Origin: Agromyces sp. SYSU T00194
GTDB lineage: Bacteria > Actinomycetota > Actinomycetes > Actinomycetales > Microbacteriaceae
DNA: 64,000 nucleotides
Assembly: GCF_040496035.1 (NCBI RefSeq)
Contig: NZ_JBEPJZ010000001.1
Location: 2,640,678-2,704,677, forward strand
Reading direction: 5' to 3'
The notes beneath the pieces were generated by a model. The model was not told where the DNA came from and did no database searches. It worked only from the letters and a program-made list of their open reading frames with translations. This document shows positions 1 through 64,000 of this stretch, in pieces. Position 1 is the first letter of the stretch. Each line of letters begins with the position of its first letter. Made by a program: the position numbers and the translations under genes.

Positions 1-149
1 CGCTCGCGGCCGACCTGCGCGACCGTCCCTGGTCGATCGCCGCCGTGGGCGCCGTCGACCCCGAATCGCTCCGCGGCATCGCCGACGGCATCCGCACCGC
101 CACGACCGAATCCCCCCGCCCGCCCGCCCCGACCGAGGGAACCCCGTGA
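1..149 (+). CDS. C-terminal end of a probable M16 family metallopeptidase (partial)
   Basis: Only the last 48 codons are in the window, read from base 3 to the TGA at 147-149. The tail contains RPWSIAAVGAVDPESL, resembling the last beta-strand region (VAVVGxVDxxxL) of M16/insulinase-type peptidases, and then a Pro-rich disordered end. In related actinobacteria an M16 peptidase gene commonly sits between pnp and dapB, which fits the dapB gene 1.3 kb downstream. The catalytic HxxEH part would be outside the window, so the family call rests on this short tail and context. The stop overlaps the next start in a GTGA arrangement, suggesting translational coupling. Confidence 0.5.
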   Translation, partial: LAADLRDRPWSIAAVGAVDPESLRGIADGIRTATTESPRPPAPTEGTP

Positions 150-748
150 CCCACTACCTCTACCTCGTCCGCCACGGAGAACAACTCGACGCCGAGCACG
201 GGCTGCCCGACGGCCCGCTGTCGCCCCGCGGTCGCAGGCAGGCGCAGTTGCTGGCCGAGCGCCTCGGCGGCATCCCCTTCGACGCGTCCTGGCATTCGCC
301 GCTCGAGCGCGCGGCGGAGACGGCCGAGATCCTCTCCGAGCGCATGCCCGCGCTCACGTCCGAGCCGTCGCCGCTGCTGTTCGACTGCGTGCCGTCGGGG
401 CCGGCCGAGGAGATGCCCTCGTTCTACGAGCCGTTCTTCGGCTCGGTCACCGAAGCCGAGATCGAGGCCGGCCGCGCGCAGATGGCCGACGCGGCCGGGG
501 AGTTCCTCCGCGCGCACCGCGGCGACCGCCACGACCTGCTGATCACGCACAACTTCGTGATCGGCTGGTTCGTGCGGGAGGTGCTCGAGGCGCCCGAGTG
601 GCGCTGGGTCACCGTGAACCAGGCCAACTGCGGCCTCACCGTGCTCGTGCAGAAGCCTCGCCGCCCGTGGAGCCTCCTCGTGCACAACGACCTCGCGCAC
701 CTGCCGCCCGAGCTGCGCACGGGCCTGCCCGAGCCCTGGGCGATCTGA
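146..748 (+). CDS. Histidine phosphatase family protein
   Basis: 200-residue cytosolic protein of the histidine phosphatase (phosphoglycerate mutase-like) superfamily. The RHG signature is at residues 9-11 with the phospho-accepting His10; a second basic site, SPLERAAETA, follows at 51-60 (Arg55), and the second catalytic His is His135 in LLITHN. Length is normal for the family. The substrate cannot be told from sequence; members act on sugar phosphates, cofactors or phosphoproteins. The GTG start at 146 overlaps the upstream stop by 4 nt (GTGA), which fixes the start. A mature phosphatase with all key residues is visible; only the substrate is unknown. Confidence 0.9.
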   Translation: MTHYLYLVRHGEQLDAEHGLPDGPLSPRGRRQAQLLAERLGGIPFDASWHSPLERAAETAEILSERMPALTSEPSPLLFDCVPSGPAEEMPSFYEPFFGSVTEAEIEAGRAQMADAAGEFLRAHRGDRHDLLITHNFVIGWFVREVLEAPEWRWVTVNQANCGLTVLVQKPRRPWSLLVHNDLAHLPPELRTGLPEPWAI

Positions 749-882
749 GCGGAGCCGCGTCCCGCGTCCTCGGTGCGAATCGGAGGAGATTCGGGCGGAT
801 GCCCCGGGCTGACGCGGCGCGCCGTCGCATCCGTCCTCCATTCGGCCCCATCGACGAGCGCGCCCGCACCCGCTCGCCGGGC

Positions 883-1356
883 TCAGGGCCGCCGGGCGAA
901 CCAGTGGGTCGCGTTCGGGTTGTCGTTGTACGGCCGCGTCTCGACGTAGCCGAGCGACCGGTACAGCGAGCCGGCCGCCTCGAGGCTCGCGTTGGTGTCG
1001 AGCACGAGCTCCTCGGCGCCGAGCTCCACGGCGCGGCGCTCCAGCTCGACGAGGAGTGCGCGACCGCGTCCGCCGCCCCGCGCGGACGGCGCGACCCACA
1101 GGTGCTTGACCTCGTACCGCACGAGCCCCTCGTCGCCGGGGTCGATGCGCCGCACCCCGCCGCATCCGATGTCGGCACCGTCGTCCTGCAGCACCAGGAA
1201 CACCCCCGCAGGCGGGGTGAACGGCGCGTCGGCCGGGTACGTCGGCGCGTAGGCGCCCTGTGCGGGCGGGAAGCTCGCGGTGCGCTCGGCGAAGTACGCG
1301 TCGAGCAGGCGCACGGCCGCGGGGTCGGTGGGCGGGGTGGCAACGTACTGGTCCAT
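883..1356 (-). CDS. GNAT family N-acetyltransferase
   Basis: 157-residue acetyl-CoA dependent acyltransferase of the GNAT fold. The acetyl-CoA pyrophosphate-binding loop is visible as VAPSARGGGRGRALL around residues 88-102, preceded by strand beta-4 (YEVKHLWV) and followed by the ...LDTNASLEAAGSLYRSLGY segment typical of motif B near the C terminus. The substrate is not predictable. It stands alone on the minus strand between the phosphatase and dapB. A TAGGCT box lies 7 nt before its ATG, so it is probably transcribed leaderless and divergently from dapB. Confidence 0.9.
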   Translation of the reverse strand: MDQYVATPPTDPAAVRLLDAYFAERTASFPPAQGAYAPTYPADAPFTPPAGVFLVLQDDGADIGCGGVRRIDPGDEGLVRYEVKHLWVAPSARGGGRGRALLVELERRAVELGAEELVLDTNASLEAAGSLYRSLGYVETRPYNDNPNATHWFARRP

Positions 1357-1363
1357 CGGGCCC

Positions 1364-1369
1364 AGCCTA
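1364..1369 (-). promoter_or_regulatory. -10 box of the minus-strand GNAT gene
   Basis: TAGGCT on the minus strand, 7 nt before the ATG at 1356. The spacing predicts a transcript beginning at or next to the start codon (leaderless). Confidence 0.6.
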
Positions 1370-1405
1370 CGGCCGGCGGTGCCGCGACTCGCAGGAGCCG
1401 ATTGC

Positions 1406-1411
1406 TAGGGT
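1406..1411 (+). promoter_or_regulatory. -10 box of dapB
   Basis: TAGGGT, 6 nt before the GTG start at 1418; predicts a leaderless dapB transcript and supports that start. Confidence 0.65.
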
Positions 1412-1417
1412 GAGTGC

Positions 1418-2167
1418 GTGACGAGTCGGGTGGCGGTCGTGGGTGCGACGGGCAGGATGGGCCGGCTGGCCCTCGGCCTCATCGAGCAGGCGGAGGACCT
1501 GGAGCTCCATGCGGGGCTCGACTCGTCGAGCAGCCTCGACGAGATCGACGGCGCCGACATCGTCTTCGACGTCACCCGTCCCGGCGTGACCGAGCGCGTC
1601 GTCGACGCCGCGATCTCGCACCGCATCCCCGCGGTCGTCGGCACGTCCGGCTGGTCGGGCGAGCGCATCGACCACGTGCGCGGACGGGTCGCCGGGGAGG
1701 ACGAGGATGCTCCGGGCATCCTGTTCGTGCCGAACTTCTCGCTCGGCAGCGTGCTCGCCTCGCGGTTCGCGGCCATCGCCGCCCCCTACTTCGACTCGAT
1801 CGAGATCATCGAGGCGCACCACGCCGGCAAGGTCGACTCGCCGTCCGGCACCGCGGTGCGCACGGCCGAGCTCATCGCCGACGCGCACCTCGCCGGGCGG
1901 CCCGTGTCGGCGCCGCACTCCGACCAGCGCGCCCGGGGCCAGCTCGTGGCGGGCGTGCCCGTGCACAGCCTGCGCATGGACGGCGTGCTCGCCAAGCAGG
2001 ACGTGATCCTCGGTGCGACGGGGGAGACGCTCACGCTCACGCACTCGACGCAGAGCCCGTCGTCGTACGAGGCGGGCATCCTGCTCGCACTGCGCGCCGC
2101 GCCGGAATCGCGCGGCGTCGCCGTCGGCCTCGAGACGCTGCTCGACCTCGGGTTCCCCACCGCGTGA
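1418..2167 (+). CDS. dapB: 4-hydroxy-tetrahydrodipicolinate reductase
   Basis: 249-residue DapB, the NAD(P)H-dependent reductase that makes tetrahydrodipicolinate in lysine and diaminopimelate synthesis. The Rossmann motif GATGRMG is at residues 9-15. The family signature EAHHAGKVDSPSGTA lies at about 132-146, containing the catalytic His134/His135, Lys138 and the substrate-binding Gly-Thr pair. Length matches actinobacterial DapB (about 245-250). It belongs with dapA at 7.7 kb and dapF at 20.5 kb, which are unlinked to it in operon terms. The GTG start is set by a TAGGGT box 6 nt upstream. The next gene overlaps its stop by GTGA, so the two are coupled. Confidence 0.97.
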   Translation: MTSRVAVVGATGRMGRLALGLIEQAEDLELHAGLDSSSSLDEIDGADIVFDVTRPGVTERVVDAAISHRIPAVVGTSGWSGERIDHVRGRVAGEDEDAPGILFVPNFSLGSVLASRFAAIAAPYFDSIEIIEAHHAGKVDSPSGTAVRTAELIADAHLAGRPVSAPHSDQRARGQLVAGVPVHSLRMDGVLAKQDVILGATGETLTLTHSTQSPSSYEAGILLALRAAPESRGVAVGLETLLDLGFPTA

Positions 2168-2619
2168 GCGCCACGCAGGCGGCGCGCATCGGCGCCATCG
2201 TCATGGCCGTGCTGCTCGCGGGCTACATCGGGCTCGTGGGCTGGCGCGCGGTGCTCTTCCTCGGCTCCGGCGAACCCGTGGGCATCGGCATCGGGCTGGC
2301 GCTCATCATCCTGCCGGTCATCGCCGCGTGGGCGCTCTGGCGCGAGCTCGCGTTCGGCGTGCGCTCGGAGCGCCTGGTCGACCGGCTCGACGCCGAGGAC
2401 GGGCTGCCCGAGTTCCCGGCGCAGCCGAGCGGGCGGCCCGACCGCGCGCAGGCGGCCGCGGCATTCGACGCGTTCCGCGCGGAGGCCGAGGCGGCGCCCG
2501 ACTCGTGGCGCGCCTGGCTGCGGCTCGGCATCGCGTACGACGCCGCGGGCGACCGCCGCCGGGCGCGCGCCGCGGTGCGGCGCGCGATCACGCTCGAACG
2601 CGCGCGGCCTCCCCGCTGA
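2164..2619 (+). CDS. Two-helix membrane protein with a TPR-like C-terminal segment
   Basis: 151 residues. Two hydrophobic helices are clear, roughly 8-29 and 39-57, followed by a cytosolic part rich in Ala, Arg and Glu. Its end (SWRAWLRLGIAYDAAGDRRRARAAVRRAI) reads like one tetratricopeptide repeat, a helix-turn-helix protein-contact module. Similar small genes follow dapB in other Microbacteriaceae. No enzymatic motif is visible, and no function is known to me. The GTG start overlaps the dapB stop by 4 nt. Its 3' end overlaps the convergent epimerase gene by 32 bp, so the last ten codons are also coding on the other strand. Confidence 0.8.
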   Translation: MSATQAARIGAIVMAVLLAGYIGLVGWRAVLFLGSGEPVGIGIGLALIILPVIAAWALWRELAFGVRSERLVDRLDAEDGLPEFPAQPSGRPDRAQAAAAFDAFRAEAEAAPDSWRAWLRLGIAYDAAGDRRRARAAVRRAITLERARPPR

Positions 2620-3499
2620 GCATCGCGTCGATCGCCTGCTCGGCGGTCGGATGCGCGAAGCGGAACCCGTCGTCGACGAGCCGCGCCGGAATCACTTTCG
2701 CGCTCGCCAGCAGCAACTCGTCGGCGGCCTGCCCGAGCATCGCGTGGAGCGCCGGTTCCGGCACCGTGAAGGCGTAGGGCCGTCGCATCCGATCGGCCAG
2801 CGCGTGCGCGACGCGATCGTAGGTCGCGGGCGTCGGCCCGGCGAGGTTCACCGGTCCCGACAGCTGCGAGTCGACCAGCAGGTGCCGGATGGCCCGCACC
2901 TCGTCGACCAGGCTGATCCACGGCCAGTGCTGCCCGCCCGTGCCGAGCCGCGTGCCGAGCCCGAGGCGGGTGAGCAGCGAGAGGCGCTGCATGGCGCCGC
3001 CGTCGCCGACGACGATGCCCGTGCGGAACATGACGGTGCGCGTCTGCTCGGGGGCGAGGCGCGCGGTGTCCTCCCAGCGGGTCACGACGCTGGGCAGGAA
3101 CCCCTCGCCGGGCTCGGCGTCCTCGGTGAGCGCCTCCGCGGGCCGGTCGCCGTAGACGCCCGACGCGGAGGCGTTCAGGAAGACGCTCGGCGGCGTGCGT
3201 GCCTGTCGCATGGCGTCGGTGAGCGTGCGGGTGGCGTTGACCCGCGAGGTGAGGATCTCGCGCCGGTACGCCGGCGTCCACGGCAGCCGCGCGAGGTTGG
3301 CCCCGGAGAAGGCGACGACCGCGTCGACGCGGTCCATGACCGTGAAGTCGATGATGCCCGAGCCGGGCGACCAGCTGAGCTCGTCCTCGGCGCGCGGGGT
3401 GCGGCGCACGAGGCGCACGACCTCGTGGCCGTCCTCCCGCAGGAGGGGGACGAGGGTGGAACCGATGAAGCCGGATGCCCCGGCGATGAGCACGCGCAC
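2588..3499 (-). CDS. TIGR01777 family (SDR-type epimerase) protein
   Basis: 303-residue extended short-chain dehydrogenase-like protein. The N-terminal NAD(P)-binding loop GASGFIGS is at residues 7-14; downstream are the family features NASASGVYGDRP (active-site Tyr region), TRWEDTA, FRTGIVVGDGG and the WISLVDEV segment that is diagnostic of the TIGR01777 group (YfcH/SulA-like sugar epimerase family). The true substrate is unknown. The GTG start lies 3 nt after the osmC stop, so the pair probably forms a two-gene operon on the minus strand. Confidence 0.92.
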   Translation of the reverse strand: MRVLIAGASGFIGSTLVPLLREDGHEVVRLVRRTPRAEDELSWSPGSGIIDFTVMDRVDAVVAFSGANLARLPWTPAYRREILTSRVNATRTLTDAMRQARTPPSVFLNASASGVYGDRPAEALTEDAEPGEGFLPSVVTRWEDTARLAPEQTRTVMFRTGIVVGDGGAMQRLSLLTRLGLGTRLGTGGQHWPWISLVDEVRAIRHLLVDSQLSGPVNLAGPTPATYDRVAHALADRMRRPYAFTVPEPALHAMLGQAADELLLASAKVIPARLVDDGFRFAHPTAEQAIDAMLSGEAARVRA

Positions 3500-3502
3500 G
3501 GC

Positions 3503-3931
3503 TCAGGCGAGTTCGGCCTCGATCGTGATGGGGATGCCCGCGAGCGCCTGCGAGATCGGGCAGTTCGCCTTGGCGTCCTCCGCGAACGCCTCGAACTCCT
3601 CCTCGCTCAGCCCCGGGACCCGCGCGCTCACGAGCAGGTGGCTGCCGAGCACGCCGCGCCCGGCCTCGAAGGTGACCGCGGCGGTGGTCTGGATGCTCTC
3701 GGGCGTGTGGCCGGCCTGTGCCAGCGCGTGCGACAGTGCCATCGAGAAGCAGGACGAGTGCGCCGCGCCGAGCAGTTCCTCGGGGTTGGTGGTGTCGCGC
3801 ACCCCCGCCGAGCGCGCCGCCCAGTTCACGGGGAACGTCGCCGAGTCGGTGGAGTCGAGGTGCACGCTGCCGGAACCCTCGATGAGGCTGCCCTTCCAGA
3901 CGGTGGTGGCCTCGCTCGTCACTGCTGCCAT
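3503..3931 (-). CDS. osmC: OsmC family peroxiredoxin
   Basis: 142 residues, close in length to E. coli OsmC (143), and sharing its core motif NPEELLGAAHSSCFSMALS. The two redox cysteines are Cys61 (in HSSCF) and Cys124 (in NCPIS). The family reduces organic hydroperoxides in the cytosol through a dithiol cycle using lipoyl or other thiol donors. A strong ribosome-binding site, AGGAGGAG, precedes the ATG. A TAGGCT box lies about 30 nt further up on the minus strand, giving a short untranslated leader. The downstream epimerase gene is 3 nt away. Confidence 0.93.
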   Translation of the reverse strand: MAAVTSEATTVWKGSLIEGSGSVHLDSTDSATFPVNWAARSAGVRDTTNPEELLGAAHSSCFSMALSHALAQAGHTPESIQTTAAVTFEAGRGVLGSHLLVSARVPGLSEEEFEAFAEDAKANCPISQALAGIPITIEAELA

Positions 3932-4023
3932 GGTGTGTCTCCTCCTCGTCGCGGTGGCCTCAGCCTAGCCGCGGGCGTCCCGGCTGTGGAGGGGGTGGCG
4001 CGTCCCGGCCGGTCGCCGGCGCG

Positions 4024-4473
4024 TCAGGAGGTGCGGACGATGCGCGCGCGCACCAGCAGCGCGTAGAGGCGGCAGCCGAGGCAGACGTCGAACGCCGCGT
4101 TCAGGAAGGCCGCGAAGAACGCGATCGCCGCCGAGATCCACACCGCTCCGTCGACGCCGAGCAGCGCGAGCAGCAGGCCGGCCGCGGTGACGGCGAAGCC
4201 CACGCCCTGCGCGAAGGTCGGGGGGCGCGGGTCCTCCAGCTCCGACGGGGGAGCGAGGCGCGGGCGCACGAAGGTCTTGAAGATGAGGCCCCAGGGGTGG
4301 CGGCGGATGCCCGCGAAGGCGCCCCACGCGAACAACGCCACGAGCGCGGCGAGCAGCAGCAGCGCGGCGAGCCCCGCTCCCGCGAGGTCGAGCACGATCA
4401 CGACCAGCAGCAGCACCGAGGTGATGGCGGCGCCGAAGCGCGGCCCGCGGGGGTCGATCTGGTCACGCGACAC
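4024..4473 (-). CDS. DUF4395 membrane protein (thioredoxin partner)
   Basis: 149 residues with four hydrophobic segments (about 16-34, 36-52, 91-107, 110-128), matching the DUF4395 family of small integral membrane proteins. A CxxC pair, Cys131 and Cys134 in FDVCLGC, sits right after the last helix, at the membrane edge. I chose the GTG at 4473 (VSRDQIDPRGPRFG) because this is where family similarity begins; it overlaps the end of the upstream thioredoxin-like gene by 11 bp. DUF4395 genes often neighbour thioredoxin genes in actinobacteria, so a shared role in thiol transfer across or at the membrane is a reasonable inference, not a demonstrated function. Confidence 0.85.
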   Translation of the reverse strand: MSRDQIDPRGPRFGAAITSVLLLVVIVLDLAGAGLAALLLLAALVALFAWGAFAGIRRHPWGLIFKTFVRPRLAPPSELEDPRPPTFAQGVGFAVTAAGLLLALLGVDGAVWISAAIAFFAAFLNAAFDVCLGCRLYALLVRARIVRTS

Positions 4474-4906
4474 GGAGGTTCCTCGGGTGCTCGGGGGTCG
4501 GGGGGAGTGCTGCGGAGACGTCGGCACGTCGCGGGGCGCCGGAGAAGCGGCGCAGCGCGTGGCCGTCCGAGCCGAGCACGACGACGGTCGGCGTCTGGGT
4601 GACGCGGAACCGCGCGGCGAGTTCGGGGTGCGCCGCGACGTCGAGCTCGACGTGGGCGAGCTCGTGGTCGTCGCCGGCGATCTCGCCGAGGGCCCGCGCC
4701 GTGCCCGGGCAGCGCGCGCAGTACTCGGACGAGAACTGGAGCAGCGTGGCGCGGACGGGCAGCGCGTCGAGGGCGAGCTCGGAGGCATCCGCCCACTCGC
4801 CCTTGGCGTCGGACGCCCGCCCCTCGCGCCGCTTGAGGGCGATGCCGGCGATCGACGCGACGGCGACGAGCGCCGCGGCGATGCCGAATGCGAGCAGGAG
4901 GTCCAT
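4463..4906 (-). CDS. Membrane-anchored thioredoxin-fold protein
   Basis: 147 residues: an N-terminal hydrophobic anchor (about 2-23), a basic charged linker, then a thioredoxin fold from about residue 45. The active site is EYCARCPG with Cys63 and Cys66. The cis-proline expected opposite it is Pro106 in TQTPTVVV. The CARC centre differs from classical CGPC, as in many actinobacterial exported thioredoxin-like proteins. With the DUF4395 gene it forms a two-gene overlapping unit. A TACATT box lies 7 nt before the ATG, so transcription is probably leaderless and divergent from thyA. Confidence 0.88.
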   Translation of the reverse strand: MDLLLAFGIAAALVAVASIAGIALKRREGRASDAKGEWADASELALDALPVRATLLQFSSEYCARCPGTARALGEIAGDDHELAHVELDVAAHPELAARFRVTQTPTVVVLGSDGHALRRFSGAPRRADVSAALPPTPEHPRNLRVA

Positions 4907-4913
4907 GCACCCG

Positions 4914-4919
4914 AATGTA
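4914..4919 (-). promoter_or_regulatory. -10 box of the thioredoxin/DUF4395 pair
   Basis: TACATT on the minus strand, 7 nt from the ATG at 4906; leaderless type. Confidence 0.55.
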
Positions 4920-5002
4920 GCGGGGTGCGCCTGAACGACACCCGAGTGTGACGGACGATGACGCGCCGCATCCGCCCCCTCGTCGTCGGGCCGGGGCGGG
5001 GC

Positions 5003-5008
5003 TACCAT
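5003..5008 (+). promoter_or_regulatory. -10 box of thyA-folA
   Basis: TACCAT, 6 nt before the GTG at 5015. It decides the thyA start against an in-frame ATG at 4958 that would lie upstream of the predicted transcript. Confidence 0.6.
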
Positions 5009-5014
5009 CGGGGC

Positions 5015-5824
5015 GTGGCCGCAGTCATCCAGACCCCGTACGAAGACCTGCTGCGCGAGGTGCTCGCCGGCGGCACGCCGAAGTCCGACCGCACCGGCAC
5101 CGGCACGCGCAGCGTGTTCGGCCGCCAGCTGCGCTTCGACCTCGCCGAGGGCTTCCCGCTCATCACCACCAAGCGCGTGCACTTCAAGTCGGTCGCGTAC
5201 GAGCTGCTCTGGTTCCTGCGCGGCGACTCGAACGTGCGCTGGCTGCAGGAGCACGGCGTCACGATCTGGGACGAGTGGGCGGATGCCTCGGGCGACCTCG
5301 GCCCCGTCTACGGCGTGCAGTGGCGGTCGTGGCCGACCCCGTCGGGCGCGCACATCGACCAGCTCGCGCAGGTCATCGAGCAGATCCGCATCTCGCCCGA
5401 CTCGCGCCGCCTCGTCGTCTCGGCGTGGAACCCGGCCGACATCCCCGACATGGCGCTCGCGCCCTGCCACGCGCTGTTCCAGTTCTACGTCGCCGACGGC
5501 AAGCTGTCGTGCCAGCTCTACCAGCGCAGCGCCGACCTCTTCCTCGGCGTGCCGTTCAACATCGCCTCGTACGCGCTGCTCACCCACCTCGTCGCCGCGC
5601 AGACCGGCCTCGGCGTGGGCGACTTCGTCTGGACCGGCGGCGACTGCCACATCTACGACAACCACGTCGAGCAGGTGAGCGAGCAGCTCACGCGCGACCC
5701 GTACCCGTACCCGACGCTGCGCATCACCGCCGACCGCCCGTCGATCTCGGACTACGAGTTCGAGGACCTCGAGGTGCGCGACTACGTCCACCATCCCGCG
5801 ATCCGCGCCGCGGTCGCGGTATGA
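5015..5824 (+). CDS. thyA: Thymidylate synthase
   Basis: 269-residue ThyA, which methylates dUMP to dTMP with 5,10-methylenetetrahydrofolate, producing dihydrofolate. The catalytic cysteine is Cys151 in [12 protein letters not shown]. The phosphate-binding arginine region ([13 protein letters not shown], 24-36), the [14 protein letters not shown] dUMP-binding segment and GDCHIYDNH near the C terminus are all present. Length equals the classical family. GTG is chosen because it lies 6 nt after a TACCAT box and gives the usual N terminus. The stop overlaps the folA start as ATGA, matching the biochemical coupling: the dihydrofolate released here is the folA substrate. Confidence 0.97.
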
Positions 5825-6510
5825 CGGTTGCCCCTGAGCCCGCGCCCGCGCGTGCGCGTGCGCTGCCGCCAATCGGCCTGATCTGGGCCGAGGCCCGCGG
5901 CGGCGTGATCGGCCGCGACGGCGTCATGCCGTGGCACCTCCCCGAGGACCTCGCGCACTTCCGCGACGTCACCCGCGGCGCCCCGGTGATCATGGGCCGC
6001 CGCACCTGGGAGTCGCTGCCCCCGAGGTTCCGCCCGCTCCCCGGGCGCCGCAACATCGTCGTCTCCCGCGACCCGGCCGCCGCCTTCGACGGCGCCGAGC
6101 ACGCCGCATCCGTGCCCGCCGCCCTCGCCCTCGCCGCTGCGCCTGCGCTCGACCCTGCCGCTGCGCCTGCGCTCGACCCTGCCGCTGCGCCTGCGCTCGA
6201 CCCCGCCGCTGCGCCTGCGCTCGACCCCGCCGCAGCGCCCGCTCCCACTGCCACCGAGCCCCCCGCGCCAGCGGCCGGCTCGTCCGCACCGCCGTCCCGC
6301 ATCTGGGTCATCGGCGGCGCCGAGCTCTACCGCCAGACCATCGAGGTCGCCGACCGCCTCGAGGTCACGCGCATCGACGCGGCCGTCGACGGCGACACGC
6401 ACGCCCCGCCCATCGGCCCGCACTGGCGCCCGGAGGCATCCGACCCGCCCTCGGGGTGGCACGCGGCCGCCTCCGGCCTCCGCTACCGCTTCGACACCCT
6501 CACCCGCTGA
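5821..6510 (+). CDS. folA: Dihydrofolate reductase with an Ala/Pro repeat insertion
   Basis: 229 residues; ordinary bacterial DHFR is about 160-170. The core is intact: [27 protein letters not shown] (19-45, catalytic acid Glu42), the NADPH-binding [13 protein letters not shown] (55-67), RRNIVVSRD (76-84) and WVIGGAELY (162-170). The extra length is a low-complexity Ala/Pro/Leu/Asp stretch, about 98-158, between the NIVVSRD strand and the GGAELY motif; it contains four tandem copies of an 8-residue unit AAAPALDP (105-136). The insertion sits in a surface loop position, so activity is likely retained. Translation is coupled to thyA (ATGA). Confidence 0.93.
6133..6228 (+). repeat. In-frame 24-bp tandem repeat inside folA (4 copies)
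   Basis: Four head-to-tail copies of a 24-bp unit coding AAAPALDP, at 6133-6156, 6157-6180, 6181-6204 and 6205-6228. Copies differ only by the last base of the Pro codon (CCT in the first two, CCC in the last two); a decayed fifth start follows. Near identity of the copies suggests recent expansion by slippage or unequal crossing-over. Confidence 0.95.
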
Positions 6511-6698
6511 CCGGCGGCCGCCGCGCATGGCGGATCGAAGGACGAGTTCGCCGACACGCCGTTACGCGCGTCACCGTTCCCGCGTTTCTCCTCCGTTCCG
6601 CCATCGGCCCGTCCTCCACAACCGGTCGTGCCGCGTGCAGCAGCGCGGACCGGCCGCCGAGCCCGCTCGCGTCATGTCAGCGCGCCACGCTGCTGGGC

Positions 6699-7565
6699 GT
6701 GATCGCACCTCACCTCGTACAGCGCACCTGCCGCGACCTCGGCGGGGTGGCGGGCACCGCCGAACTCGCGGCCGCGGGCGTCGATCGTCATGCGCTGGCC
6801 CGGGCCGTCGCCGACGGCGCGGTCGTCCGGCTCCGTTCCGCGGTCTACGGCGTGCCCGACCTCGAACCCGACGTCGCGGCGGCCGTGCGCCACGGCGGCG
6901 CGCTCGGATGCCTCTCGGCCGCCCGGTCCATCGGGCTCTGGGTGCTGTGCGACGACGACCGGCTCCACGTCTCGATGCCGCCGAACGGTCACTCGCGCAC
7001 GCATCCGGACTGCGCATGCGTCCTGCACTGGACGGGTGGCCGCCGACCGGTCGCGTCGATCGTCGAAGTCCTCCACCAGGTGCTCGCATGCGCCGGTCCG
7101 GAGGAGTTCTTCGTGTGCCTGGAGTCGGCACGGCGGTTGAGGAAGATCGACGCGGCCGGCGTCGCGAGCCTGCGCGACCGCGTACCCTCCTGGGCCCGAC
7201 CGCTGGTCGACGACGCCCGATCCGACGCCGACAGCGGCCTCGAGTCCGTCCTGCGCTACCGGCTCCGACCGTACCGGCTGCGGATCCGGTCGCAGGTCGA
7301 CATCCCCACCGTCGGGCGAGTGGACTTCGTCGTCGGCGACCGGCTGATCCTCGAGGCCGACGGGCGCGACAACCACGACGGCGCGTCGCACCGCCATCGC
7401 GACCTCGTGCGCGACGCGGCCGCGGCGGCACTCGGGTTCGACACGTTGCGGTTCGACTACGCGCAGATCGTGCACGACTGGCCATCGGTTCGTGGAGCCA
7501 TCCTCGCCAAGATCGACGCAGGGCTGCACCTGCGCGGTACCGATCGGAGGGGAAACCGCCGCTGA
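6699..7565 (+). CDS. AbiEi-like/DUF559 endonuclease-domain protein of unknown role
   Basis: 288 residues. The N-terminal 60 residues (GGVAGTAELAAAGVDRHALARAVADGAVVRLRSAVYG) resemble the winged-helix AbiEi-type antitoxin N domain. The C-terminal part resembles the PD-(D/E)XK-like DUF559 domain: VDFVVGDRLILEADG at 208-222 supplies Asp209, Glu219 and Asp221, and a His-rich stretch plus FDTLRFDYAQIV follow. Such paired-domain proteins are common, often many per genome, in Microbacteriaceae; their function is unknown to me. The start is uncertain: GTG 6699 gives the expected N terminus, but no ribosome-binding site is evident. The gene stands alone between folA and dapA, where most relatives have none. 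Confidence 0.75.
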   Translation: MIAPHLVQRTCRDLGGVAGTAELAAAGVDRHALARAVADGAVVRLRSAVYGVPDLEPDVAAAVRHGGALGCLSAARSIGLWVLCDDDRLHVSMPPNGHSRTHPDCACVLHWTGGRRPVASIVEVLHQVLACAGPEEFFVCLESARRLRKIDAAGVASLRDRVPSWARPLVDDARSDADSGLESVLRYRLRPYRLRIRSQVDIPTVGRVDFVVGDRLILEADGRDNHDGASHRHRDLVRDAAAAALGFDTLRFDYAQIVHDWPSVRGAILAKIDAGLHLRGTDRRGNRR

Positions 7566-7685
7566 GGGCGCCGGGCCCCGGCGTGTCGGGCGATTCCTCC
7601 TCCATTCGGCCCGTGAGTCGAGGTCGGCCGCCGACGGCACGCTGCGGCGCGACGGCGCGGCACGCGCCGCAGGCCGCGGGAGCGA

Positions 7686-7691
7686 TAGCCT
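7686..7691 (+). promoter_or_regulatory. -10 box of dapA
   Basis: TAGCCT, 7 nt before the GTG start at 7699; leaderless type. Confidence 0.6.
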
Positions 7692-7698
7692 GTAGTCC

Positions 7699-8676
7699 GT
7701 GACTTCCCCGGACAACCCCTTCGGACAGGTGCTCGTCGCACTCGTCACGCCGATGACGGCGGACGGCGAGGTCGACTGGCCCGCGGTGGAGCGGCACATG
7801 GACCACGTCATCGCCGAAGGCGCCGACGGGATCGTCGTGACCGGCACCACCGGCGAGACCTCGACCCTCACCGACCCGGAGAAGATCCGCCTCGTCGAGG
7901 TCGGCAAGGACGTCGCGGCGGGGCGCGCGAAGATCATCACGGGCGGCGGCTCGAACGAGACCGCGCACGCGATCGAGCTCTACCAGAAGAGCGAGCAGGC
8001 CGGCGCCGACGGCATCATGATCGTCACGCCGTACTACAACAAGCCGACCCAGGCGGGCATCCTCACCCACTTCCGCATGGTGGCGGATGCCACGGACCTG
8101 CCCGTGATCCTCTACGACATCCCCGGCCGCACCGGCGTGCCGATCAAGTACGAGACGATCCTGCGCGTCGCCAAGCACCCGAACATCCTCGCGATCAAGG
8201 ACGCCAAGGGCGACTTCTCCGAGGTGAGCCGCGTGCTCAACCAGACCGACCTCATGTACTTCTCGGGCGACGACGCGAACGTGCTGCCGCACCTGTCGAT
8301 CGGGGCGACCGGCCTCATCGGCGTGACCGCGAACATCGTCCCCGCCCCGTACCGCACGATCGTCGACGCCGTGAACGCGGGCGACCTGAAGACCGCGACC
8401 GCCGCGCACCGGCAGCTCGAGCCGCTCGTGCGCGCCGTCATGACGCATGTGCCGGGCACGGTCGCGGCCAAGTACATCCTGCACGGGCTCGGCCGCATCG
8501 GCAGCCCGCGCGTCAGACTTCCCCTCGTGGGGCCCGAGGAGTGGGAGGCGGCGCTGATCGAGGACGAGATCGACCTCGTGCACGGCCTCCCGGGTGTCGA
8601 CTTCCGGCACTTCCGCCCCGACCGCAATGCCGCCGCCGGCGGCGCCCTGCCGAAGATCGCAGGCACCACCCGGTGA
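7699..8676 (+). CDS. dapA: 4-hydroxy-tetrahydrodipicolinate synthase
   Basis: 325-residue DapA, a class I aldolase-fold enzyme that condenses pyruvate with aspartate semialdehyde at the head of lysine/DAP synthesis. The Schiff-base lysine is Lys167 in ILAIKDAKGD; the catalytic Tyr139 is in VILYDIPGRTG; the GTTGET loop near residue 51 binds the substrate. It is slightly longer than E. coli DapA (292) because of N- and C-terminal extensions, as usual in actinobacteria. A TAGCCT box 7 nt upstream sets the GTG start. A strong hairpin immediately follows the stop, so it is probably monocistronic, although dapA and the RNase J gene are neighbours in most actinobacteria. Confidence 0.97.
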   Translation: MTSPDNPFGQVLVALVTPMTADGEVDWPAVERHMDHVIAEGADGIVVTGTTGETSTLTDPEKIRLVEVGKDVAAGRAKIITGGGSNETAHAIELYQKSEQAGADGIMIVTPYYNKPTQAGILTHFRMVADATDLPVILYDIPGRTGVPIKYETILRVAKHPNILAIKDAKGDFSEVSRVLNQTDLMYFSGDDANVLPHLSIGATGLIGVTANIVPAPYRTIVDAVNAGDLKTATAAHRQLEPLVRAVMTHVPGTVAAKYILHGLGRIGSPRVRLPLVGPEEWEAALIEDEIDLVHGLPGVDFRHFRPDRNAAAGGALPKIAGTTR

Positions 8677-8700
8677 CGGATGCCCCTGCCGGGGCGTCCG
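8677..8700 (+). terminator. Hairpin after dapA
   Basis: CGGATGCCCC, TGCC loop, GGGGCGTCCG: ten pairs including one T-G, starting right after the stop codon. No T-run follows, as is usual for high-GC actinobacterial terminators. The arm carries the GGATGCC heptamer. Confidence 0.6.
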
Positions 8701-8817
8701 CACACAACCGAACATCGTGACGAGTGCCGCCATGGCATCCGCCACGTCCATGAGCGAGGCGAGACGGATGCCCCGAGCGGCACGCGGCTCGTCGGAGCAC
8801 TGACCACAGGAGGCCCC

Positions 8818-10494
8818 ATGCAGGGCGAGATCGTCGAACCCGCACCCCTCGAGCCCGGCACGCTGCGCGTGACCCCCGTCGGAGGACTCGGCGAGGTGGG
8901 TCGCAACATGACCACCTTCGAGATCGACGGCAAGATCCTCATCGTCGACTGCGGGGTGCTGTTCCCCGAGGAGCACCAGCCCGGGGTCGACCTGATCCTG
9001 CCCGACTTCGCGCCCGTGCGCGACCGCCTCGACGACGTGGTGGGCGTCGTGCTCACGCACGGCCACGAGGACCACATCGGCGCCGTGCCGTACCTGCTGA
9101 AGCTGCGCGCCGACATCCCGCTGATCGGCTCGGGCCTGACGCTCGCGCTGGTCGAGGCGAAGCTCAAGGAGCACCGCATCCAGCCCTACAGCCTCACGGT
9201 GCGCGAGGGGCAGCGCGAGTCGCTCGGGCCGTTCGACCTCGAGTTCATCGCGGTGAACCACTCGATCCCCGACGCGCTGGCGGTGGCGATCACGACGAGC
9301 GCCGGGAAGGTGCTCGCGACCGGCGACTTCAAGATGGACCAGCTGCCGCTCGACGGCCGCCTCACCGACCTGCGCGAGTTCGCACGCCTCGGCACCGAGG
9401 GCGTCGACCTGTTCCTCGTCGACTCGACGAACGCCGACGTGCCGGGCTTCACGCCGCTCGAGCGCTCGATCGGCCCCGTGCTCGACCAGGTCATCTCGCG
9501 CGCCGAGCGACGCGTCATCGTGGCGAGCTTCTCGAGCCACGTGCACCGCGTGCAGCAGGTGCTCGACGCCGCGCACGCGAACGGCCGTCGGGTGGCGCTG
9601 CTCGGCCGCTCGATGGTGCGCAACATGACGATCGCCGCCGACCTGGGCTACCTGAACGTGCCCGAGGGCGTGCTCGTCGACTACAAGAAGTCGGGCGACA
9701 TCCCCGACGACAAGATCGTCTACATGTCGACCGGTTCGCAGGGCGAGCCGATGGCGGTGCTCAGCCGCATGGCGAACCTCGACCACCAGATCGAGGTGGG
9801 GGAGGGCGACACGGTGATCCTCGCCTCGAGCCTCATCCCGGGCAACGAGAACGCCGTGTACCGCGTGATCGACGGCCTCACGAAGCTCGGCGCGAACGTC
9901 GTGCACAAGGCCAACGCGAAGGTGCACGTGTCGGGCCACGCCGCCGCGGGCGAACTGCTCTACTGCTACAACATCCTGAAGCCGAGGAACGTGCTGCCGA
10001 TCCACGGCGAGTACCGGCACCTCGCGGCGAACGCGGCCCTCGCGATCGACACGGGCGTGCCGCCGCAGAACGTGTTCCTCGGCGAGGACGGCAGCGTCTT
10101 CGACCTGAAGGACGGCAGGGTGCGCCGGGCGGGCCAGCTCGACCTGGGCTTCGTCTACGTCGACGGTTCGACGGTGGGCGAGATCACCGACGCCGACCTG
10201 AAGGACCGCCGCATCCTCGGCGAGGAGGGCTTCATCTCGGTGATCGTCGTGGTCGACGCCGCCACGGGCCGCGTCATCAGCGGCCCGGAGATCCACGCGC
10301 GCGGCTTCGCCGAGGACGACAAGGTGTTCGACGACGTGAAGCCGAAGATCGAGAAGGCACTGGCGGATGCGGCGCACAACGGCGTCCGCGACAGCCACGC
10401 GCTCCAGCAGGTCGTGCGTCGCACGGTGGGGGCGTGGGTGAGCCGCAAGCTGCGCCGTCGCCCGATGCTCGTGCCCCTCGTCATCGAGGCCTGA
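8818..10494 (+). CDS. rnj: Ribonuclease J
   Basis: 558-residue metallo-beta-lactamase/beta-CASP nuclease, which processes and degrades RNA (5'-exo and endo activity) in the cytosol. The zinc-binding signature LTHGHEDHIGAVPYL spans about 79-93 (His81, His83, Asp85, His86). The DFKMDQLPLDG motif, the beta-CASP ASFSSHVHRVQQ region and VSGHAAAGEL near residue 373 follow, then a C-terminal domain as in actinobacterial RNase J. I placed the start at the ATG with a consensus CAGGAGG site 4-5 nt upstream; an upstream in-frame GTG-type extension lacks similarity. A 16-bp terminator stem stands behind it. Confidence 0.96.
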   Translation: MQGEIVEPAPLEPGTLRVTPVGGLGEVGRNMTTFEIDGKILIVDCGVLFPEEHQPGVDLILPDFAPVRDRLDDVVGVVLTHGHEDHIGAVPYLLKLRADIPLIGSGLTLALVEAKLKEHRIQPYSLTVREGQRESLGPFDLEFIAVNHSIPDALAVAITTSAGKVLATGDFKMDQLPLDGRLTDLREFARLGTEGVDLFLVDSTNADVPGFTPLERSIGPVLDQVISRAERRVIVASFSSHVHRVQQVLDAAHANGRRVALLGRSMVRNMTIAADLGYLNVPEGVLVDYKKSGDIPDDKIVYMSTGSQGEPMAVLSRMANLDHQIEVGEGDTVILASSLIPGNENAVYRVIDGLTKLGANVVHKANAKVHVSGHAAAGELLYCYNILKPRNVLPIHGEYRHLAANAALAIDTGVPPQNVFLGEDGSVFDLKDGRVRRAGQLDLGFVYVDGSTVGEITDADLKDRRILGEEGFISVIVVVDAATGRVISGPEIHARGFAEDDKVFDDVKPKIEKALADAAHNGVRDSHALQQVVRRTVGAWVSRKLRRRPMLVPLVIEA

Positions 10495-10501
10495 GACCGA
10501 T

Positions 10502-10538
10502 CGGATGCGACGGGGCGACGTGCGCCCCGTCGCATCCG
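10502..10538 (+). terminator. Terminator after the RNase J gene
   Basis: Perfect 16-bp inverted repeat, CGGATGCGACGGGGCG with loop ACGTG, 7 nt after the stop. The outer arm is GGATGC/GCATCC, the recurrent motif of this genome. Confidence 0.85.
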
Positions 10539-10603
10539 CTCGCCATCGCCTCGCCCCCGGGCGCCGTACAGCGGGCGGAAACCGCCGCGAAACACCCCGG
10601 GCG

Positions 10604-10609
10604 TAGCAT
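10604..10609 (+). promoter_or_regulatory. -10 box of the GNAT gene
   Basis: TAGCAT, 6 nt before the ATG at 10616; leaderless type. Confidence 0.6.
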
Positions 10610-10615
10610 CCGTGC

Positions 10616-11110
10616 ATGGCGGCAGCGTTCTCCCTGCGCCCGGCGGTTCCGGCCGACGGGCCCTTCCTCGCCGAGATGGTGGTCGAGGCGGCGAACTGGC
10701 ACGCGGCGCGCGCCCGTCCGAAGGTCTCCGTGCTGAGTGACCCGGCGCACGTGCACTACGTCTCGGGCTGGATGCGCCCGGGCGACGTCGGGGTGGTCGC
10801 CGAGGACGACGAGGGCGAGGCGATCGGCGCCGCCTGGTACCGCATCTTCACGAAGGACGACGCGGCGCACGGCTACGTGGCGACCGGCGTGCCCGAGCTC
10901 ATCATCGGCGTGCGCCCGCTGTGGCGCGGCATGGGGGTCGGCCGCGCGCTCATGCGCGAGCTGGTGCGCCTCGCGGGCGCCTCGGGGTACGCCCGGCTGG
11001 CGCTGAGCGTCGAGCGCGGCAACTTCGCCGAGTCGCTGTACCGCAGCGAGGGGTTCCGGGTCGCGGAGGAGCGTCCGACCCGCGTGACCATGATCCGCCG
11101 CCTCGCCTGA
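10616..11110 (+). CDS. GNAT family N-acetyltransferase
   Basis: 164-residue GNAT-fold acetyltransferase. The acetyl-CoA loop is [18 protein letters not shown] at about 101-118, a clear R/QxxGxG/A motif, and the C-terminal [19 protein letters not shown] segment is the standard motif-B region. The substrate is unknown. The gene is single, flanked by the RNase J terminator and the ftsK promoter. A TAGCAT box 6 nt before the ATG supports the start. Confidence 0.9.
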
Positions 11111-11180
11111 GCCCCGGCGCGTCCGCTCGCCGATCGCGAACACTCGCGCCCGCTTCGCGCGCGAAGTCGGATGCCGCCCC

Positions 11181-11186
11181 TAACGT
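11181..11186 (+). promoter_or_regulatory. -10 box of ftsK
   Basis: TAACGT, 7 nt before the ATG at 11194; leaderless type. Confidence 0.6.
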
Positions 11187-11193
11187 GGAGTCC

Positions 11194-13995
11194 ATGGCCA
11201 CGAGCACCAAGTCGACGAGTCGCGCCTCCGGGCGGTCCGGCCGTGGCGGCTCGTCGTCGCGGGGAACGACGAAGACCACTGCGAAGCCCGCAGCGAAGCA
11301 GGCCCCGGCGCGCAACAAGCCCGCCGGGAAGGCCTCGACGCGCGATCCGAACCGCGATCCGCTGCTCGTCCGCGCCTGGATGGGCATGGCCCACGTGGCG
11401 GGCGGCGCGGCGCGCGCCCTCGGCCCGGAGACGCTCGCGAAGGAGGACCGCCGCGACGGCCTGCCGTTCTTCCTCGTGCTGCTGGCGATCGCCGGCGCCG
11501 TCGTCGAGTGGTTCCTCATCAACGAGCCCGTCGCACAGGCCATCGACGCGTGGACGTTCGGCGGCCTGCTCGGCCGCGTGGCGTTCGCCCTGCCGGTGAT
11601 CCTGCTGGTCTTCGCGATCTGGTTGTTCCGGCACCCGAGCTCGGTGCACGACAACACGCGCATCGGCATCGGGCTGTGGCTGCTGCTCATCAGCGTCTCG
11701 GCGCTCTGCCACGTCTTCGGCGGCCAGCCCGACCCGAGCGAGGGCATGGAGGTGCTCGCCACGGCGGGCGGCATCCTCGGCTGGATGCTCGCGCAGCCGC
11801 TCATCCTGCTGACCACCGACATCGGCGCGACCGCGATCGTGATCGTGCTCCTGCTGCTCTCGGTGCTGATCATCACGAAGACCCCGCCGAACCGCATCGG
11901 TTCGCGACTGGGGGAGCTGTACCGCTGGCTGTTCGGTGCGACCATCGACGAGTCCGAGGCCTCGGATGCCCCGGCGAAGCCGAAGCGCGGCCGCAAGACC
12001 GCCCAGGTCGAGCTCGACGGCGTCGACGACGAGGACGAGCCGTCGTCGCCGGGCGTGCTGCCGTGGTGGCGCCGCAACGCGTCGAACCGCGAGGAGGACC
12101 CGGCGTTCGATTCAGGCGGCGACGGGCTGACCGAGGTGTTCGGCGATGGCACCTCGGAGGGCGGGTTCGAGTCGGCGATCGAGACGCCGCCGGCCCCCGA
12201 CTACGGCGCGCAGGTCGAGGGCGACCTGCAGCGGGCCGAGTCCGCGCTGCAGCAGTTCGGCGGCGGTGCCCCCGCGACCGGCCTGCAGGCCGACGGCGCG
12301 ACCGAGGTGCTGCCGGGCTTCGGCGGTGCGGGCGGTGACGCGTCGGGCTTCGACCCCGAGGCGCTGCCCGCTGCGAGCGAGCCCGAGGCGCAGCATCCGT
12401 ACCACCTGCCCGCGGCCTCGACCCTCGCCGCCGGGGCGCCCGCGAAGTCGCGCTCGGCGGCGAACGACGAGGTCGTGCGTGCGATCACCCACGTGCTCGA
12501 CCAGTTCGGCGTCGATGCGAAGGTCACCGGCTTCTCGCGCGGCCCGACCGTGACCCAGTACGAGATCGAGCTGGGGCCGGGCGTGAAGGTCGAGCGGGTC
12601 ACCGCGCTGTCGAAGAACCTCTCGTACGCGGTCGCGTCGAACGAGGTGCGCATCCTCTCGCCGATCCCGGGCAAGAGCGCGATCGGCGTCGAGATCCCGA
12701 ACTCCGACCGCGAGATCGTCACCCTGGGCGACGTGCTGCGCTCGTCCACCGCGTCGGGCAGCACGCATCCGATGACCATCGGCGTCGGCAAGGACGTCGG
12801 CGGCGGCTACGTGGTCGCGAACCTCGCGAAGATGCCCCACCTGCTGGTCGCCGGCTCCACCGGCTCGGGCAAGTCGAGCTTCGTGAACTCGATGATCACG
12901 AGCCTGCTGATGCGTGCCAAGCCCGCCGACGTGCGCATGGTGCTGATCGACCCGAAGCGCGTCGAGCTCGCCCCGTACGCCGGGGTGCCGCACCTGATCA
13001 CGCCCATCATCACGAACCCGAAGAAGGCGGCCGAGGCGCTGCAGTGGGTCGTGAAGGAGATGGACATGCGGTACGACGACCTCGCGTCGTTCGGGTTCCG
13101 CCACATCGACGACTTCAACAAGGCCGTGGTCAACGACGAGATCGTGCTGCCCGAGGGCTCCCAGCGCAGCCTGAAGCCGTACCCGTACCTGCTGGTCGTC
13201 GTCGACGAGCTCGCCGACCTCATGATGGTCGCCCCGCGCGACGTCGAGGACTCCATCGTGCGCATCACGCAGCTCGCGCGCGCGTCGGGCATCCACCTGG
13301 TGCTCGCGACGCAGCGGCCCTCGGTCGATGTCGTGACCGGCCTCATCAAGGCGAACGTGCCGTCGCGGCTCGCGTTCGCGGTGACCAGCGTCACCGACTC
13401 CCGGGTCATCCTCGACCAGCCGGGGGCCGACAAGCTGATCGGCCAGGGCGACGGCCTGTTCCTGCCGATGGGCGCGTCGAAGTCGATCCGCGTGCAGGGC
13501 GCGTGGGTCAGCGAGTCCGAGATCGAGAAGGTCGTCAAGCACGTCACCCGGCAGGCCAGGCCCGAGTACCGCAAGGACGTCGAGGCGGTCGTCGAGAAGA
13601 AGGAGATCGACTCCGACATCGGCGACGACCTCGAGGTGCTGCTCGCGGCCGCGGAGCTCGTCGTCTCGACGCAGTTCGGCTCGACGTCGATGCTGCAGCG
13701 CAAGCTCCGCGTCGGGTTCGCCAAGGCCGGGCGCCTGATGGACCTGCTGGAGTCGCGAGAGATCGTCGGCCCCTCCGAGGGCTCGAAGGCGCGCGACGTG
13801 CTCGTCACGGCCGAGCAGCTGCCCGGCGTGCTCGCCAGGCTGCGCGGCGACGAGCCGGCCGAGCATCGCCCCGCGGCATCCGCCGCCCCCGCGGAGCCGT
13901 ACGACGGCGACCCGGTCGCGGCCATGTCGGCCGGGCGCGAGGAGGTCGACGCCGGTTCGGACGAGGACGCCTGGGGACTCACCGGGCGTGACTGA
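11194..13995 (+). CDS. ftsK: DNA translocase FtsK
   Basis: 933-residue FtsK/SpoIIIE translocase that pumps chromosomal DNA through the division septum. The N-terminal 60 residues are basic and low-complexity; about four membrane helices follow (roughly 91-109, 125-145, 157-173 and 190-228). An acidic linker runs to about 420. The motor has Walker [10 protein letters not shown] at 554-562 and Walker [12 protein letters not shown] near 666. The DNA-orienting winged-helix gamma domain ([33 protein letters not shown]) lies near 820-855. Length and order are standard for actinobacteria. Neighbours RNase J upstream and pgsA downstream are the conserved arrangement. The start is fixed by a TAACGT box. 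Confidence 0.96.
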
Positions 13996-14004
13996 GCCGA
14001 CCGG

Positions 14005-14010
14005 TATCCT
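14005..14010 (+). promoter_or_regulatory. -10 box of pgsA-cinA
   Basis: TATCCT, 6 nt before the ATG at 14017; leaderless type. Confidence 0.6.
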
Positions 14011-14016
14011 TGCCGC

Positions 14017-14613
14017 ATGAGCGACGCCGACAGCCCGACCCGATCGGCGAACTGGAACCTCCCGAACGCCATCACGGCGGTGCGCATCCTGATGGCGCCG
14101 TTCTTCTTCTGGATGCTGCTCGCCGACGGCGGCGACGACGGCCCGCTGCGCTGGATCGCGGCCGTGGTGTTCATCGTGGCGATCTCGACCGACGGCCTCG
14201 ACGGCCACATCGCACGCAGCCGCGGGCTCGTGACCGACCTGGGCAAGATCCTCGACCCGATCGCCGACAAGCTGCTGACGAGCGGTGCGCTGGTCTGCCT
14301 GTCGATCCTCGGGGAGCTGTGGTGGTGGGTCACCATCGTGATCGTCGTCCGCGAGGTGGGCATCACGGTGTGGCGGTTCGTCGAGCTCCGACGCGGCAAC
14401 GTCGTGCCGGCCTCGAGCGGGGGGAAGCTGAAGACGGTCGTGCAGGCGGTCGCGATCTCGCTTGCGCTCACGCCCACGTGGCTCATCGTCGGCGACTGGG
14501 TGCTCTGGCTGAACTGGTTCGCCATGGGGGTCGCGCTGGTGCTCACGGTGTGGTCGGGTGCGGTCTACCTCGTCGATGCCGTGCGGCTGCGGCGCACCGG
14601 GGCGGATGCCTGA
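14017..14613 (+). CDS. pgsA: CDP-diacylglycerol--glycerol-3-phosphate 3-phosphatidyltransferase
   Basis: 198-residue membrane enzyme of the CDP-alcohol phosphatidyltransferase family; it makes phosphatidylglycerol phosphate, the precursor of phosphatidylglycerol and cardiolipin. The full signature D-G-x2-D-G-x2-A-R-x8-G-x3-D-x3-D is present: STDGLDGHIARSRG from 58 and GKILDPIADK from 76, giving Asp59, Asp62, Asp80 and Asp84. Several hydrophobic helices surround it. In actinobacteria the ftsK-pgsA-cinA-clgR-recA order is conserved, supporting PgsA over PIS. Its last codons overlap cinA by 8 nt. Confidence 0.93.
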   Translation: MSDADSPTRSANWNLPNAITAVRILMAPFFFWMLLADGGDDGPLRWIAAVVFIVAISTDGLDGHIARSRGLVTDLGKILDPIADKLLTSGALVCLSILGELWWWVTIVIVVREVGITVWRFVELRRGNVVPASSGGKLKTVVQAVAISLALTPTWLIVGDWVLWLNWFAMGVALVLTVWSGAVYLVDAVRLRRTGADA

Positions 14614-15130
14614 GGACGCGACGCCCGCGGGCGCGACGACGTCGGACGCCCGGACGCTCGTGGGCGAGCTCGCCGCCCGCGGCATGACGATCGCGGTGGC
14701 CGAGTCGCTCACCGGCGGGCTGCTGGCGTCGCGCATCGTCGACGTCCCCGGGGCATCCGCCGTCTTCACCGGAGGGATCGTGGCGTACGCGACCCAGCTG
14801 AAGCACGACCTGCTGGGCGTGGACGCGGGGCTGCTCGCCGAGCGCGGCCCGGTCGATCCCGACGTCGCACGACAGCTCGCCGAGGGCGTCCGACGCGCGT
14901 GCGCGGTGGGCGGTGCGCCGGCCGACCTCGGGATCGCCACGACCGGGGTGGCCGGTCCCGACCCGCAGGCGGGGAAACGCGCCGGCACCGTGTTCGTCGG
15001 CGTCGCGTCGGCGCGCGGCGCACGCGCGCTCGAGCTCGCGCTGCCGGGGGAGCGGGCCGCGATCCGCGCCGCGACGGTGGACGCGGCGATCGCCGCTGCG
15101 CTCGACGAGGTGCGGAATATCCGGCGTTAA
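14606..15130 (+). CDS. cinA: CinA C-terminal domain protein (nicotinamide-nucleotide amidohydrolase)
   Basis: 174 residues, corresponding only to the C-terminal (PncC-like) domain of CinA, which deamidates NMN to nicotinate mononucleotide. Typical motifs are VAESLTGGLLASRI (about 30-43), FTGGIVAYATQLKHDLLGV (56-74) and GIATTGVAGPDPQAGKRAGTVFVGV (111-135). The N-terminal molybdopterin-like domain of full-length CinA is absent, as in many actinobacteria. The ATG overlaps the pgsA end by 8 nt, indicating co-translation. Confidence 0.92.
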   Translation: MPEDATPAGATTSDARTLVGELAARGMTIAVAESLTGGLLASRIVDVPGASAVFTGGIVAYATQLKHDLLGVDAGLLAERGPVDPDVARQLAEGVRRACAVGGAPADLGIATTGVAGPDPQAGKRAGTVFVGVASARGARALELALPGERAAIRAATVDAAIAAALDEVRNIRR

Positions 15131-15133
15131 CAC

Positions 15134-15150
15134 GCCGTTACATGTACGGC
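15134..15150 (+). promoter_or_regulatory. Inverted repeat upstream of clgR (candidate operator)
   Basis: GCCGT and ACGGC arms flank a 7-bp centre; the inner TACATGTA is itself an 8-bp palindrome. A second weaker pair, CACAC/GTGTG, lies at 15154-15175, and TAAAGT (15180-15185) could be the -10 box. ClgR regulators of other actinobacteria autoregulate, so this is a candidate self-operator; the exact motif is not verified. Confidence 0.4.
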
Positions 15151-15266
15151 ATTCACACGCAAAGCCCAGTGTGCGACGCTAAAGTCGTAGGACGGGAACC
15201 AGACGCTCCGGCGGCCGGTCCCGCTTCGGCCGGAGCGGCCGATGGGCAGAGAGAAGGAGGTTCCCG

Positions 15267-15575
15267 ATGGTTCTGGTACGTCAGGAAATCGGCGATGTGC
15301 TGAGGGACTTCCGTCTGCAGAAGGGTCGTACCCTCCGCCAGGTCGCGAGCAAGGCGAGCGTCGCGCTCGGCTACCTCAGCGAGGTGGAGCGCGGCCAGAA
15401 GGAGGCCTCGTCCGAGATCCTCGCCTCGGTGGCGGAGGCGCTCGAGACGCCGATCTCCACCATCATGCGCGAGGTCGGCGACCGTCTCGCCGTGATCGAG
15501 GGCATCGACCCGATCCCCGACACGGTCCCCGACGAGTTCGTGGCCGGCTTCGACGCCGACATGATGGTGCGCTGA
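15267..15575 (+). CDS. clgR: ClgR-like XRE family transcriptional regulator
   Basis: 102-residue DNA-binding protein. The helix-turn-helix covers about 20-60 and includes LGYLSEVERGQKEASSE, which closely matches ClgR of Mycobacterium and Corynebacterium, the activator of clp protease and other stress genes. Its position between cinA and recA is the classical clgR position. The ATG follows a near-perfect AGAAGGAGG site. A 136-bp leader region upstream holds inverted repeats that may be its own binding sites. A 24-bp palindrome follows the gene. Confidence 0.88.
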   Translation: MVLVRQEIGDVLRDFRLQKGRTLRQVASKASVALGYLSEVERGQKEASSEILASVAEALETPISTIMREVGDRLAVIEGIDPIPDTVPDEFVAGFDADMMVR

Positions 15576-15598
15576 CCGCGACGCATCGACAGAGAGCG

Positions 15599-15622
15599 AC
15601 GACCGGCCCGCGGGCCGGTCGT
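15599..15622 (+). terminator. 24-bp perfect palindrome after clgR
   Basis: ACGACCGGCCCG followed directly by its reverse complement, then TCTCGTTT. It can fold into a tight hairpin between clgR and the DUF3046 gene, and is a probable terminator or processing site. Confidence 0.65.
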
Positions 15623-15642
15623 TCTCGTTTCCGGGAGGGTTC

Positions 15643-15867
15643 GTGAAGCTCAGCGAGTTCCGCGTGGCGGTCGACGACGAATTCGGCGCCGGCTACGGCC
15701 GCGTGGTCGTGGGCGACCTCGTGCTGCCGGCGCTCGGCGGGCGCACGGCGGAGCAGGCGCTGTCCGACGGCGTGCCGGCCCGAGAGGTCTGGATCGCGCT
15801 GTGCGCGGCCACCGAGGTGCCCGAGCACCGCCGCTACGGCGTCGGCCGCCTCGACCAGCGTCGCTGA
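15643..15867 (+). CDS. DUF3046 domain-containing protein
   Basis: 74-residue soluble protein. The order MKLSEFRVAVDDEFGAGYG, ALGGRTAEQALSDGVPAREVW and LCAATEVPEHRR matches DUF3046, a small family of unknown function found just upstream of recA in most actinobacteria. A GGGAGG site precedes the GTG/ATG-like start (GTG at 15643). No catalytic or binding motif can be named. The conserved location suggests a link with recA-recX, but it has its own upstream hairpin and precedes the SOS promoter. Confidence 0.85.
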   Translation: MKLSEFRVAVDDEFGAGYGRVVVGDLVLPALGGRTAEQALSDGVPAREVWIALCAATEVPEHRRYGVGRLDQRR

Positions 15868-15917
15868 CGCGGGCGGGCGGATGTTCGAGGAATCCGTCCC
15901 GACACGCGGCGTGTCGC

Positions 15918-15933
15918 TCGAACACGTGTTCGG
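15918..15933 (+). promoter_or_regulatory. LexA (SOS) box of recA
   Basis: TCGAACACGTGTTCGG fits the actinobacterial/Gram-positive box TCGAAC-N4-GTTCGA at 15 of 16 positions. It covers the -35 region of the TAGTCT box at 15944-15949, so bound LexA would block the recA promoter. Confidence 0.9.
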
Positions 15934-15943
15934 TTCTGCGGCG

Positions 15944-15949
15944 TAGTCT
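15944..15949 (+). promoter_or_regulatory. -10 box of the SOS promoter of recA
   Basis: TAGTCT, 11 bp after the LexA box. The predicted start near 15956 gives a leader of almost 190 nt before the recA ATG. Confidence 0.55.
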
Positions 15950-16142
15950 CCTCAACAGGCGGGAAGGTCCGCGCGTCGCGAGCGAACACGGCGCTGCATC
16001 CGATCGATGTCGGACGTGGTGCGTAGCGTGAACGACGTCGGATCACACCGCACCACGCCTTGTCGACGAGGTGACCCGGGTCACGGCCCGGGCGCGGAGC
16101 GACAGCCTACAGGCAGCAGCACCGAGACGAAGGAGACAGCAC

Positions 16143-17212
<1,070 letters not shown>

Positions 17213-17216
<4 letters not shown>

Positions 17217-17992
17217 CCCACCCCCGCGCCGACCGGGGCGATCGCGGCGACGCGATCGCCCCGGTCGCCTACCTGCCGTGGGTGCGGCCCGATGCCGACA
17301 CGGCGGACGCGCCCGCGGTGCCGAGGCGATCGGCGCCCGATGCCGGCGCGCCGGGGCCGGGCGGGCTCTGGGGCGTCGTCCCGGGCGGTACCCGATCGGC
17401 GTCCGCCGACGGCGACGCGGTCGCCCGGGTCGGCGCGGGCGACCCCGGGCCCGAGGAGCAGGAGTCGCACGACGCCGCGTGGGCCGTGCCCGTCGTCGGC
17501 GACGACCCCGACGGGCGCGACGGCGCCGACGACGACCGCGTCGACCGGGTCGTGCTCGCACGACTGCGGCGCTCGTCGCTGTCGGTCTCGGAGGTGCGGC
17601 GGCTGCTGCTCGACCAGGAGGTCGGGGCCGAGCACGTCGACGGCTGGATCGCCCGCTACGAGCGACTCGGCTACCTCGACGACCGCTCGTTCGCCGACCA
17701 GCTCGCGGCTTCGCTCGTCGACCGCAAAGGCTACGGCACCGGAGCCGTGCTCGCCGAACTCCACCGACGCGGCGTCGACTCCGGCCTCGCACGCGAGGTG
17801 GTCGAGGGGCTCGACGCCGACGACGAGCGCGCACGTGCGGTCGAACTGGCGGTCGAGCGCGCGCGCCGGCTGGGCTCGGTCGACCGCGCCGCCGCCGCAC
17901 GCCGCCTCTCCGGGTACCTCCAGCGGCGCGGCTACTCGGGCGACGTGGTGCGCGAGGCCGTCTCCACCGCGCTCCAGGGCACGCACGCCTGA
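17213..17992 (+). CDS. recX: Regulatory protein RecX
   Basis: 259 residues. The helical RecX domain takes the C-terminal part from about 108, with [39 protein letters not shown] and a third repeat ending [13 protein letters not shown]; RecX binds and limits RecA filaments. The first ~100 residues are low-complexity (Pro, Gly, Asp, Ala) and look disordered, longer than in most RecX (about 150-200 aa in total). Start ATG overlaps the recA stop by 4 nt, so a shorter product from an internal start is possible but less likely. Confidence 0.92.
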
Positions 17993-18024
17993 GGTCCGCG
18001 GCGCCGGCGGGCCGGTGCGAATCG

Positions 18025-18030
18025 TAGACT
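18025..18030 (+). promoter_or_regulatory. -10 box of miaB
   Basis: TAGACT. It leaves 10 nt to the ATG at 18041 but only 1 nt to an in-frame GTG at 18032, so it argues for the ATG. Confidence 0.55.
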
Positions 18031-18040
18031 GGTGCGCATC

Positions 18041-19594
18041 ATGAGCAGCATCACCGAGACGCCGACGGTCATCGAGGGGTCGAGTGCCGCGGTCGACGGC
18101 GCCGGCCGCGCGCGCACGTACGAGGTGCGCACCTTCGGCTGCCAGATGAACGTGCACGACTCCGAGCGACTGAGCGGCTCGCTCGAGGCGGCCGGGTACG
18201 TCCCCGCCGCGGGCGCCGAGCCCGACGTGGTCGTGATCAACACCTGCGCCGTGCGCGAGAACGCCGACAACAAGCTCTACGGCAACCTCGGCCACCTCGC
18301 GGGCGTCAAGCGCCGCCACGAGGGCATGCAGATCGCCGTCGGCGGCTGCCTCGCCCAGAAGGACACGAGCACCATCCTCGAGAAGGCGCCGTGGGTCGAC
18401 GTCGTCTTCGGCACGCACAACATGGGAGCGCTGCCGCGGCTGCTCGAGCGCGCCCGCCACAACGACGAGGCCCAGCTCGAGATCCTCGACGCGCTCGAGA
18501 CCTTCCCGTCGACGCTCCCGACCAAGCGCGATTCCAGCTACAGCGGCTGGGTCTCCATCTCGGTCGGCTGCAACAACACCTGCACGTTCTGCATCGTGCC
18601 GTCGCTGCGCGGCAAGGAGAAGGACCGCCGGCCCGGCGACATCCTCGCCGAGGTGCAGGCGCTCGTCGACGACGGCGCGATCGAGGTCACGCTGCTCGGC
18701 CAGAACGTGAACTCCTACGGCGTCGAGTTCGGCGACCGCCAGGCGTTCGGCAAGCTGCTGCGCGCTGCCGGGCGCATCGACGGCCTCGAGCGCATCCGGT
18801 TCACCAGTCCCCACCCGGCCGCGTTCACCGACGACGTCATCGACGCCATGGCCGAGACGCCCACCGTCATGCCCCAGCTGCACATGCCGCTGCAGTCGGG
18901 CTCCGACCGCATCCTGAAGGCCATGCGCCGCTCCTACCGCAGCGAGCGCTTCCTCGGCATCCTCGAGCGGGTGCGCGAGCGCATCCCGCACGCGGCGATC
19001 AGCACCGACATCATCGTCGGCTTCCCGGGCGAGACCGAGGAGGACTTCCAGGAGACGCTGCGCGTGGTCGAGGCCGCACGGTTCGCCTCGGCCTTCACGT
19101 TCCAGTACTCGATCCGGCCGGGCACGCCCGCCGCGACCATGGACGACCAGGTGCCGAAGGAGGTCGTGCAGGAGCGCTACGATCGTCTGATCGCGCTGCA
19201 GGAGCGCATCAGCCTGGAGGAGAACCGGGCCGTCGTCGGCCGCGAGGTCCACCTGCTCGTCGCCACCGGCGAGGGCAAGAAGGACGCCGAGACCCACCGC
19301 ATGTCGGGTCGTGCGGAGGACAGCCGGCTCGTGCACTTCGAGGTGCCCGCAGGCTCGGACGTGCCGCGGCCCGGCGACGTCGTCACGGTCACGGTCACGC
19401 AAGCCGCGCCGTTCCATCTCCTCGCCGACTCGCCCGACGGCGCGCCGCTGCGCATCCGCCGCACCCGCGCCGGCGACGCCTGGGACCGCGCGCAGGCCGA
19501 CAGCTGCGGCGTGCCCGCACCGGCCGGCGGCTCGGGCGCCGGGGCGGTCTCCCTCGGCCTGCCGACCGTGCGCGTGGTGGACGAGACCCGCTGA
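18041..19594 (+). CDS. miaB: tRNA-2-methylthio-N6-dimethylallyladenosine synthase
   Basis: 517-residue radical-SAM methylthiotransferase that adds a methylthio group to i6A37 in tRNA. The N-terminal MTTase domain has [14 protein letters not shown] and NTCAVRENA, each with a cluster cysteine. The radical-SAM motif is Cys177-x3-Cys181-x2-Cys184 (CNNTCTFC). A TRAM domain ([12 protein letters not shown]...) ends the protein. It acts on the product of MiaA, encoded directly downstream (1 nt apart). I prefer ATG 18041 over GTG 18032 because of the TAGACT box at 18025-18030. Confidence 0.96.
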
Positions 19595-19595
19595 C

Positions 19596-20516
19596 GTGAC
19601 CCTGATCGCGGTCGTCGGCGCGACCGGTACCGGCAAGTCGGAGTTCGCGCTCGACCTGGCCGAGGCGATCGCCGCGCGCGGCGGCGCGGCCGAGGTCGTG
19701 AACGCCGACGCGATGCAGCTGTACCGCGGCATGGACATCGGCACCGCGAAGCTCGCCGCCGACGAGCGCCGCGGCGTGCCGCACCACCTGCTCGACGTGC
19801 TCGACGTCACCGACGAGGCATCCGTCGCCGCCTACCAGCACGACGCGCGCGCGGCGATCACCGCCGTCCGTGCGCGCGGCGCGGTGCCGCTGCTCGTCGG
19901 CGGATCCGGCCTCTACGTCTCGTCGGTGCTGTACGGGTTCGAGTTCCCCGGCACCGATGCCGAGGTGCGCGCCCGACTCGAGGCCGAGCTCGAGCGCGAC
20001 GGGCGTGCCGCGCTGCACCGTCGCCTGGTCGAGCTCGACGCGCCCACGGCGGAGGCCGTCGGACCGCACAACGCGCGCCGCATCGTCCGCGCGCTCGAGG
20101 TGATCGAGGTGACCGGGGAGCCGGCCGCCGCCCGGCTGCCCGACGAACCGGTGCCCTGGACCGCGCACGAGGTGCTGCGCCTGCACGTCGACCGCGAGGT
20201 GCTGGTGCCCCGGCTCGACGCCAGGGTCGAGGGCATGTGGCGCGACGGACTCGTCGACGAGGTGCGCGGGCTGATGCCGCTCGGCATCGAGCGCGGGGTC
20301 ACCGCGAGCCGGGCCATCGGGTACGCCCAGGCGATCGCCGAGGTGCACGGGCGGATGCCCCGGGCCGACGCGATCGCCGAGACCCAGGCGCTCACGCGCC
20401 GCTACGCCCGCCGGCAGGTCGGCTGGTTCAAGCGCTCCCGCGACGAGGTCGTGGTGGATGCCACCGATGCCGGGGCGCGCGACGCGCACCTGCGTCGCCT
20501 GGCGACCCTAGACTGA
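19596..20516 (+). CDS. miaA: tRNA dimethylallyltransferase
   Basis: 306-residue MiaA that transfers dimethylallyl from DMAPP to A37 of tRNAs reading U-initial codons. The P-loop [12 protein letters not shown] begins at residue 8; [17 protein letters not shown] (about 32-48) and [15 protein letters not shown] (about 98-112) are family hallmarks; [12 protein letters not shown] sits near the C terminus. The GTG start comes 1 nt after the miaB stop. The miaB-miaA-dapF order is conserved in actinobacteria. Confidence 0.96.
20509..20514 (+). promoter_or_regulatory. -10 box of dapF within the miaA end
   Basis: TAGACT inside the last miaA codons, 7 nt before the dapF ATG at 20522; gives dapF its own leaderless start in addition to read-through. 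Confidence 0.6.
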
Positions 20517-20521
20517 TCGGC

Positions 20522-21403
20522 ATGCCGTTCGATCTGCCGTTCACCAAGGGCCAGGGCACGGGCAACGACTTCGTCCTCGTCTCCGACCCCGACGGGGAGC
20601 TCGACCTCACGCCCGAGCGCGTGGCCGCCATCTGCGACCGCCGGTTCGGCGTGGGCGCCGACGGCGTGATCCGCGCCGTGCGCTCGCGCGCGCTCGACGA
20701 CGGCGCCGCGGCGCTCGCGGAGGACCCCGCCGCGGAGTGGTTCATGGACTACCGCAACGCCGACGGGTCGATCGCCGAGATGTGCGGCAACGGCATCCGC
20801 GTCTTCGCGCGGTACCTGCTGCAGCAGGGGCTCGTCGAGCTCGAGCCCGGGGCGACGCTGCCGATCGGCACGCGCACCGGCGTCCACGCGGTGCTCGCGA
20901 ACGCGACCGGCTTCCAGGCCGACCTCGGCCGGTGGCGGCTCGAGGGCGGCGAGCCGCTCGTGCGGGCCAAGGAGCTGCCGGTCGCCCGTCCCGGCCTCGG
21001 CGTCGACGTGGGCAACCCGCACGTGGTCGTCGCGGTCGCCGACGACGACGAGCTCGAGTCGATCGACCTGTCGTTCGTGCCGGTGCTGGAGCCCGCCCCG
21101 AAGCACGGCGCCAACGTCGAGTTCGTCGTGCCCGGCGAGCCGCTCGTGGTCGACGGCGTGGGCCGCATCCGCATGCGCGTGCACGAGCGCGGCTCGGGCG
21201 AGACGCTCTCATGCGGCACCGGCGCGGTCGCCGCCGCGCTCGCGGTGCGGCACTGGGCCGGCGCGGGCGCGCCGGACGAGTGGCGCGTGCAGGTGCCGGG
21301 CGGCATCCTGGGCGTCCGCATGGTCGCGGCCGACGACGGCGAGCACGTGGCGCTCGCGGGCCCGGCAGAGCTCGTCTTCGACGGGGTGCTGACGCTCGAC
21401 TGA
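20522..21403 (+). CDS. dapF: Diaminopimelate epimerase
   Basis: 293-residue cofactor-independent racemase converting LL- to meso-diaminopimelate. The two catalytic cysteines are Cys88 in [11 protein letters not shown] and Cys231 in [11 protein letters not shown]-terminal [13 protein letters not shown] and DVGNPHVVV are further signatures. The start is set by the internal TAGACT box. It converges with a methyltransferase gene, leaving only 9 bp between the stops. Confidence 0.97.
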
Positions 21404-21412
21404 GGCGCGCCG

Positions 21413-22024
21413 CTAGGCGGCGTGCCGGTGCACGTGCAGCACCCGGTAGCCCTTCCCGGTCGCGGCGCGATCGACCGCGAACTCGGGCAGCGTCTCCTGC
21501 AGCCAGCGCTGGAGCGAGTCCGAGCCGAGGTTGCGCTGCACCACGAGCCAGGCGTCGCCGTCGTCGGCGAGGCGGGGCAGCCAGTGCAGCAGCATCTCGT
21601 GCAGCTCCTGCTTGCCGATGCGGATGGGCGGGTTCGACCAGATGGTGCGGAACCGCAGGTCATCGGGAACATCGTCGGGCAGTGCGGCGTTGACACGGGG
21701 GAGCCCGAGGTCGGCGGCGTTCCGGCGCACGAGGTCGAGGGCGCGTTCGTTCACGTCGACCGCCCAGACGTCCGCGTCGGGCGACTCGATGCCCAGCGTC
21801 AGCGCGATCGGCCCCCAGCCGGAGCCGAGGTCGAGCAGGGCGCCGTCGCCCGGTGGTGCGGGGGTGTTGGCCAGCAGCACCTGGGTGCCGTGGTCGATGC
21901 GGTCGGGGCTGAAGACGCCGGATGCGGTCGTGAGCCGCACCTCGCGGCCGGACAGCCGCACGGTGAGCGGGCGACGGGCGGCGGCGCTGGCGGGCTGCGA
22001 CGAGAAGTAGTGGTCCGACGCCAT
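21413..22024 (-). CDS. RsmC-like class I methyltransferase
   Basis: 203-residue SAM-dependent methyltransferase. Motif I is LLDLGSGWG at 63-71; the catalytic NPP motif typical of N-methylation of guanine or adenine in RNA is SNPPIRIGK at 130-138. The N-terminal YFSSQPAS...GVFSPDRIDHGT strongly resembles the C-terminal catalytic domain of RsmC (16S rRNA m2G1207) without its N-terminal half. The target is therefore probably rRNA, by inference. A TAGGTT box lies 6 nt before the ATG, back to back with the hflX promoter. Confidence 0.9.
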   Translation of the reverse strand: MASDHYFSSQPASAAARRPLTVRLSGREVRLTTASGVFSPDRIDHGTQVLLANTPAPPGDGALLDLGSGWGPIALTLGIESPDADVWAVDVNERALDLVRRNAADLGLPRVNAALPDDVPDDLRFRTIWSNPPIRIGKQELHEMLLHWLPRLADDGDAWLVVQRNLGSDSLQRWLQETLPEFAVDRAATGKGYRVLHVHRHAA

Positions 22025-22030
22025 AGAGGG

Positions 22031-22036
22031 AACCTA
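22031..22036 (-). promoter_or_regulatory. -10 box of the RsmC-like gene
   Basis: TAGGTT on the minus strand, 6 nt before the ATG at 22024; divergent from the hflX box 16 bp away. Confidence 0.6.
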
Positions 22037-22052
22037 ACGCAGAGATGGGAAC

Positions 22053-22058
22053 TAGGGT
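22053..22058 (+). promoter_or_regulatory. -10 box of hflX
   Basis: TAGGGT, 7 nt before the ATG at 22066. It excludes the in-frame ATG at 22045, which lies upstream of the box. Confidence 0.6.
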
Positions 22059-22065
22059 TAACGCG

Positions 22066-23613
22066 ATGGATCGTACCGACGAACGGCTGGACGCCGACGA
22101 CGCCGTGGAGCGCGTGCTCGCCCACGGCGATGCGCACGCGCGCGGCTTCAGCCTGTTCGACGGCCGGGCCGGCGCGCTGCAGGTGCACGGCACGCTGTCG
22201 GGCGCGACCGGCGACGAGGGCTTCGACGGCGACCAGTTCGACCGCGAGGACCGCGCGGCGCTGCGTCGCGTCTCGGGCCTGTCGACCGAGCTCGAGGACG
22301 TCACCGAGGTCGAGTACCGGCAGCTGCGGCTCGAGAACGTCGTGCTCATCGGCGTGCACCCGCAGGGCGGGCAGCGCGACGCCGAGAACTCGCTGCGCGA
22401 GCTCTCGGCGCTGGCCGAGACCGCGGGCGCCCGCGTGCTCGACGGGCTGCTGCAACGTCGGCCGCACCCCGATCCGAGCACGTACCTCGGCCGCGGCAAG
22501 GCCGAGGAGCTGCGCATGATCGTGGCCTCCCTCGAGGCCGACACCGTGATCGCCGACACCGAGCTCGCGCCCAGCCAGCGGCGCGCGCTGGAGGACGTGG
22601 TGAAGGTGAAGGTGATCGACCGCACGGCCGTGATCCTCGACATCTTCAGCCAGCACGCCAAGAGCCGCGAGGGCAAGGCGCAGGTCGAGCTCGCCCAGCT
22701 CGAGTACCTCCTGCCGCGCCTGCGCGGCTGGGGCGAGTCGATGTCCCGCCAGGCCGGTGGCCAGGTGGGCGGCGCGGGCGCCGGCATGGGCTCGCGCGGA
22801 CCGGGTGAGACGAAGATCGAGCTCGACCGCCGCCGCATCCACACCCGCATGTCGCGCCTGCGCAAGCAGATCGCGGCCATGAAGCCGGCCCGCGAGGCCA
22901 AGCGCGCGAACCGCCGCCGCAACGCGGTGCCGTCGGTCGCGATCGCCGGGTACACCAACGCCGGCAAGTCGAGCCTCGTCAACCGCATCACCGGTGCCGG
23001 CGTGCTCGTCGAGAACGCGCTGTTCGCGACGCTCGACGCGACCGTGCGCCGCAACCAGACGCCCGACGGCCGCCTGTACACGATCGCCGACACCGTCGGG
23101 TTCGTGCGGAACCTCCCGCACCAGCTCGTCGAGGCGTTCCGCTCGACGCTCGAGGAGGTCGGCGACTCCGACCTGATCGTGCACGTGGTCGACGCGTCGC
23201 ACCCCGACCCGGCGAGCCAGCTCGCGACGGTGCGCGACGTCATCGGCGAGCTCGGCGCCCGCGACATCCCCGAGCTCGTGGTCTTCAACAAGTCCGACCT
23301 CATCGACGACGAGGAGCGGCTCGTGCTGCGCGGCCTCGAGCCCGAGGCGGTCTTCGCCTCGGCCCGCACCGGCGCCGGCATCCCCGAGCTGCTGCAGGCC
23401 ATCGCCGACCGCATCCCCGACCCGTCGGTCGAGGTCGACCTGCTCGTGCCGTACGACCGCGGCGACATCGTCTCGACGCTGCACGAGGCCGGGCGCGTGC
23501 TCGAGGTCGACTACCGCGACGACGGCACGCACGTGCGCGCCCTCGCCAATCCGGAGCTCGCCGCGCAGCTCGCGGGGTACTCGGTGCGCCCCGCCGCATC
23601 CGTCACCGACTAG
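22066..23613 (+). CDS. hflX: GTPase HflX
   Basis: 515-residue ribosome-associated GTPase that splits stalled 70S ribosomes. The HflX N-terminal domain contains GRGKAEEL and the linker signature GPGETKIELDRRRI; the G1 loop GYTNAGKSS is at 295-303, G3 is DTVGF, G4 is NKSD. The N terminus is longer than in E. coli, as is usual in actinobacteria. Start chosen from the TAGGGT box. A GC-rich palindrome lies downstream. Confidence 0.95.
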   Translation: MDRTDERLDADDAVERVLAHGDAHARGFSLFDGRAGALQVHGTLSGATGDEGFDGDQFDREDRAALRRVSGLSTELEDVTEVEYRQLRLENVVLIGVHPQGGQRDAENSLRELSALAETAGARVLDGLLQRRPHPDPSTYLGRGKAEELRMIVASLEADTVIADTELAPSQRRALEDVVKVKVIDRTAVILDIFSQHAKSREGKAQVELAQLEYLLPRLRGWGESMSRQAGGQVGGAGAGMGSRGPGETKIELDRRRIHTRMSRLRKQIAAMKPAREAKRANRRRNAVPSVAIAGYTNAGKSSLVNRITGAGVLVENALFATLDATVRRNQTPDGRLYTIADTVGFVRNLPHQLVEAFRSTLEEVGDSDLIVHVVDASHPDPASQLATVRDVIGELGARDIPELVVFNKSDLIDDEERLVLRGLEPEAVFASARTGAGIPELLQAIADRIPDPSVEVDLLVPYDRGDIVSTLHEAGRVLEVDYRDDGTHVRALANPELAAQLAGYSVRPAASVTD

Positions 23614-23620
23614 GCCGTGC

Positions 23621-23634
23621 GCGCCGGCCGGCGC
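23621..23634 (+). terminator. 14-bp GC palindrome after hflX
   Basis: GCGCCGGCCGGCGC, 8 nt after the stop; possible terminator hairpin or simply GC-rich sequence. Confidence 0.35.
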
Positions 23635-23707
23635 TCCGCCCGATGATCCGCGCGAGCGATGTGGATCGATCTGCTTCGACGCGGACGCCGTCTGGCATCA
23701 TTCGGCC

Positions 23708-24115
23708 ATGGCGTCCAGGCGATCGTGGTCCGTGCTCGCCGTCGGGGCCGCCGTGCTCGCGTTGAGCGCGTGCGGCGCGGAGGCGCACCCCTACTCGGAC
23801 CTCGGCGGGGAGGCGACCCGCCAGGACGCGTTGCCCGCCTCGCTGCCCGAGTACGCCTCCCGCGACCTCGACATCGAGTCGAGCCGGTACGTCGGCGACG
23901 ACGACGGCACGCGGCTCTGGCTGGCACGCGGCGCCGAGGAGGGCACCGTGTGCCTGGTCATCGTCTCGGCCGCGGAGGAGTGGTTCGTCGCTTGCGGCGG
24001 CGAGGCCGGTCCGATGACCACGGGAGGCGTCGTCGGGTCGTACACCGTGCACGCCGACCACCATCCGATCCCCGACGACGCGGTGGAGATCTCCGCGAAC
24101 GTGTACCGACGCTGA
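23708..24115 (+). CDS. Small lipoprotein of unknown function
   Basis: 135 residues beginning with a lipoprotein signal peptide: basic MASRRSW, a hydrophobic core, and lipobox LSAC with Cys22 as the lipidated residue. The mature part is acidic and contains two further cysteines, in TVCLVI and WFVACGG, which could form a disulfide. No known domain is recognised. It is expected on the outer face of the membrane. The start is supported by a weak CATCAT box 6 nt upstream; the gene is monocistronic, with a small CCCGCG/CGCGGG hairpin just behind the stop. Confidence 0.78.
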   Translation: MASRRSWSVLAVGAAVLALSACGAEAHPYSDLGGEATRQDALPASLPEYASRDLDIESSRYVGDDDGTRLWLARGAEEGTVCLVIVSAAEEWFVACGGEAGPMTTGGVVGSYTVHADHHPIPDDAVEISANVYRR

Positions 24116-24164
24116 TTTCCCGCGGAGCGTCCCGGAACGCGGGCCGGTGCGTGCGCACCCGCTT

Positions 24165-24198
24165 CGCCGCCTCCTGAACGACCGCCGCCTCCTGAACG
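24165..24198 (+). repeat. Short tandem repeat upstream of metF
   Basis: The 16-mer CGCCGCCTCCTGAACG occurs at 24165-24180 and 24183-24198, period 18 bp, in non-coding DNA. Confidence 0.7.
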
Positions 24199-24246
24199 CC
24201 CGCCGTCACATTCGGTCACGGGGGAGACGCCGCGCGCCCGCAGGCG

Positions 24247-24286
24247 TATCGTCGAGAACGATCGTTGCGACGGGCCCGGCCCGTCG
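24247..24286 (+). promoter_or_regulatory. metF-metE promoter, palindrome and leader hairpin
   Basis: TATCGT (24247-24252) is a plausible -10 box. Just behind it is the perfect palindrome AACGATCGTT (24257-24266), well placed for an operator at the transcription start, then an 8-bp hairpin (CGACGGGC, loop CCG, 24268-24286). A leader of about 130 nt would precede metF. I see no SAM, SAH or cobalamin riboswitch signature in the 277-bp gap. Confidence 0.4.
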
Positions 24287-24392
24287 CGTGGAGCGACCGC
24301 CGAGCCCGGCACCCGCCCGCGAGCGCCCGACCACTTCGCGTCGGGACCGCGGCCTGCCGTGCGTCCCGTCGCCCCCAGACGATGAGGACCCG

Positions 24393-25388
24393 ATGTCCGA
24401 GACCGGCCGATTCCGACCGCACGACGACGCCGCCGTGCGGCGGGTGCCCGTGTCGTTCGAGCTGTTCCCGCCGCGCTCGGACGCCGCCGCCATCGCCCTC
24501 GGCCGCACCATCGACCGCCTCGCCGAGGCCGACCCGGCGTTCATCTCCGTGACGTTCGGCGCCGGCGGCTCGTCGCGCGAGCGGTCGCTCACGGTGCTGC
24601 GGTACATCCTGGAGCAGACGCAGGTCGAGCCCATGGCGCACCTGACCTGCGTCGGCTCGTCGCACGCGGAGGCCAACCGCCTGGTGCGCGAGTTCCTCGA
24701 CGCGGGCATCACGAGCTTCCTCGCCCTCCGCGGCGACCCGCCGGCCGGCGCGGCCGAGGGCGACGGGCTGGGCGACCTCGGGTCGTCGGCCGAGCTGGTG
24801 CAGCTCATCCACCGGGTGCAGGAGGAGCGGGAGCCGTTCGCGCAGCTCGGCGTGCCGGGTGCGCCGAAGGCGCGGCGCATCGAGGACCGCCCGCGGCCGG
24901 AGCGCGTCGCGGTCGCGACGTTCCCCACGGGGCATCCGCGCTCGGCCAACCGCCGGCAGGACGTCGACGCGCTGCTCGCGAAGGAGGTCGCGGGCGCGAA
25001 CCTCGCGATCACGCAGCTGTTCTGGCACGCCGACGACTACCTCGGCTTCGTCGAGCTCGCCCGAGCCGGCGGCGTGACCATCCCGATCCTGCCCGGCATC
25101 ATGCCCGTCGTCTCGCCGAAGCGGCTCGCGCGGCTGACCGAGCTCACGGGCGTGCCCGCGCCCGACGACCTCGCGATCGCGCTCGAGATCGAGCCCGACG
25201 AGGCCGCCCAGCGCGAGATCGGCATGCGCTTCGCCGCCGACCTCGCGCGCGGCGTCGTCGACGGCGGCGCCCCCGGACTCCACCTGTACACCTTCAACCA
25301 CCACGAGGCGGTGCTCGGCGTGCTGGCCGAGCTCGACCTCTTCCCGCCCCGGGCCGCCCGGCCCACGTCCCTCACGGAGCACGCATGA
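24393..25388 (+). CDS. metF: Methylenetetrahydrofolate reductase
   Basis: 331-residue flavoprotein of the MetF family that makes 5-methyltetrahydrofolate, the methyl donor for MetE encoded next. Visible motifs are [10 protein letters not shown] near the N terminus, [16 protein letters not shown] (50-65), [35 protein letters not shown] and PGIMPV. A GATGAGGA stretch ahead of the ATG could pair with 16S rRNA. The stop overlaps metE as ATGA, coupling supply and use of the methyl group. Confidence 0.95.
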
Positions 25389-27721
25389 CCCGCACGACCT
25401 TCCCGACCGGCACGATCCTCGGCTACCCCCGCATCGGGCGCCGACGCGAACTCAAGCGCGCCGTCGAGTCCTTCTGGAGCGGCCGCATCGACGAGGCGGA
25501 GCTCGAGCGCACCGCCGCCGAGCTGCGCGCCGCGACCCGCGAGCGGCTGCAGGCGCTCGGCCTCGGCGCCGACGACTCGTCGATCCCCGAGTCGTTCTCG
25601 TACTACGACCAGGTGCTCGACGCCGCCGTCGCGGTGGGCGCGATCCCCGAGCGCTTCGCCGACCTGGTCGACGACTCCGGCCGCGTCGGCCTCGACGCCT
25701 ACTTCACCATCGCGCGCGGCGAGGGCGAGAAGGCCCCCCTCGAGATGACGAAGTGGTTCGACTCGAACTACCACTACCTGGTGCCCGAGATCGCGGCCGA
25801 CACCGCGTTCCGCCTCGCCGACGACCGCATCGTGCGCGAGGTCGCCGAGGCGCGCGGGGCGGGCCTCGTGACCCGGCCCGTCGTGGTCGGTCCGGTGACC
25901 CTCCTGCTGCTGAGCAAGGCCGCCGAGGGCTCGGATGCCTCCTTCCGGCCGCTCGACCGCCTGGACGACCTGCTGCCGGTGTACGTCGAGCTCCTCTCGC
26001 GGCTCGCCGACGCGGGCGCCGAGTGGGTGCAGCTCGACGAACCGGCGCTGGTGTCGGAGAGCATCGACGTCGACCCGGCCGACGCGCGTGCGGCCCTCGC
26101 CCGCGCGTACGAGGTGCTCGGCGGGGCATCCGCCCGCCCCTCGATCCTCGTCGCCGCGCCCTACGGCGCGCTCGACGCGGCGCTGCCCGTGCTCGCCGCG
26201 AGCCCGGTCGAGGCGATCGGACTCGACCTCGTGCGCGGCAGCGCGCCGGTCGGCCTCGATGACGTCACCCGCGCCGGCCTCGCGACCAAGGCGATCGTCG
26301 CGGGCGTCGTCGACGGCCACAACGTCTGGCGCGGCGACCTCGCCGCCGCCCTGACCGCGGCCGAGTCGGTGCGCGACCTCGGCGCCGCGCTCGCGGTGTC
26401 GACCTCGACGTCGCTGCTGCACGTGCCGCACGACGTCGACGACGAGACCGCGCTCGACGCGCGGCTGCGTTCCTGGCTCGCCTTCGCCGACCAGAAGGTC
26501 GCGCAGGTCGCCGTGCTCGCCCGCGGCCTCGCCGGGGGAGCGGACGCGATCGCCGACGAGCTCGCCGCCGCCACCGCCGCCCTCGCCGACCGCAGCGGCG
26601 CCGCGGGCGTGCGCGACGGCGCGGTGCGCGACCGCCTCGCCGCACTCGACGCCGACGCGGGCACCCGGGCCGACTACGAGGCGCGCGTCGCGGCGCAGGC
26701 CGAGCTCGACCTGCCGGTGCTGCCCACGACCACGATCGGGTCGTTCCCGCAGACCGGCGACATCCGTCGTGCCCGTGCCCGCCACGCGCGCGGCGAGCTC
26801 GACGACGCCGGCTACGAGGCCCTGATGCGCGCGGAGATCGAGCGCGTCATCCGCCTCCAGGAGGAGATCGGACTCGACGTGCTGGTGCACGGCGAACCGG
26901 AGCGCAACGACATGGTGCAGTACTTCGCCGAGCTGCTCGACGGCTTCGCCGTGACCGAGCACGGCTGGGTGCAGTCGTACGGCAGCCGCTGCACGCGCCC
27001 CTCGATCCTCTGGGGCGACGTGTCCCGCCCCGAGCCGATGACGGTCGAGTGGTCGCGGTACGCGCAGTCGCTCTCCGACAAGCCCGTCAAGGGCATGCTC
27101 ACCGGGCCCGTGACGATCCTCGCATGGTCGTTCGTGCGCGACGACCAGCCGCTGGGCGACACGGCGAACCAGGTGGCGCTGGCGCTGCGCGACGAGATCG
27201 CCGACCTCGAGACCGCCGGCATCCGCATCATCCAGGTCGACGAGCCGGCGCTGCGCGAGCTGCTGCCGCTGAAGCGCGCCGACCAGCCGGCGTACCTCGA
27301 CTGGTCGGTCGGCGCGTTCCGCCTCGCGACCGGCGGCGCGGCGACGGCCACGCAGGTGCACACCCACCTCTGCTACTCGGAGTTCGGCGTGGTGATCGAC
27401 GCGATCCGCGCGCTCGACGCCGACGTGACGAGCATCGAGGCGGCGCGCAGCCGCATGGAGGTCGTCGACGACCTGCGCACGAGCGGCTTCGACCACGGCG
27501 TCGGCCCGGGCGTCTACGACATCCACTCGCCGCGCGTGCCGAGCGTCGCAGAGGTCACCGAGCTGCTCGAGCGCGCGGCGGACTCGCTGCCGCTCCGCCA
27601 GGTCTGGGTGAACCCCGACTGCGGCCTGAAGACGCGCGGCTACGACGAGACGGTCGCCTCGCTGCGCAACATCATCGACGCCACCCGCGAGGTGCGCGCC
27701 CGCGCGGCGGTCGGGGCCTGA
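25385..27721 (+). CDS. metE: Cobalamin-independent methionine synthase
   Basis: 778-residue MetE, which transfers the methyl group of 5-methyltetrahydropteroyl-glutamate to homocysteine. It shows the two-barrel layout: the N-terminal half starts [20 protein letters not shown], the C-terminal half has [10 protein letters not shown] (about 452-461). The zinc ligands are His661 and Cys663 in HTHLC and Cys746 in [10 protein letters not shown]. Length is typical. Translation is coupled to metF. A strong terminator separates it from convergent lexA. Confidence 0.97.
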
Positions 27722-27722
27722 G

Positions 27723-27759
27723 CGGATGCCCCGGGGCGCGCGCCGCCCCGGGGCATCCG
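27723..27759 (+). terminator. Bidirectional terminator between metE and lexA
   Basis: Perfect 16-bp inverted repeat, CGGATGCCCCGGGGCG with a 5-nt loop, between convergent genes. The arms contain GGATGCC/GGCATCC. Confidence 0.88.
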
Positions 27760-27772
27760 TCGTCGTGCGGCG

Positions 27773-28477
27773 CTAGACGGTGCGGAGCACGGCGACGACC
27801 TTGCCCAGGATCTCGGCGTAGTCGCCGAGGATGGGCTCGAACGCGCTGTTGCGCGGCAGCAGCCAGGTGTGGCCGTCGCGCTGCCGGAAGACCTTGACGG
27901 TCGCCTCGCCGTCGAGCATCGCGGCGACGATCTCGCCGTTCTCGGCGGTCTGCTGCTGCCGCACGACGACCCAGTCGCCGTCGCAGATCGCCGCGTCGAC
28001 CATCGAGTCGCCGACGACCTTGAGGATGAACAGCTCGCCCTTGCCGACGAGTTGGCGGGGGAGCGGGAACACCTCCTCGATCTGCTGGTCGGCGGTGATC
28101 GGCACGCCCGCGGCGATGCGGCCCACCAGCGGCACCATCGCGGCGTCGCCCACGGGGGCGGGGGAGCCGGATGCCCCTGACGCGCCGGTCTCGTCGGCGG
28201 CCTCCGTCTGCTGCGGCGTCTCGATGAGCACCTCGAGCGCGCGCGGCCGGTTCGGGTCGCGCCGCAGGTAGCCGCTCAGCTCGAGCTGGTTGAGCTGGTG
28301 GGCGACGCTCGAGAGCGACGACAGGCTCACCGCGTCGCCGATCTCGCGCATGCTCGGCGGGTAGCCCCGCGTCGAGACGGAGCGCTGGATCACGTCGAGG
28401 ATCTGCAGCTGCTTGGCGCTGAGGTTCTTGCGCCGCCGGGTCGCCCGACGCTGCTCGAGGTCGTTCTCGGTGTCCAC
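27773..28477 (-). CDS. lexA: SOS repressor LexA
   Basis: 234-residue LexA. The winged helix occupies about 19-80 ([30 protein letters not shown]). Autocleavage occurs at Ala123-Gly124 in RIAAGVPI, with catalytic Ser158 in GDSMVDAA and Lys195 in ATVKVF. The GTG start follows a GGAGGGCGGAG stretch. A LexA box about 110 bp upstream on its own strand implies autorepression; it shares the intergenic region with the divergent LysM gene, which has a second box. Confidence 0.97.
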
Positions 28478-28588
28478 GTGCTCCGCCCTCCACGGGATCG
28501 GCAGTCCGTGCCGCCGAACCGAATGTCAGTGGTGTCTGATCGACTGTCGCCAGACATTCGAAACTGTATCCCTCGCTACGGGGTCGGG

Positions 28589-28604
28589 CAAACATATGTT
28601 CGAG
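28589..28604 (-). promoter_or_regulatory. LexA (SOS) box of lexA
   Basis: Read on the minus strand: CTCGAACATATGTTTG, with an exact TCGAAC half and a perfect AACATATGTT core. Positioned in the lexA upstream region, so it most likely serves autorepression. Confidence 0.85.
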
Positions 28605-28663
28605 CGTGTCGCGCGGAAATCCGCGGCTCTCCGTTGCGGATGCGGGGTTGAGTGTTCGATCAT

Positions 28664-28679
28664 TCGAAGGTATATTCGG
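28664..28679 (+). promoter_or_regulatory. Second LexA-type box, overlapping the LysM gene promoter
   Basis: TCGAAGGTATATTCGG keeps the TCGAA-N6-TTCG spacing of the LexA box. Its centre contains TATATT (28671-28676), a good -10 box for the plus strand, so repressor and RNA polymerase would compete directly. Confidence 0.6.
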
Positions 28680-28684
28680 AACAC

Positions 28685-28726
28685 AGCTTCGCGCCGGCAC
28701 TCCCGGCCGAGTGCCGGCGCGAAGCT
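28685..28726 (+). promoter_or_regulatory. 17-bp hairpin at the 5' end of the LysM message
   Basis: AGCTTCGCGCCGGCACT pairs perfectly with its inverted copy at 28710-28726 across an 8-nt loop. It begins within a few nt of the transcription start predicted from TATATT and ends 4-5 nt before the GGGAGG ribosome-binding site, so it should form a very stable 5'-terminal stem that leaves the binding site just outside. Confidence 0.8.
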
Positions 28727-28741
28727 TCCGGGAGGTGCGAG

Positions 28742-29173
28742 ATGACGATGGCAATCCACAGCGGCACGGTCTTCGGTTCGCCGCGCACGACGACGACGGT
28801 CCCGAGCCGGGAACGCCCCAGCGCGGCTCGACCCAGCGCGGCGCGACCGCAGACCGACCAGATCCCCGCACGCACGAGGCTCCGCCTGACCCGGCGCGGG
28901 CGGCTCGTCTTCGGCACGCTCGGCGTGCTGATCGCGCTGGCGTTCGCGCTGCTGCTGCCGCTCGCGGCCGCTCCCGCCGTCGCCGGTGACGAGGCGGCCG
29001 AGCCGCTGCAGGTCATCACGGTCGAGCAGGGGCAGTCGCTCTGGGCCATCGCCGAGCAGATCGCGCCGCACGCCGACCCGCGCGAGGTCATCACCGACAT
29101 CCTGCGCCTCAACGGCCTCGACTCGGCCGAGCTGGTGCCCGGCCAGCAGCTCGCCCTTCCGGCCGACCGCTGA
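28742..29173 (+). CDS. LysM-domain membrane protein, probable SOS-controlled division inhibitor
   Basis: 143 residues: a Ser/Thr/Arg-rich cytosolic N terminus with a PSAAR duplication, one membrane helix (about 56-79), and an external LysM peptidoglycan-binding module (91-140, VITVEQGQSLWAIAEQIAPHAD to LVPGQQLALP). It lies divergent to lexA, exactly where Corynebacterium has divS and Mycobacterium has chiZ (Rv2719c), small membrane proteins that stop division during SOS. A LexA-like box overlaps its promoter. The role is inferred from architecture and position. A GGGAGG site 7 nt upstream supports ATG 28742. Confidence 0.88.
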   Translation: MTMAIHSGTVFGSPRTTTTVPSRERPSAARPSAARPQTDQIPARTRLRLTRRGRLVFGTLGVLIALAFALLLPLAAAPAVAGDEAAEPLQVITVEQGQSLWAIAEQIAPHADPREVITDILRLNGLDSAELVPGQQLALPADR

Positions 29174-29218
29174 GTCCGGCGGTGCCCCGGGGCGCCGAAA
29201 CACGTCGGTCGCCGTCAG

Positions 29219-29224
29219 TAGCAT
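29219..29224 (+). promoter_or_regulatory. -10 box of hisC
   Basis: TAGCAT, 6 nt before the GTG at 29231; leaderless type. Confidence 0.6.
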
Positions 29225-29230
29225 GAGTGC

Positions 29231-30307
29231 GTGACGACCCTCGACGACCTCCCGATCCGCGATGACCTCCGAGGCAAGGTGCCCTACGGCGCGCCGCAGC
29301 TGCACGTGCCCGTCGCGCTGAACGTGAACGAGAACACGCACCCGATTCCCGAGGACGTCGCGCACGACATCATCGCCCGCATCGCCCAGGCACTGCTGAG
29401 CCTCAACCGCTACCCCGACCGCGAGTTCACGGCCCTGCGCGAGGCGCTCGCGGGCTACCTCGGCCACGGGCTCTCGCCCGACCGCATCTGGGCGGCGAAC
29501 GGCTCGAACGAGGTGCTCCAGCAGGTGCTGCAGGCGTTCGGCGGGTTCGGGCGCACGGCGCTCGGCTTCGCCCCGACCTACTCGATGTACCCGCTGCTGT
29601 CGTCGGGCGTCGGCGTGGAGTGGATCGGCGCCGAGCGCGATGCCGACTTCGAGCTCTCGCCCGAGACCGCGGTGCGCGCGATCGAGCAGCACGATCCCGA
29701 CCTCGTCATCCTCTGCTCGCCGAACAACCCCACGGGCACGCCGATCCCGCTCGAGACCGTGCGCGCCGTCGCCGACGCGGCTCGCGGCATGGTCGTCGTC
29801 GACGAGGCGTACGCCGAGTTCGCCCCGCCCGGTTCGCCGAGCGCGCTGTCGCTGCTCGAGGGCCGCCCGCGCCTGATCGTCTCGCGCACCATGAGCAAGG
29901 CGTTCGCCTTCGCCGGCGCTCGGGTCGGCTACCTCGCCGCGGACCCCGCCGTGATCGACGCGATCCGGCTCGTGCGCCTGCCGTACCACCTCTCCGCGCT
30001 CACCCAGGCGGCGGCGATCGGCGCGGTCGAGCACGCGCCCGAGATGCTGGCCATGGTCGACGACATCCGCGGCCAGCGCGACCGCATCTCGGCCGAGCTC
30101 GCCGGACTCGGCTACCGCCCGTACCGCTCGTGGAGCAACTTCGTGCTCTTCGCGGGCGTCGACGACCCGCCGGCGACATGGGCGGCGCTCCGCGACCGCG
30201 GCGTCCTCGTGCGCGATGTCGGCATCCCCGGCACCCTGCGGGTGAGCGCGGGCACCGAGACCGAGACGACGGCGTTCCTCGAGGCCCTCGCGGCGGTGGG
30301 GCGCTGA
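29231..30307 (+). CDS. hisC: Histidinol-phosphate aminotransferase
   Basis: 358-residue PLP enzyme of aminotransferase class I/II; it converts imidazole-acetol phosphate to histidinol phosphate. The PLP lysine is Lys223 in [22 protein letters not shown] near residue 35, [10 protein letters not shown] and DEAYAEF are HisC-type motifs. It has its own leaderless promoter; hisB follows 53 bp later with another. hisD, which usually precedes hisC in actinobacteria, is not in this window. Confidence 0.95.
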
Positions 30308-30348
30308 GCGGCCCCGTCGCACGCGAGGAGCGCGGCATCCGCCCGCAA

Positions 30349-30354
30349 TAGGAT
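30349..30354 (+). promoter_or_regulatory. -10 box of hisB-hisH
   Basis: TAGGAT, 6 nt before the ATG at 30361; leaderless type. Confidence 0.65.
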
Positions 30355-30360
30355 GGCCGC

Positions 30361-30969
30361 ATGAGCACCCCCGCACGGACCGCCCGCGTGCAGCGCGAGA
30401 CGAGCGAGTCGAGCATCGACCTGTCGCTCGACCTCGACGGCACCGGAACGAGCGACATCGAGACCTCGGTGCCGTTCTACGACCACCTGCTGACGGCGTT
30501 CGCGAAGCACTCGCTGACCGACCTGACCGTGCGCGCCCGGGGCGACATCGAGATCGACGTGCACCACACGGTGGAAGACGTCGGCATCGTGCTCGGCACC
30601 GCGATCAGGCAGGCGCTCGGCGACAAGCGCGGCATCTCGCGCTACGGCGACGCGCTCGTGCCGCTCGACGAGGCGCTCGCGCAGGCCGTCGTCGACCTCT
30701 CCGGCCGGCCGTACCTCGTGCACACAGGCGAGCCCGCGGGCTTCGAGTTCCACCTGATCGGCGGGCACTTCACCGGCTCCATGGTGCGTCACGTGTTCGA
30801 GGCCATCACGTTCCACGCGGCGATGACCGTGCACGTCGACGTGCGCGCGGGCCGCGACCCGCACCACATCGCCGAGGCCGAGTTCAAGGCGTTCGCGCGC
30901 GCGTTCCGCCAGGCGAAGGCGCTCGACCCGCTGGTGTCGGGCGTGCCCTCGACGAAGGGCGCGCTGTGA
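30361..30969 (+). CDS. hisB: Imidazoleglycerol-phosphate dehydratase
   Basis: 202-residue monofunctional HisB (no phosphatase domain), the manganese enzyme of histidine synthesis. The two metal-binding repeats are visible: [13 protein letters not shown] with [10 protein letters not shown], and [19 protein letters not shown] with [17 protein letters not shown]. The start is set by a TAGGAT box 6 nt upstream. The stop overlaps hisH as GTGA. Confidence 0.97.
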
Positions 30970-31601
30970 GCCGACCGAGCGTGGTCGTGCTCGACTACGG
31001 CACCGGCAACGTGCACTCCGCGGTCAAGGCGCTCGAGCGCGCCGGTGCCGAGGTGGAGCTCACGGCCGACCGCACGGCGGCGATGGAGGCCGACGGCCTG
31101 CTCGTCCCCGGCGTCGGCGCGTTCAGCGCCGTCATGGCCGCCCTGAAGGGCGTGCGCGGCGACGAGATCATCGACCGCCGCCTTGCGGGCGGCCGCCCCG
31201 TGATGGGCATCTGCGTCGGCATGCAGGTGCTCTTCGAGCACGGCATCGAGCGCGGCGTCGACACCGAGGGGCTCGGCGAGTGGCCCGGTACGGTCACCGA
31301 GCTGCCGGCATCCGTGCTGCCCCACATGGGCTGGAACACGGTGCGGGCGCCCGACGACTCGGCGCTCTTCGAGGGCCTGCACGACGAGCGCTTCTACTTC
31401 GTGCACTCCTACGCGGCCACCGAGTGGACGCTCGACGTGCAGCCGCCGTTCCCGCAGCCGCGCGTGACCTGGTCGGAGCACGGTGCGCCGTTCCTCGCCG
31501 CGGTCGAGAACGGGCCGCTCGTGGCGACGCAGTTCCACCCGGAGAAGTCGGCCGACGCGGGCATCCGCCTGCTCGCGAACTGGCTCGGCACCCTCCGCTG
31601 A
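30966..31601 (+). CDS. hisH: Imidazole glycerol phosphate synthase subunit HisH
   Basis: 211-residue class I glutamine amidotransferase supplying ammonia to HisF. The catalytic triad is Cys83 (MGICVGMQ), His191 and Glu193 (QFHPEKS). The N-terminal [16 protein letters not shown] is typical of HisH. The partner HisF is not encoded in this window; priA (hisA function) lies downstream. Translation is coupled to hisB. Confidence 0.96.
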
Positions 31602-31654
31602 GGCCGGGCGCCGCTGCGGCCCGTCACGTGCACGAGGTGGCCCTCGCACGCGAG

Positions 31655-31660
31655 TAGGAT
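31655..31660 (+). promoter_or_regulatory. -10 box upstream of priA
   Basis: TAGGAT. The predicted transcript starts near 31667, giving priA a leader of about 45 nt that contains a possible 14-codon upstream ORF. Confidence 0.5.
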
Positions 31661-31669
31661 GCTGTGACT

Positions 31670-31714
31670 GTGCCGGTCTCCCGCTCCAGCGAGACCACGA
31701 TACGAGGACAGTGA
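31670..31714 (+). CDS. Possible 14-codon upstream ORF coupled to priA
   Basis: GTG at 31670 opens a 14-residue frame ([14 protein letters not shown]) that ends in TGA at 31712-31714, sharing its A with the priA ATG (TGATG). It begins close to the transcript start predicted from TAGGAT at 31655-31660. It could deliver ribosomes to priA by termination-reinitiation. It has no histidine codons, so it is not a classical His leader. It may also be chance. Confidence 0.3.
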
Positions 31715-32460
31715 TGAGCGAGTTCAACAGGACCCCGCGTCTTGTGCTGCTCCCGGCGGTGGACGTCGCCGGTGGCAAGGCGGTCCGCCTGACCCAGGGC
31801 GAGGCCGGGACCGAGACCAACTACGGCGACCCGATCGATGCGGCCGAGGACTGGGCCCGGCAGGGTGCCGAGTGGATCCACCTGGTCGACCTCGACGCGG
31901 CGTTCGGCCGCGGGAGCAACACCGGGATCCTGAAGAAGGTCATCCGCCAGGTGCGCGGCGTGAACATCGAGCTGTCGGGCGGCATCCGCGACGACGCGTC
32001 GCTCGAGAAGGCACTCGAGATCGGCGCCAAGCGCATCAACCTCGGCACCGCGGCGCTCGAGAACCCCGAGTGGGCGGCGTCGGTCATCGCCCAGTACGGC
32101 GAGGCGATCGCGGTCGGGCTCGACGTGCGCGGCACGACGCTCGCCGCACGCGGCTGGACCAAGGAGGGCGGCGACCTCTGGCAGGTCATGGACCGCCTCG
32201 AGGAGGCCGGCTGCGCCCGTTACGTCGTCACGGACGTCACCAAGGACGGCACGCTGCAGGGCCCGAACGTCGACCTGCTCCGGCAGGTGATGGAGCGCAC
32301 CCGCCGCCCCGTCATCGCCTCGGGCGGCATCTCGAGCCTCGACGACCTCGCGGCGCTGCGCGAGCTCGTACCGCTCGGCTTGGAGGGCGCGATCGTGGGC
32401 AAGGCGCTGTACTCGGGCGCGTTCACGCTCGCCGAGGCGCTGGATGTCGCCGGCCACTGA
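31714..32460 (+). CDS. priA: PriA: bifunctional HisA/TrpF phosphoribosyl isomerase
   Basis: 248-residue (beta/alpha)8 barrel that catalyses the Amadori rearrangement in both histidine (ProFAR) and tryptophan (PRA) synthesis in actinobacteria lacking trpF. Catalytic acids are Asp17 in [11 protein letters not shown] and Asp174 in [15 protein letters not shown]. Phosphate-binding loops GIRDDASLE and GGISSLDD are present. ATG is preceded by ACGAGGACAGTG; an adjacent GTG (31711) is a possible alternative. Dual specificity follows from the family, not from a residue I can prove here. Confidence 0.93.
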
Positions 32461-33286
32461 GCCGGGCAGGGGCGAACCGGCGGATGCCGCGGGCTCGTCG
32501 AGTGACGCGGCGCCCACGCTTCCGGAACACCTCGCCGACTCGGCGGGCCAGCCGTGGGCGGGCCGCGCGTTCACCCCGAACACCCATGCGGCCGACGACG
32601 GCGCGATGCCGGAGCGCCTCGGTGAGGCGATCCGGCGGTTCCGTGCGCGCGAGGTCGGGCAGTCCGACGTCGTCGACGCGTTCCGCGAGGCTCGGCTGCT
32701 GATCCCGCTCGTCGCCCGCCTGGGCGACGGCGGCACCGAGGTCGGCGCGCACGGCCTGGCGATCGAGAAGAGCCAGGAGCTCGCGATCGTGACGGTCGCG
32801 GGCCCCGACGGGCGCAACGTGCTGCCCGTGTTCGGGTCGGTCGCCGCGATGTCGGCGTGGAACCCCGAGGCGCGTCCGGTGCCGGCCGACGGCGTGCGGG
32901 TGGCGCTGGCCGCCGCGAGCGAGGACACCGAGCTCGTCGTGCTCGACCCGGGCAGCGCCGGGGAGTTCGTGGTCCGCCGCCCCGCGCTGTGGGCGGTCGC
33001 GCAATCCGAGCCCTGGCGCCCGGCGTTCGAGGACGACGCCGTGCGCGACGCCTTCGCGCGCTCGATCTCGAGCGAGCTCGCCGCCGTCGCGACCACCCTC
33101 GAGCCGGGCGACCCGGGGGCGCGCCTGGCGGGCCCCGAGGTCGTCGTGCGCCTGGAGCTGCTCGCGGGCCTCGAGCGCGCCGAGCTCGATGCCGTGCTGC
33201 AGCGCCTCGCGCAGCGCTGGGCCGCCGACGACGCCATCGCGACCCGCGTCGACAGCCTCACCGTGCGGCTCGTCACCGCCGGCTGA
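32444..33286 (+). CDS. SseB family protein
   Basis: 280 residues with a disordered first ~45 residues and then an SseB-type alpha/beta domain: [50 protein letters not shown] and the later [20 protein letters not shown] strand. SseB-like genes commonly follow priA in actinobacteria; their function is not established. The ATG at 32444 overlaps the priA end by 17 bp; other in-frame starts within the disordered part are possible. Confidence 0.88.
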
Positions 33287-33364
33287 GGCCGCGTCGCGTT
33301 CGCGCCCCTACCGCTGGTCGCGCGGAGGGGGCAGACTTCGGGCAGGTCAACCCGAGGAGTGCGC

Positions 33365-34756
33365 GTGGCGGACGGCATCGAGAACCCGGTCGACTACGAC
33401 GCTGCGCTGGACGCGGCCACCCGTGCGTCGCGACGATGGCTGGCCGGCCTGCAGGACCGTCCGTTCGACGCCCCGGCCGACGTCGAGGCGGTGAAGGACG
33501 CCCTCGGTCGTGACCTCGCCGCCGGCGGTCGCGCCGCCTCCGAGGTGATCGAGCACCTGGCGGAGACGGTCGAGCCCGCACTGCTGCTCAGCCAGTCCGG
33601 CCGATTCTTCGGCTGGGTGTTCGGCGGCACGCTCCCGGCGGCCCTCGCGGCGGACTGGCTGGTCGCGGCGTGGGACCAGGACGCGCTGTCGCGGTCGTGG
33701 ATGCCCGGCACGACGGCCGCCGAGGAGCTCGCGGGCGAGTGGGTGGCCGACCTGCTCGGATTCCCCGCCCGCACCGAGGTCGGCTTCACGACCGGCGCGA
33801 CGATGGCGAACTTCTCCGGCCTGCTGGTCGGGCGCGACACGGTGCTCGCCGATGCCGGCTGGGACGTGTCCGTCGACGGGCTCGCGGCAGCGCCGCCGGT
33901 CCGCGTGGTGGTCGGGGCCGCACGCCACGCCTCGGTGGAACTGGCGCTGCGCTATCTCGGCCTCGGGGCACCGGTCGCGGTCGCGGCCGACGACCAGGGC
34001 CGCATCGACGTGACGGCGCTGGAGCGCGAACTGGCCACCGCGGACGGGCCGACACTGGTGTGCCTCCAGGCGGGAGACCTCCACTCCGGTGCCTTCGACG
34101 ACCTCGAGGCCGCCGTCGCCGTCGCGCACGCGGCGGGCGCCCGGGTACACGTCGACGGGGCGTTCGGGCTGTGGGCGGCGGCCTCGCCGTCGGCCCGCCA
34201 TCTGACGGCGGGGCTGGAGGGCGTCGACTCCGCGAGCACCGACGCGCACAAGACGCTGAACGTGCCGTACGACTGCGGGATCGTCTTCTGCACCCGGCCG
34301 GGCCTGATGCAGCGCTCGCTCGGCACGCGCGCGAGCTACCTTCCACCCCCGGGTGCGACGCCCGATCCCATGGACACCGCGCCCGAGATGTCCCGGCGTG
34401 CCCGCGGGGTGCCGGTCTACGCCGCGCTGGCCGCGCTCGGCCGGGACGGTGTCGCAGCGCTCGTGGATCGCCTCATCGCGGGTGCGTCGCGCCTGGCGGC
34501 GGGCCTCGACGCCATCCCCGGCGTCCGCGTGCTGAACACGGTCGAGTACACGCAGGTGTGCGTCGCGTTCGAGGACGATGCCGCGACGGATGCCGCCTAT
34601 GCGCACGTCATGGCGAGCGGGGAGGCGTTCGTGTTCCCGTCGGTGTGGCGTGGGCGCCACGTCATCCGGTTCTCGGTGAGCAACTGGACGACCGGCGAGG
34701 CCGAGATCGACCGCACGATCGAGGCGGTGCGCCGGGCGGCGTCCGAGGCCGGGTGA
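33365..34756 (+). CDS. Group II PLP-dependent decarboxylase
   Basis: 463-residue fold-type I PLP enzyme of the aromatic/glutamate decarboxylase superfamily. The PLP lysine is Lys296 in STDAHKTLNVPYDCG. SQSGRFFGWVFGGTLP and TTGATMANFSGLLVGRD are cofactor-binding segments, and VHVDGAFGLWAAAS carries the aspartate that contacts the pyridine ring. Substrate specificity (amino-acid decarboxylation or aldehyde formation) is not predictable from these motifs. GTG 33365 is favoured over GTG 33359 because a GAGGA site ends 6 nt before it. Monocistronic by appearance. Confidence 0.88.
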   Translation: MADGIENPVDYDAALDAATRASRRWLAGLQDRPFDAPADVEAVKDALGRDLAAGGRAASEVIEHLAETVEPALLLSQSGRFFGWVFGGTLPAALAADWLVAAWDQDALSRSWMPGTTAAEELAGEWVADLLGFPARTEVGFTTGATMANFSGLLVGRDTVLADAGWDVSVDGLAAAPPVRVVVGAARHASVELALRYLGLGAPVAVAADDQGRIDVTALERELATADGPTLVCLQAGDLHSGAFDDLEAAVAVAHAAGARVHVDGAFGLWAAASPSARHLTAGLEGVDSASTDAHKTLNVPYDCGIVFCTRPGLMQRSLGTRASYLPPPGATPDPMDTAPEMSRRARGVPVYAALAALGRDGVAALVDRLIAGASRLAAGLDAIPGVRVLNTVEYTQVCVAFEDDAATDAAYAHVMASGEAFVFPSVWRGRHVIRFSVSNWTTGEAEIDRTIEAVRRAASEAG

Positions 34757-34811
34757 GTGCCGTCCCGACCCGGAGGGCCGCGGTGTCCGTGGGATCGGCT
34801 TGAATGGTCGT

Positions 34812-37800
34812 GTGGGCTCCGTGCTCGATCGTTTCTCGGATGCCACGCGCGCGTGGTTCACCGAGTCGTTCCGCGCGCCCACCGACGCGCAGTCCGGCGC
34901 CTGGGACGCGATCTCGCGCGGCGACCACTCGCTCATCGTCGCCCCCACGGGCTCCGGCAAGACGCTCGCCGCGTTCCTCTGGGCGATCGACCGCCTCGCG
35001 CGCGGGCACGCGGAGGAGGCGCAGCGAGCGGATGCCCCGCGTCGCGGCACGCGCGTGCTCTACATCTCGCCGCTGAAGGCGCTCGGCGTCGACGTCGAGC
35101 GCAACCTGCGGGCCCCGCTCGTGGGCATCGCGCGCACCTCCGAGCGGCTCGGCGTCGCCGCCCCCGACATCACCGTCGGCGTGCGCTCGGGCGACACGCC
35201 CCCGGCAGAGCGCCGCGGGCTCGTGCGCAACCCGCCCGAGATCCTGATCACGACGCCCGAGTCGCTGTTCCTGCTGCTCACGTCGAGCGCGCGCGAGTCG
35301 CTCGTCGACGTCGACACCGTGATCGTCGACGAGATCCACGCGATCGCGGGCACCAAGCGCGGCGCGCACCTCGCCCTCTCGCTCGAGCGCCTCGACGCGC
35401 TGCTCGAGCGCCCGGCGCAGCGCATCGGCCTGTCGGCGACGGTGCGCCCGCACGAGGAGGTCGCCCGGTTCCTCGCGGGCACCGGGCCCGTCAGCATCGT
35501 CGCCCCGCCGTCGGGCAAGCGATTCGACCTGCGGGTCGTCGTGCCGCTGGAGGACATGGGCGACCTCGCGGCCGAGCAGGGCAGCATCTGGCCGCATGTC
35601 GAGGAGGCGATCGTCGACGACGTGCTCGCGCACCGCTCGTCGATCGTGTTCGCGAACTCCCGGCGACTCGCCGAACGGCTCACCGCGCGCCTGAACGAGA
35701 TCCACGCCGAGCGCACGGGGGCGGCCGGCGACGGGGCATCCGACGGCTTCGTGCCGCCGCCGACGCGGCCGCCTGCGGAGATGATCGCCGCGTCGGGCGC
35801 GACCGCGGGGGCCGAGCCCCTGCTCGCCCGGGCGCACCACGGCTCGGTGAGCAAGGAGGAGCGCGCCGGCATCGAGGACGACCTGAAGTCGGGGCGCCTG
35901 CGCTGCGTCGTCGCCACGTCGAGCCTCGAGCTCGGCATCGACATGGGCGCGGTCGACCTCGTCGTGCAGGTCGAGTCGCCGCCGTCGGTCGCGAGCGGGC
36001 TGCAGCGCGTCGGCCGCGCGGGCCACCAGGTCGGCGAGGTCTCGCGCGGCGTGCTCTACCCGAAGCACCGCGCCGACCTCGTGCACACCGCGGTGGCGAC
36101 CGAGCGCATGGTGCAGGGCGCGATCGAGGAGCTCGCCATTCCCGCCAACCCGCTCGACGTGCTCGCCCAGCAGACCGTCGCGGCCTGCGCGCTCGACCCG
36201 CTCGACGTCGACGAGTGGTACGACGCCGTCCGGCGCACCGCCCCGTTCGCGGCGCTCCCGCGCTCGGCGTACGACGCGACGCTCGACCTGCTCGCGGGCC
36301 GCTACCCGTCCGACCGGTTCGCCGAGCTGCGCCCGCGCATCGTGTGGGACCGCGATGCGGGCACCGTGTCGGGCCGCCCGGGGGCCCAGCGGCTCGCCGT
36401 CACGAGCGGCGGCACGATTCCCGACCGCGGCATGTTCGGCGTCTTCATGGCGGGGGAGGAGGGCACCAACCGCCGCGTCGGCGAGCTCGACGAGGAGATG
36501 GTCTACGAGTCGCGCGTGGGCGACGTGTTCGCGCTCGGAGCGACGAGCTGGCGCATCCAGGACATCACGCACGACCGCGTGGTCGTCACCCCGGCGTTCG
36601 GGCAGCCCGGGCGCCTGCCGTTCTGGAAGGGCGACGGCCTGGGGCGCCCCGCGGAGCTCGGCCGCGCGATCGGCGCGTTCGTGCGCGAGGTCGCCGACGC
36701 GACCCCGGCGGATGCCTCGGCCCGCGCCCGCACGGCCGGGCTCGACGAGCGCGCCACGACGAACCTGGTCGCCTTCCTCGAGGAGCAGCGCCGCGCGACC
36801 CGGCACCTGCCGACCGACCGCACCATCGTGGTCGAGCGCTTCCGCGACGAACTCGGCGACTGGCGGGTCGTCATGCACGCCCCGTTCGGCAGCCCCGTGC
36901 ACGCACCGTGGGCGCTCGCGGTGGGCGCGCGCATCCGCGAGCGGTGCGGGGTCGACGCGAACGCGGTCGCGAGCGACGACGGCATCGTCATCCGCATGCC
37001 CGACACGGGCGGCGACCCGCCGTCGGCCGACCTGTTCGTGTTCGAGACCGACGAGCTGGTCGAACTCGTGACCGAGGAGGTCGGCGGCTCGGCGCTGTTC
37101 GCCTCGCGCTTCCGCGAGTGCGCCGCGCGGGCGCTGCTGCTGCCGCGCCTGAACCCGGGCCGGCGCTCGCCGCTCTGGCAGCAGCGGCAGCGCGCCTCGC
37201 AGCTGCTCGAGGTGGCGAAGGACTACGGCGACTTCCCGATCATCCTCGAGACCGTGCGCGAATGCCTGCAGGACGTCTACGACCTCCCCTCGCTGCGCAC
37301 CATCGCCGACGACATCACCGCCCGTCGCATCCGCGTCGTCGAGACCGAGACCGAGACCGCGAGCCCGTTCGCCGCGAGCCTGCTGTTCGGCTACGTCGGC
37401 GCCTTCATGTACGAGGGCGACTCGCCGCTCGCCGAGCGCCGGGCCGCGGCGCTCTCGCTCGACACGGCGATGCTGGCCGAGCTCCTCGGCACCGTCGAGC
37501 TGCGCGAACTGCTCGACCCCGAGGTCGTGGCGCAGGCCGAGGCCGAGCTGCAGCGCCTCGACCCCGAGCGTCGCGCCCGTGGCACGGAGGGCATCGCCGA
37601 CCTGCTCCGCGAGCTCGGCCCACTGTCGGCCGACGAGGTGGCGGCGCGGGTCGAGGCCGGCACGGATGCCGCGGGCGGACTCGCCGAACTCGCCGCCGCG
37701 CGGCGCGTGGCCGAGGTCTCGTTCGCCGGCGCCGACCGCTGGGCGGTCGTGGAGGATGCCAGCCGCCTGCGCGACGCACTGGGCGTGCCGATCCCGCCCG

Positions 37801-39332
37801 GTGTGCCCGACGCGTTCGCCGAGGCCGTCGCCGACCCGATCGGCGACCTGGTGAGCCGCCACGCCCGCACGCACGGGCCGTTCACGGCCCTCGACGTGGC
37901 CGAGCGCCTCGGCGTCGGCATCGCGGTCGCGACCGCGGCGCTGCGGCGACTCGCGGCCGACCGGCGCGTCGTCGAGGGCGAGTTCCGTCCGCACGGCACC
38001 GGCACCGAGTGGTGCGACGCCGAGGTGCTGCGCCGCCTGCGGCGACGTTCGCTCGCCGCGCTCCGCAAGGAGGTCGAGCCGGTCGACCAGCGCGCATACG
38101 CGCGGTTCCTGCCCGACTGGCAGCATGTCGGCGGGCGCCTGCGCGGGGTGGACGGCGTGGGGTCGGTCATCGAGCAGCTCGAGGGCGCGCGCCTGCCGGC
38201 GTCGGCCTGGGAGTCGCTCGTGCTCCCGGCGCGCGTCGCCGACTACAGCCCGGCGATGCTCGACGAGCTGACGGCGGCGGGCGAGGTGCTCTGGGCGGGC
38301 GCGGGCGCGATGCCCGGCAACGACGGCTGGATCACGCTGCACCTCGCCGACACCGCGCCGGCGTCCCTGCCGCTCCCGGTCGACACGGAGCCGTCGGCCC
38401 TCGAGCAGGAGGTGCTCGCGACGCTCGGCACCGGCGGGGCGTACTTCTTCCGCCAGCTGTCCGACGCGGTCGGCAGCACCGACGACCAGGCGCTCGCCGA
38501 GGCGATCTGGAACCTCGCCTGGGCGGGGCTCGTGACGAACGACACCTTCTCGCCCGTGCGTGCCATGCTGGCGGGCGGCCGCACGAGCCACGCGCCGACG
38601 CGGCCGACCCCGCGCTCGCGCGCCTACGCGGGCCGTGGCCGGGTGAGCGGCCGACCCGCGAGCCCCCTGCGCACCGGGCCGCCGAACGTCGCCGGACGCT
38701 GGTCGATCCTGCCGGTCGCCGACGACTCGGCCACGCGCCGGGCGCACGCGCTCGGCGAGACGCTGCTCGACCGGTACGGCGTGGTCACCCGCGGCGCGGT
38801 CGTCGCCGAGGGCGTCGTCGGCGGATTCGCGCTGGCCTACCGCACGCTCTCGGGGTTCGAGGAGTCCGGTCGCGTGCGGCGCGGCTACTTCATCGACGGG
38901 CTCGGGGCCGCGCAGTTCGCGAGCGCGGGTGCCGTGGACCGGCTCCGCACCGCGCCCGAGGCGCCGACGCTCGTGCTGGCCGCGACCGACCCCGCGAATC
39001 CCTACGGCGCGGCGCTGCCCTGGCCGGAGCTCCCCGTCGACGGCCACCGTCCCGGCCGCAAGGCGGGCGCGATGGTGATCCTGGTCGACGGCGCGCTCGT
39101 CGCGTACGTCGAGCGCGGTGGCAAGACGATCATCGCGTTCACCGACGACGCCGAGGTGCTGCGTGGAGCGGCGACGGCGCTGGCCGCGGTCGTGCAGCGC
39201 GGCGCGGTCGACCGCCTGCGCGTCGAGACCGTGAACGGCGCGTTCGTCATGGGCACGCCCGCGGGCGACGCCCTGCAGGAGGCCGGATTCCGCACGACGC
39301 CGAGGGGGCTGCGGATCAGTGCCCGAGGGTGA
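34812..39332 (+). CDS. lhr: Lhr-type ATP-dependent DNA helicase
   Basis: About 1506 residues, the size of full-length actinobacterial Lhr, a 3'-5' helicase of superfamily 2 linked to mitomycin-type damage repair. Walker A is APTGSGKT (44-51), DEIH is at 173-176, motif III LSATVRP and motif VI QRVGRAGHQ follow, then the winged helix and the long Lhr-specific C-terminal region. A TTGAAT box 6 nt before GTG 34812 suggests a leaderless start; TTG 34800 in the same frame would add four residues. The stop overlaps nei by 14 bp, so both repair genes are co-translated. Confidence 0.95.
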   Translation: MGSVLDRFSDATRAWFTESFRAPTDAQSGAWDAISRGDHSLIVAPTGSGKTLAAFLWAIDRLARGHAEEAQRADAPRRGTRVLYISPLKALGVDVERNLRAPLVGIARTSERLGVAAPDITVGVRSGDTPPAERRGLVRNPPEILITTPESLFLLLTSSARESLVDVDTVIVDEIHAIAGTKRGAHLALSLERLDALLERPAQRIGLSATVRPHEEVARFLAGTGPVSIVAPPSGKRFDLRVVVPLEDMGDLAAEQGSIWPHVEEAIVDDVLAHRSSIVFANSRRLAERLTARLNEIHAERTGAAGDGASDGFVPPPTRPPAEMIAASGATAGAEPLLARAHHGSVSKEERAGIEDDLKSGRLRCVVATSSLELGIDMGAVDLVVQVESPPSVASGLQRVGRAGHQVGEVSRGVLYPKHRADLVHTAVATERMVQGAIEELAIPANPLDVLAQQTVAACALDPLDVDEWYDAVRRTAPFAALPRSAYDATLDLLAGRYPSDRFAELRPRIVWDRDAGTVSGRPGAQRLAVTSGGTIPDRGMFGVFMAGEEGTNRRVGELDEEMVYESRVGDVFALGATSWRIQDITHDRVVVTPAFGQPGRLPFWKGDGLGRPAELGRAIGAFVREVADATPADASARARTAGLDERATTNLVAFLEEQRRATRHLPTDRTIVVERFRDELGDWRVVMHAPFGSPVHAPWALAVGARIRERCGVDANAVASDDGIVIRMPDTGGDPPSADLFVFETDELVELVTEEVGGSALFASRFRECAARALLLPRLNPGRRSPLWQQRQRASQLLEVAKDYGDFPIILETVRECLQDVYDLPSLRTIADDITARRIRVVETETETASPFAASLLFGYVGAFMYEGDSPLAERRAAALSLDTAMLAELLGTVELRELLDPEVVAQAEAELQRLDPERRARGTEGIADLLRELGPLSADEVAARVEAGTDAAGGLAELAAARRVAEVSFAGADRWAVVEDASRLRDALGVPIPPGVPDAFAEAVADPIGDLVSRHARTHGPFTALDVAERLGVGIAVATAALRRLAADRRVVEGEFRPHGTGTEWCDAEVLRRLRRRSLAALRKEVEPVDQRAYARFLPDWQHVGGRLRGVDGVGSVIEQLEGARLPASAWESLVLPARVADYSPAMLDELTAAGEVLWAGAGAMPGNDGWITLHLADTAPASLPLPVDTEPSALEQEVLATLGTGGAYFFRQLSDAVGSTDDQALAEAIWNLAWAGLVTNDTFSPVRAMLAGGRTSHAPTRPTPRSRAYAGRGRVSGRPASPLRTGPPNVAGRWSILPVADDSATRRAHALGETLLDRYGVVTRGAVVAEGVVGGFALAYRTLSGFEESGRVRRGYFIDGLGAAQFASAGAVDRLRTAPEAPTLVLAATDPANPYGAALPWPELPVDGHRPGRKAGAMVILVDGALVAYVERGGKTIIAFTDDAEVLRGAATALAAVVQRGAVDRLRVETVNGAFVMGTPAGDALQEAGFRTTPRGLRISARG

Positions 39333-40095
39333 CACCGTCTGGCGCGCGGCGCGCCGCCTGCACGAGGCCCTGGCCGGGGCATCCGTCGTGGCGACCGACG
39401 TGCGCGTGCCGCGCTACGCGACCGTCGACCTCGCCGGCGAGACCGTGCACTCGGTCGGCTCGCGCGGCAAGCACCTGCTCATGCGCATCGGCGACCAGGT
39501 GGTGCACACGCACCTGAAGATGGAGGGGGAGTGGCGGGTGCTGCGCCCGGGCGAGCGCTGGCCGCACCCCGCGCACCGCGCGCGCATCGTGATCACCACG
39601 CCCGACGCCGTCGCGATCGGGTTCGACCTCGGCATCGTCGAGGTCTTCCCGGCCGAGGAGGAGGGCGATCGGCTCTCGCACCTCGGCCCCGACCTGCTGG
39701 GCGACGACTGGGACCCCGCCGAGGCCGTCAAGCGGCTCGCCGCGCGCCCCGAGCAGGAGATCATCGTCGCGCTCGCCGACCAGCGCAACCTCGCCGGGCT
39801 CGGCAACGAGTACGTCAACGAGCTGTGCTTCCTGCGCGGGCTCGCGCCGGGCCGCGTGGTCGCCGACGTCGACCTGGCACCCGCCGTCGCGCTCGCCGAA
39901 CGGCTCATCCGCGCCAACCGCGACCGCGTCGCGCGAACGACCACGGGTGACACCCGGCGCGGGATGCGCCTCTGGGTGCACGGCCGCGGTGGCCAGCCGT
40001 GCCGGCGCTGCGGCACGACGATCCGGCATGCGCGGCACGGACGCACCGAGCTGGAGCTGCGCGAGACCTGGTGGTGCCCGCACTGCCAGACGTGA
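39319..40095 (+). CDS. nei: Endonuclease VIII-like DNA glycosylase (Fpg/Nei family)
   Basis: 258-residue base-excision glycosylase/AP lyase. Pro2-Glu3 (PEGDTVWRAARRLHEAL) provide the Schiff-base amine and acid after Met removal; PEGDTV is the Nei rather than Fpg (PELPEV) form. A lysine in GSRGKHLLMRI and the H2TH segment (LGNEYVNELCF) follow. The zinc finger is Cys228, Cys231, Cys253 and Cys256. It overlaps lhr, with which Nei2 genes are paired in many actinobacteria. Confidence 0.95.
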   Translation: MPEGDTVWRAARRLHEALAGASVVATDVRVPRYATVDLAGETVHSVGSRGKHLLMRIGDQVVHTHLKMEGEWRVLRPGERWPHPAHRARIVITTPDAVAIGFDLGIVEVFPAEEEGDRLSHLGPDLLGDDWDPAEAVKRLAARPEQEIIVALADQRNLAGLGNEYVNELCFLRGLAPGRVVADVDLAPAVALAERLIRANRDRVARTTTGDTRRGMRLWVHGRGGQPCRRCGTTIRHARHGRTELELRETWWCPHCQT

Positions 40096-40134
40096 GGCGG
40101 GCGGGCGTCAGCGGCGCGGCATCCGCTCGCCCCG

Positions 40135-40168
40135 CCGGCCCGGTGGCGCGGTCAGTTGACCGGGCCGG
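40135..40168. terminator. Hairpin between convergent nei and the DUF1844 gene
   Basis: Perfect 10-bp arms CCGGCCCGGT / ACCGGGCCGG around a 14-nt loop. The structure spans the stop codon of the DUF1844 gene and could terminate nei transcription. Confidence 0.5.
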
Positions 40169-40502
40169 TCCACTTCTCGCCGGGCCCCTTGCCGATCGGG
40201 TCGGGAATGACGGACGCCTCGCGGAACGCCAGCTGCAGCGAGCGCAGGCCGTCGCGCAGGCTCCGCGCGTGCATGTCGCTGATCTCGGGGGCGCCCGCGG
40301 TGATGAGGCCCGCGAGGGCGTTGATGAGCTTGCGCGCCTCGTCGAGGTCGACCTCGGCCTCCGGGTCGTCGGCGAGCCCGCACTTGACCGCCGCGGCGCT
40401 CATGAGGTGCACCGCGGTCGTGGTGATCACCTCGACCGCGGGGACCTCGGCGATGTCGCGCGTGGCGTCGATCGTGGCATCCGACTGGGGATTCTGAGAC
40501 AC
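40152..40502 (-). CDS. DUF1844 domain-containing protein
   Basis: 116 residues. The core EVITTTAVHLMSAAAVKCGL plus DLDEARKLINALAGLITAGAPE matches DUF1844, a short helical protein family always found near infC-rpmI-rplT in actinobacteria. Function unknown. I chose GTG 40502 (VSQNPQSDATID) because an AGAGG site precedes it and relatives begin here; a longer frame reaches 40571 but lacks similarity. It is divergent from infC. Confidence 0.87.
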   Translation of the reverse strand: MSQNPQSDATIDATRDIAEVPAVEVITTTAVHLMSAAAVKCGLADDPEAEVDLDEARKLINALAGLITAGAPEISDMHARSLRDGLRSLQLAFREASVIPDPIGKGPGEKWTGPVN

Positions 40503-40766
40503 GTGGAACCTCTGGTAGACTTCTGCGGGCTCCGGGGCCATTCCCCGGTACGAAAGTGGAGATTCTCCCACCCGCGCTTGACCGCCTCATTAGGTTACCG
40601 GGTAGATCGCACTCCGCTTGCCGGCCGCGAGGTCGGGAAGTAGACAGGGTGCCGTAGGGCCGCACGTGAAGTTCACGGGCGGCGGTGCGTGGATTTCCGC
40701 CTTCGTCGCCAGGCGGCATCCGCTCCCTGGCGCAGCAGGAAATGCTCGAAACAGAGGAGTACACGC

Positions 40767-41354
<588 letters not shown>

Positions 41355-41396
41355 GTCGCAGGCGGTTCGCGCCCACCGGCGCGAGCCTGAACCATT

Positions 41397-41415
41397 CCGC
41401 CCCCTCGCGGGGCGG
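41397..41415 (+). promoter_or_regulatory. Hairpin between infC and rpmI
   Basis: CCGCCCC and GGGGCGG arms with a CTCGC loop, 6 nt before the GAAGGAG site of rpmI. It may act as attenuator, processing site or L20 target; only the structure is seen. Confidence 0.5.
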
Positions 41416-41433
41416 GAACCGAAGGAGAAACGA

Positions 41434-41628
41434 ATGCCCAAGCAGAAGACCCACTCCGGGTCGAAGAAGCGCTTCAAGGTCACCGGCAGCGGCAAGATCA
41501 AGAAGCAGCAGGCCGGGATGCGTCACAACCTCGAGGGCAAGTCCTCCGTGCGCACCCGCCGCCTGAACCAGGACAAGGTGGCCTCCAAGGCCGACACCAA
41601 GGTCATCAACAAGCTGCTCGGCCGCTGA
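41434..41628 (+). CDS. rpmI: 50S ribosomal protein L35
   Basis: 64-residue basic ribosomal protein. [21 protein letters not shown] and the [14 protein letters not shown] segment are the L35 signature. It has a GAAGGAG site and sits in the universal infC-rpmI-rplT order, 79 bp after infC and 27 bp before rplT. Confidence 0.97.
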
Positions 41629-41655
41629 GCCGAAGACCCGTAAGGAACAAGAGCA

Positions 41656-42048
41656 ATGGCAAGAGTCAAGAGGGCCGTCAACGCCCACAAGAAGCGCCGG
41701 GTCATCCTCGAGCGCGCCGAGGGCTACCGCGGGCAGCGTTCGCGCCTGTACCGCAAGGCCAAGGAGCAGGTCACCCACTCGCTGGTCTACTCCTACAACG
41801 ACCGCCGTGCGCGCAAGGGCGACTTCCGCCGCCTGTGGATCCAGCGCATCAACGCCGCGTCGCGCCAGAACGGCCTGACCTACAACCGCTTCATCCAGGG
41901 CCTCGGCCTCGCGGGCATCGAGGTCGACCGTCGCATCCTCGCCGACCTCGCCGTGCACGAGCCGGAGACCTTCGCCGGCCTCGTCGAGGCCGCCAAGGCC
42001 GCGCTGCCCGCCGACACCTCGGCCCCCAAGGCCGACTCGGCGGCGTAG
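41656..42048 (+). CDS. rplT: 50S ribosomal protein L20
   Basis: 130-residue L20, an early assembly protein that binds 23S rRNA and, in other bacteria, represses its own operon. [39 protein letters not shown] is the canonical basic N terminus. The C-terminal tail is Ala-rich. A strong terminator follows. Confidence 0.98.
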
Positions 42049-42064
42049 GCACCGCACCGCGCAT

Positions 42065-42102
42065 CGAACGGCCCGTCCCGGAATTCCGGGGCGGGCCGTT
42101 CG
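42065..42102 (+). terminator. Terminator after rplT
   Basis: 17-pair stem (one G-T) beginning CGAACGGCCCGTCCCGG with an AATT loop, followed by TCGTTGG. Ends the infC-rpmI-rplT operon. Confidence 0.85.
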
Positions 42103-42123
42103 TCGTTGGCGACGGGGCCTCCC

Positions 42124-42129
42124 TAGACT
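42124..42129 (+). promoter_or_regulatory. -10 box of the SPOUT methyltransferase gene
   Basis: TAGACT, 6 nt before the ATG at 42136; leaderless type. Confidence 0.6.
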
Positions 42130-42135
42130 GAGCGC

Positions 42136-42936
42136 ATGCTCGAGAACCCGCGCTCGCCGCGCGTGCGCGCCGTCGCGAAGCTCGCCAAGAAGCCCGCCCG
42201 CCAGGAGTCGGGGCTGTTCCTGCTCGAAGGACCGCAGGCGGTCGCCGAGGCGCTCACCTACCGCCCGCAGCTGCTCGTGGAGCTCTACGCCACCCCGACG
42301 GCGCTCGAGCGGTACACCGACATCGGGCAGACCGCGGTCGACGCCGGCGTCGACGTCGAGTTCGTCACCGAGGAGGTGCTGGGCGCCATGGCCGACACGG
42401 TGACCCCGCAGGGGTTCGTCGCCGTGTGCCACCAGTTCCCGACCGCCGCGAAGGACGTGTTCGCCGCGGGCCCGAAGCTCGTCGCGATCCTCGAGGAGGT
42501 GCGCGACCCCGGCAACGCGGGCACCATCATCCGGGCGGCGGATGCTGCGGGGGCCGACGCCGTGATCTTCAGCGGCCGCACGGTCGACCTCTACAACCCC
42601 AAGGTCGTGCGCTCGTCGACCGGATCGATCTTCCACCTGCCGGTGGCGGTCGGCGCACACCTCGAGGACGTGCTGGAGCGCGCCCGCGGCGCGGGGCTGC
42701 AGGTGCTCGCCGCCGACATCCACGGCGACGACCTGCTCGAGGTCCGCAACGCCGGCGGGCTCGCCGCGCCGACGGCCTGGCTGTTCGGCAACGAGGCGCG
42801 CGGGCTCGACGACGCGCACCGCGATGCGGCGGACCGCGCCGTCACGGTGCCCATCTACGGGCACGCCGAGTCGATGAACCTCGCCACCGCCGCATCCGTC
42901 TGCCTGTACGAGAGCGCCTTCGCGCACCGATCCTGA
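42136..42936 (+). CDS. TrmH/SpoU family RNA 2'-O-methyltransferase
   Basis: 266-residue SPOUT-class enzyme. The N-terminal substrate-binding domain (SPRVRAVAKLAKKPARQESGLFLLEGPQ) is of the L30e-like type; the catalytic knot has ILEEVRDPGNAGTIIRAADAAGAD (motif 1), LFGNEARGL (motif 2) and VPIYGHAESMNLATAASVCLYE (motif 3). Such genes after rplT are annotated as 23S rRNA methylases (TsnR-like), but the exact nucleotide is not predictable. A leaderless promoter separates it from the ribosomal operon. Confidence 0.93.
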   Translation: MLENPRSPRVRAVAKLAKKPARQESGLFLLEGPQAVAEALTYRPQLLVELYATPTALERYTDIGQTAVDAGVDVEFVTEEVLGAMADTVTPQGFVAVCHQFPTAAKDVFAAGPKLVAILEEVRDPGNAGTIIRAADAAGADAVIFSGRTVDLYNPKVVRSSTGSIFHLPVAVGAHLEDVLERARGAGLQVLAADIHGDDLLEVRNAGGLAAPTAWLFGNEARGLDDAHRDAADRAVTVPIYGHAESMNLATAASVCLYESAFAHRS

Positions 42937-43047
42937 GTCCCGGGCGGTTCGCGCGGCGATCCTGAGCGTCGCTCGGGGTTCCGACGGTCGAGTCACGAAA
43001 CGGTAACCGATGCGCGGCCACTACAGACCGGGCGTGAGGCCGTCCCC

Positions 43048-43053
43048 TACGTT
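43048..43053 (+). promoter_or_regulatory. -10 box of the gluABCD-type operon
   Basis: TACGTT, 7 nt before the ATG at 43061; leaderless type. Confidence 0.55.
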
Positions 43054-43060
43054 GGGGGGT

Positions 43061-43849
43061 ATGGAGCCCACCACGCCGACTCCGGCGACGTCCAACATCT
43101 CTGTGCGTCGTGGAGAACCGCTCGTCGTGATCGACCAGGTGAACAAGCACTACGGCGAACTGCACGTGCTGAACGACATCAACACGCAGGTCAACCGCGG
43201 TGAGGTCGTCGTGGTCATCGGCCCGTCGGGGTCGGGCAAGTCCACGCTCTGCCGTGCCATCAACCGCCTCGAGACCATCGACTCCGGCACCATCACGATC
43301 GACGGCGAGCGGCTCCCCGAGGAGGGCGCCGCGCTCGCGAAGCTGCGTGCCGACGTCGGCATGGTCTTCCAGTCGTTCAACCTGTTCGCGCACAAGACGG
43401 TGCTCGAGAACGTCACGCTCGCGCCGATCCGGGTGAAGAAGAAGTCGAAGAAGGAGGCCGAGGCGCGCGCCATGGAGCTCCTCGACCGCGTCGGCGTCGC
43501 GAACCAGGCCTCGAAGATGCCGTCGCAGCTCTCCGGCGGGCAGCAGCAGCGCGTGGCCATCGCGCGCTCGCTCGCGATGAGCCCGAAGCTGATGCTCATG
43601 GACGAGCCGACGAGCGCGCTCGACCCCGAGATGATCAACGAGGTGCTCGACGTCATGGTCGGCCTCGCGAAGGACGGCATGACGATGATCGTCGTGACGC
43701 ACGAGATGGGATTCGCCCGGCGCGCCGCCGACCGGGTGCTGTTCATGGCCGACGGGAAGATCGTCGAGGAGGCGTCGCCGAACGACTTCTTCGACCACCC
43801 GCAGTCGGACCGTGCCAAGGACTTCCTCTCGAAGATCTTGGAACACTGA
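43061..43849 (+). CDS. gluA: Glutamate-type amino acid ABC transporter, ATP-binding subunit
   Basis: 262-residue ATPase of a polar amino acid importer. Walker A is GPSGSGKST (54-62), the signature LSGGQQQR is near 157-164, and Walker [13 protein letters not shown] follows at about 178-189; the H-loop VVTHEMGFA is present. A 20-residue disordered N terminus precedes the domain. It begins a four-gene operon (ATPase, binding protein, two permeases) in the same order as the corynebacterial glutamate system gluABCD; glutamate as substrate is inferred. Confidence 0.92.
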
Positions 43850-43903
43850 GGCTCGGCCGCCTTCGCGCGGCGGGGGAATACGCACACAGGAGGAGAAGAG
43901 GAC

Positions 43904-44773
43904 ATGAAGCGCAGCAGACTCGCACTCATCGCCGCAACGGGGGTCGCGGCACTCGCACTGGCCGGGTGTTCCGGCGGCGACAGCTCCGGCGACGGGGAGT
44001 CCACGGACTCGAGCGGCACCGTCGAGTTCGACGAGGGCACGACGATGGCGGAGCTCTCCGAGGCCGGCACCATCACGATCGGCACCAAGTTCGACCAGCC
44101 GCTGTTCGGCCTGGTCGGCCCGAGCGGCGACCCCGAGGGCTTCGACGTCGAGATCGGCAAGATCATCGCCGGCCAGCTCGGCATCGACGAGGGCAGCATC
44201 GAGTGGGTCGAGACCGTGTCGGCCAACCGCGAGCCGTTCATCGAGAACGGCCAGGTCGACATCGTCGTGGCGACCTACACGATCAACGACGAGCGCAAGG
44301 AGGTCATCTCCTTCGCGGGTCCGTACTACATGGCGGGCCAGTCGATCCTCGTGAACGCCGACAACGAGGACATCACCGGCGAGGACGACCTGATCGGGCA
44401 GCCCGTCTGCTCGGTGACCGGCTCGACCCCGGCGGCGTACCTCGAGGAGCTCGGCGCCGAGACCGTGCTGACCGACACCTACACGAACTGCCTCGAGCCG
44501 CTGCGCCAGGGCCAGGTCGTCGCGGTGTCGACCGACAACGTGATCCTCGCCGGCCTCGCCGCGCAGACCGAGGGCGAGTTCAAGGTGGTCGGCGAGCCGT
44601 TCACCGACGAGCCGTACGGCATCGGCCTCGCACTCGACGACACCGACTTCCGCATGTGGATCAACGACGTGCTCGAGGAGTCGTACGCGGACGGCAGCTA
44701 CGAGGAGGCGTGGAACTCGACGGCGGGCACCATCCTGCCGTACGTCGAGCCGCCGGCAGTCGACCGCTACTGA
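43904..44773 (+). CDS. gluB: Glutamate-type ABC transporter substrate-binding lipoprotein
   Basis: 289 residues with signal peptide and lipobox LAGC (Cys22), then a Ser/Asp-rich linker and a class-3 amino acid binding protein domain: ITIGTKFDQPLFGLVGPSGDPEGFDVEIGK, FAGPYYMAGQSILV and the later GIGLALDDTDFRMWIND. Two cysteines (VCSVTG and NCLEP) probably form the disulfide known in this subfamily. Displayed outside the membrane. A strong GGAGGAGAAGAGG site supports the start. A 13-bp hairpin behind it probably tunes expression relative to the permeases. Confidence 0.93.
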   Translation: MKRSRLALIAATGVAALALAGCSGGDSSGDGESTDSSGTVEFDEGTTMAELSEAGTITIGTKFDQPLFGLVGPSGDPEGFDVEIGKIIAGQLGIDEGSIEWVETVSANREPFIENGQVDIVVATYTINDERKEVISFAGPYYMAGQSILVNADNEDITGEDDLIGQPVCSVTGSTPAAYLEELGAETVLTDTYTNCLEPLRQGQVVAVSTDNVILAGLAAQTEGEFKVVGEPFTDEPYGIGLALDDTDFRMWINDVLEESYADGSYEEAWNSTAGTILPYVEPPAVDRY

Positions 44774-44782
44774 TGCACCGAT

Positions 44783-44814
44783 GACCCGGGCCGGGTGCAC
44801 CCCCGGCCCGGGTC
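44783..44814 (+). promoter_or_regulatory. Intra-operon hairpin between gluB and gluC
   Basis: GACCCGGGCCGGG and its perfect reverse complement flank a 6-nt loop, 10 nt after the gluB stop. Such stems after binding-protein genes usually protect the upstream message or cause partial termination. Confidence 0.75.
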
Positions 44815-44844
44815 GTCACCGCCCGACACGACGAGAGGAGCCGC

Positions 44845-45492
44845 GTGGACGCCGTCTTCGACAACCTGCCGAGATACTTCGACGGGTTCACCGTGACGCT
44901 GCTCCTGCTCGCCGTCTCGAGCGTCTTCGCGCTCGTGCTCGGCACGGTGATCGCGGCGATGCGCATCTCCCCGGTGGCGTCCCTCCGCGGGTTCGCCACG
45001 GTCTACACCGAGATCGTGCGCAACACCCCGCTCACGCTGGTGCTGTTCTTCTGCGCCATCGTGCTGCCGTACCTCGGCTCCACGCTCTCGTACACCGTCG
45101 CCGCGATGATCGGCCTGTCGGTCTACACGTCGCCGTTCGTCGCCGAGGCGCTGCGGTCGGGCATCAACGGCGTGGCCGTCGGCCAGGCGGAGGCCGCCCG
45201 CAGCGTGGGGCTGGGCTTCGGCCAGACGGTGACGCTGGTCATCCTGCCGCAGGCCTTCCGCATGACCGTGCCGCCCCTCATCAACGTCTTCATCGCCCTG
45301 ACCAAGAACACCTCGGTCGCGGGCGGATTCTTCGTGGCCGAGCTCTTCACCATCGGCAAGGAGCTCGCGAACGCGCGGGGCGACCAGGTCATCGCCGTGC
45401 TGCTCGGGGTCGCCACCTTCTACCTCCTGATCACGGTGCCGCTGGGCCTCGTCGCCACCCAGCTCGAGCGGAAGTGGGTGGTGCAGCGATGA
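44845..45492 (+). CDS. gluC: Amino acid ABC transporter permease (GluC-like)
   Basis: 215-residue integral membrane protein with about five helices of the HisMQ type. The EAA loop that contacts the ATPase is EAARSVGLGFGQTVTLVILPQAFR. The N-terminal LPRYFDGFTVTLLLLAVSSVFALVLG is typical. A GAGAGGAGCC site precedes the GTG. The stop overlaps gluD by ATGA. Confidence 0.92.
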   Translation: MDAVFDNLPRYFDGFTVTLLLLAVSSVFALVLGTVIAAMRISPVASLRGFATVYTEIVRNTPLTLVLFFCAIVLPYLGSTLSYTVAAMIGLSVYTSPFVAEALRSGINGVAVGQAEAARSVGLGFGQTVTLVILPQAFRMTVPPLINVFIALTKNTSVAGGFFVAELFTIGKELANARGDQVIAVLLGVATFYLLITVPLGLVATQLERKWVVQR

Positions 45493-46436
45493 GCCGCGGC
45501 GCCGCAGTCCTGTTCGACGCGCCCGGGCCCCGCGCCCGCCGCACGTCGCTGCTCGTCTCGCTCATCGCGGGCGTGCTCATCGTGATCGGCCTCGGCTGGA
45601 TCATCGCCGTGCTCGCGGCGCCCCGCGAGGGGCCGGGCGGCCTCGAGCTGCCGGGCATGTTCGCACCGACCCGGTGGGACATCTACTCCGACCCCGAGGT
45701 CTGGCTCTTCATCGGCGAGGGCGCGTTGGCCACCCTGCGCGCGGCCGCGGTCGCCGCCGCGCTCGCGCTGGTCTTCGGCGTCGTGCTCTCGCTCCTCCGC
45801 AGCGCGCAGAGCCGCTGGGTGCGCATCCCCACCGCGGTGTTCATCGAGTTCTTCCGCGGCATGCCCGTGCTGCTGATGATGCTGTTCATCCTGCTCGCGG
45901 CGTCGACCGGCCAGTTCTGGGCCGTGGTCTGGGCGCTCGCGCTCTACAACGGCGCACTCATCGGCGAGGCGCTCCGCGCCGGCCTCGCGGCGCTGCCGAA
46001 GGGGCAGCGCGAGGCCGGACTCAGCCTGGGCATGCGCCAGCTGCAGTCGAAGCTGCTGGTGGAGTTCCCGCAGGCGTTCCGCCAGATGCTGCCGATCATC
46101 GTGGCCCAGCTCGTCGTGCTGCTGAAGGACACCTCGCTCGGGTACATCGTCGGCTACAACGAGCTGCTGCGCACCACGCTCAACAACCTCGGCAGCTTCT
46201 TCGGCAACCGCTACCTGTTCTCGCTCTTCATCGTGACCTGGGTGATCTACCTCGCGATGAACCTGACGCTGTCGTGGTTCGCACGCTGGCTGTCGCGCCG
46301 CACCGAGAGCGGTGGCGGCGGGTTCAGCTGGGGCCGCAACAAGAAGGCGGGCCCGCCCGAGGACCCGAACCAGGCGCTGCTCATCGCGAAGGCGAGCGCG
46401 TCCGCCCGTCAGGTGGGCAACGCCGGCGGCGTCTAG
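45489..46436 (+). CDS. gluD: Amino acid ABC transporter permease (GluD-like)
   Basis: 315-residue permease, larger than GluC because of an extra N-terminal helix with a periplasmic segment (LPGMFAPTRWDIYSDPEVW) and a C-terminal cytosolic tail. The EAA loop is EAGLSLGMRQLQSKLLVEFPQAFRQ. It pairs with GluC to form the membrane channel. Translation is coupled to gluC (ATGA). Confidence 0.92.
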   Translation: MSRGAAVLFDAPGPRARRTSLLVSLIAGVLIVIGLGWIIAVLAAPREGPGGLELPGMFAPTRWDIYSDPEVWLFIGEGALATLRAAAVAAALALVFGVVLSLLRSAQSRWVRIPTAVFIEFFRGMPVLLMMLFILLAASTGQFWAVVWALALYNGALIGEALRAGLAALPKGQREAGLSLGMRQLQSKLLVEFPQAFRQMLPIIVAQLVVLLKDTSLGYIVGYNELLRTTLNNLGSFFGNRYLFSLFIVTWVIYLAMNLTLSWFARWLSRRTESGGGGFSWGRNKKAGPPEDPNQALLIAKASASARQVGNAGGV

Positions 46437-46514
46437 CAGTTCCCCCGAACGTGCCCGCCCGGTCAACGGCGATCGAGCGGGTGCCTCACTTCTCGGGGTG
46501 TGCGCGCCCACCGG

Positions 46515-46520
46515 TAGACT
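46515..46520 (+). promoter_or_regulatory. -10 box of pheST
   Basis: TAGACT, 8 nt before the GTG at 46529. No Phe-rich leader or T-box structure is seen in the 92-bp gap. Confidence 0.55.
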
Positions 46521-46528
46521 CGTCTCTC

Positions 46529-47569
46529 GTGTCCGAACCCACCGAGATCACCGAATCCGCGGTCGCCGAAGCGGTCGACGCCGCACTCGCGGCCATCGCC
46601 GGCGCGAGCGACTCCGCCGCCCTCAAGGCCGTCCGCACCGAGCACACCGGCGAGAAGTCGACGCTCGCGAGGCTGAACGCCCTCATGCGCACCGTGCCGA
46701 ACGAGCAGAAGGCCGCATTCGGCAAGCTCGTCGGCGGCGCACGCGGCCGCGTGAACCAGGCGTTCGCCGCCCGCGAGGGCGAGATCGTCGAGGCGGAGGC
46801 CGCCGCGCAGCTCGAGGCGGAGGCCGTCGACGTGACCGCGATCGCGGCCCGCCGGGCGCCGGGCGCGCGGCATCCGCTCAGCGTGCTGCAGGAGCAGATC
46901 GCCGACGTGTTCGTCGGCATGGGGTGGGAGATCGCCGAGGGCCCCGAGATCGAGCACGAGTGGTACAACTTCGACGCGCTGAACTTCGACGAGGACCACC
47001 CGGCGCGCGCGATGCAGGACACCTTCTTCGTCGAGCCGGTCGAGCGCCACCTGGTGCTCCGCACGCACACGAGTCCCGTGCAGATCCGCTCGATGCTCGA
47101 CCGCGAGGTGCCGATCTACGTGCTCGCACCGGGCCGCACGTACCGCACCGACGAGCTCGACGCGACGCACACCCCGGTGTTCAGCCAGTTCGAGGGGCTC
47201 GTGATCGACGAGGGCATCACGATGGCGCACCTGCGCGGCACGCTCGAGCACGTCGCGCGCGTCATGTTCGGCGAGGGCACGAAGATCCGCCTGCGCCCCA
47301 ACTACTTCCCGTTCACCGAGCCGAGCGCCGAGTTCGACATCTGGCACCCGACCTTCAAGGGCGGCGCGCGCTGGATCGAGTGGGGCGGCTGCGGCATGGT
47401 CAACCCGAACGTGCTGCGTTCGGCCGGCATCGACCCGGAGGTCTACTCGGGCTTCGCGTTCGGCATGGGCTTCGAGCGCACCCTGATGTTCCGCAACGAC
47501 GTGAAGGACATGCGCGACATGATCGAGGGCGACATCCGCTTCAGCGAGCAGTTCGGGATGGTGGTCTGA
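46529..47569 (+). CDS. pheS: Phenylalanine--tRNA ligase alpha subunit
   Basis: 346-residue catalytic subunit of the alpha2-beta2 PheRS. The N-terminal coiled-coil arm occupies about 1-85; class II motifs follow: HPLSVLQEQIADVFVGMGW, motif 2 region LRTHTSPVQIRSM and motif 3 GFAFGMGFERTLMFR near the end. FTEPSAEFDIWHP is a PheS hallmark. Operon with pheT: the stop and next start share one base (TGATG). Confidence 0.97.
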   Translation: MSEPTEITESAVAEAVDAALAAIAGASDSAALKAVRTEHTGEKSTLARLNALMRTVPNEQKAAFGKLVGGARGRVNQAFAAREGEIVEAEAAAQLEAEAVDVTAIAARRAPGARHPLSVLQEQIADVFVGMGWEIAEGPEIEHEWYNFDALNFDEDHPARAMQDTFFVEPVERHLVLRTHTSPVQIRSMLDREVPIYVLAPGRTYRTDELDATHTPVFSQFEGLVIDEGITMAHLRGTLEHVARVMFGEGTKIRLRPNYFPFTEPSAEFDIWHPTFKGGARWIEWGGCGMVNPNVLRSAGIDPEVYSGFAFGMGFERTLMFRNDVKDMRDMIEGDIRFSEQFGMVV

Positions 47570-50088
47570 TGCGCGCGCCGCTCAGCTGGATCGACGAGTT
47601 CACGCCGCTCGTCGAGGGATCGACGCTCGACGACGTCCATGCCGCGCTCGTGCGCGTGGGCCTCGAGGAGGAGGACCTGCACGACTTCGAGGTCTCCGGG
47701 CCGGTCGTCGTCGGCGAGGTGCTCGAGTTCGTCGAGGAGCCGCAGAAGAACGGCAAGACCATCCGCTGGTGCCAGGTGCGCGTCGCGCCCGAGGGCGCCG
47801 AGGCGGCCGACGGCGGCCCCGACGTGCGCGGCATCGTCTGCGGCGCCCGCAACTTCCTGGTCGGCGACAAGGTCGTGGTGACCCTGCCCGGCTCGGTGCT
47901 GCCCGGCGACTTCGCCATCGCGGCGCGCAAGACCTACGGTCACGTCTCCGACGGCATGATCGCCTCGGTGAAGGAGCTGGCACTCGGCGACGAGCACGAC
48001 GGCATCCTGCGCCTGGTGACCATGGGTCTCGACCCCGAGGTCGGCACCGACGCGATCGCGCTGCTCGGGCTGGACGACTCGGCGGTCGAGGTGAACGTCA
48101 CGCCCGATCGCGGCTACGCGTTCTCGATCCGCGGCATCGCACGCGAGTACTCGCACGCGACGGGCCGGCCGTTCACCGACCCCGCGTCGCTCGTGCCGCC
48201 GGTAGAGGCCTCGGGCTTCCCCGTCGTGATCGACGACGTGGCGCCCATTCGCGGACGCGTCGGCGCACGCGGCTTCGTGACGCGCTCGGTGCGCGGGGTG
48301 GATGCCACGCGCCCGACCCCGCCCTGGATGCGTTCGCGCCTCACCCTGGCCGGCGTCCGCTCCATCTCGCTGCTCGTCGACATCACGAACTACGTCATGT
48401 TCGAGCTCGGCCAGCCGATCCACGGCTACGACCTCGACCGGCTGGCCGGCGGCATCACGGTGCGCCGCGCGACTCCGGGCGAGACGCTCGAGACGCTCGA
48501 CGGCCAGGTGCGCACGCTCTCGACCGAGGACCTGCTGATCACCGACGAGTCGGGCGCGATCGGCCTCGCGGGCGTCATGGGCGGCGGCACCACCGAGATG
48601 GGCCTCGAGACGACCAACGTGCTCATCGAGGCCGCGACCTTCGACCCGGTGTCGATCGCGCGCACCGCGCGCCGGCACAAGCTGCCGAGTGAGGCGTCGA
48701 GGCGCTTCGAGCGCGGCGTCGACCCGGCCGTCGCGGTCGCCGCGGCGAACCGCGTGGTGCAGCTCATGGTGCAGCTCGCGGGCGGCACCGCCGACACGCT
48801 GGGCTCGGACCTGGTGGCGGATGCGTCGGCCGAGCCGATCGCGCTGCCCGCCGGCTTCACGGCCGGCCTCATCGGCGTCGACTACGAGCCGTCGCAGATC
48901 CGCGGCGCGCTCGAGCTGATCGGCGCGAGCGTCGAGGACGCGGCCGACGGCTGGACCGTCACGCCGCCGAGCTGGCGCCCCGACCTCACCGACCGGTGGA
49001 CCCTCGCCGAGGAGATCGCCCGCATCGACGGGTACGACCGCATCCCGTCGGTGCTGCCGGTCGCGCCGCCGCAGCGCGGACTCACCCGTGCGCAGCAGCT
49101 GCGCCGCGGGGCGTCGAACGCGCTCGCCGCGACCGGATTCACCGAGGTCATGGCGTACCCGTTCCTCACCGAGGCCGTGAACCAGCGCTTCGGCTCACCC
49201 GACGGCGCCCGGATCGGCCAGGTCAAGCTCGCCAACGCGCTCGACGCGAGCGTGCCGTACCTGCGCACGTCGCTGCTGCCGGGCCTCATCGAAGTCGCGC
49301 GCCGCAATCGGTCGCGGGGGTTCACCGACCTGGCGCTGTTCGAGACCGGCTCCGTGTTCCGCCCCGAGCTCGGCCGCGCCTACGGCACGGCGACGATCCC
49401 CGCCGGCGGCGTGCTGCCCGGCGACGGCGACCTCGACGACCTGGCCGCGAGCATCCCGCCCCAGCCGCGTCGCGTGGGCGTGCTGCTCACCGGCGATCGC
49501 ACGCCGAAGCAGCCCGGCGTCGCACCGGTGCCCGCGGGCATCGCCGACGCGCTCGAGGCCGTGCGTTCCGTGGCCCGCGCGGTCGGTGCCGAGCTCGAGG
49601 TGCGACAGGGCGCCCACCAGGCGATGCACCCCGGCCGCACCGCGGAGCTCGTCGTGGGCGACGAGGTCGTCGGCTACGCCGGCGAGCTGCTGCCCGAGCT
49701 GGCCGACGACTCCGACCTCCCTCGCGTGGTGGGCGTCGCCGAGGTCGACCTCGACGCGCTCATCGCGAGCTCGGAGGGCGTGATCGAGGCCCGTGGGCTG
49801 TCGACCTACCCGGCCGCGACGCAGGACCTGTCGCTCGTGGTCGACGCGGGCGCCCCGGCCGCCGAGGTCGGCGCCGCGGTCCGCGAGGGCGCGGGGGAGC
49901 TGCTCGAGCACCTCGACCTCGTCGACGACTACCGCGGCACCGGCGTGGCCGAGGGACGCAAGTCGCTCACGTTCGCGCTGCGCTTCCGAGCATCCGACCG
50001 CACCCTCACCGCCGCCGAGGCGACCGCGGCCAAGCTCGCCGGCTCGGCGCTCGCGGGCGAGCGCTTCGGCGCCACCATCCGCGAGTAG
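47569..50088 (+). CDS. pheT: Phenylalanine--tRNA ligase beta subunit
   Basis: 839-residue beta subunit. Domain order: N-terminal B1, the EMAP/tRNA-binding B2 (about 40-150, VVVGEVLEFVEEPQKNGKTIRWCQV), the editing B3/B4 (VEVNVTPDRGYAFSIRGIARE), B5, the catalytic-like B6/7, and the ferredoxin-like anticodon-binding B8 at the C terminus (STYPAATQDLSLVV...LTFALRFRASDRTLT). Length is standard. A terminator stem follows, shared with the convergent pectate lyase gene. Confidence 0.97.
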   Translation: MRAPLSWIDEFTPLVEGSTLDDVHAALVRVGLEEEDLHDFEVSGPVVVGEVLEFVEEPQKNGKTIRWCQVRVAPEGAEAADGGPDVRGIVCGARNFLVGDKVVVTLPGSVLPGDFAIAARKTYGHVSDGMIASVKELALGDEHDGILRLVTMGLDPEVGTDAIALLGLDDSAVEVNVTPDRGYAFSIRGIAREYSHATGRPFTDPASLVPPVEASGFPVVIDDVAPIRGRVGARGFVTRSVRGVDATRPTPPWMRSRLTLAGVRSISLLVDITNYVMFELGQPIHGYDLDRLAGGITVRRATPGETLETLDGQVRTLSTEDLLITDESGAIGLAGVMGGGTTEMGLETTNVLIEAATFDPVSIARTARRHKLPSEASRRFERGVDPAVAVAAANRVVQLMVQLAGGTADTLGSDLVADASAEPIALPAGFTAGLIGVDYEPSQIRGALELIGASVEDAADGWTVTPPSWRPDLTDRWTLAEEIARIDGYDRIPSVLPVAPPQRGLTRAQQLRRGASNALAATGFTEVMAYPFLTEAVNQRFGSPDGARIGQVKLANALDASVPYLRTSLLPGLIEVARRNRSRGFTDLALFETGSVFRPELGRAYGTATIPAGGVLPGDGDLDDLAASIPPQPRRVGVLLTGDRTPKQPGVAPVPAGIADALEAVRSVARAVGAELEVRQGAHQAMHPGRTAELVVGDEVVGYAGELLPELADDSDLPRVVGVAEVDLDALIASSEGVIEARGLSTYPAATQDLSLVVDAGAPAAEVGAAVREGAGELLEHLDLVDDYRGTGVAEGRKSLTFALRFRASDRTLTAAEATAAKLAGSALAGERFGATIRE

Positions 50089-50100
50089 ATCCCTGCGCCG

Positions 50101-50141
50101 CAGCGGGCGCGATCGGGTTCGGGTCCCGATCTCGCCCGCTG
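50101..50141. terminator. Terminator between pheT and the pectate lyase gene
   Basis: 17-bp stem with one mismatch, left arm CAGCGGGCGCGATCGGG, 7-nt loop, between convergent genes. Confidence 0.8.
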
Positions 50142-50159
50142 GGCGTCAGCGCGGGGCCA

Positions 50160-51467
50160 TCAGCGCAGACCGCCCGGGCCCGCGAAGGTCGCCACCAGCG
50201 CCGGCACGGCCTGCGCCGGGTGCACCTGGGTGCGCAGCACGGGCGTCCAGCCCGCGTCATCCGCGATCAGTGCGCCCGTGTCGGCGTTGTAGGCGCCCAG
50301 GAAGTCGGTGGCCACCTTGTCGAGCACGTTGCCCGACTCGGTGATCGCGGTGCCCTTGTAGACGCCGATCGCCTCCGATGCGTCGATACCCGTGAACGCG
50401 TTGTGCTCGGCGACGAGGTGGGACTCGATGCCGAGGCCCCAGCTGTAGACGTACTCGTAGTCGTCGCCGGGGGTCTCGACGTAGCTGTTGTTGTAGACGT
50501 CGACGTCGCCGTAGCGCACGCGCGGGGTGCGCTGCCCGAGGTCGCGGAACTCGTTGTGGTGCAGCGTCACGCGCAGCTTCTCCCACTCGTCGTAGCGGGT
50601 GGAGTCGGTGTTGCCGATGAGCATGACCTTGTCGTGGTCGTGGAAGAGGTTCCACGAGACGGTGACGAGGTCGGAGCCGCGCACGATGTCGAGTAGGCCG
50701 TCGTGCACCTGCAGCGGCCGGCCGAGGTACACGGGCTGCTCCGAGTCGAGGGCGTCGCCGTCGCTCAGGTCGTTGTGGTCGATCCAGACGTTGGTCGAGC
50801 CGGTCACGGTGAGCAGGTCCCACTCGGAGTTCCACTCGCCCGCATCGCCGTCGGTCGGGTCCCAGGCGGGGAAGCAGTCGTACGCGTTCGTGAGGGTCAG
50901 CCCGCGCACGATCACGTTCTGCACGTTCGCGACCTGCAGCGCCGCGCCGGTGAGCTCCGACCCGGGCAGGCCGATGATGGTCGTGTTCGAGCCGATGCGG
51001 ATGTCGATGCGCTCCTTCTGCGCGTCGCTCGACGCGTCGCGCGCGTCCTCGAGCGGGCCGTACGGCTCGTCCTCCCACCCCCATACGGCGGGGTCGTACG
51101 CGGCGAGGTAGGCGTCCAGCGTGTAGCCGTCACGCGCGTAGTCGGTGCAGGCCAGGGGAGCGCCGTCATCGTCGGTGTTGGCGTCGATCACGCCGTCGAC
51201 GTAGACGATCTTCGGTTCGTCGCCCGCCACCGCGGCGACGAGACCGGCCCGATCGGTGACGGTGACGACGTGGTCGTCGTCTGCCGCCGAGCCGCCGGTC
51301 GTGCCGTTGCCCGCGGAACCCCAGCCGTCGCCGTCGGCGAGCACGGCCCTGCCGAGGTCGTCCAGGTGCACGCGAGGGGCATCCGCCCACGCGGGGCCTG
51401 ATCCCGCGAGCAGGAGTGCGAGGCCGCTCGCGGCGGCCACGGTCGTACCGATCCAGCGTCGTTGCAT
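50160..51467 (-). CDS. Secreted pectate lyase (polysaccharide lyase family 1)
   Basis: 435 residues with a signal peptide ending near AWA/DA (residue 28). The right-handed beta-helix is recognisable from VWIDHNDLSDGD (227-238, the calcium-binding vWiDH motif), RGLTLTNAYD, IVRGSDLVTVSWNLFHDHDKVMLIG and QRTPRVRYGDVDVYNN, which contains the catalytic arginine (RxPRxR, about 313-318). It cleaves de-esterified pectin by beta-elimination outside the cell. It stands alone, convergent to pheT, with LacI-type operators upstream, which suggests control by plant sugars. Confidence 0.94.
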   Translation of the reverse strand: MQRRWIGTTVAAASGLALLLAGSGPAWADAPRVHLDDLGRAVLADGDGWGSAGNGTTGGSAADDDHVVTVTDRAGLVAAVAGDEPKIVYVDGVIDANTDDDGAPLACTDYARDGYTLDAYLAAYDPAVWGWEDEPYGPLEDARDASSDAQKERIDIRIGSNTTIIGLPGSELTGAALQVANVQNVIVRGLTLTNAYDCFPAWDPTDGDAGEWNSEWDLLTVTGSTNVWIDHNDLSDGDALDSEQPVYLGRPLQVHDGLLDIVRGSDLVTVSWNLFHDHDKVMLIGNTDSTRYDEWEKLRVTLHHNEFRDLGQRTPRVRYGDVDVYNNSYVETPGDDYEYVYSWGLGIESHLVAEHNAFTGIDASEAIGVYKGTAITESGNVLDKVATDFLGAYNADTGALIADDAGWTPVLRTQVHPAQAVPALVATFAGPGGLR

Positions 51468-51515
51468 GGTTGTCGTACCCTTCGAGCCAGCGCCGCCGCA
51501 CGCCGTCGTGTGGCG

Positions 51516-51529
51516 AGAAAGCGCTTTCT
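51516..51529 (-). promoter_or_regulatory. LacI-type operator upstream of the pectate lyase gene
   Basis: AGAAAGCGCTTTCT, a perfect 14-bp palindrome with the central CG of LacI/GalR-family operators, 49 bp before the lyase start. It is A/T-rich in a very GC-rich context. Confidence 0.7.
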
Positions 51530-51561
51530 AGGCGGGAACGTAGCAGTGCGTCCACATGCTG

Positions 51562-51596
51562 GGGAAGCGTTTTCTCGACTTTCTCGCGTTTTCTCG
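51562..51596 (-). promoter_or_regulatory. Second operator-like site and CGAGAAA repeats
   Basis: On the plus strand GGGAAGCGTTTTCTC (51562-51576) is an imperfect LacI-type site. TTTCTCG also occurs at 51571-51577, 51580-51586 and 51590-51596, that is three direct repeats about one helical turn apart. Together with the palindrome at 51516-51529 they form a compact regulatory region. Confidence 0.55.
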
Positions 51597-51663
51597 CGCT
51601 GTCGAGGCGTGCGCACCCCCGGTCCACCGAGGCATCCGTTTGCCGCAGGGCCCGCGCGACCGG

Positions 51664-51669
51664 TAGGGT
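51664..51669 (+). promoter_or_regulatory. -10 box of the arginine leader
   Basis: TAGGGT, 7 nt before the GTG of the leader peptide at 51677, the same geometry as other leaderless genes here. Confidence 0.6.
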
Positions 51670-51676
51670 CGCATCC

Positions 51677-51760
51677 GTGTCCACCGCTCGCCTCGCCGCC
51701 ACGACCCGCGCATCGCGGGTGCTCGTCGCGCGCCGGCGCCGCGGTCTCCGCCGAGGCTAG
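51677..51760 (+). CDS. Arginine-rich leader peptide upstream of argC
   Basis: 27-codon frame, VSTARLAATTRASRVLVARR followed by RRGLRRG and TAG. Nine of 27 residues are Arg, with RRRR at 19-22 and RR at 25-26. It starts 7 nt after a TAGGGT box and ends 78 bp before argC, the first arginine gene. This is the layout of an amino-acid attenuator: ribosomes would slow at Arg codons when Arg-tRNA is scarce. Too small to be found by standard gene callers. The function is inferred from composition and position. Confidence 0.65.
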   Translation: MSTARLAATTRASRVLVARRRRGLRRG

Positions 51761-51832
51761 GCGACCCACCCGCAGCCCGATGCTGCCGTGCGGTCGCCGT
51801 CGCCGAACGACCTTTCGCCGAGACCATAAGGT
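51761..51832 (+). promoter_or_regulatory. Candidate arg attenuator RNA pairings
   Basis: Directly after the leader stop, GCGACC (51761-51766) can pair with GGTCGC (51792-51797). The same GGTCG can instead pair with CGACC (51808-51812), which is followed by TTT. ACCTT (51810-51814) can pair with AAGGT (51828-51832), the purine-rich site before argC. These pairings exclude each other. All stems are short (5-6 bp), apart from an internal GCAGC/GCTGC hairpin at 51772-51786. Confidence 0.45.
51827..51832 (+). promoter_or_regulatory. Possible second -10 box directly before argC
   Basis: TAAGGT lies 6 nt before the argC ATG, so argC may also be transcribed leaderless from here, bypassing the leader. 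The same bases are the candidate ribosome-binding site. Confidence 0.45.
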
Positions 51833-51838
51833 AGGACC

Positions 51839-52882
51839 ATGACGTACTCCGTCGCCGTCGCAGGCGCGTCCGGATACGCCGGGGGAGAGATCCTGCGGCT
51901 CATCGCAGATCACCCGGAACTCGAGGTGCGCACAGTGACCGCGCACCAGAACGCGGGCCAGGCGCTCACCGCCGTGCAGCCGCACCTGCGTGCGTACACG
52001 CACCTGACCCTGGCCGAGACGAGCGCCGAGACGCTCGCCGGCCACGACCTCGTCTTCCTCGCGCTGCCGCACGGCACGTCGGGTGCGATCGCCGCCGAGC
52101 TGGGCGACGCGTCGATCGTCGTCGACTGCGGCGCCGACCACCGGCTGGAGGACGCCGACGACTGGGCGGCCTTCTACGGCGGGGCGTTCCACGGCGCGTG
52201 GACCTACGGCGTGCCCGAGCTGCCCCGCCTGCACGGCACCCAGCGCGACCGCCTCGCGCAGACCCGCCGCATCGCGGCGCCGGGCTGCAACGCCAGCACC
52301 GTCGCGCTCTCGCTCGCGCCGGGCGTGCGCGCGGGCGTCATCGAGGCGCAGGACATCGTGACCGTGCTCGCGGTCGGCCCGTCGGGCGCGGGCCGCGCAC
52401 TCAAGGCGCACCTGCTCGGCAGCGAGATCCTCGGGTCGGCGAACCCCTACGCCGTCGGCGGCACGCACCGCCACATCCCCGAGATCGCGCAGGCCATGCG
52501 GTGGGCGGGCGCGGCCGACCCGACGATCAGCTTCACGCCCGTGATCGTGCCGATGTCACGCGGCATCCTCGCCACCTCCACCGCGAAGCTGGCCGATGGG
52601 GCGGATGCCGCGAGCGTGCGCGCCGCCTGGGAGGACGCCTACGCGGGGGAGACGTTCGTGCAGCTCCTGCCCGAGGGCCAGTTCCCGCGCACCGCCGACG
52701 TGCTCGGCGCCAACACGGCCCTGATGGGCCTCGCGGTCGACGAGGCGGCCGGCCGCGTCGTCGTCGTGACCGCCGTCGACAACCTCGTCAAGGGCACGGC
52801 GGGCGCCGCGATCCAGTCGGCGAACCTCGCCCTCGGCCTCCCCGAGGCCACCGCACTTCCCGTGAACGGAGTCGCACCGTGA
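51839..52882 (+). CDS. argC: N-acetyl-gamma-glutamyl-phosphate reductase
   Basis: 347-residue NADPH-dependent reductase, third step of arginine synthesis. The Rossmann loop [13 protein letters not shown] is at 9-21, and the catalytic Cys150 is in [16 protein letters not shown] and [14 protein letters not shown] are further family segments. It opens the argCJBDFH operon. The stop overlaps argJ as GTGA. Confidence 0.97.
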
Positions 52883-54030
52883 CCGTCACCGCACCCGCGG
52901 GCTTCGAGGCGGCGGGCATCGCCGCCGGCATCAAGCGCACCGGCGCCCTCGACCTCGCACTCGTCGTCAACCGCGGCCCGTCGACGGCGGCCACCGCCGT
53001 CTTCACCAGCAACCGCGCGAAGGCGAACCCGATCATCTGGTCGCAGCAGGTCGTCGCCGACGGCGCCGTGCAGGCGATCGTGCTGAACTCGGGCGGGGCG
53101 AACTGCTTCACCGGCCACCAGGGCTTCCAGGTCACCCACCGCACGGCCGAGGCCGTGGCGTCGGCGCTGGAAATCGGCGCGGGCGACGTGCTCGTCTGCT
53201 CGACCGGCCTCATCGGCGAGCAGCTCGACGGCGAGGTGCTCGAGGAGGGCGTGGTCTCGGCGGTCGCGCGCCTCACGACCGACGGCGGCGACAACGCGGC
53301 CCGCGCGATCATGACCACCGACTCGGTGTCGAAGACCGCGGTGCGCACCGGCGACGGCTGGACGATCGGCGGCATGGCCAAGGGCGCCGGCATGCTCGCG
53401 CCGGGCCTCGCGACGATGCTGGTCGTCATCACGACCGACGCGGCCGTGCACGCGCGCGACCTCGACACGGCGCTCCGCGCGGCGACGCGCGTGAGCTTCG
53501 ACCGGCTCGACTCCGACGGCTGCATGTCGACGAACGACCAGGTCACGCTGATGGCATCGGGCGCGTCGGGCGTCGCGCCCGGGGCATCCGAGTTCACCGC
53601 GGCCCTCACCGAGGTCTGCCTCGACCTCGCGATGCAGCTGCTGGCCGACGCCGAGGGCGCGAGCCACGAGATCGCCATCGAGGTGCGCGGCGCGGTCACC
53701 GAGGACGACGCGGTGACGGTCGCCCGCTCGGTCGCGCGCAACAACCTCTTCAAGGCCGCGATCTTCGGCAACGACCCGAACTGGGGCCGAGTACTCGCCG
53801 CGATCGGCACGACGGATGCCCCGTTCGACCCCTACCTCGTCGACGTGAGCATGAACGGGGTGCGCGTCTGCCACGCCGGCGGCCCCGACGCGCCGCGCGA
53901 CGACGTCGACCTGACCCCGCGCGCGACGCACGTGCTGGTCGAGTTGCACGCCGGCGAGGCCACCGCCACGGTCTGGACGAACGACCTCACCCACGACTAC
54001 GTCCACGAGAACAGCGCCTACTCGAGTTGA
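52879..54030 (+). CDS. argJ: Bifunctional ornithine acetyltransferase / N-acetylglutamate synthase
   Basis: 383-residue Ntn-fold enzyme that recycles the acetyl group between acetylornithine and glutamate. Autocleavage is expected before Thr179 in [16 protein letters not shown], producing alpha and beta chains. [10 protein letters not shown] and the C-terminal [17 protein letters not shown] are family hallmarks. GTG start by overlap with argC; the next gene begins within a few bases of its stop. Confidence 0.97.
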
Positions 54031-54032
54031 GC

Positions 54033-54938
54033 ATGAATCCTGAGAACAGTGCGGCGGATGCCGCGGAGAAGGCCCGCACCCTGATCGAGTCGCTGCCCTG
54101 GCTGCAGCGCTTCCACGACCAGGTCATCGTGGTGAAGTTCGGCGGCAACGCCATGGTCAGCCCCGAGCTGCAGCGCGCGTTCGCCGAGGACATGGTGTAC
54201 CTCCGCTACGCGGGCATCCGCCCGGTCGTCGTGCACGGCGGCGGGCCGCAGATCTCGTCGATGCTCGACCGGCTCGGCATCGACAGCGAGTTCCGCGGCG
54301 GCTACCGGGTCACGACGCCCGAGGCGATGGACGTCGTGCGCATGGTGCTGACCGGGCAGGTGAACCGCGAACTCGTGTCGCTCATCAACGAGCACGGCCC
54401 GCTCGCCGCCGGCATCTCGGGGGAGGACGCGGGCCTCTTCCGCGGCCGGCGCCGTGGCGCGGTGGTCGACGGCGTCGAGGTCGACCTCGGGCTCGTCGGC
54501 GACGTCGTCGCGGTCGATCCCGCGTCGGTGCACGCGCAGCTCGACGCCGGCCGCATCCCGGTCGTCTCGTCCATCGCGCCCGACCTCGACGAGCCCGGGC
54601 AGTCGCTGAACGTGAACGCCGACTCGGCCGCCGCGTCGCTCGCGGTCGCGCTCGGCGCGGCGAAGCTCGTGATCCTCACCGACGTCGCAGGGCTCTACCG
54701 CGACTGGCCCGACCGCGACTCGCTCGTGTCGGTCATCGACGTGCCGCAGCTGGTCGACCTGCTGCCGTCGCTCGAGTCGGGCATGATCCCGAAGATGACC
54801 GCGTGCCTCGAGGCCGTCGAGGGCGGCGTCGCGAAGGCCGCCATCATCGACGGGCGCGTGCCGCACTCCATCCTGCTCGAGGTGTTCACCCAGACCGGGG
54901 TCGGCACCGAGGTCGTGCCCGCGGAGGTGGCGTCGTGA
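54033..54938 (+). CDS. argB: Acetylglutamate kinase
   Basis: 301-residue amino acid kinase that phosphorylates N-acetylglutamate. Motifs: VVKFGGNAM near residue 33, [25 protein letters not shown] (N-acetylglutamate site) and [32 protein letters not shown]. The N-terminal helix [15 protein letters not shown] occurs in arginine-inhibited hexameric enzymes, so feedback inhibition is likely. ATG 54033 is taken; a TTG at 54027, overlapping the argJ stop as TTGA, is the alternative. Confidence 0.95.
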
Positions 54939-56110
54939 ACCCCGGGGAGCTGTTCGACCGGCGCATGATGCGCTCGCTCGGCACGCCGCTCGCGCACCTG
55001 GTCGCGGGCGACGGATGCCGCGTGCAGGGCGCCGACGGCACCTGGTACCTCGACTTCCTCGCGGGCATCGCCGTCAACGCGCTCGGCCACGCGCATCCGG
55101 TGTTCGTCGAAGCCGTCTCCCGGCAGGCCGGAACCCTCGCGCACGTCTCCAACTACTTCTCGACGCCGTCGGAGCTCGAGCTGGCCGACCGACTCGTGCG
55201 CCTCGCGGGCGCGGGGGAGTCGGGTCGCGTCTGGTTCGGCAACTCCGGCGCCGAGGCGATGGAGGCCGCGTTCAAGCTCGCCCGACTGAACCACCGCGAC
55301 CAGGGCCGCCGGAAGATCCTCGCCCTGCACGACGCCTTCCACGGCCGCACCATGGGCGCCCTCGCGCTCACGGGCAAGCCGCACATGCGGGCGCCGTTCG
55401 AGCCCGTGCCCGGCGGTGTCGACCACATCGACACCTCGATCGCCGCCCTCGAGGCATCGATCGACGAGACGGTGGCCGCGCTGTTCGTCGAGCCGATCAA
55501 GGGCGAGGCGGGCGTGCTGCCGCTGCCCCACGGCTTCCTCGAGGCGGCCCGCGAGCTCACCGCCCGTCACGGCGCGCTGCTCATCGTCGACGAGATCCAG
55601 ACCGGTGCCGGGCGCACCGGCGACTGGTTCGGCTACCAGCACGAGGGGGTCACCCCCGACGCGATCACGGTCGCCAAGGGCATCGGCGGCGGCTTCCCGA
55701 TCGGTGCGCTCGTCACGTTCGGCGCGGCATCCGGCCTCTACCAGCGCGGCATGCACGGCTCGACGTTCGGCGGCAACCCGCTCGCGACCGCCACCGCGAA
55801 CGCGGTGCTGGGCGAGATCGAGCAGGCGGGTCTCGTCGAGAACGCCCGCGTGCGCGGCGCGCAGCTGGCCGAGCGCATCCTCGCGATCAGCTCGCCGCTC
55901 GTCACCGAGGTGCGCGGCCGCGGGCTGCTCCTCGGCGTCGGCCTCGCCGAGCCGCACGCCGGCGCCCTCGCGACCGCCGCCCTGCGGGAGGGCCTCATCA
56001 TCAACGCGGCGAACGACTCGAGCATCCGCCTCGCGCCGCCCCTCATCATCGGCGACGCCGAGATCGACGAGTTCATCGAACGGTTCTCGCGCGCGCTCGC
56101 CGCACTCTGA
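54935..56110 (+). CDS. argD: Acetylornithine aminotransferase
   Basis: 391-residue PLP class III aminotransferase. The PLP lysine is Lys248 in [45 protein letters not shown] and [12 protein letters not shown] are the standard motifs. The GTG start overlaps the argB stop (GTGA). The same enzyme type can serve N-succinyl-diaminopimelate in lysine synthesis, which may matter as dapA, dapB and dapF are present. Confidence 0.96.
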
Positions 56111-56128
56111 CCTTCCCGAAAGGACGAC

Positions 56129-59114
<2,986 letters not shown>

Positions 59115-59191
59115 AGCGGGATGTGCACGAACTCCGCATCTGCGCTCGACCCGAGTGGTAGGAAGTTCTCGGAGCGTTGAGAGGGGGCGCG

Positions 59192-59482
59192 GTGCGGGGT
59201 GCAACGAGTCGTGATGGCACGCGCTGGCGGAGATTCTTCCTGTGGTCCGGGGGTGCGGTCATCCTCGCTGCGGGGATCTCGGTGTGGGTGACGTACCGCT
59301 ACGTCGCAGCGCTGCCTCCGGACTGCGCAGCATGCGGAATGGGATCGGTCGGCCTCGTCCCGCTCTACCTGCTCACCGCGGTCGCCTGCCTGGTGCTGCT
59401 CGCCGGAGTGCTGGTCTGGCTGGCTCGTCGCATCCGCCGTCGCGAGCGCGAGCGTCCGGACGCTCGGCCCGTGTCCATGTGA
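59192..59482 (+). CDS. Small two-helix membrane protein with a CxxC motif
   Basis: 96 residues: a basic N terminus, helices at about 16-35 and 54-77, and a basic C-terminal tail. The short outer loop has LPPDCAACGMGS with Cys45 and Cys48, a possible redox or metal site. No family recognised. An AGAGGGGG site 5 nt before GTG 59192 favours this over an in-frame TTG at 59177. Its A/T-richer 5' flank differs from surrounding genes. Could be lineage specific. Confidence 0.62.
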   Translation: MRGATSRDGTRWRRFFLWSGGAVILAAGISVWVTYRYVAALPPDCAACGMGSVGLVPLYLLTAVACLVLLAGVLVWLARRIRRRERERPDARPVSM

Positions 59483-59500
59483 CGACGCCGGTCGACGCGC

Positions 59501-60109
59501 TCAGCGGATGACGAGGTGCACGACGAGGGCGCACGCGCACGCCCAGACGAGGCTGGCGAGCGTGCCGATGATGAACCGCTCGCGCGCCTCGCTCGACTCG
59601 AGTTCGGTGAAGCGGCCGACGCCCTTCACGGCGACGACGACGGCGAGTCCCTCGGGGAATCCGGCGATGATCGTGCCGGCCGCCGCGACGCGCTCGAGCA
59701 CGCCGATGGTGAGGCCGCCGCGCAGCACCTCGGTGCGCTCGGCGACGAGGCCCTCGCCGCGGGCGTCGCGGGGCGCGACCAGGATGCCGCCGTGCAGCCC
59801 CGGCTCGACGCCGCCCATCGCCGTGTCGAGCGCGAGCACCGCGGCCGCGCTGCCGCCGACCACGGCGATGCCGCCGCCCAGCAGCACGATGAGCACGGAT
59901 GCCGGAAGCGCCGGCTGCCCGGGCAGCGATGCGGCCGGGACGAGGGCGACGCCCACCGCGGCCGCCGACCACCAGATGAGCCGCGGGCGCTCGCGGGTGA
60001 CCGCGAGCACGGCGAACACCGCGGCCACGACGAGCGCGGCCACCAGCGCGTACCAGCCGATCGCGGCCAGCACCCGGTCGACCTCGAACGGCAGCGGGAA
60101 CGGGATCAT
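59501..60109 (-). CDS. Integral membrane protein encoded with the SatD-like protein
   Basis: 202 residues with about four hydrophobic helices (roughly 14-38, 44-63, 68-95 and 180-200) and a soluble segment between 100 and 175 containing VLERVAAAGTIIAGFPEGLAVVVAVKGVGRFTELE. Function unknown. Its ATG overlaps the stop of the SatD-like gene by one base, so the two are translated together. Similar pairs occur in other Microbacteriaceae, which suggests a functional unit such as a sensor or transport pair. Confidence 0.8.
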   Translation of the reverse strand: MIPFPLPFEVDRVLAAIGWYALVAALVVAAVFAVLAVTRERPRLIWWSAAAVGVALVPAASLPGQPALPASVLIVLLGGGIAVVGGSAAAVLALDTAMGGVEPGLHGGILVAPRDARGEGLVAERTEVLRGGLTIGVLERVAAAGTIIAGFPEGLAVVVAVKGVGRFTELESSEARERFIIGTLASLVWACACALVVHLVIR

Positions 60110-60738
60110 CAGGCGGTCTCCTCCGGTTCGCTGCTCGCCATGCGGTCGAGCTCCTGCAGCAGCCTAGTGAGTGCGGGGCGCGCGTCGAGGTCGGGACGCA
60201 GCGCGCCGGCGCGGGCCCTCGCCGAGACGGCCGCGGGGGAGATGTCGAGGGTCTCCGCGGCATCCGTCTGCAGCATGCCGGTCTCGAGCAGTTCGGCCAG
60301 CTCCCACCCCGCGTCGCTGCGCTTCTCGCGCAGCGCGACGACGACCGACAGCAGCGCCTCGGCGTCGGATGCGGCCGTCTCCGCGGCATCCGCCCCGCTC
60401 GTGACCGCGACCTTCGGCCAGCGGCGCTTGGCCCGGTCGACCGCGTCGCGCGCCGCGTAGAACGCGGGCCCGCTGGCCTCGCGCACGTCGTCGGGCAGCG
60501 GCATCCGCACCGCTCCCGTGCCGAGTCCGACGCTCCACCGTTCGTCGCGCGTGAGCTGGAGGACGAGTGCGAGCGCGGTCGCCGCGTCGTCGGTGAGCAC
60601 CTGCAGCTCGTCGCCGGCGTTGCGCCCGACGGGCAGCGCGAGCGCGTCGCCGTGGGCGCCGTCGATGCGGCGGCGGGTCTCGTCGACGATGTCGTCGCGG
60701 GTGCGGCTGCCGACCTGGTCGGCGGTGATCACGAACAT
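60109..60738 (-). CDS. SatD family protein
   Basis: 209 residues. The N-terminal FVITADQVGSR...DDIVDE and PVGRNAGDELQVLTDD resemble the SatD family, named from a Streptococcus acid-tolerance/SOS-linked locus (satCD). The C-terminal part is a helix-turn-helix-like segment (LLETGMLQTDAAETLDISPAAVSARARAG) that may bind DNA, probably the palindromes found directly upstream of the gene. An AGGGAG site precedes the ATG. It is coupled to the downstream membrane protein gene. Confidence 0.82.
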   Translation of the reverse strand: MFVITADQVGSRTRDDIVDETRRRIDGAHGDALALPVGRNAGDELQVLTDDAATALALVLQLTRDERWSVGLGTGAVRMPLPDDVREASGPAFYAARDAVDRAKRRWPKVAVTSGADAAETAASDAEALLSVVVALREKRSDAGWELAELLETGMLQTDAAETLDISPAAVSARARAGALRPDLDARPALTRLLQELDRMASSEPEETA

Positions 60739-60760
60739 CGGCGCTCCCTGCAGTCTGCGG

Positions 60761-60799
60761 GCTGAATTCAGCGTACTTCAGCCTGTGGACTTGATCAAG
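60761..60799 (-). promoter_or_regulatory. Palindromes upstream of the SatD-like gene
   Basis: GCTGAATTCAGC (60761-60772) and CTTGATCAAG (60790-60799) are perfect palindromes; ATCAAG/CTTGAT occurs again at 60804-60809 and 60818-60824, and CTTCAG/CTGAAG arms frame the cluster. This A/T-rich block lies between the SatD-like gene and tyrS and looks like a multi-site operator, perhaps for the SatD helix-turn-helix. Confidence 0.5.
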
Positions 60800-60853
60800 A
60801 GGAATCAAGTACTGAAGCTTGATCGATCGGGCGGGAGGCGGATGCCCCGCTGC

Positions 60854-60859
60854 TAGCCT
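60854..60859 (+). promoter_or_regulatory. -10 box of tyrS
   Basis: TAGCCT, 6 nt before the GTG at 60866; leaderless type. No T-box leader is possible with this start. Confidence 0.6.
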
Positions 60860-60865
60860 TGCTGC

Positions 60866-62167
60866 GTGCCAGACCCCGTGATCCTCGCCGCTCAGCGCAA
60901 CGACGACTCCTTCGACGACATCTGGGAGGAGATCGTCTGGCGCGGCCTCGTGCACGTCTCCACCGACGAGGCCGCACTGAAGGAACTGCTCGCCGGAGAC
61001 CCGATCACGTACTACTGCGGCTTCGATCCGACCGCGCCGAGCCTGCACCTCGGCAATCTCGTGCAGCTGCTGCTCATGCGCCGCCTCCAGCTCGCGGGGC
61101 ACCGCCCGCTCGGGCTCGTCGGCGGCTCGACCGGCCTCATCGGCGATCCGCGGCCGACCGCGGAACGCACGCTCAACACCCGGGAGACCGTCGCCGAGTG
61201 GGTCGGGTACCTGCAGGGCCAGGTCTCGCGGTTCCTGTCGAGCGAGGGTGAGAGCGGGATGCGGCTCGTGAACAACCTCGACTGGACCGCGCCGATGTCG
61301 GCCATCGACTTCCTGCGCGAGATCGGCAAGTACTACCGCGTCGGCACCATGCTGAAGAAGGACGCGGTCGCCGCGCGCCTCGAGTCGAGCGAGGGCATCA
61401 GCTACACCGAGTTCAGCTACCAGATCCTGCAGGGCATGGACTTCCTGGAGCTCTACCGCACCTACGGCTGCGTACTGCAGACCGGCGGCAGCGACCAGTG
61501 GGGCAACTTGACGAGCGGCACCGACCTCATCCATCGCGCCGAGGGGCGGAGCGTGCATGCCATCGGCACGCCGCTCATCACGAACTCCGACGGCACGAAG
61601 TTCGGCAAGAGCGAGGGCAACGCCATCTGGCTCGACCCCGCACTGTGCAGCCCCTACCGCTTCTACCAGTTCTGGCTCAACACCGACGACGCCGACGTGA
61701 TCACGCGGCTCAAGGTGTTCACGTTCCTCACCCGCGCCGAGATCGAGGAGCTCGAGCAGGCCGTCGCCGATGCGCCCTTCCGCCGCGAGGCGCAGAAGCG
61801 GCTCGCGAGCGAGGTCACGACGCTGGTGCACGGGGCGGATGCCACCGAGGCGGTGATCGCCGCCTCGCAGGCGCTGTTCGGGCAGGGCGACCTCACGTCG
61901 CTCGACGCGCCCACCCTCGAGGCGGCGCTGCGCGAGCTGCCGCACGCGACCACCACGGCGGATGCCCCGGTGGCGCAGCTGCTCGTCGACACCGGGCTCG
62001 TGGCGAGCCTCAGCGACGCCCGTCGCGCGATCAAGCAGGGCGGCGTCTCGCTGAACAACGCGCGCGTCGACGACGAGCACGCGACGATCGACGGCAACGC
62101 GCTGCCCGGCGGCATGGCCGTGCTGCGCCGCGGCAAGAAGACCATGGCAGGGGTGTTCCTGGCGTAG
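60866..62167 (+). CDS. tyrS: Tyrosine--tRNA ligase
   Basis: 433-residue class I synthetase. The HIGH-type motif is HLGN at 61-64, the KMSKS-type loop is KFGKS at 245-249, and the Tyr-binding region includes CGFDPTAPSLHLGN, YQILQGMDFLELY and GGSDQWGN. A C-terminal S4 RNA-binding domain occupies about 365-425 (SLSDARRAIKQGGVSLNNARVDD). Length is standard for the bacterial type. GTG start from the TAGCCT box. Confidence 0.97.
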   Translation: MPDPVILAAQRNDDSFDDIWEEIVWRGLVHVSTDEAALKELLAGDPITYYCGFDPTAPSLHLGNLVQLLLMRRLQLAGHRPLGLVGGSTGLIGDPRPTAERTLNTRETVAEWVGYLQGQVSRFLSSEGESGMRLVNNLDWTAPMSAIDFLREIGKYYRVGTMLKKDAVAARLESSEGISYTEFSYQILQGMDFLELYRTYGCVLQTGGSDQWGNLTSGTDLIHRAEGRSVHAIGTPLITNSDGTKFGKSEGNAIWLDPALCSPYRFYQFWLNTDDADVITRLKVFTFLTRAEIEELEQAVADAPFRREAQKRLASEVTTLVHGADATEAVIAASQALFGQGDLTSLDAPTLEAALRELPHATTTADAPVAQLLVDTGLVASLSDARRAIKQGGVSLNNARVDDEHATIDGNALPGGMAVLRRGKKTMAGVFLA

Positions 62168-62204
62168 CAGCGCCGGGGCGCACCGCGGGGAGGGCGGTGG
62201 GCGG

Positions 62205-63572
62205 ATGCCGGAGCGGGAGTTCCTGGCCCGGGCCTGGGCCGATCTCGGTCGCGACGCCGACCTGCTCGACCGGGTGGACCCGCTGCCCGTGCCCGCACTG
62301 CCGTCACGTCTGGCGACTGCCGCGCTCGCGATGGAGTCGGTCGCGGCCGCCTCGCTCGCGGGCGCCGTGGCATCCGTCGCCGGCACCGGGCGGCCTGCGC
62401 CGCGCGTGCGGCTCTCGGGGCCGCGGGTGGCCGCCGCGGTCTCGAGCGAGCGCTCGTTCCGCGTCGACGGGACGGCGCCCGAGGTGTGGGCGCCGATGTC
62501 GGGATACTTCCGCACCCGCGACGGCTGGGTGCGCACGCACGGCAACTACCCGCATCACGCGGCGGCGCTGCGGCACGCGCTCGGGCTCGACGACGGCGCC
62601 GGCACGAAGGAGCTCGGCGAGGCGCTGGCGGGGTTGGACGCGGCCGATGCCGCGGAGCGCGTGACTGCGGCCGGCGGGCTCTGCGTGGTGGTGGCGCTCG
62701 AGCAGCCGGACGTCGATGCCGCACTCGCGGAGACGCCGCTCGTCGAGGTCGGGCACCTCGGTGCAGCCGAGCGCCGGCGGCCGCTCGCGGGCCGGACCGT
62801 CGGGCCGCTCGCGGGCATTCGGGTCCTCGACCTCACGCGGGTGATCGCGGGGCCGGTCGCGACGCGCGCACTCGCGCAGCTCGGCGCCGACGTGCTGCGC
62901 ATCGACTCGCCCCGTCTGCCGGAGCCCTCCTGGCAGCACCTGGACTCCGGCGCCGGGAAGCGCTCTGCGCTCGTCGACGCGACGACGCCGGACGGACGGG
63001 CGTGCATCGAGCGGCTGCTCGCGGGCACCGATGTGCTCGTCACCGGATATCGGCCCGACGCGATCGCCCGGCTCGGCCTCGATGCGAGCGACGTCGCGGC
63101 GCGTCACCCCGGCATCGTCGCCGTGCAGCTGTCGGCGTGGGGGTTCGGTGCGGGGGAGCGCGAGCGTCGCGGCTTCGACTCGATCGTGCAGGCGGCCAGC
63201 GGCATCGCCCGCATCGAGGGTGATGATCGACCCGGCGCACTGCCCGCGCAGGTACTCGACCATGCGACCGGCTACCTCCTCGCTGCAGCGGCGATCACGC
63301 TCGTCGAGCGCCAACGCAGGGAGGGCGGCTCGTGGCTGGCGCGAGGGTCGTTGCGGCGGACGGCCGCCGCGCTCCTGGTGGCCCCGCGCACCGGGGAACC
63401 GTTCCCGGTGGATGCGCTCGACCCCGGGACGCGGGCGCAGCAGGAGGTCGAGTTCGGCGAGCCGACCCGTGCGCGTGGGGTGCTGCCGGCGCTCGCGTAC
63501 GACGGCCTTCCCGACGGGTGGCCGAACGGGCCGCGCGCGTGGGGGCGCGATGCGGCGGAGTGGGGCGGGTGA
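62205..63572 (+). CDS. CaiB/BaiF-type CoA transferase with a permuted-looking order
   Basis: 455 residues of the class III CoA-transferase superfamily. The standard N-terminal motif of the family (LAGIRVLDLTRVIAGPVATRALAQLGADVLRI) begins only at about residue 204. The first 200 residues include VWAPMSGYFRTRDGWVRTHGNYPHHAAAL, which resembles the middle part of the family and normally follows that motif. The C terminus ends soon after YLLAAAAITLVERQR. The protein may be a half-domain fusion or circular permutation. The acyl substrate is unknown. ATG after a GGGAGGGCGG stretch, 37 bp behind tyrS. Confidence 0.82.
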   Translation: MPEREFLARAWADLGRDADLLDRVDPLPVPALPSRLATAALAMESVAAASLAGAVASVAGTGRPAPRVRLSGPRVAAAVSSERSFRVDGTAPEVWAPMSGYFRTRDGWVRTHGNYPHHAAALRHALGLDDGAGTKELGEALAGLDAADAAERVTAAGGLCVVVALEQPDVDAALAETPLVEVGHLGAAERRRPLAGRTVGPLAGIRVLDLTRVIAGPVATRALAQLGADVLRIDSPRLPEPSWQHLDSGAGKRSALVDATTPDGRACIERLLAGTDVLVTGYRPDAIARLGLDASDVAARHPGIVAVQLSAWGFGAGERERRGFDSIVQAASGIARIEGDDRPGALPAQVLDHATGYLLAAAAITLVERQRREGGSWLARGSLRRTAAALLVAPRTGEPFPVDALDPGTRAQQEVEFGEPTRARGVLPALAYDGLPDGWPNGPRAWGRDAAEWGG

Positions 63573-63672
63573 CGCAGCCCGCGGAGCGCCGCCGGGTGCG
63601 CGCCGCACCGGGCGGCCAGACCTGCCCGGATCCGCATGATTCCGGGCGACACGCCCGGGATGCAGGAGTGAT

Positions 63673-63701
63673 TTGCGGGGGCGTGCAGGTGCACGTAAAG
63701 T
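63673..63701 (+). promoter_or_regulatory. Ribosomal RNA operon promoter
   Basis: TTGCGG (63673-63678) and TAAAGT (63696-63701) are separated by 17 bp, an ordinary sigma-A layout, upstream of an rRNA-type leader. Start expected near 63708. Confidence 0.7.
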
Positions 63702-64000
63702 ATTCCCTTGTCACCCCAAAGGTGCGGAAGAGCGAGAGGGTCCTGAGCGGCCCGGCCTTCCACCTCAAGCGGGACACTTCCAAGCCAGAACGAAGCCAAG
63801 TTTTCGGGCTGTGTTTGAAGCCTCCGGACGAGTCGAGAGAAGCGGCCGGCGGGAAAGAACGAAAAGCCTCGGGCTGATCGTCTCGGAAGAGACGTGAAAC
63901 GGGAGCGTCCGTTCCTTGAGAACTCAATAGCGTGCACTATGTTCAATGCCATTTTTTTGAACCCTGTCCGGCCCGTTTGGGCTGGTGGGATTCCTTTGGA
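63702..64000 (+). other. Leader (pre-16S region) of an rRNA operon
   Basis: No protein gene is credible here, and base composition is less GC-rich than in the flanks. CCTTGAGAACTCAATAGCG at about 63915-63933 matches the boxA-like antitermination/processing element that precedes 16S rRNA in actinobacteria. It is followed by a T7 run (63952-63958) and a hairpin CCGGCCC-GTTT-GGGCTGG (63968-63985). The mature 16S 5' end is not reached, so the rrs gene begins just beyond base 64000. Confidence 0.8.

Follow-up and report, generated by a model that had tools for sequence, protein, structure and literature searches.

A probable ribosome-mediated arginine attenuator on a leaderless upstream reading frame before argC in Agromyces

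argC is a textbook target of ArgR, and control by ArgR at the ARG box has the same target operon and the same signal as the attenuator considered here. In classical ribosome-mediated attenuators, the stop codon of the leader peptide lies near region 2, a trait that the argC leader has as well. Such attenuators are described for trp, his and leu, including trp in Corynebacterium and Streptomyces (PMC1262725), and the same survey of Actinobacteria counts arginine among the pathways without conserved RNA regulatory structures (PMC1262725). Leaderless, Cys-rich upstream open reading frames (uORFs) are described in mycobacteria (PMC4633059; PMC9094748, citing Canestrari 2020), and candidates also appear in PMC1262725. 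A search of the open-access literature gave no earlier description of a leader peptide for arginine upstream of argC, or of any arginine biosynthetic operon controlled by ribosome-mediated attenuation.

The argC operon of Agromyces sp. SYSU T00194 is preceded by a leader that, judged from comparative sequence analysis, very likely acts as a ribosome-mediated arginine attenuator on a leaderless uORF. An initial annotation of this DNA had proposed the core of such a mechanism, namely a leader of Arg codons, rival pairings chosen by the position of the ribosome, and control of argC. This core finds good support in conservation of the leader, placement of the Arg codons, compensatory changes in the RNA and absence of ArgR.

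The argC leader and its distribution

The window (i.e. the whole analyzed stretch of 64,000 nt) contains argC on the plus strand at 51839..52882 (NCBIfam TIGR01850, 336.7 bits against a cut-off of 233.6); its nearest matches among named genomes were from Agromyces, with identities of 82-94%. On the 3′ side, argB, argD, argF and argH (54027..58509, plus strand) all scored above their NCBIfam cut-offs. The operon order is argC, (argJ), argB, argD, argF, argH, with argJ placed from the list of open reading frames alone. The sequence shared by argF and argH is a one-base overlap, and hence neither argR nor argG lies between them; argG is located elsewhere in the genome. The divergent neighbour on the minus strand (50160-51467) gave no NCBIfam match at 1e-10 and presumably resembles a secreted pectate-lyase-type protein.

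Upstream of argC, TAGGGT (51664-51669) is followed after 7 nt by a GTG at 51677, which opens a frame of 27 codons, VSTARLAATTRASRVLVARRRRGLRRG, ending with the TAG at 51758-51760 (uORF at 51677..51760, plus strand). It contains 9 Arg codons, among them the main regulatory run RRRR at codons 19-22 (51731..51742) and a second pair, RR, at codons 25-26 (CGC CGA, 51749..51754), which overlaps region 1. GCGACC stands directly 3′ of the uORF stop, GGTCGC at 51792-51797, and CGACC at 51808-51812. The box, the gap, the frame with its Arg runs and these three motifs had all been listed in the initial annotation and were confirmed in the sequence.

Promoter and Shine-Dalgarno (SD) elements were assigned with the generally known consensus sequences. 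TAGGGT (51664..51669, plus strand) is the predicted -10 element of a leaderless promoter, and a TAnnnT box precedes the uORF start at 6-7 nt in 58 of 60 Agromyces genomes, a count for which gaps of 4-9 nt were permitted. The -35 element would be TTGCCG (51640..51645, plus strand), separated from it by an 18-nt spacer. All 58 of 58 Agromyces leaders have a TTG at a fixed distance, 22-24 nt upstream of where the -10 box begins. Among loci from other genera, 31 of 64 have a TTG in the interval -26 to -15; some organisms are represented twice in these 64, as they came from both of two collections. The transcript is predicted to start at or beside the GTG of the uORF. Within the uORF, ahead of the Arg run, a further hairpin was noted (51705-51719, CCCGCG-CAT-CGCGGG, appearing as CACGCG..CGCGTG in relatives in alignment A1). 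By eye it apparently covaries within Agromyces, and it is possibly an RNA polymerase pause or start-site element.

argC was present in all 60 Agromyces genomes searched. Under a strict rule (a TAnnnT box followed after 6-7 nt by an ORF that has 8-60 codons and at least 6 Arg, sought in the 300 nt upstream of argC, counting regions of at least 290 nt), a leader was detected in 56 of 57 Agromyces upstream regions, but only in 9 of 2,280 dinucleotide shuffles and in none of the 57 reverse strands. For the region of the window alone, at least 9 Arg were obtained in 6 of 2,000 shuffles, and at least 9 Arg together with RRRR in none of another 2,000. The initial annotation had made its proposal depend on conservation in close relatives; with a looser rule (at least 4 Arg, gap of 4-9 nt), the leader was found in 58 of the 60 Agromyces genomes. 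As for the other two, one (L022) is cut by a contig end that leaves the body of the ORF visible, and one (L060) has no leader within about 400 nt and carries the most divergent argC of the Agromyces set (74%). As a natural control, the regions upstream of Agromyces argG were searched, and no Arg leader was found in 29 of them (a 30th was cut).

Among 39 argC loci from outside Agromyces, all 26 that belong neither to Leucobacter nor to another family have the leader; three of these 26 carry the name "Micrococcales bacterium". The search rule, into which the TAnnnT box is built both for these loci and for the further genera below, found no leader in eight Leucobacter loci (L103, L104, L105, L107, L110, L113, L117, L128), nor in the five loci that we take to lie outside Microbacteriaceae. 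Most Leucobacter loci display a purine-rich, SD-like stretch upstream of argC. In several of the five outside loci, a palindromic sequence, which we take to resemble an ARG box, was seen by eye across the argC start.

On a wider scale, argC was present in 285 of 299 family genomes, and a covariance model of the leader matched 135 of these 299 (47 of 85 genera) at E≤0.01, with several of the matches weaker than about 0.001 lying away from argC. In the order sample, 7 of 119 genomes were matched at E≤0.001, all seven being Microbacteriaceae. A total of 60 representatives of 59 further genera, which were chosen and not randomly drawn, were inspected with the rule of at least 4 Arg. A leader was found in 37 of 40 genomes positive for the covariance model and in 3 of 20 negative ones, i.e. 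in 40 of 59 genera. The script had counted 36 of the 40; by eye, L187 (the tail of pheT) was taken out, and L193 and L224 (gaps of 9 and 8 nt between box and start) were added. No leader was detected in 19 of the 59 sampled genera. By eye, 12 of 17 sampled genomes lacking the leader have a TAnnnT box, mostly TAGATT, at leaderless spacing just 5′ of argC; TAGATT is seen there in L165, L166, L169, L170, L174, L176, L178, L181 and L183.

ArgR (PF02863) was found in none of the 60 Agromyces genomes and in none of the 299 Microbacteriaceae genomes (85 genera). In the order sample, by contrast, 224 of 248 genomes had it; among the 20 misses listed, of 24, 18 were Microbacteriaceae. Positive controls for PF02863 gave a match in 8 of 14 named genomes. 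Judged from these searches, Microbacteriaceae appear to have lost ArgR. The leader can be dispensed with, as 19 of the 59 sampled genera showed none and no family genome out of 299 yielded an ArgR.

Competing hairpins and the proposed switch

In the fold of the window, region 2 (GGCGACCCAC, 51760..51769, plus strand), which shares its first base with the end of the stop codon, pairs with region 3 (GTGCGGTCGCC, 51788..51798, plus strand) over 10 bp with one bulged base. This helix encloses an inner hairpin H (GCAGC/GCTGC, 51772..51786, plus strand), giving the long hairpin 2-H-3. The pairing of GCGACC with GGTCGC in the initial annotation thus exists, but it is longer than the 5-6 bp assumed there. 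Region 2 has invariant columns, GGCG.C in alignment A2 and GGCGA in A1. A small hairpin, 1:2, is formed by CGCC (51749-51752) and GGCG (51760-51763; hairpin at 51749..51763, plus strand), and a local hairpin below -3 kcal/mol was present in 108 of 109 loci. These 109 are the leaders used for the z, swap, hairpin and codon-position tests, from 117 unique sequences (122 entries; L187, L193 and L224 excluded), of which eight were dropped as their motifs were not placed. An Rfam scan of the window, T-box family included, gave no match at the gathering score.

The 2-H-3 segment had a mean z of -3.74 relative to dinucleotide shuffles, with 98% of loci below -1 (n=109), compared with -1.23 for argC coding sequence and -0.12 for the promoter. 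As these segments had been chosen by complementary end motifs, the test was redone without motif anchoring: a fixed interval 85-35 nt before argC gave z = -2.55 (n=117). With the 5′ anchor only, z was -3.45, and for the inner part minus both motifs it was -1.87 (n=110 each), whereas shuffles picked by the same motifs reached -0.87 (n=103). The 3′ motif was present in 110 of 110 real downstream stretches and in 103 of 550 shuffled ones. The last 35 nt before argC were less structured than their shuffles (z = +0.62).

Compensatory change was assessed in A2, i.e. 56 of 76 core sequences that were hand-picked, so that omission may favour the 2:3 count; the 20 left out were 13 close Agromyces relatives and seven others, some of them divergent (L093, L096, L097, L098, L106, L114, L116). 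In the 2:3 helix, 89.5% of cells were paired, against 87.9 ± 0.3% after shuffling. Changes on both sides were seen in four pairs (2.1 in shuffles; 17 of 500 shuffles) and in 10 cells (2.8 in shuffles; 0 of 500). The count includes one pair out of nine that is unpaired in 42 of 56 rows, and further pair types did not exceed shuffles (163 of 500). All slid versions of the helix had fewer paired cells, with a slightly higher covariation score for the slide by -3 (0.120 against 0.112).

When arms were swapped between dissimilar species, the cognate partner beat 0.74 of swaps for 2:3, 0.71 for H and 0.66 for 3:4, while the controls 2:4, 1:3 and 1:4 gave 0.45, 0.50 and 0.60. An RNAalifold consensus of A1 in which the Arg codons pair with region 3 was rejected, its 1:3 swap value of 0.50 being at chance level. 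The second pairing of the initial annotation, GGTCG with CGACC, is possible in the window, has the modest 3:4 swap value and is favoured with a ribosome at the stop, but it is not the best-supported one in relatives. Five Agromyces loci (L037, L040, L041, L042, L047) carry, by eye, one or two extra tandem copies of the region 3-4 module in the gap between uORF and argC, with repeats of the form CGACC..TTTMAGGTCG and, mostly, GTCGCCGGGAGCC-like.

The 1:2 and 2-H-3 pairings share region 2 and overlap the end of the ORF, and are thus mutually exclusive. On the comparative data they would form a well-supported switch, with 3:4 as a weaker component. As free RNA, 2-H-3 exceeds 1:2 in stability by a wide margin (about -25 to -34 against -7 to -14 kcal/mol in the five loci listed), and consequently an OFF state would need a ribosome or folding kinetics.

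The geometry of the leader is consistent with a ribosome as the switching element. Counted in codons upstream of region 2, Arg occupies codon 2 in all 109 unique leaders, codon 3 in 90, and codons 6, 7 and 8, which correspond to the main run, in 79, 86 and 97. Relative to the first base of region 2, the uORF stop is placed either 2 nt upstream (47 loci) or 10-25 nt downstream (62 loci, 56 of them at +16/+19), and a ribosome there would hence mask most or all of region 2. If the ribosome footprint is taken to extend 12-15 nt past the A site, a ribosome whose A site is on the last RRRR codon would mask region 1 while region 2 stays accessible.

The genome comparison shows the uORF, its Arg positions, the 1:2 and 2-H-3 pairings, the SD, the leader promoter elements and the absence of ArgR; where transcription starts, that the ribosome stalls, which way the switch works and what its output is, we infer as follows. 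Transcription would begin at the GTG, and a ribosome loading at the 5′ end would read the Arg-rich peptide. At low levels of Arg-tRNA, it would stall on RRRR, masking region 1, which holds the RR codons that come later, and leaving region 2 exposed; region 2 could then pair with region 3 around H, and the long hairpin would allow expression of the argC operon. With ample arginine, the ribosome would arrive at the stop, mask region 2 and block the long hairpin; with no ribosome, 1:2 could form first. Region 3 would then be available for pairing with region 4 close to the SD; in addition or instead, some 80 nt of C-rich RNA would stay open, and expression would fall.

Regarding the output step, no U-tract was found: within the 60 nt preceding argC, the maximum number of consecutive T per locus was 1-4 (n=109; 2 in 65 of 109), so a classical intrinsic terminator in the usual definition is absent. 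The sequence reaching from region 3 up to the SD (3a..SD) had a z of -0.66, weaker than that of the argC coding control, and the role of a terminator, which the initial annotation had assigned to the second pairing, found no support. The same stretch contains 42% C and 22% G (pooled over 109 loci), with C exceeding 1.5 times G in 97 of 109; in the window, it comprises a C-rich tail (51799..51825, plus strand) with candidate region 4 and a possible Rho-loading stretch. By its composition it would suit loading of Rho while 2-H-3 is unformed.

A purely translational output, in which a 3:4 hairpin beside the SD blocks initiation at argC and 2-H-3 relieves the block, appears rather unlikely to us. 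A point in its favour is that, on inspection by eye, region 4 reaches almost up to the SD in many loci. Folding with masked ribosomes also favoured 3:4 with the ribosome at the stop: pairing of region 4 was 0.36, compared with 0.22 for the stalled state, rising by more than 0.1 in 61 of 117 sequences and falling in 11, and 3:4 has the swap support given above. However, the modelled energy for opening the argC start was practically unchanged (mean -0.04 kcal/mol for stalled versus stop; 36 up and 51 down of 117), the 3a..SD segment was no more stable than controls, and the under-structured last 35 nt slightly lowered the chance we give to this output. Covering of AAGGT by ACCTT, as suggested in the initial annotation, is possible in the window but did not hold up, with the cognate 4:SD pair beating 0.38 of swaps. 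Because there is no U-tract, modelled accessibility of the SD is the same in both states and the stretch before argC is under-structured, we give Rho-dependent termination a somewhat higher chance than control at translation. The complete scenario, in which the family lost ArgR and has a leaderless Arg-codon attenuator without intrinsic terminator, whose stop-overlapping hairpin, formed upon stalling, would keep Rho off the C-rich leader, is a tentative one, to which we give slightly less than an even chance.

Start of argC and translation of the leader

The sequence next to argC is relevant to another reading, also raised in the initial annotation: argC would have its own leaderless promoter, TAAGGT, and the uORF would belong to a minor or unrelated transcript. 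TAAGGT followed by 6 nt and ATG does fit the leaderless layout, and TAAGGT is the -10 box of the leader in 4 of 58 Agromyces. Likewise, argG of Agromyces (L225-L254) has a TAGGCT upstream, spaced as for a leaderless gene, in 28 of 29 loci, and TAGATT often occupies the same place before argC in genera lacking the leader. Nevertheless, none of 58 Agromyces loci and none of 50 others has a TTG in the -35 interval before the TAAGGT box. Furthermore, 14 other-genus loci (12 distinct) have lost the TAnnnT before argC but kept AAGG/GAGG, and an SD-like motif, represented in the window by AAGG (51828..51831, plus strand), was present in 58/58 Agromyces and 63/64 other loci. We thus regard a separate argC promoter as improbable. 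In view of the promoter TTG, the loss of the box and the retention of the SD, argC most likely relies on the leader transcript and an SD, and from the comparison TAAGGT before argC is best read as a Shine-Dalgarno sequence.

For an attenuator, the uORF would have to be read by ribosomes. In alignment A1, which comprises 52 of the 60 Agromyces loci (left out were L014, identical; L022, contig end; L060, without leader; and L037, L040, L041, L042 and L047, tandem duplications), all 16 gaps within the uORF were multiples of three (3, 6 or 12 nt), whereas gaps downstream had any length. The first half of the uORF counts against this evidence, as third codon positions were not the most variable there (entropy 0.97/0.88/0.80). 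The indel pattern, which is the one basis for this conclusion, suggests that the leader ORF, rich in codons for the end-product amino acid, is translated. The rare codons CGA and CGU made up 396 of 906 leader Arg codons across many genera, compared with 3 of 83 in argC, argB, argF and argH of the window; at least in part, the use of CGA may be forced by the hairpins instead of being selected for slow decoding.

The conserved reading frame would also fit a small functional Arg-rich protein, with regulation of argC being incidental, and leaderless small proteins are common in mycobacteria (PMC4633059). We consider such a protein very improbable: outside Agromyces (53 loci), the top-conserved residues were Arg (codon 2 in 53/53, codon 8 in 41/53 and codon 9 in 40/53), the third positions behave as described above, argG has no such uORF, and the hairpin at the uORF end is kept as RNA. 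Finally, the caution of the initial annotation that the frame might be a chance shadow frame, Arg-rich ORFs being frequent in high-GC intergenic DNA and the Arg codons here being CGN, can be set aside in view of the shuffle counts, the conservation across genera and the indels in threes.

Comparison with known systems

In the preferred reading, i.e. an arginine attenuator on a leaderless uORF, the argC leader resembles classical attenuators in that its peptide is rich in codons for the amino acid of the pathway and in its competing hairpins. It differs from them in that it would sense arginine, starts with a leaderless uORF and has no U-tract terminator. Lacking a U-tract, such an attenuator would provide a direct test bed for Rho-dependent versus translational output. 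ArgR, in contrast, is a repressor protein, and it was not found in the Agromyces or family samples. On the sequence data, Microbacteriaceae may represent a family-wide case in which the protein repressor is missing and a sensor made of RNA and ribosome is present instead.

Two further systems sense arginine through short reading frames. The leader of Salmonella speF contains the short ORF orf34, whose consecutive Arg codons respond to arginine and alter the structure of the downstream mRNA, with Rho being involved (PMC6386406). Its target, however, is ornithine decarboxylase and not arginine synthesis, the ORF is SD-led and belongs to a leader beginning 516 nt upstream, and it has two consecutive Arg codons plus one near the stop (PMC6386406). 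The uORF rbfL of Staphylococcus aureus likewise senses arginine with rare Arg codons. There, starvation means OFF, with the stalled ribosome obstructing the SD that follows; the target is a biofilm regulator, and the accessible part of the source describes no alternative hairpins (PMC13009471).

There are also parallels with the polycysteine ORFs of mycobacteria, which are likewise leaderless actinobacterial uORFs with a codon run near their end, located before biosynthetic genes and without an obvious intrinsic terminator (PMC1262725; PMC4633059; PMC9094748). The leaderless start predicted for the argC leader, with TAnnnT at 6-7 nt and a fixed TTG in 58/58 Agromyces, agrees with the mycobacterial Cys attenuators. 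The argC element thus points to leaderless attenuation reaching beyond cysteine in Actinobacteria. In contrast to the Cys leaders, the run consists of Arg, and ArgR is missing from the family sample. Moreover, while PMC1262725 reports no conserved terminator-capable hairpins for the mycobacterial Cys ORFs, the argC leader has a long conserved hairpin over the end of its uORF.
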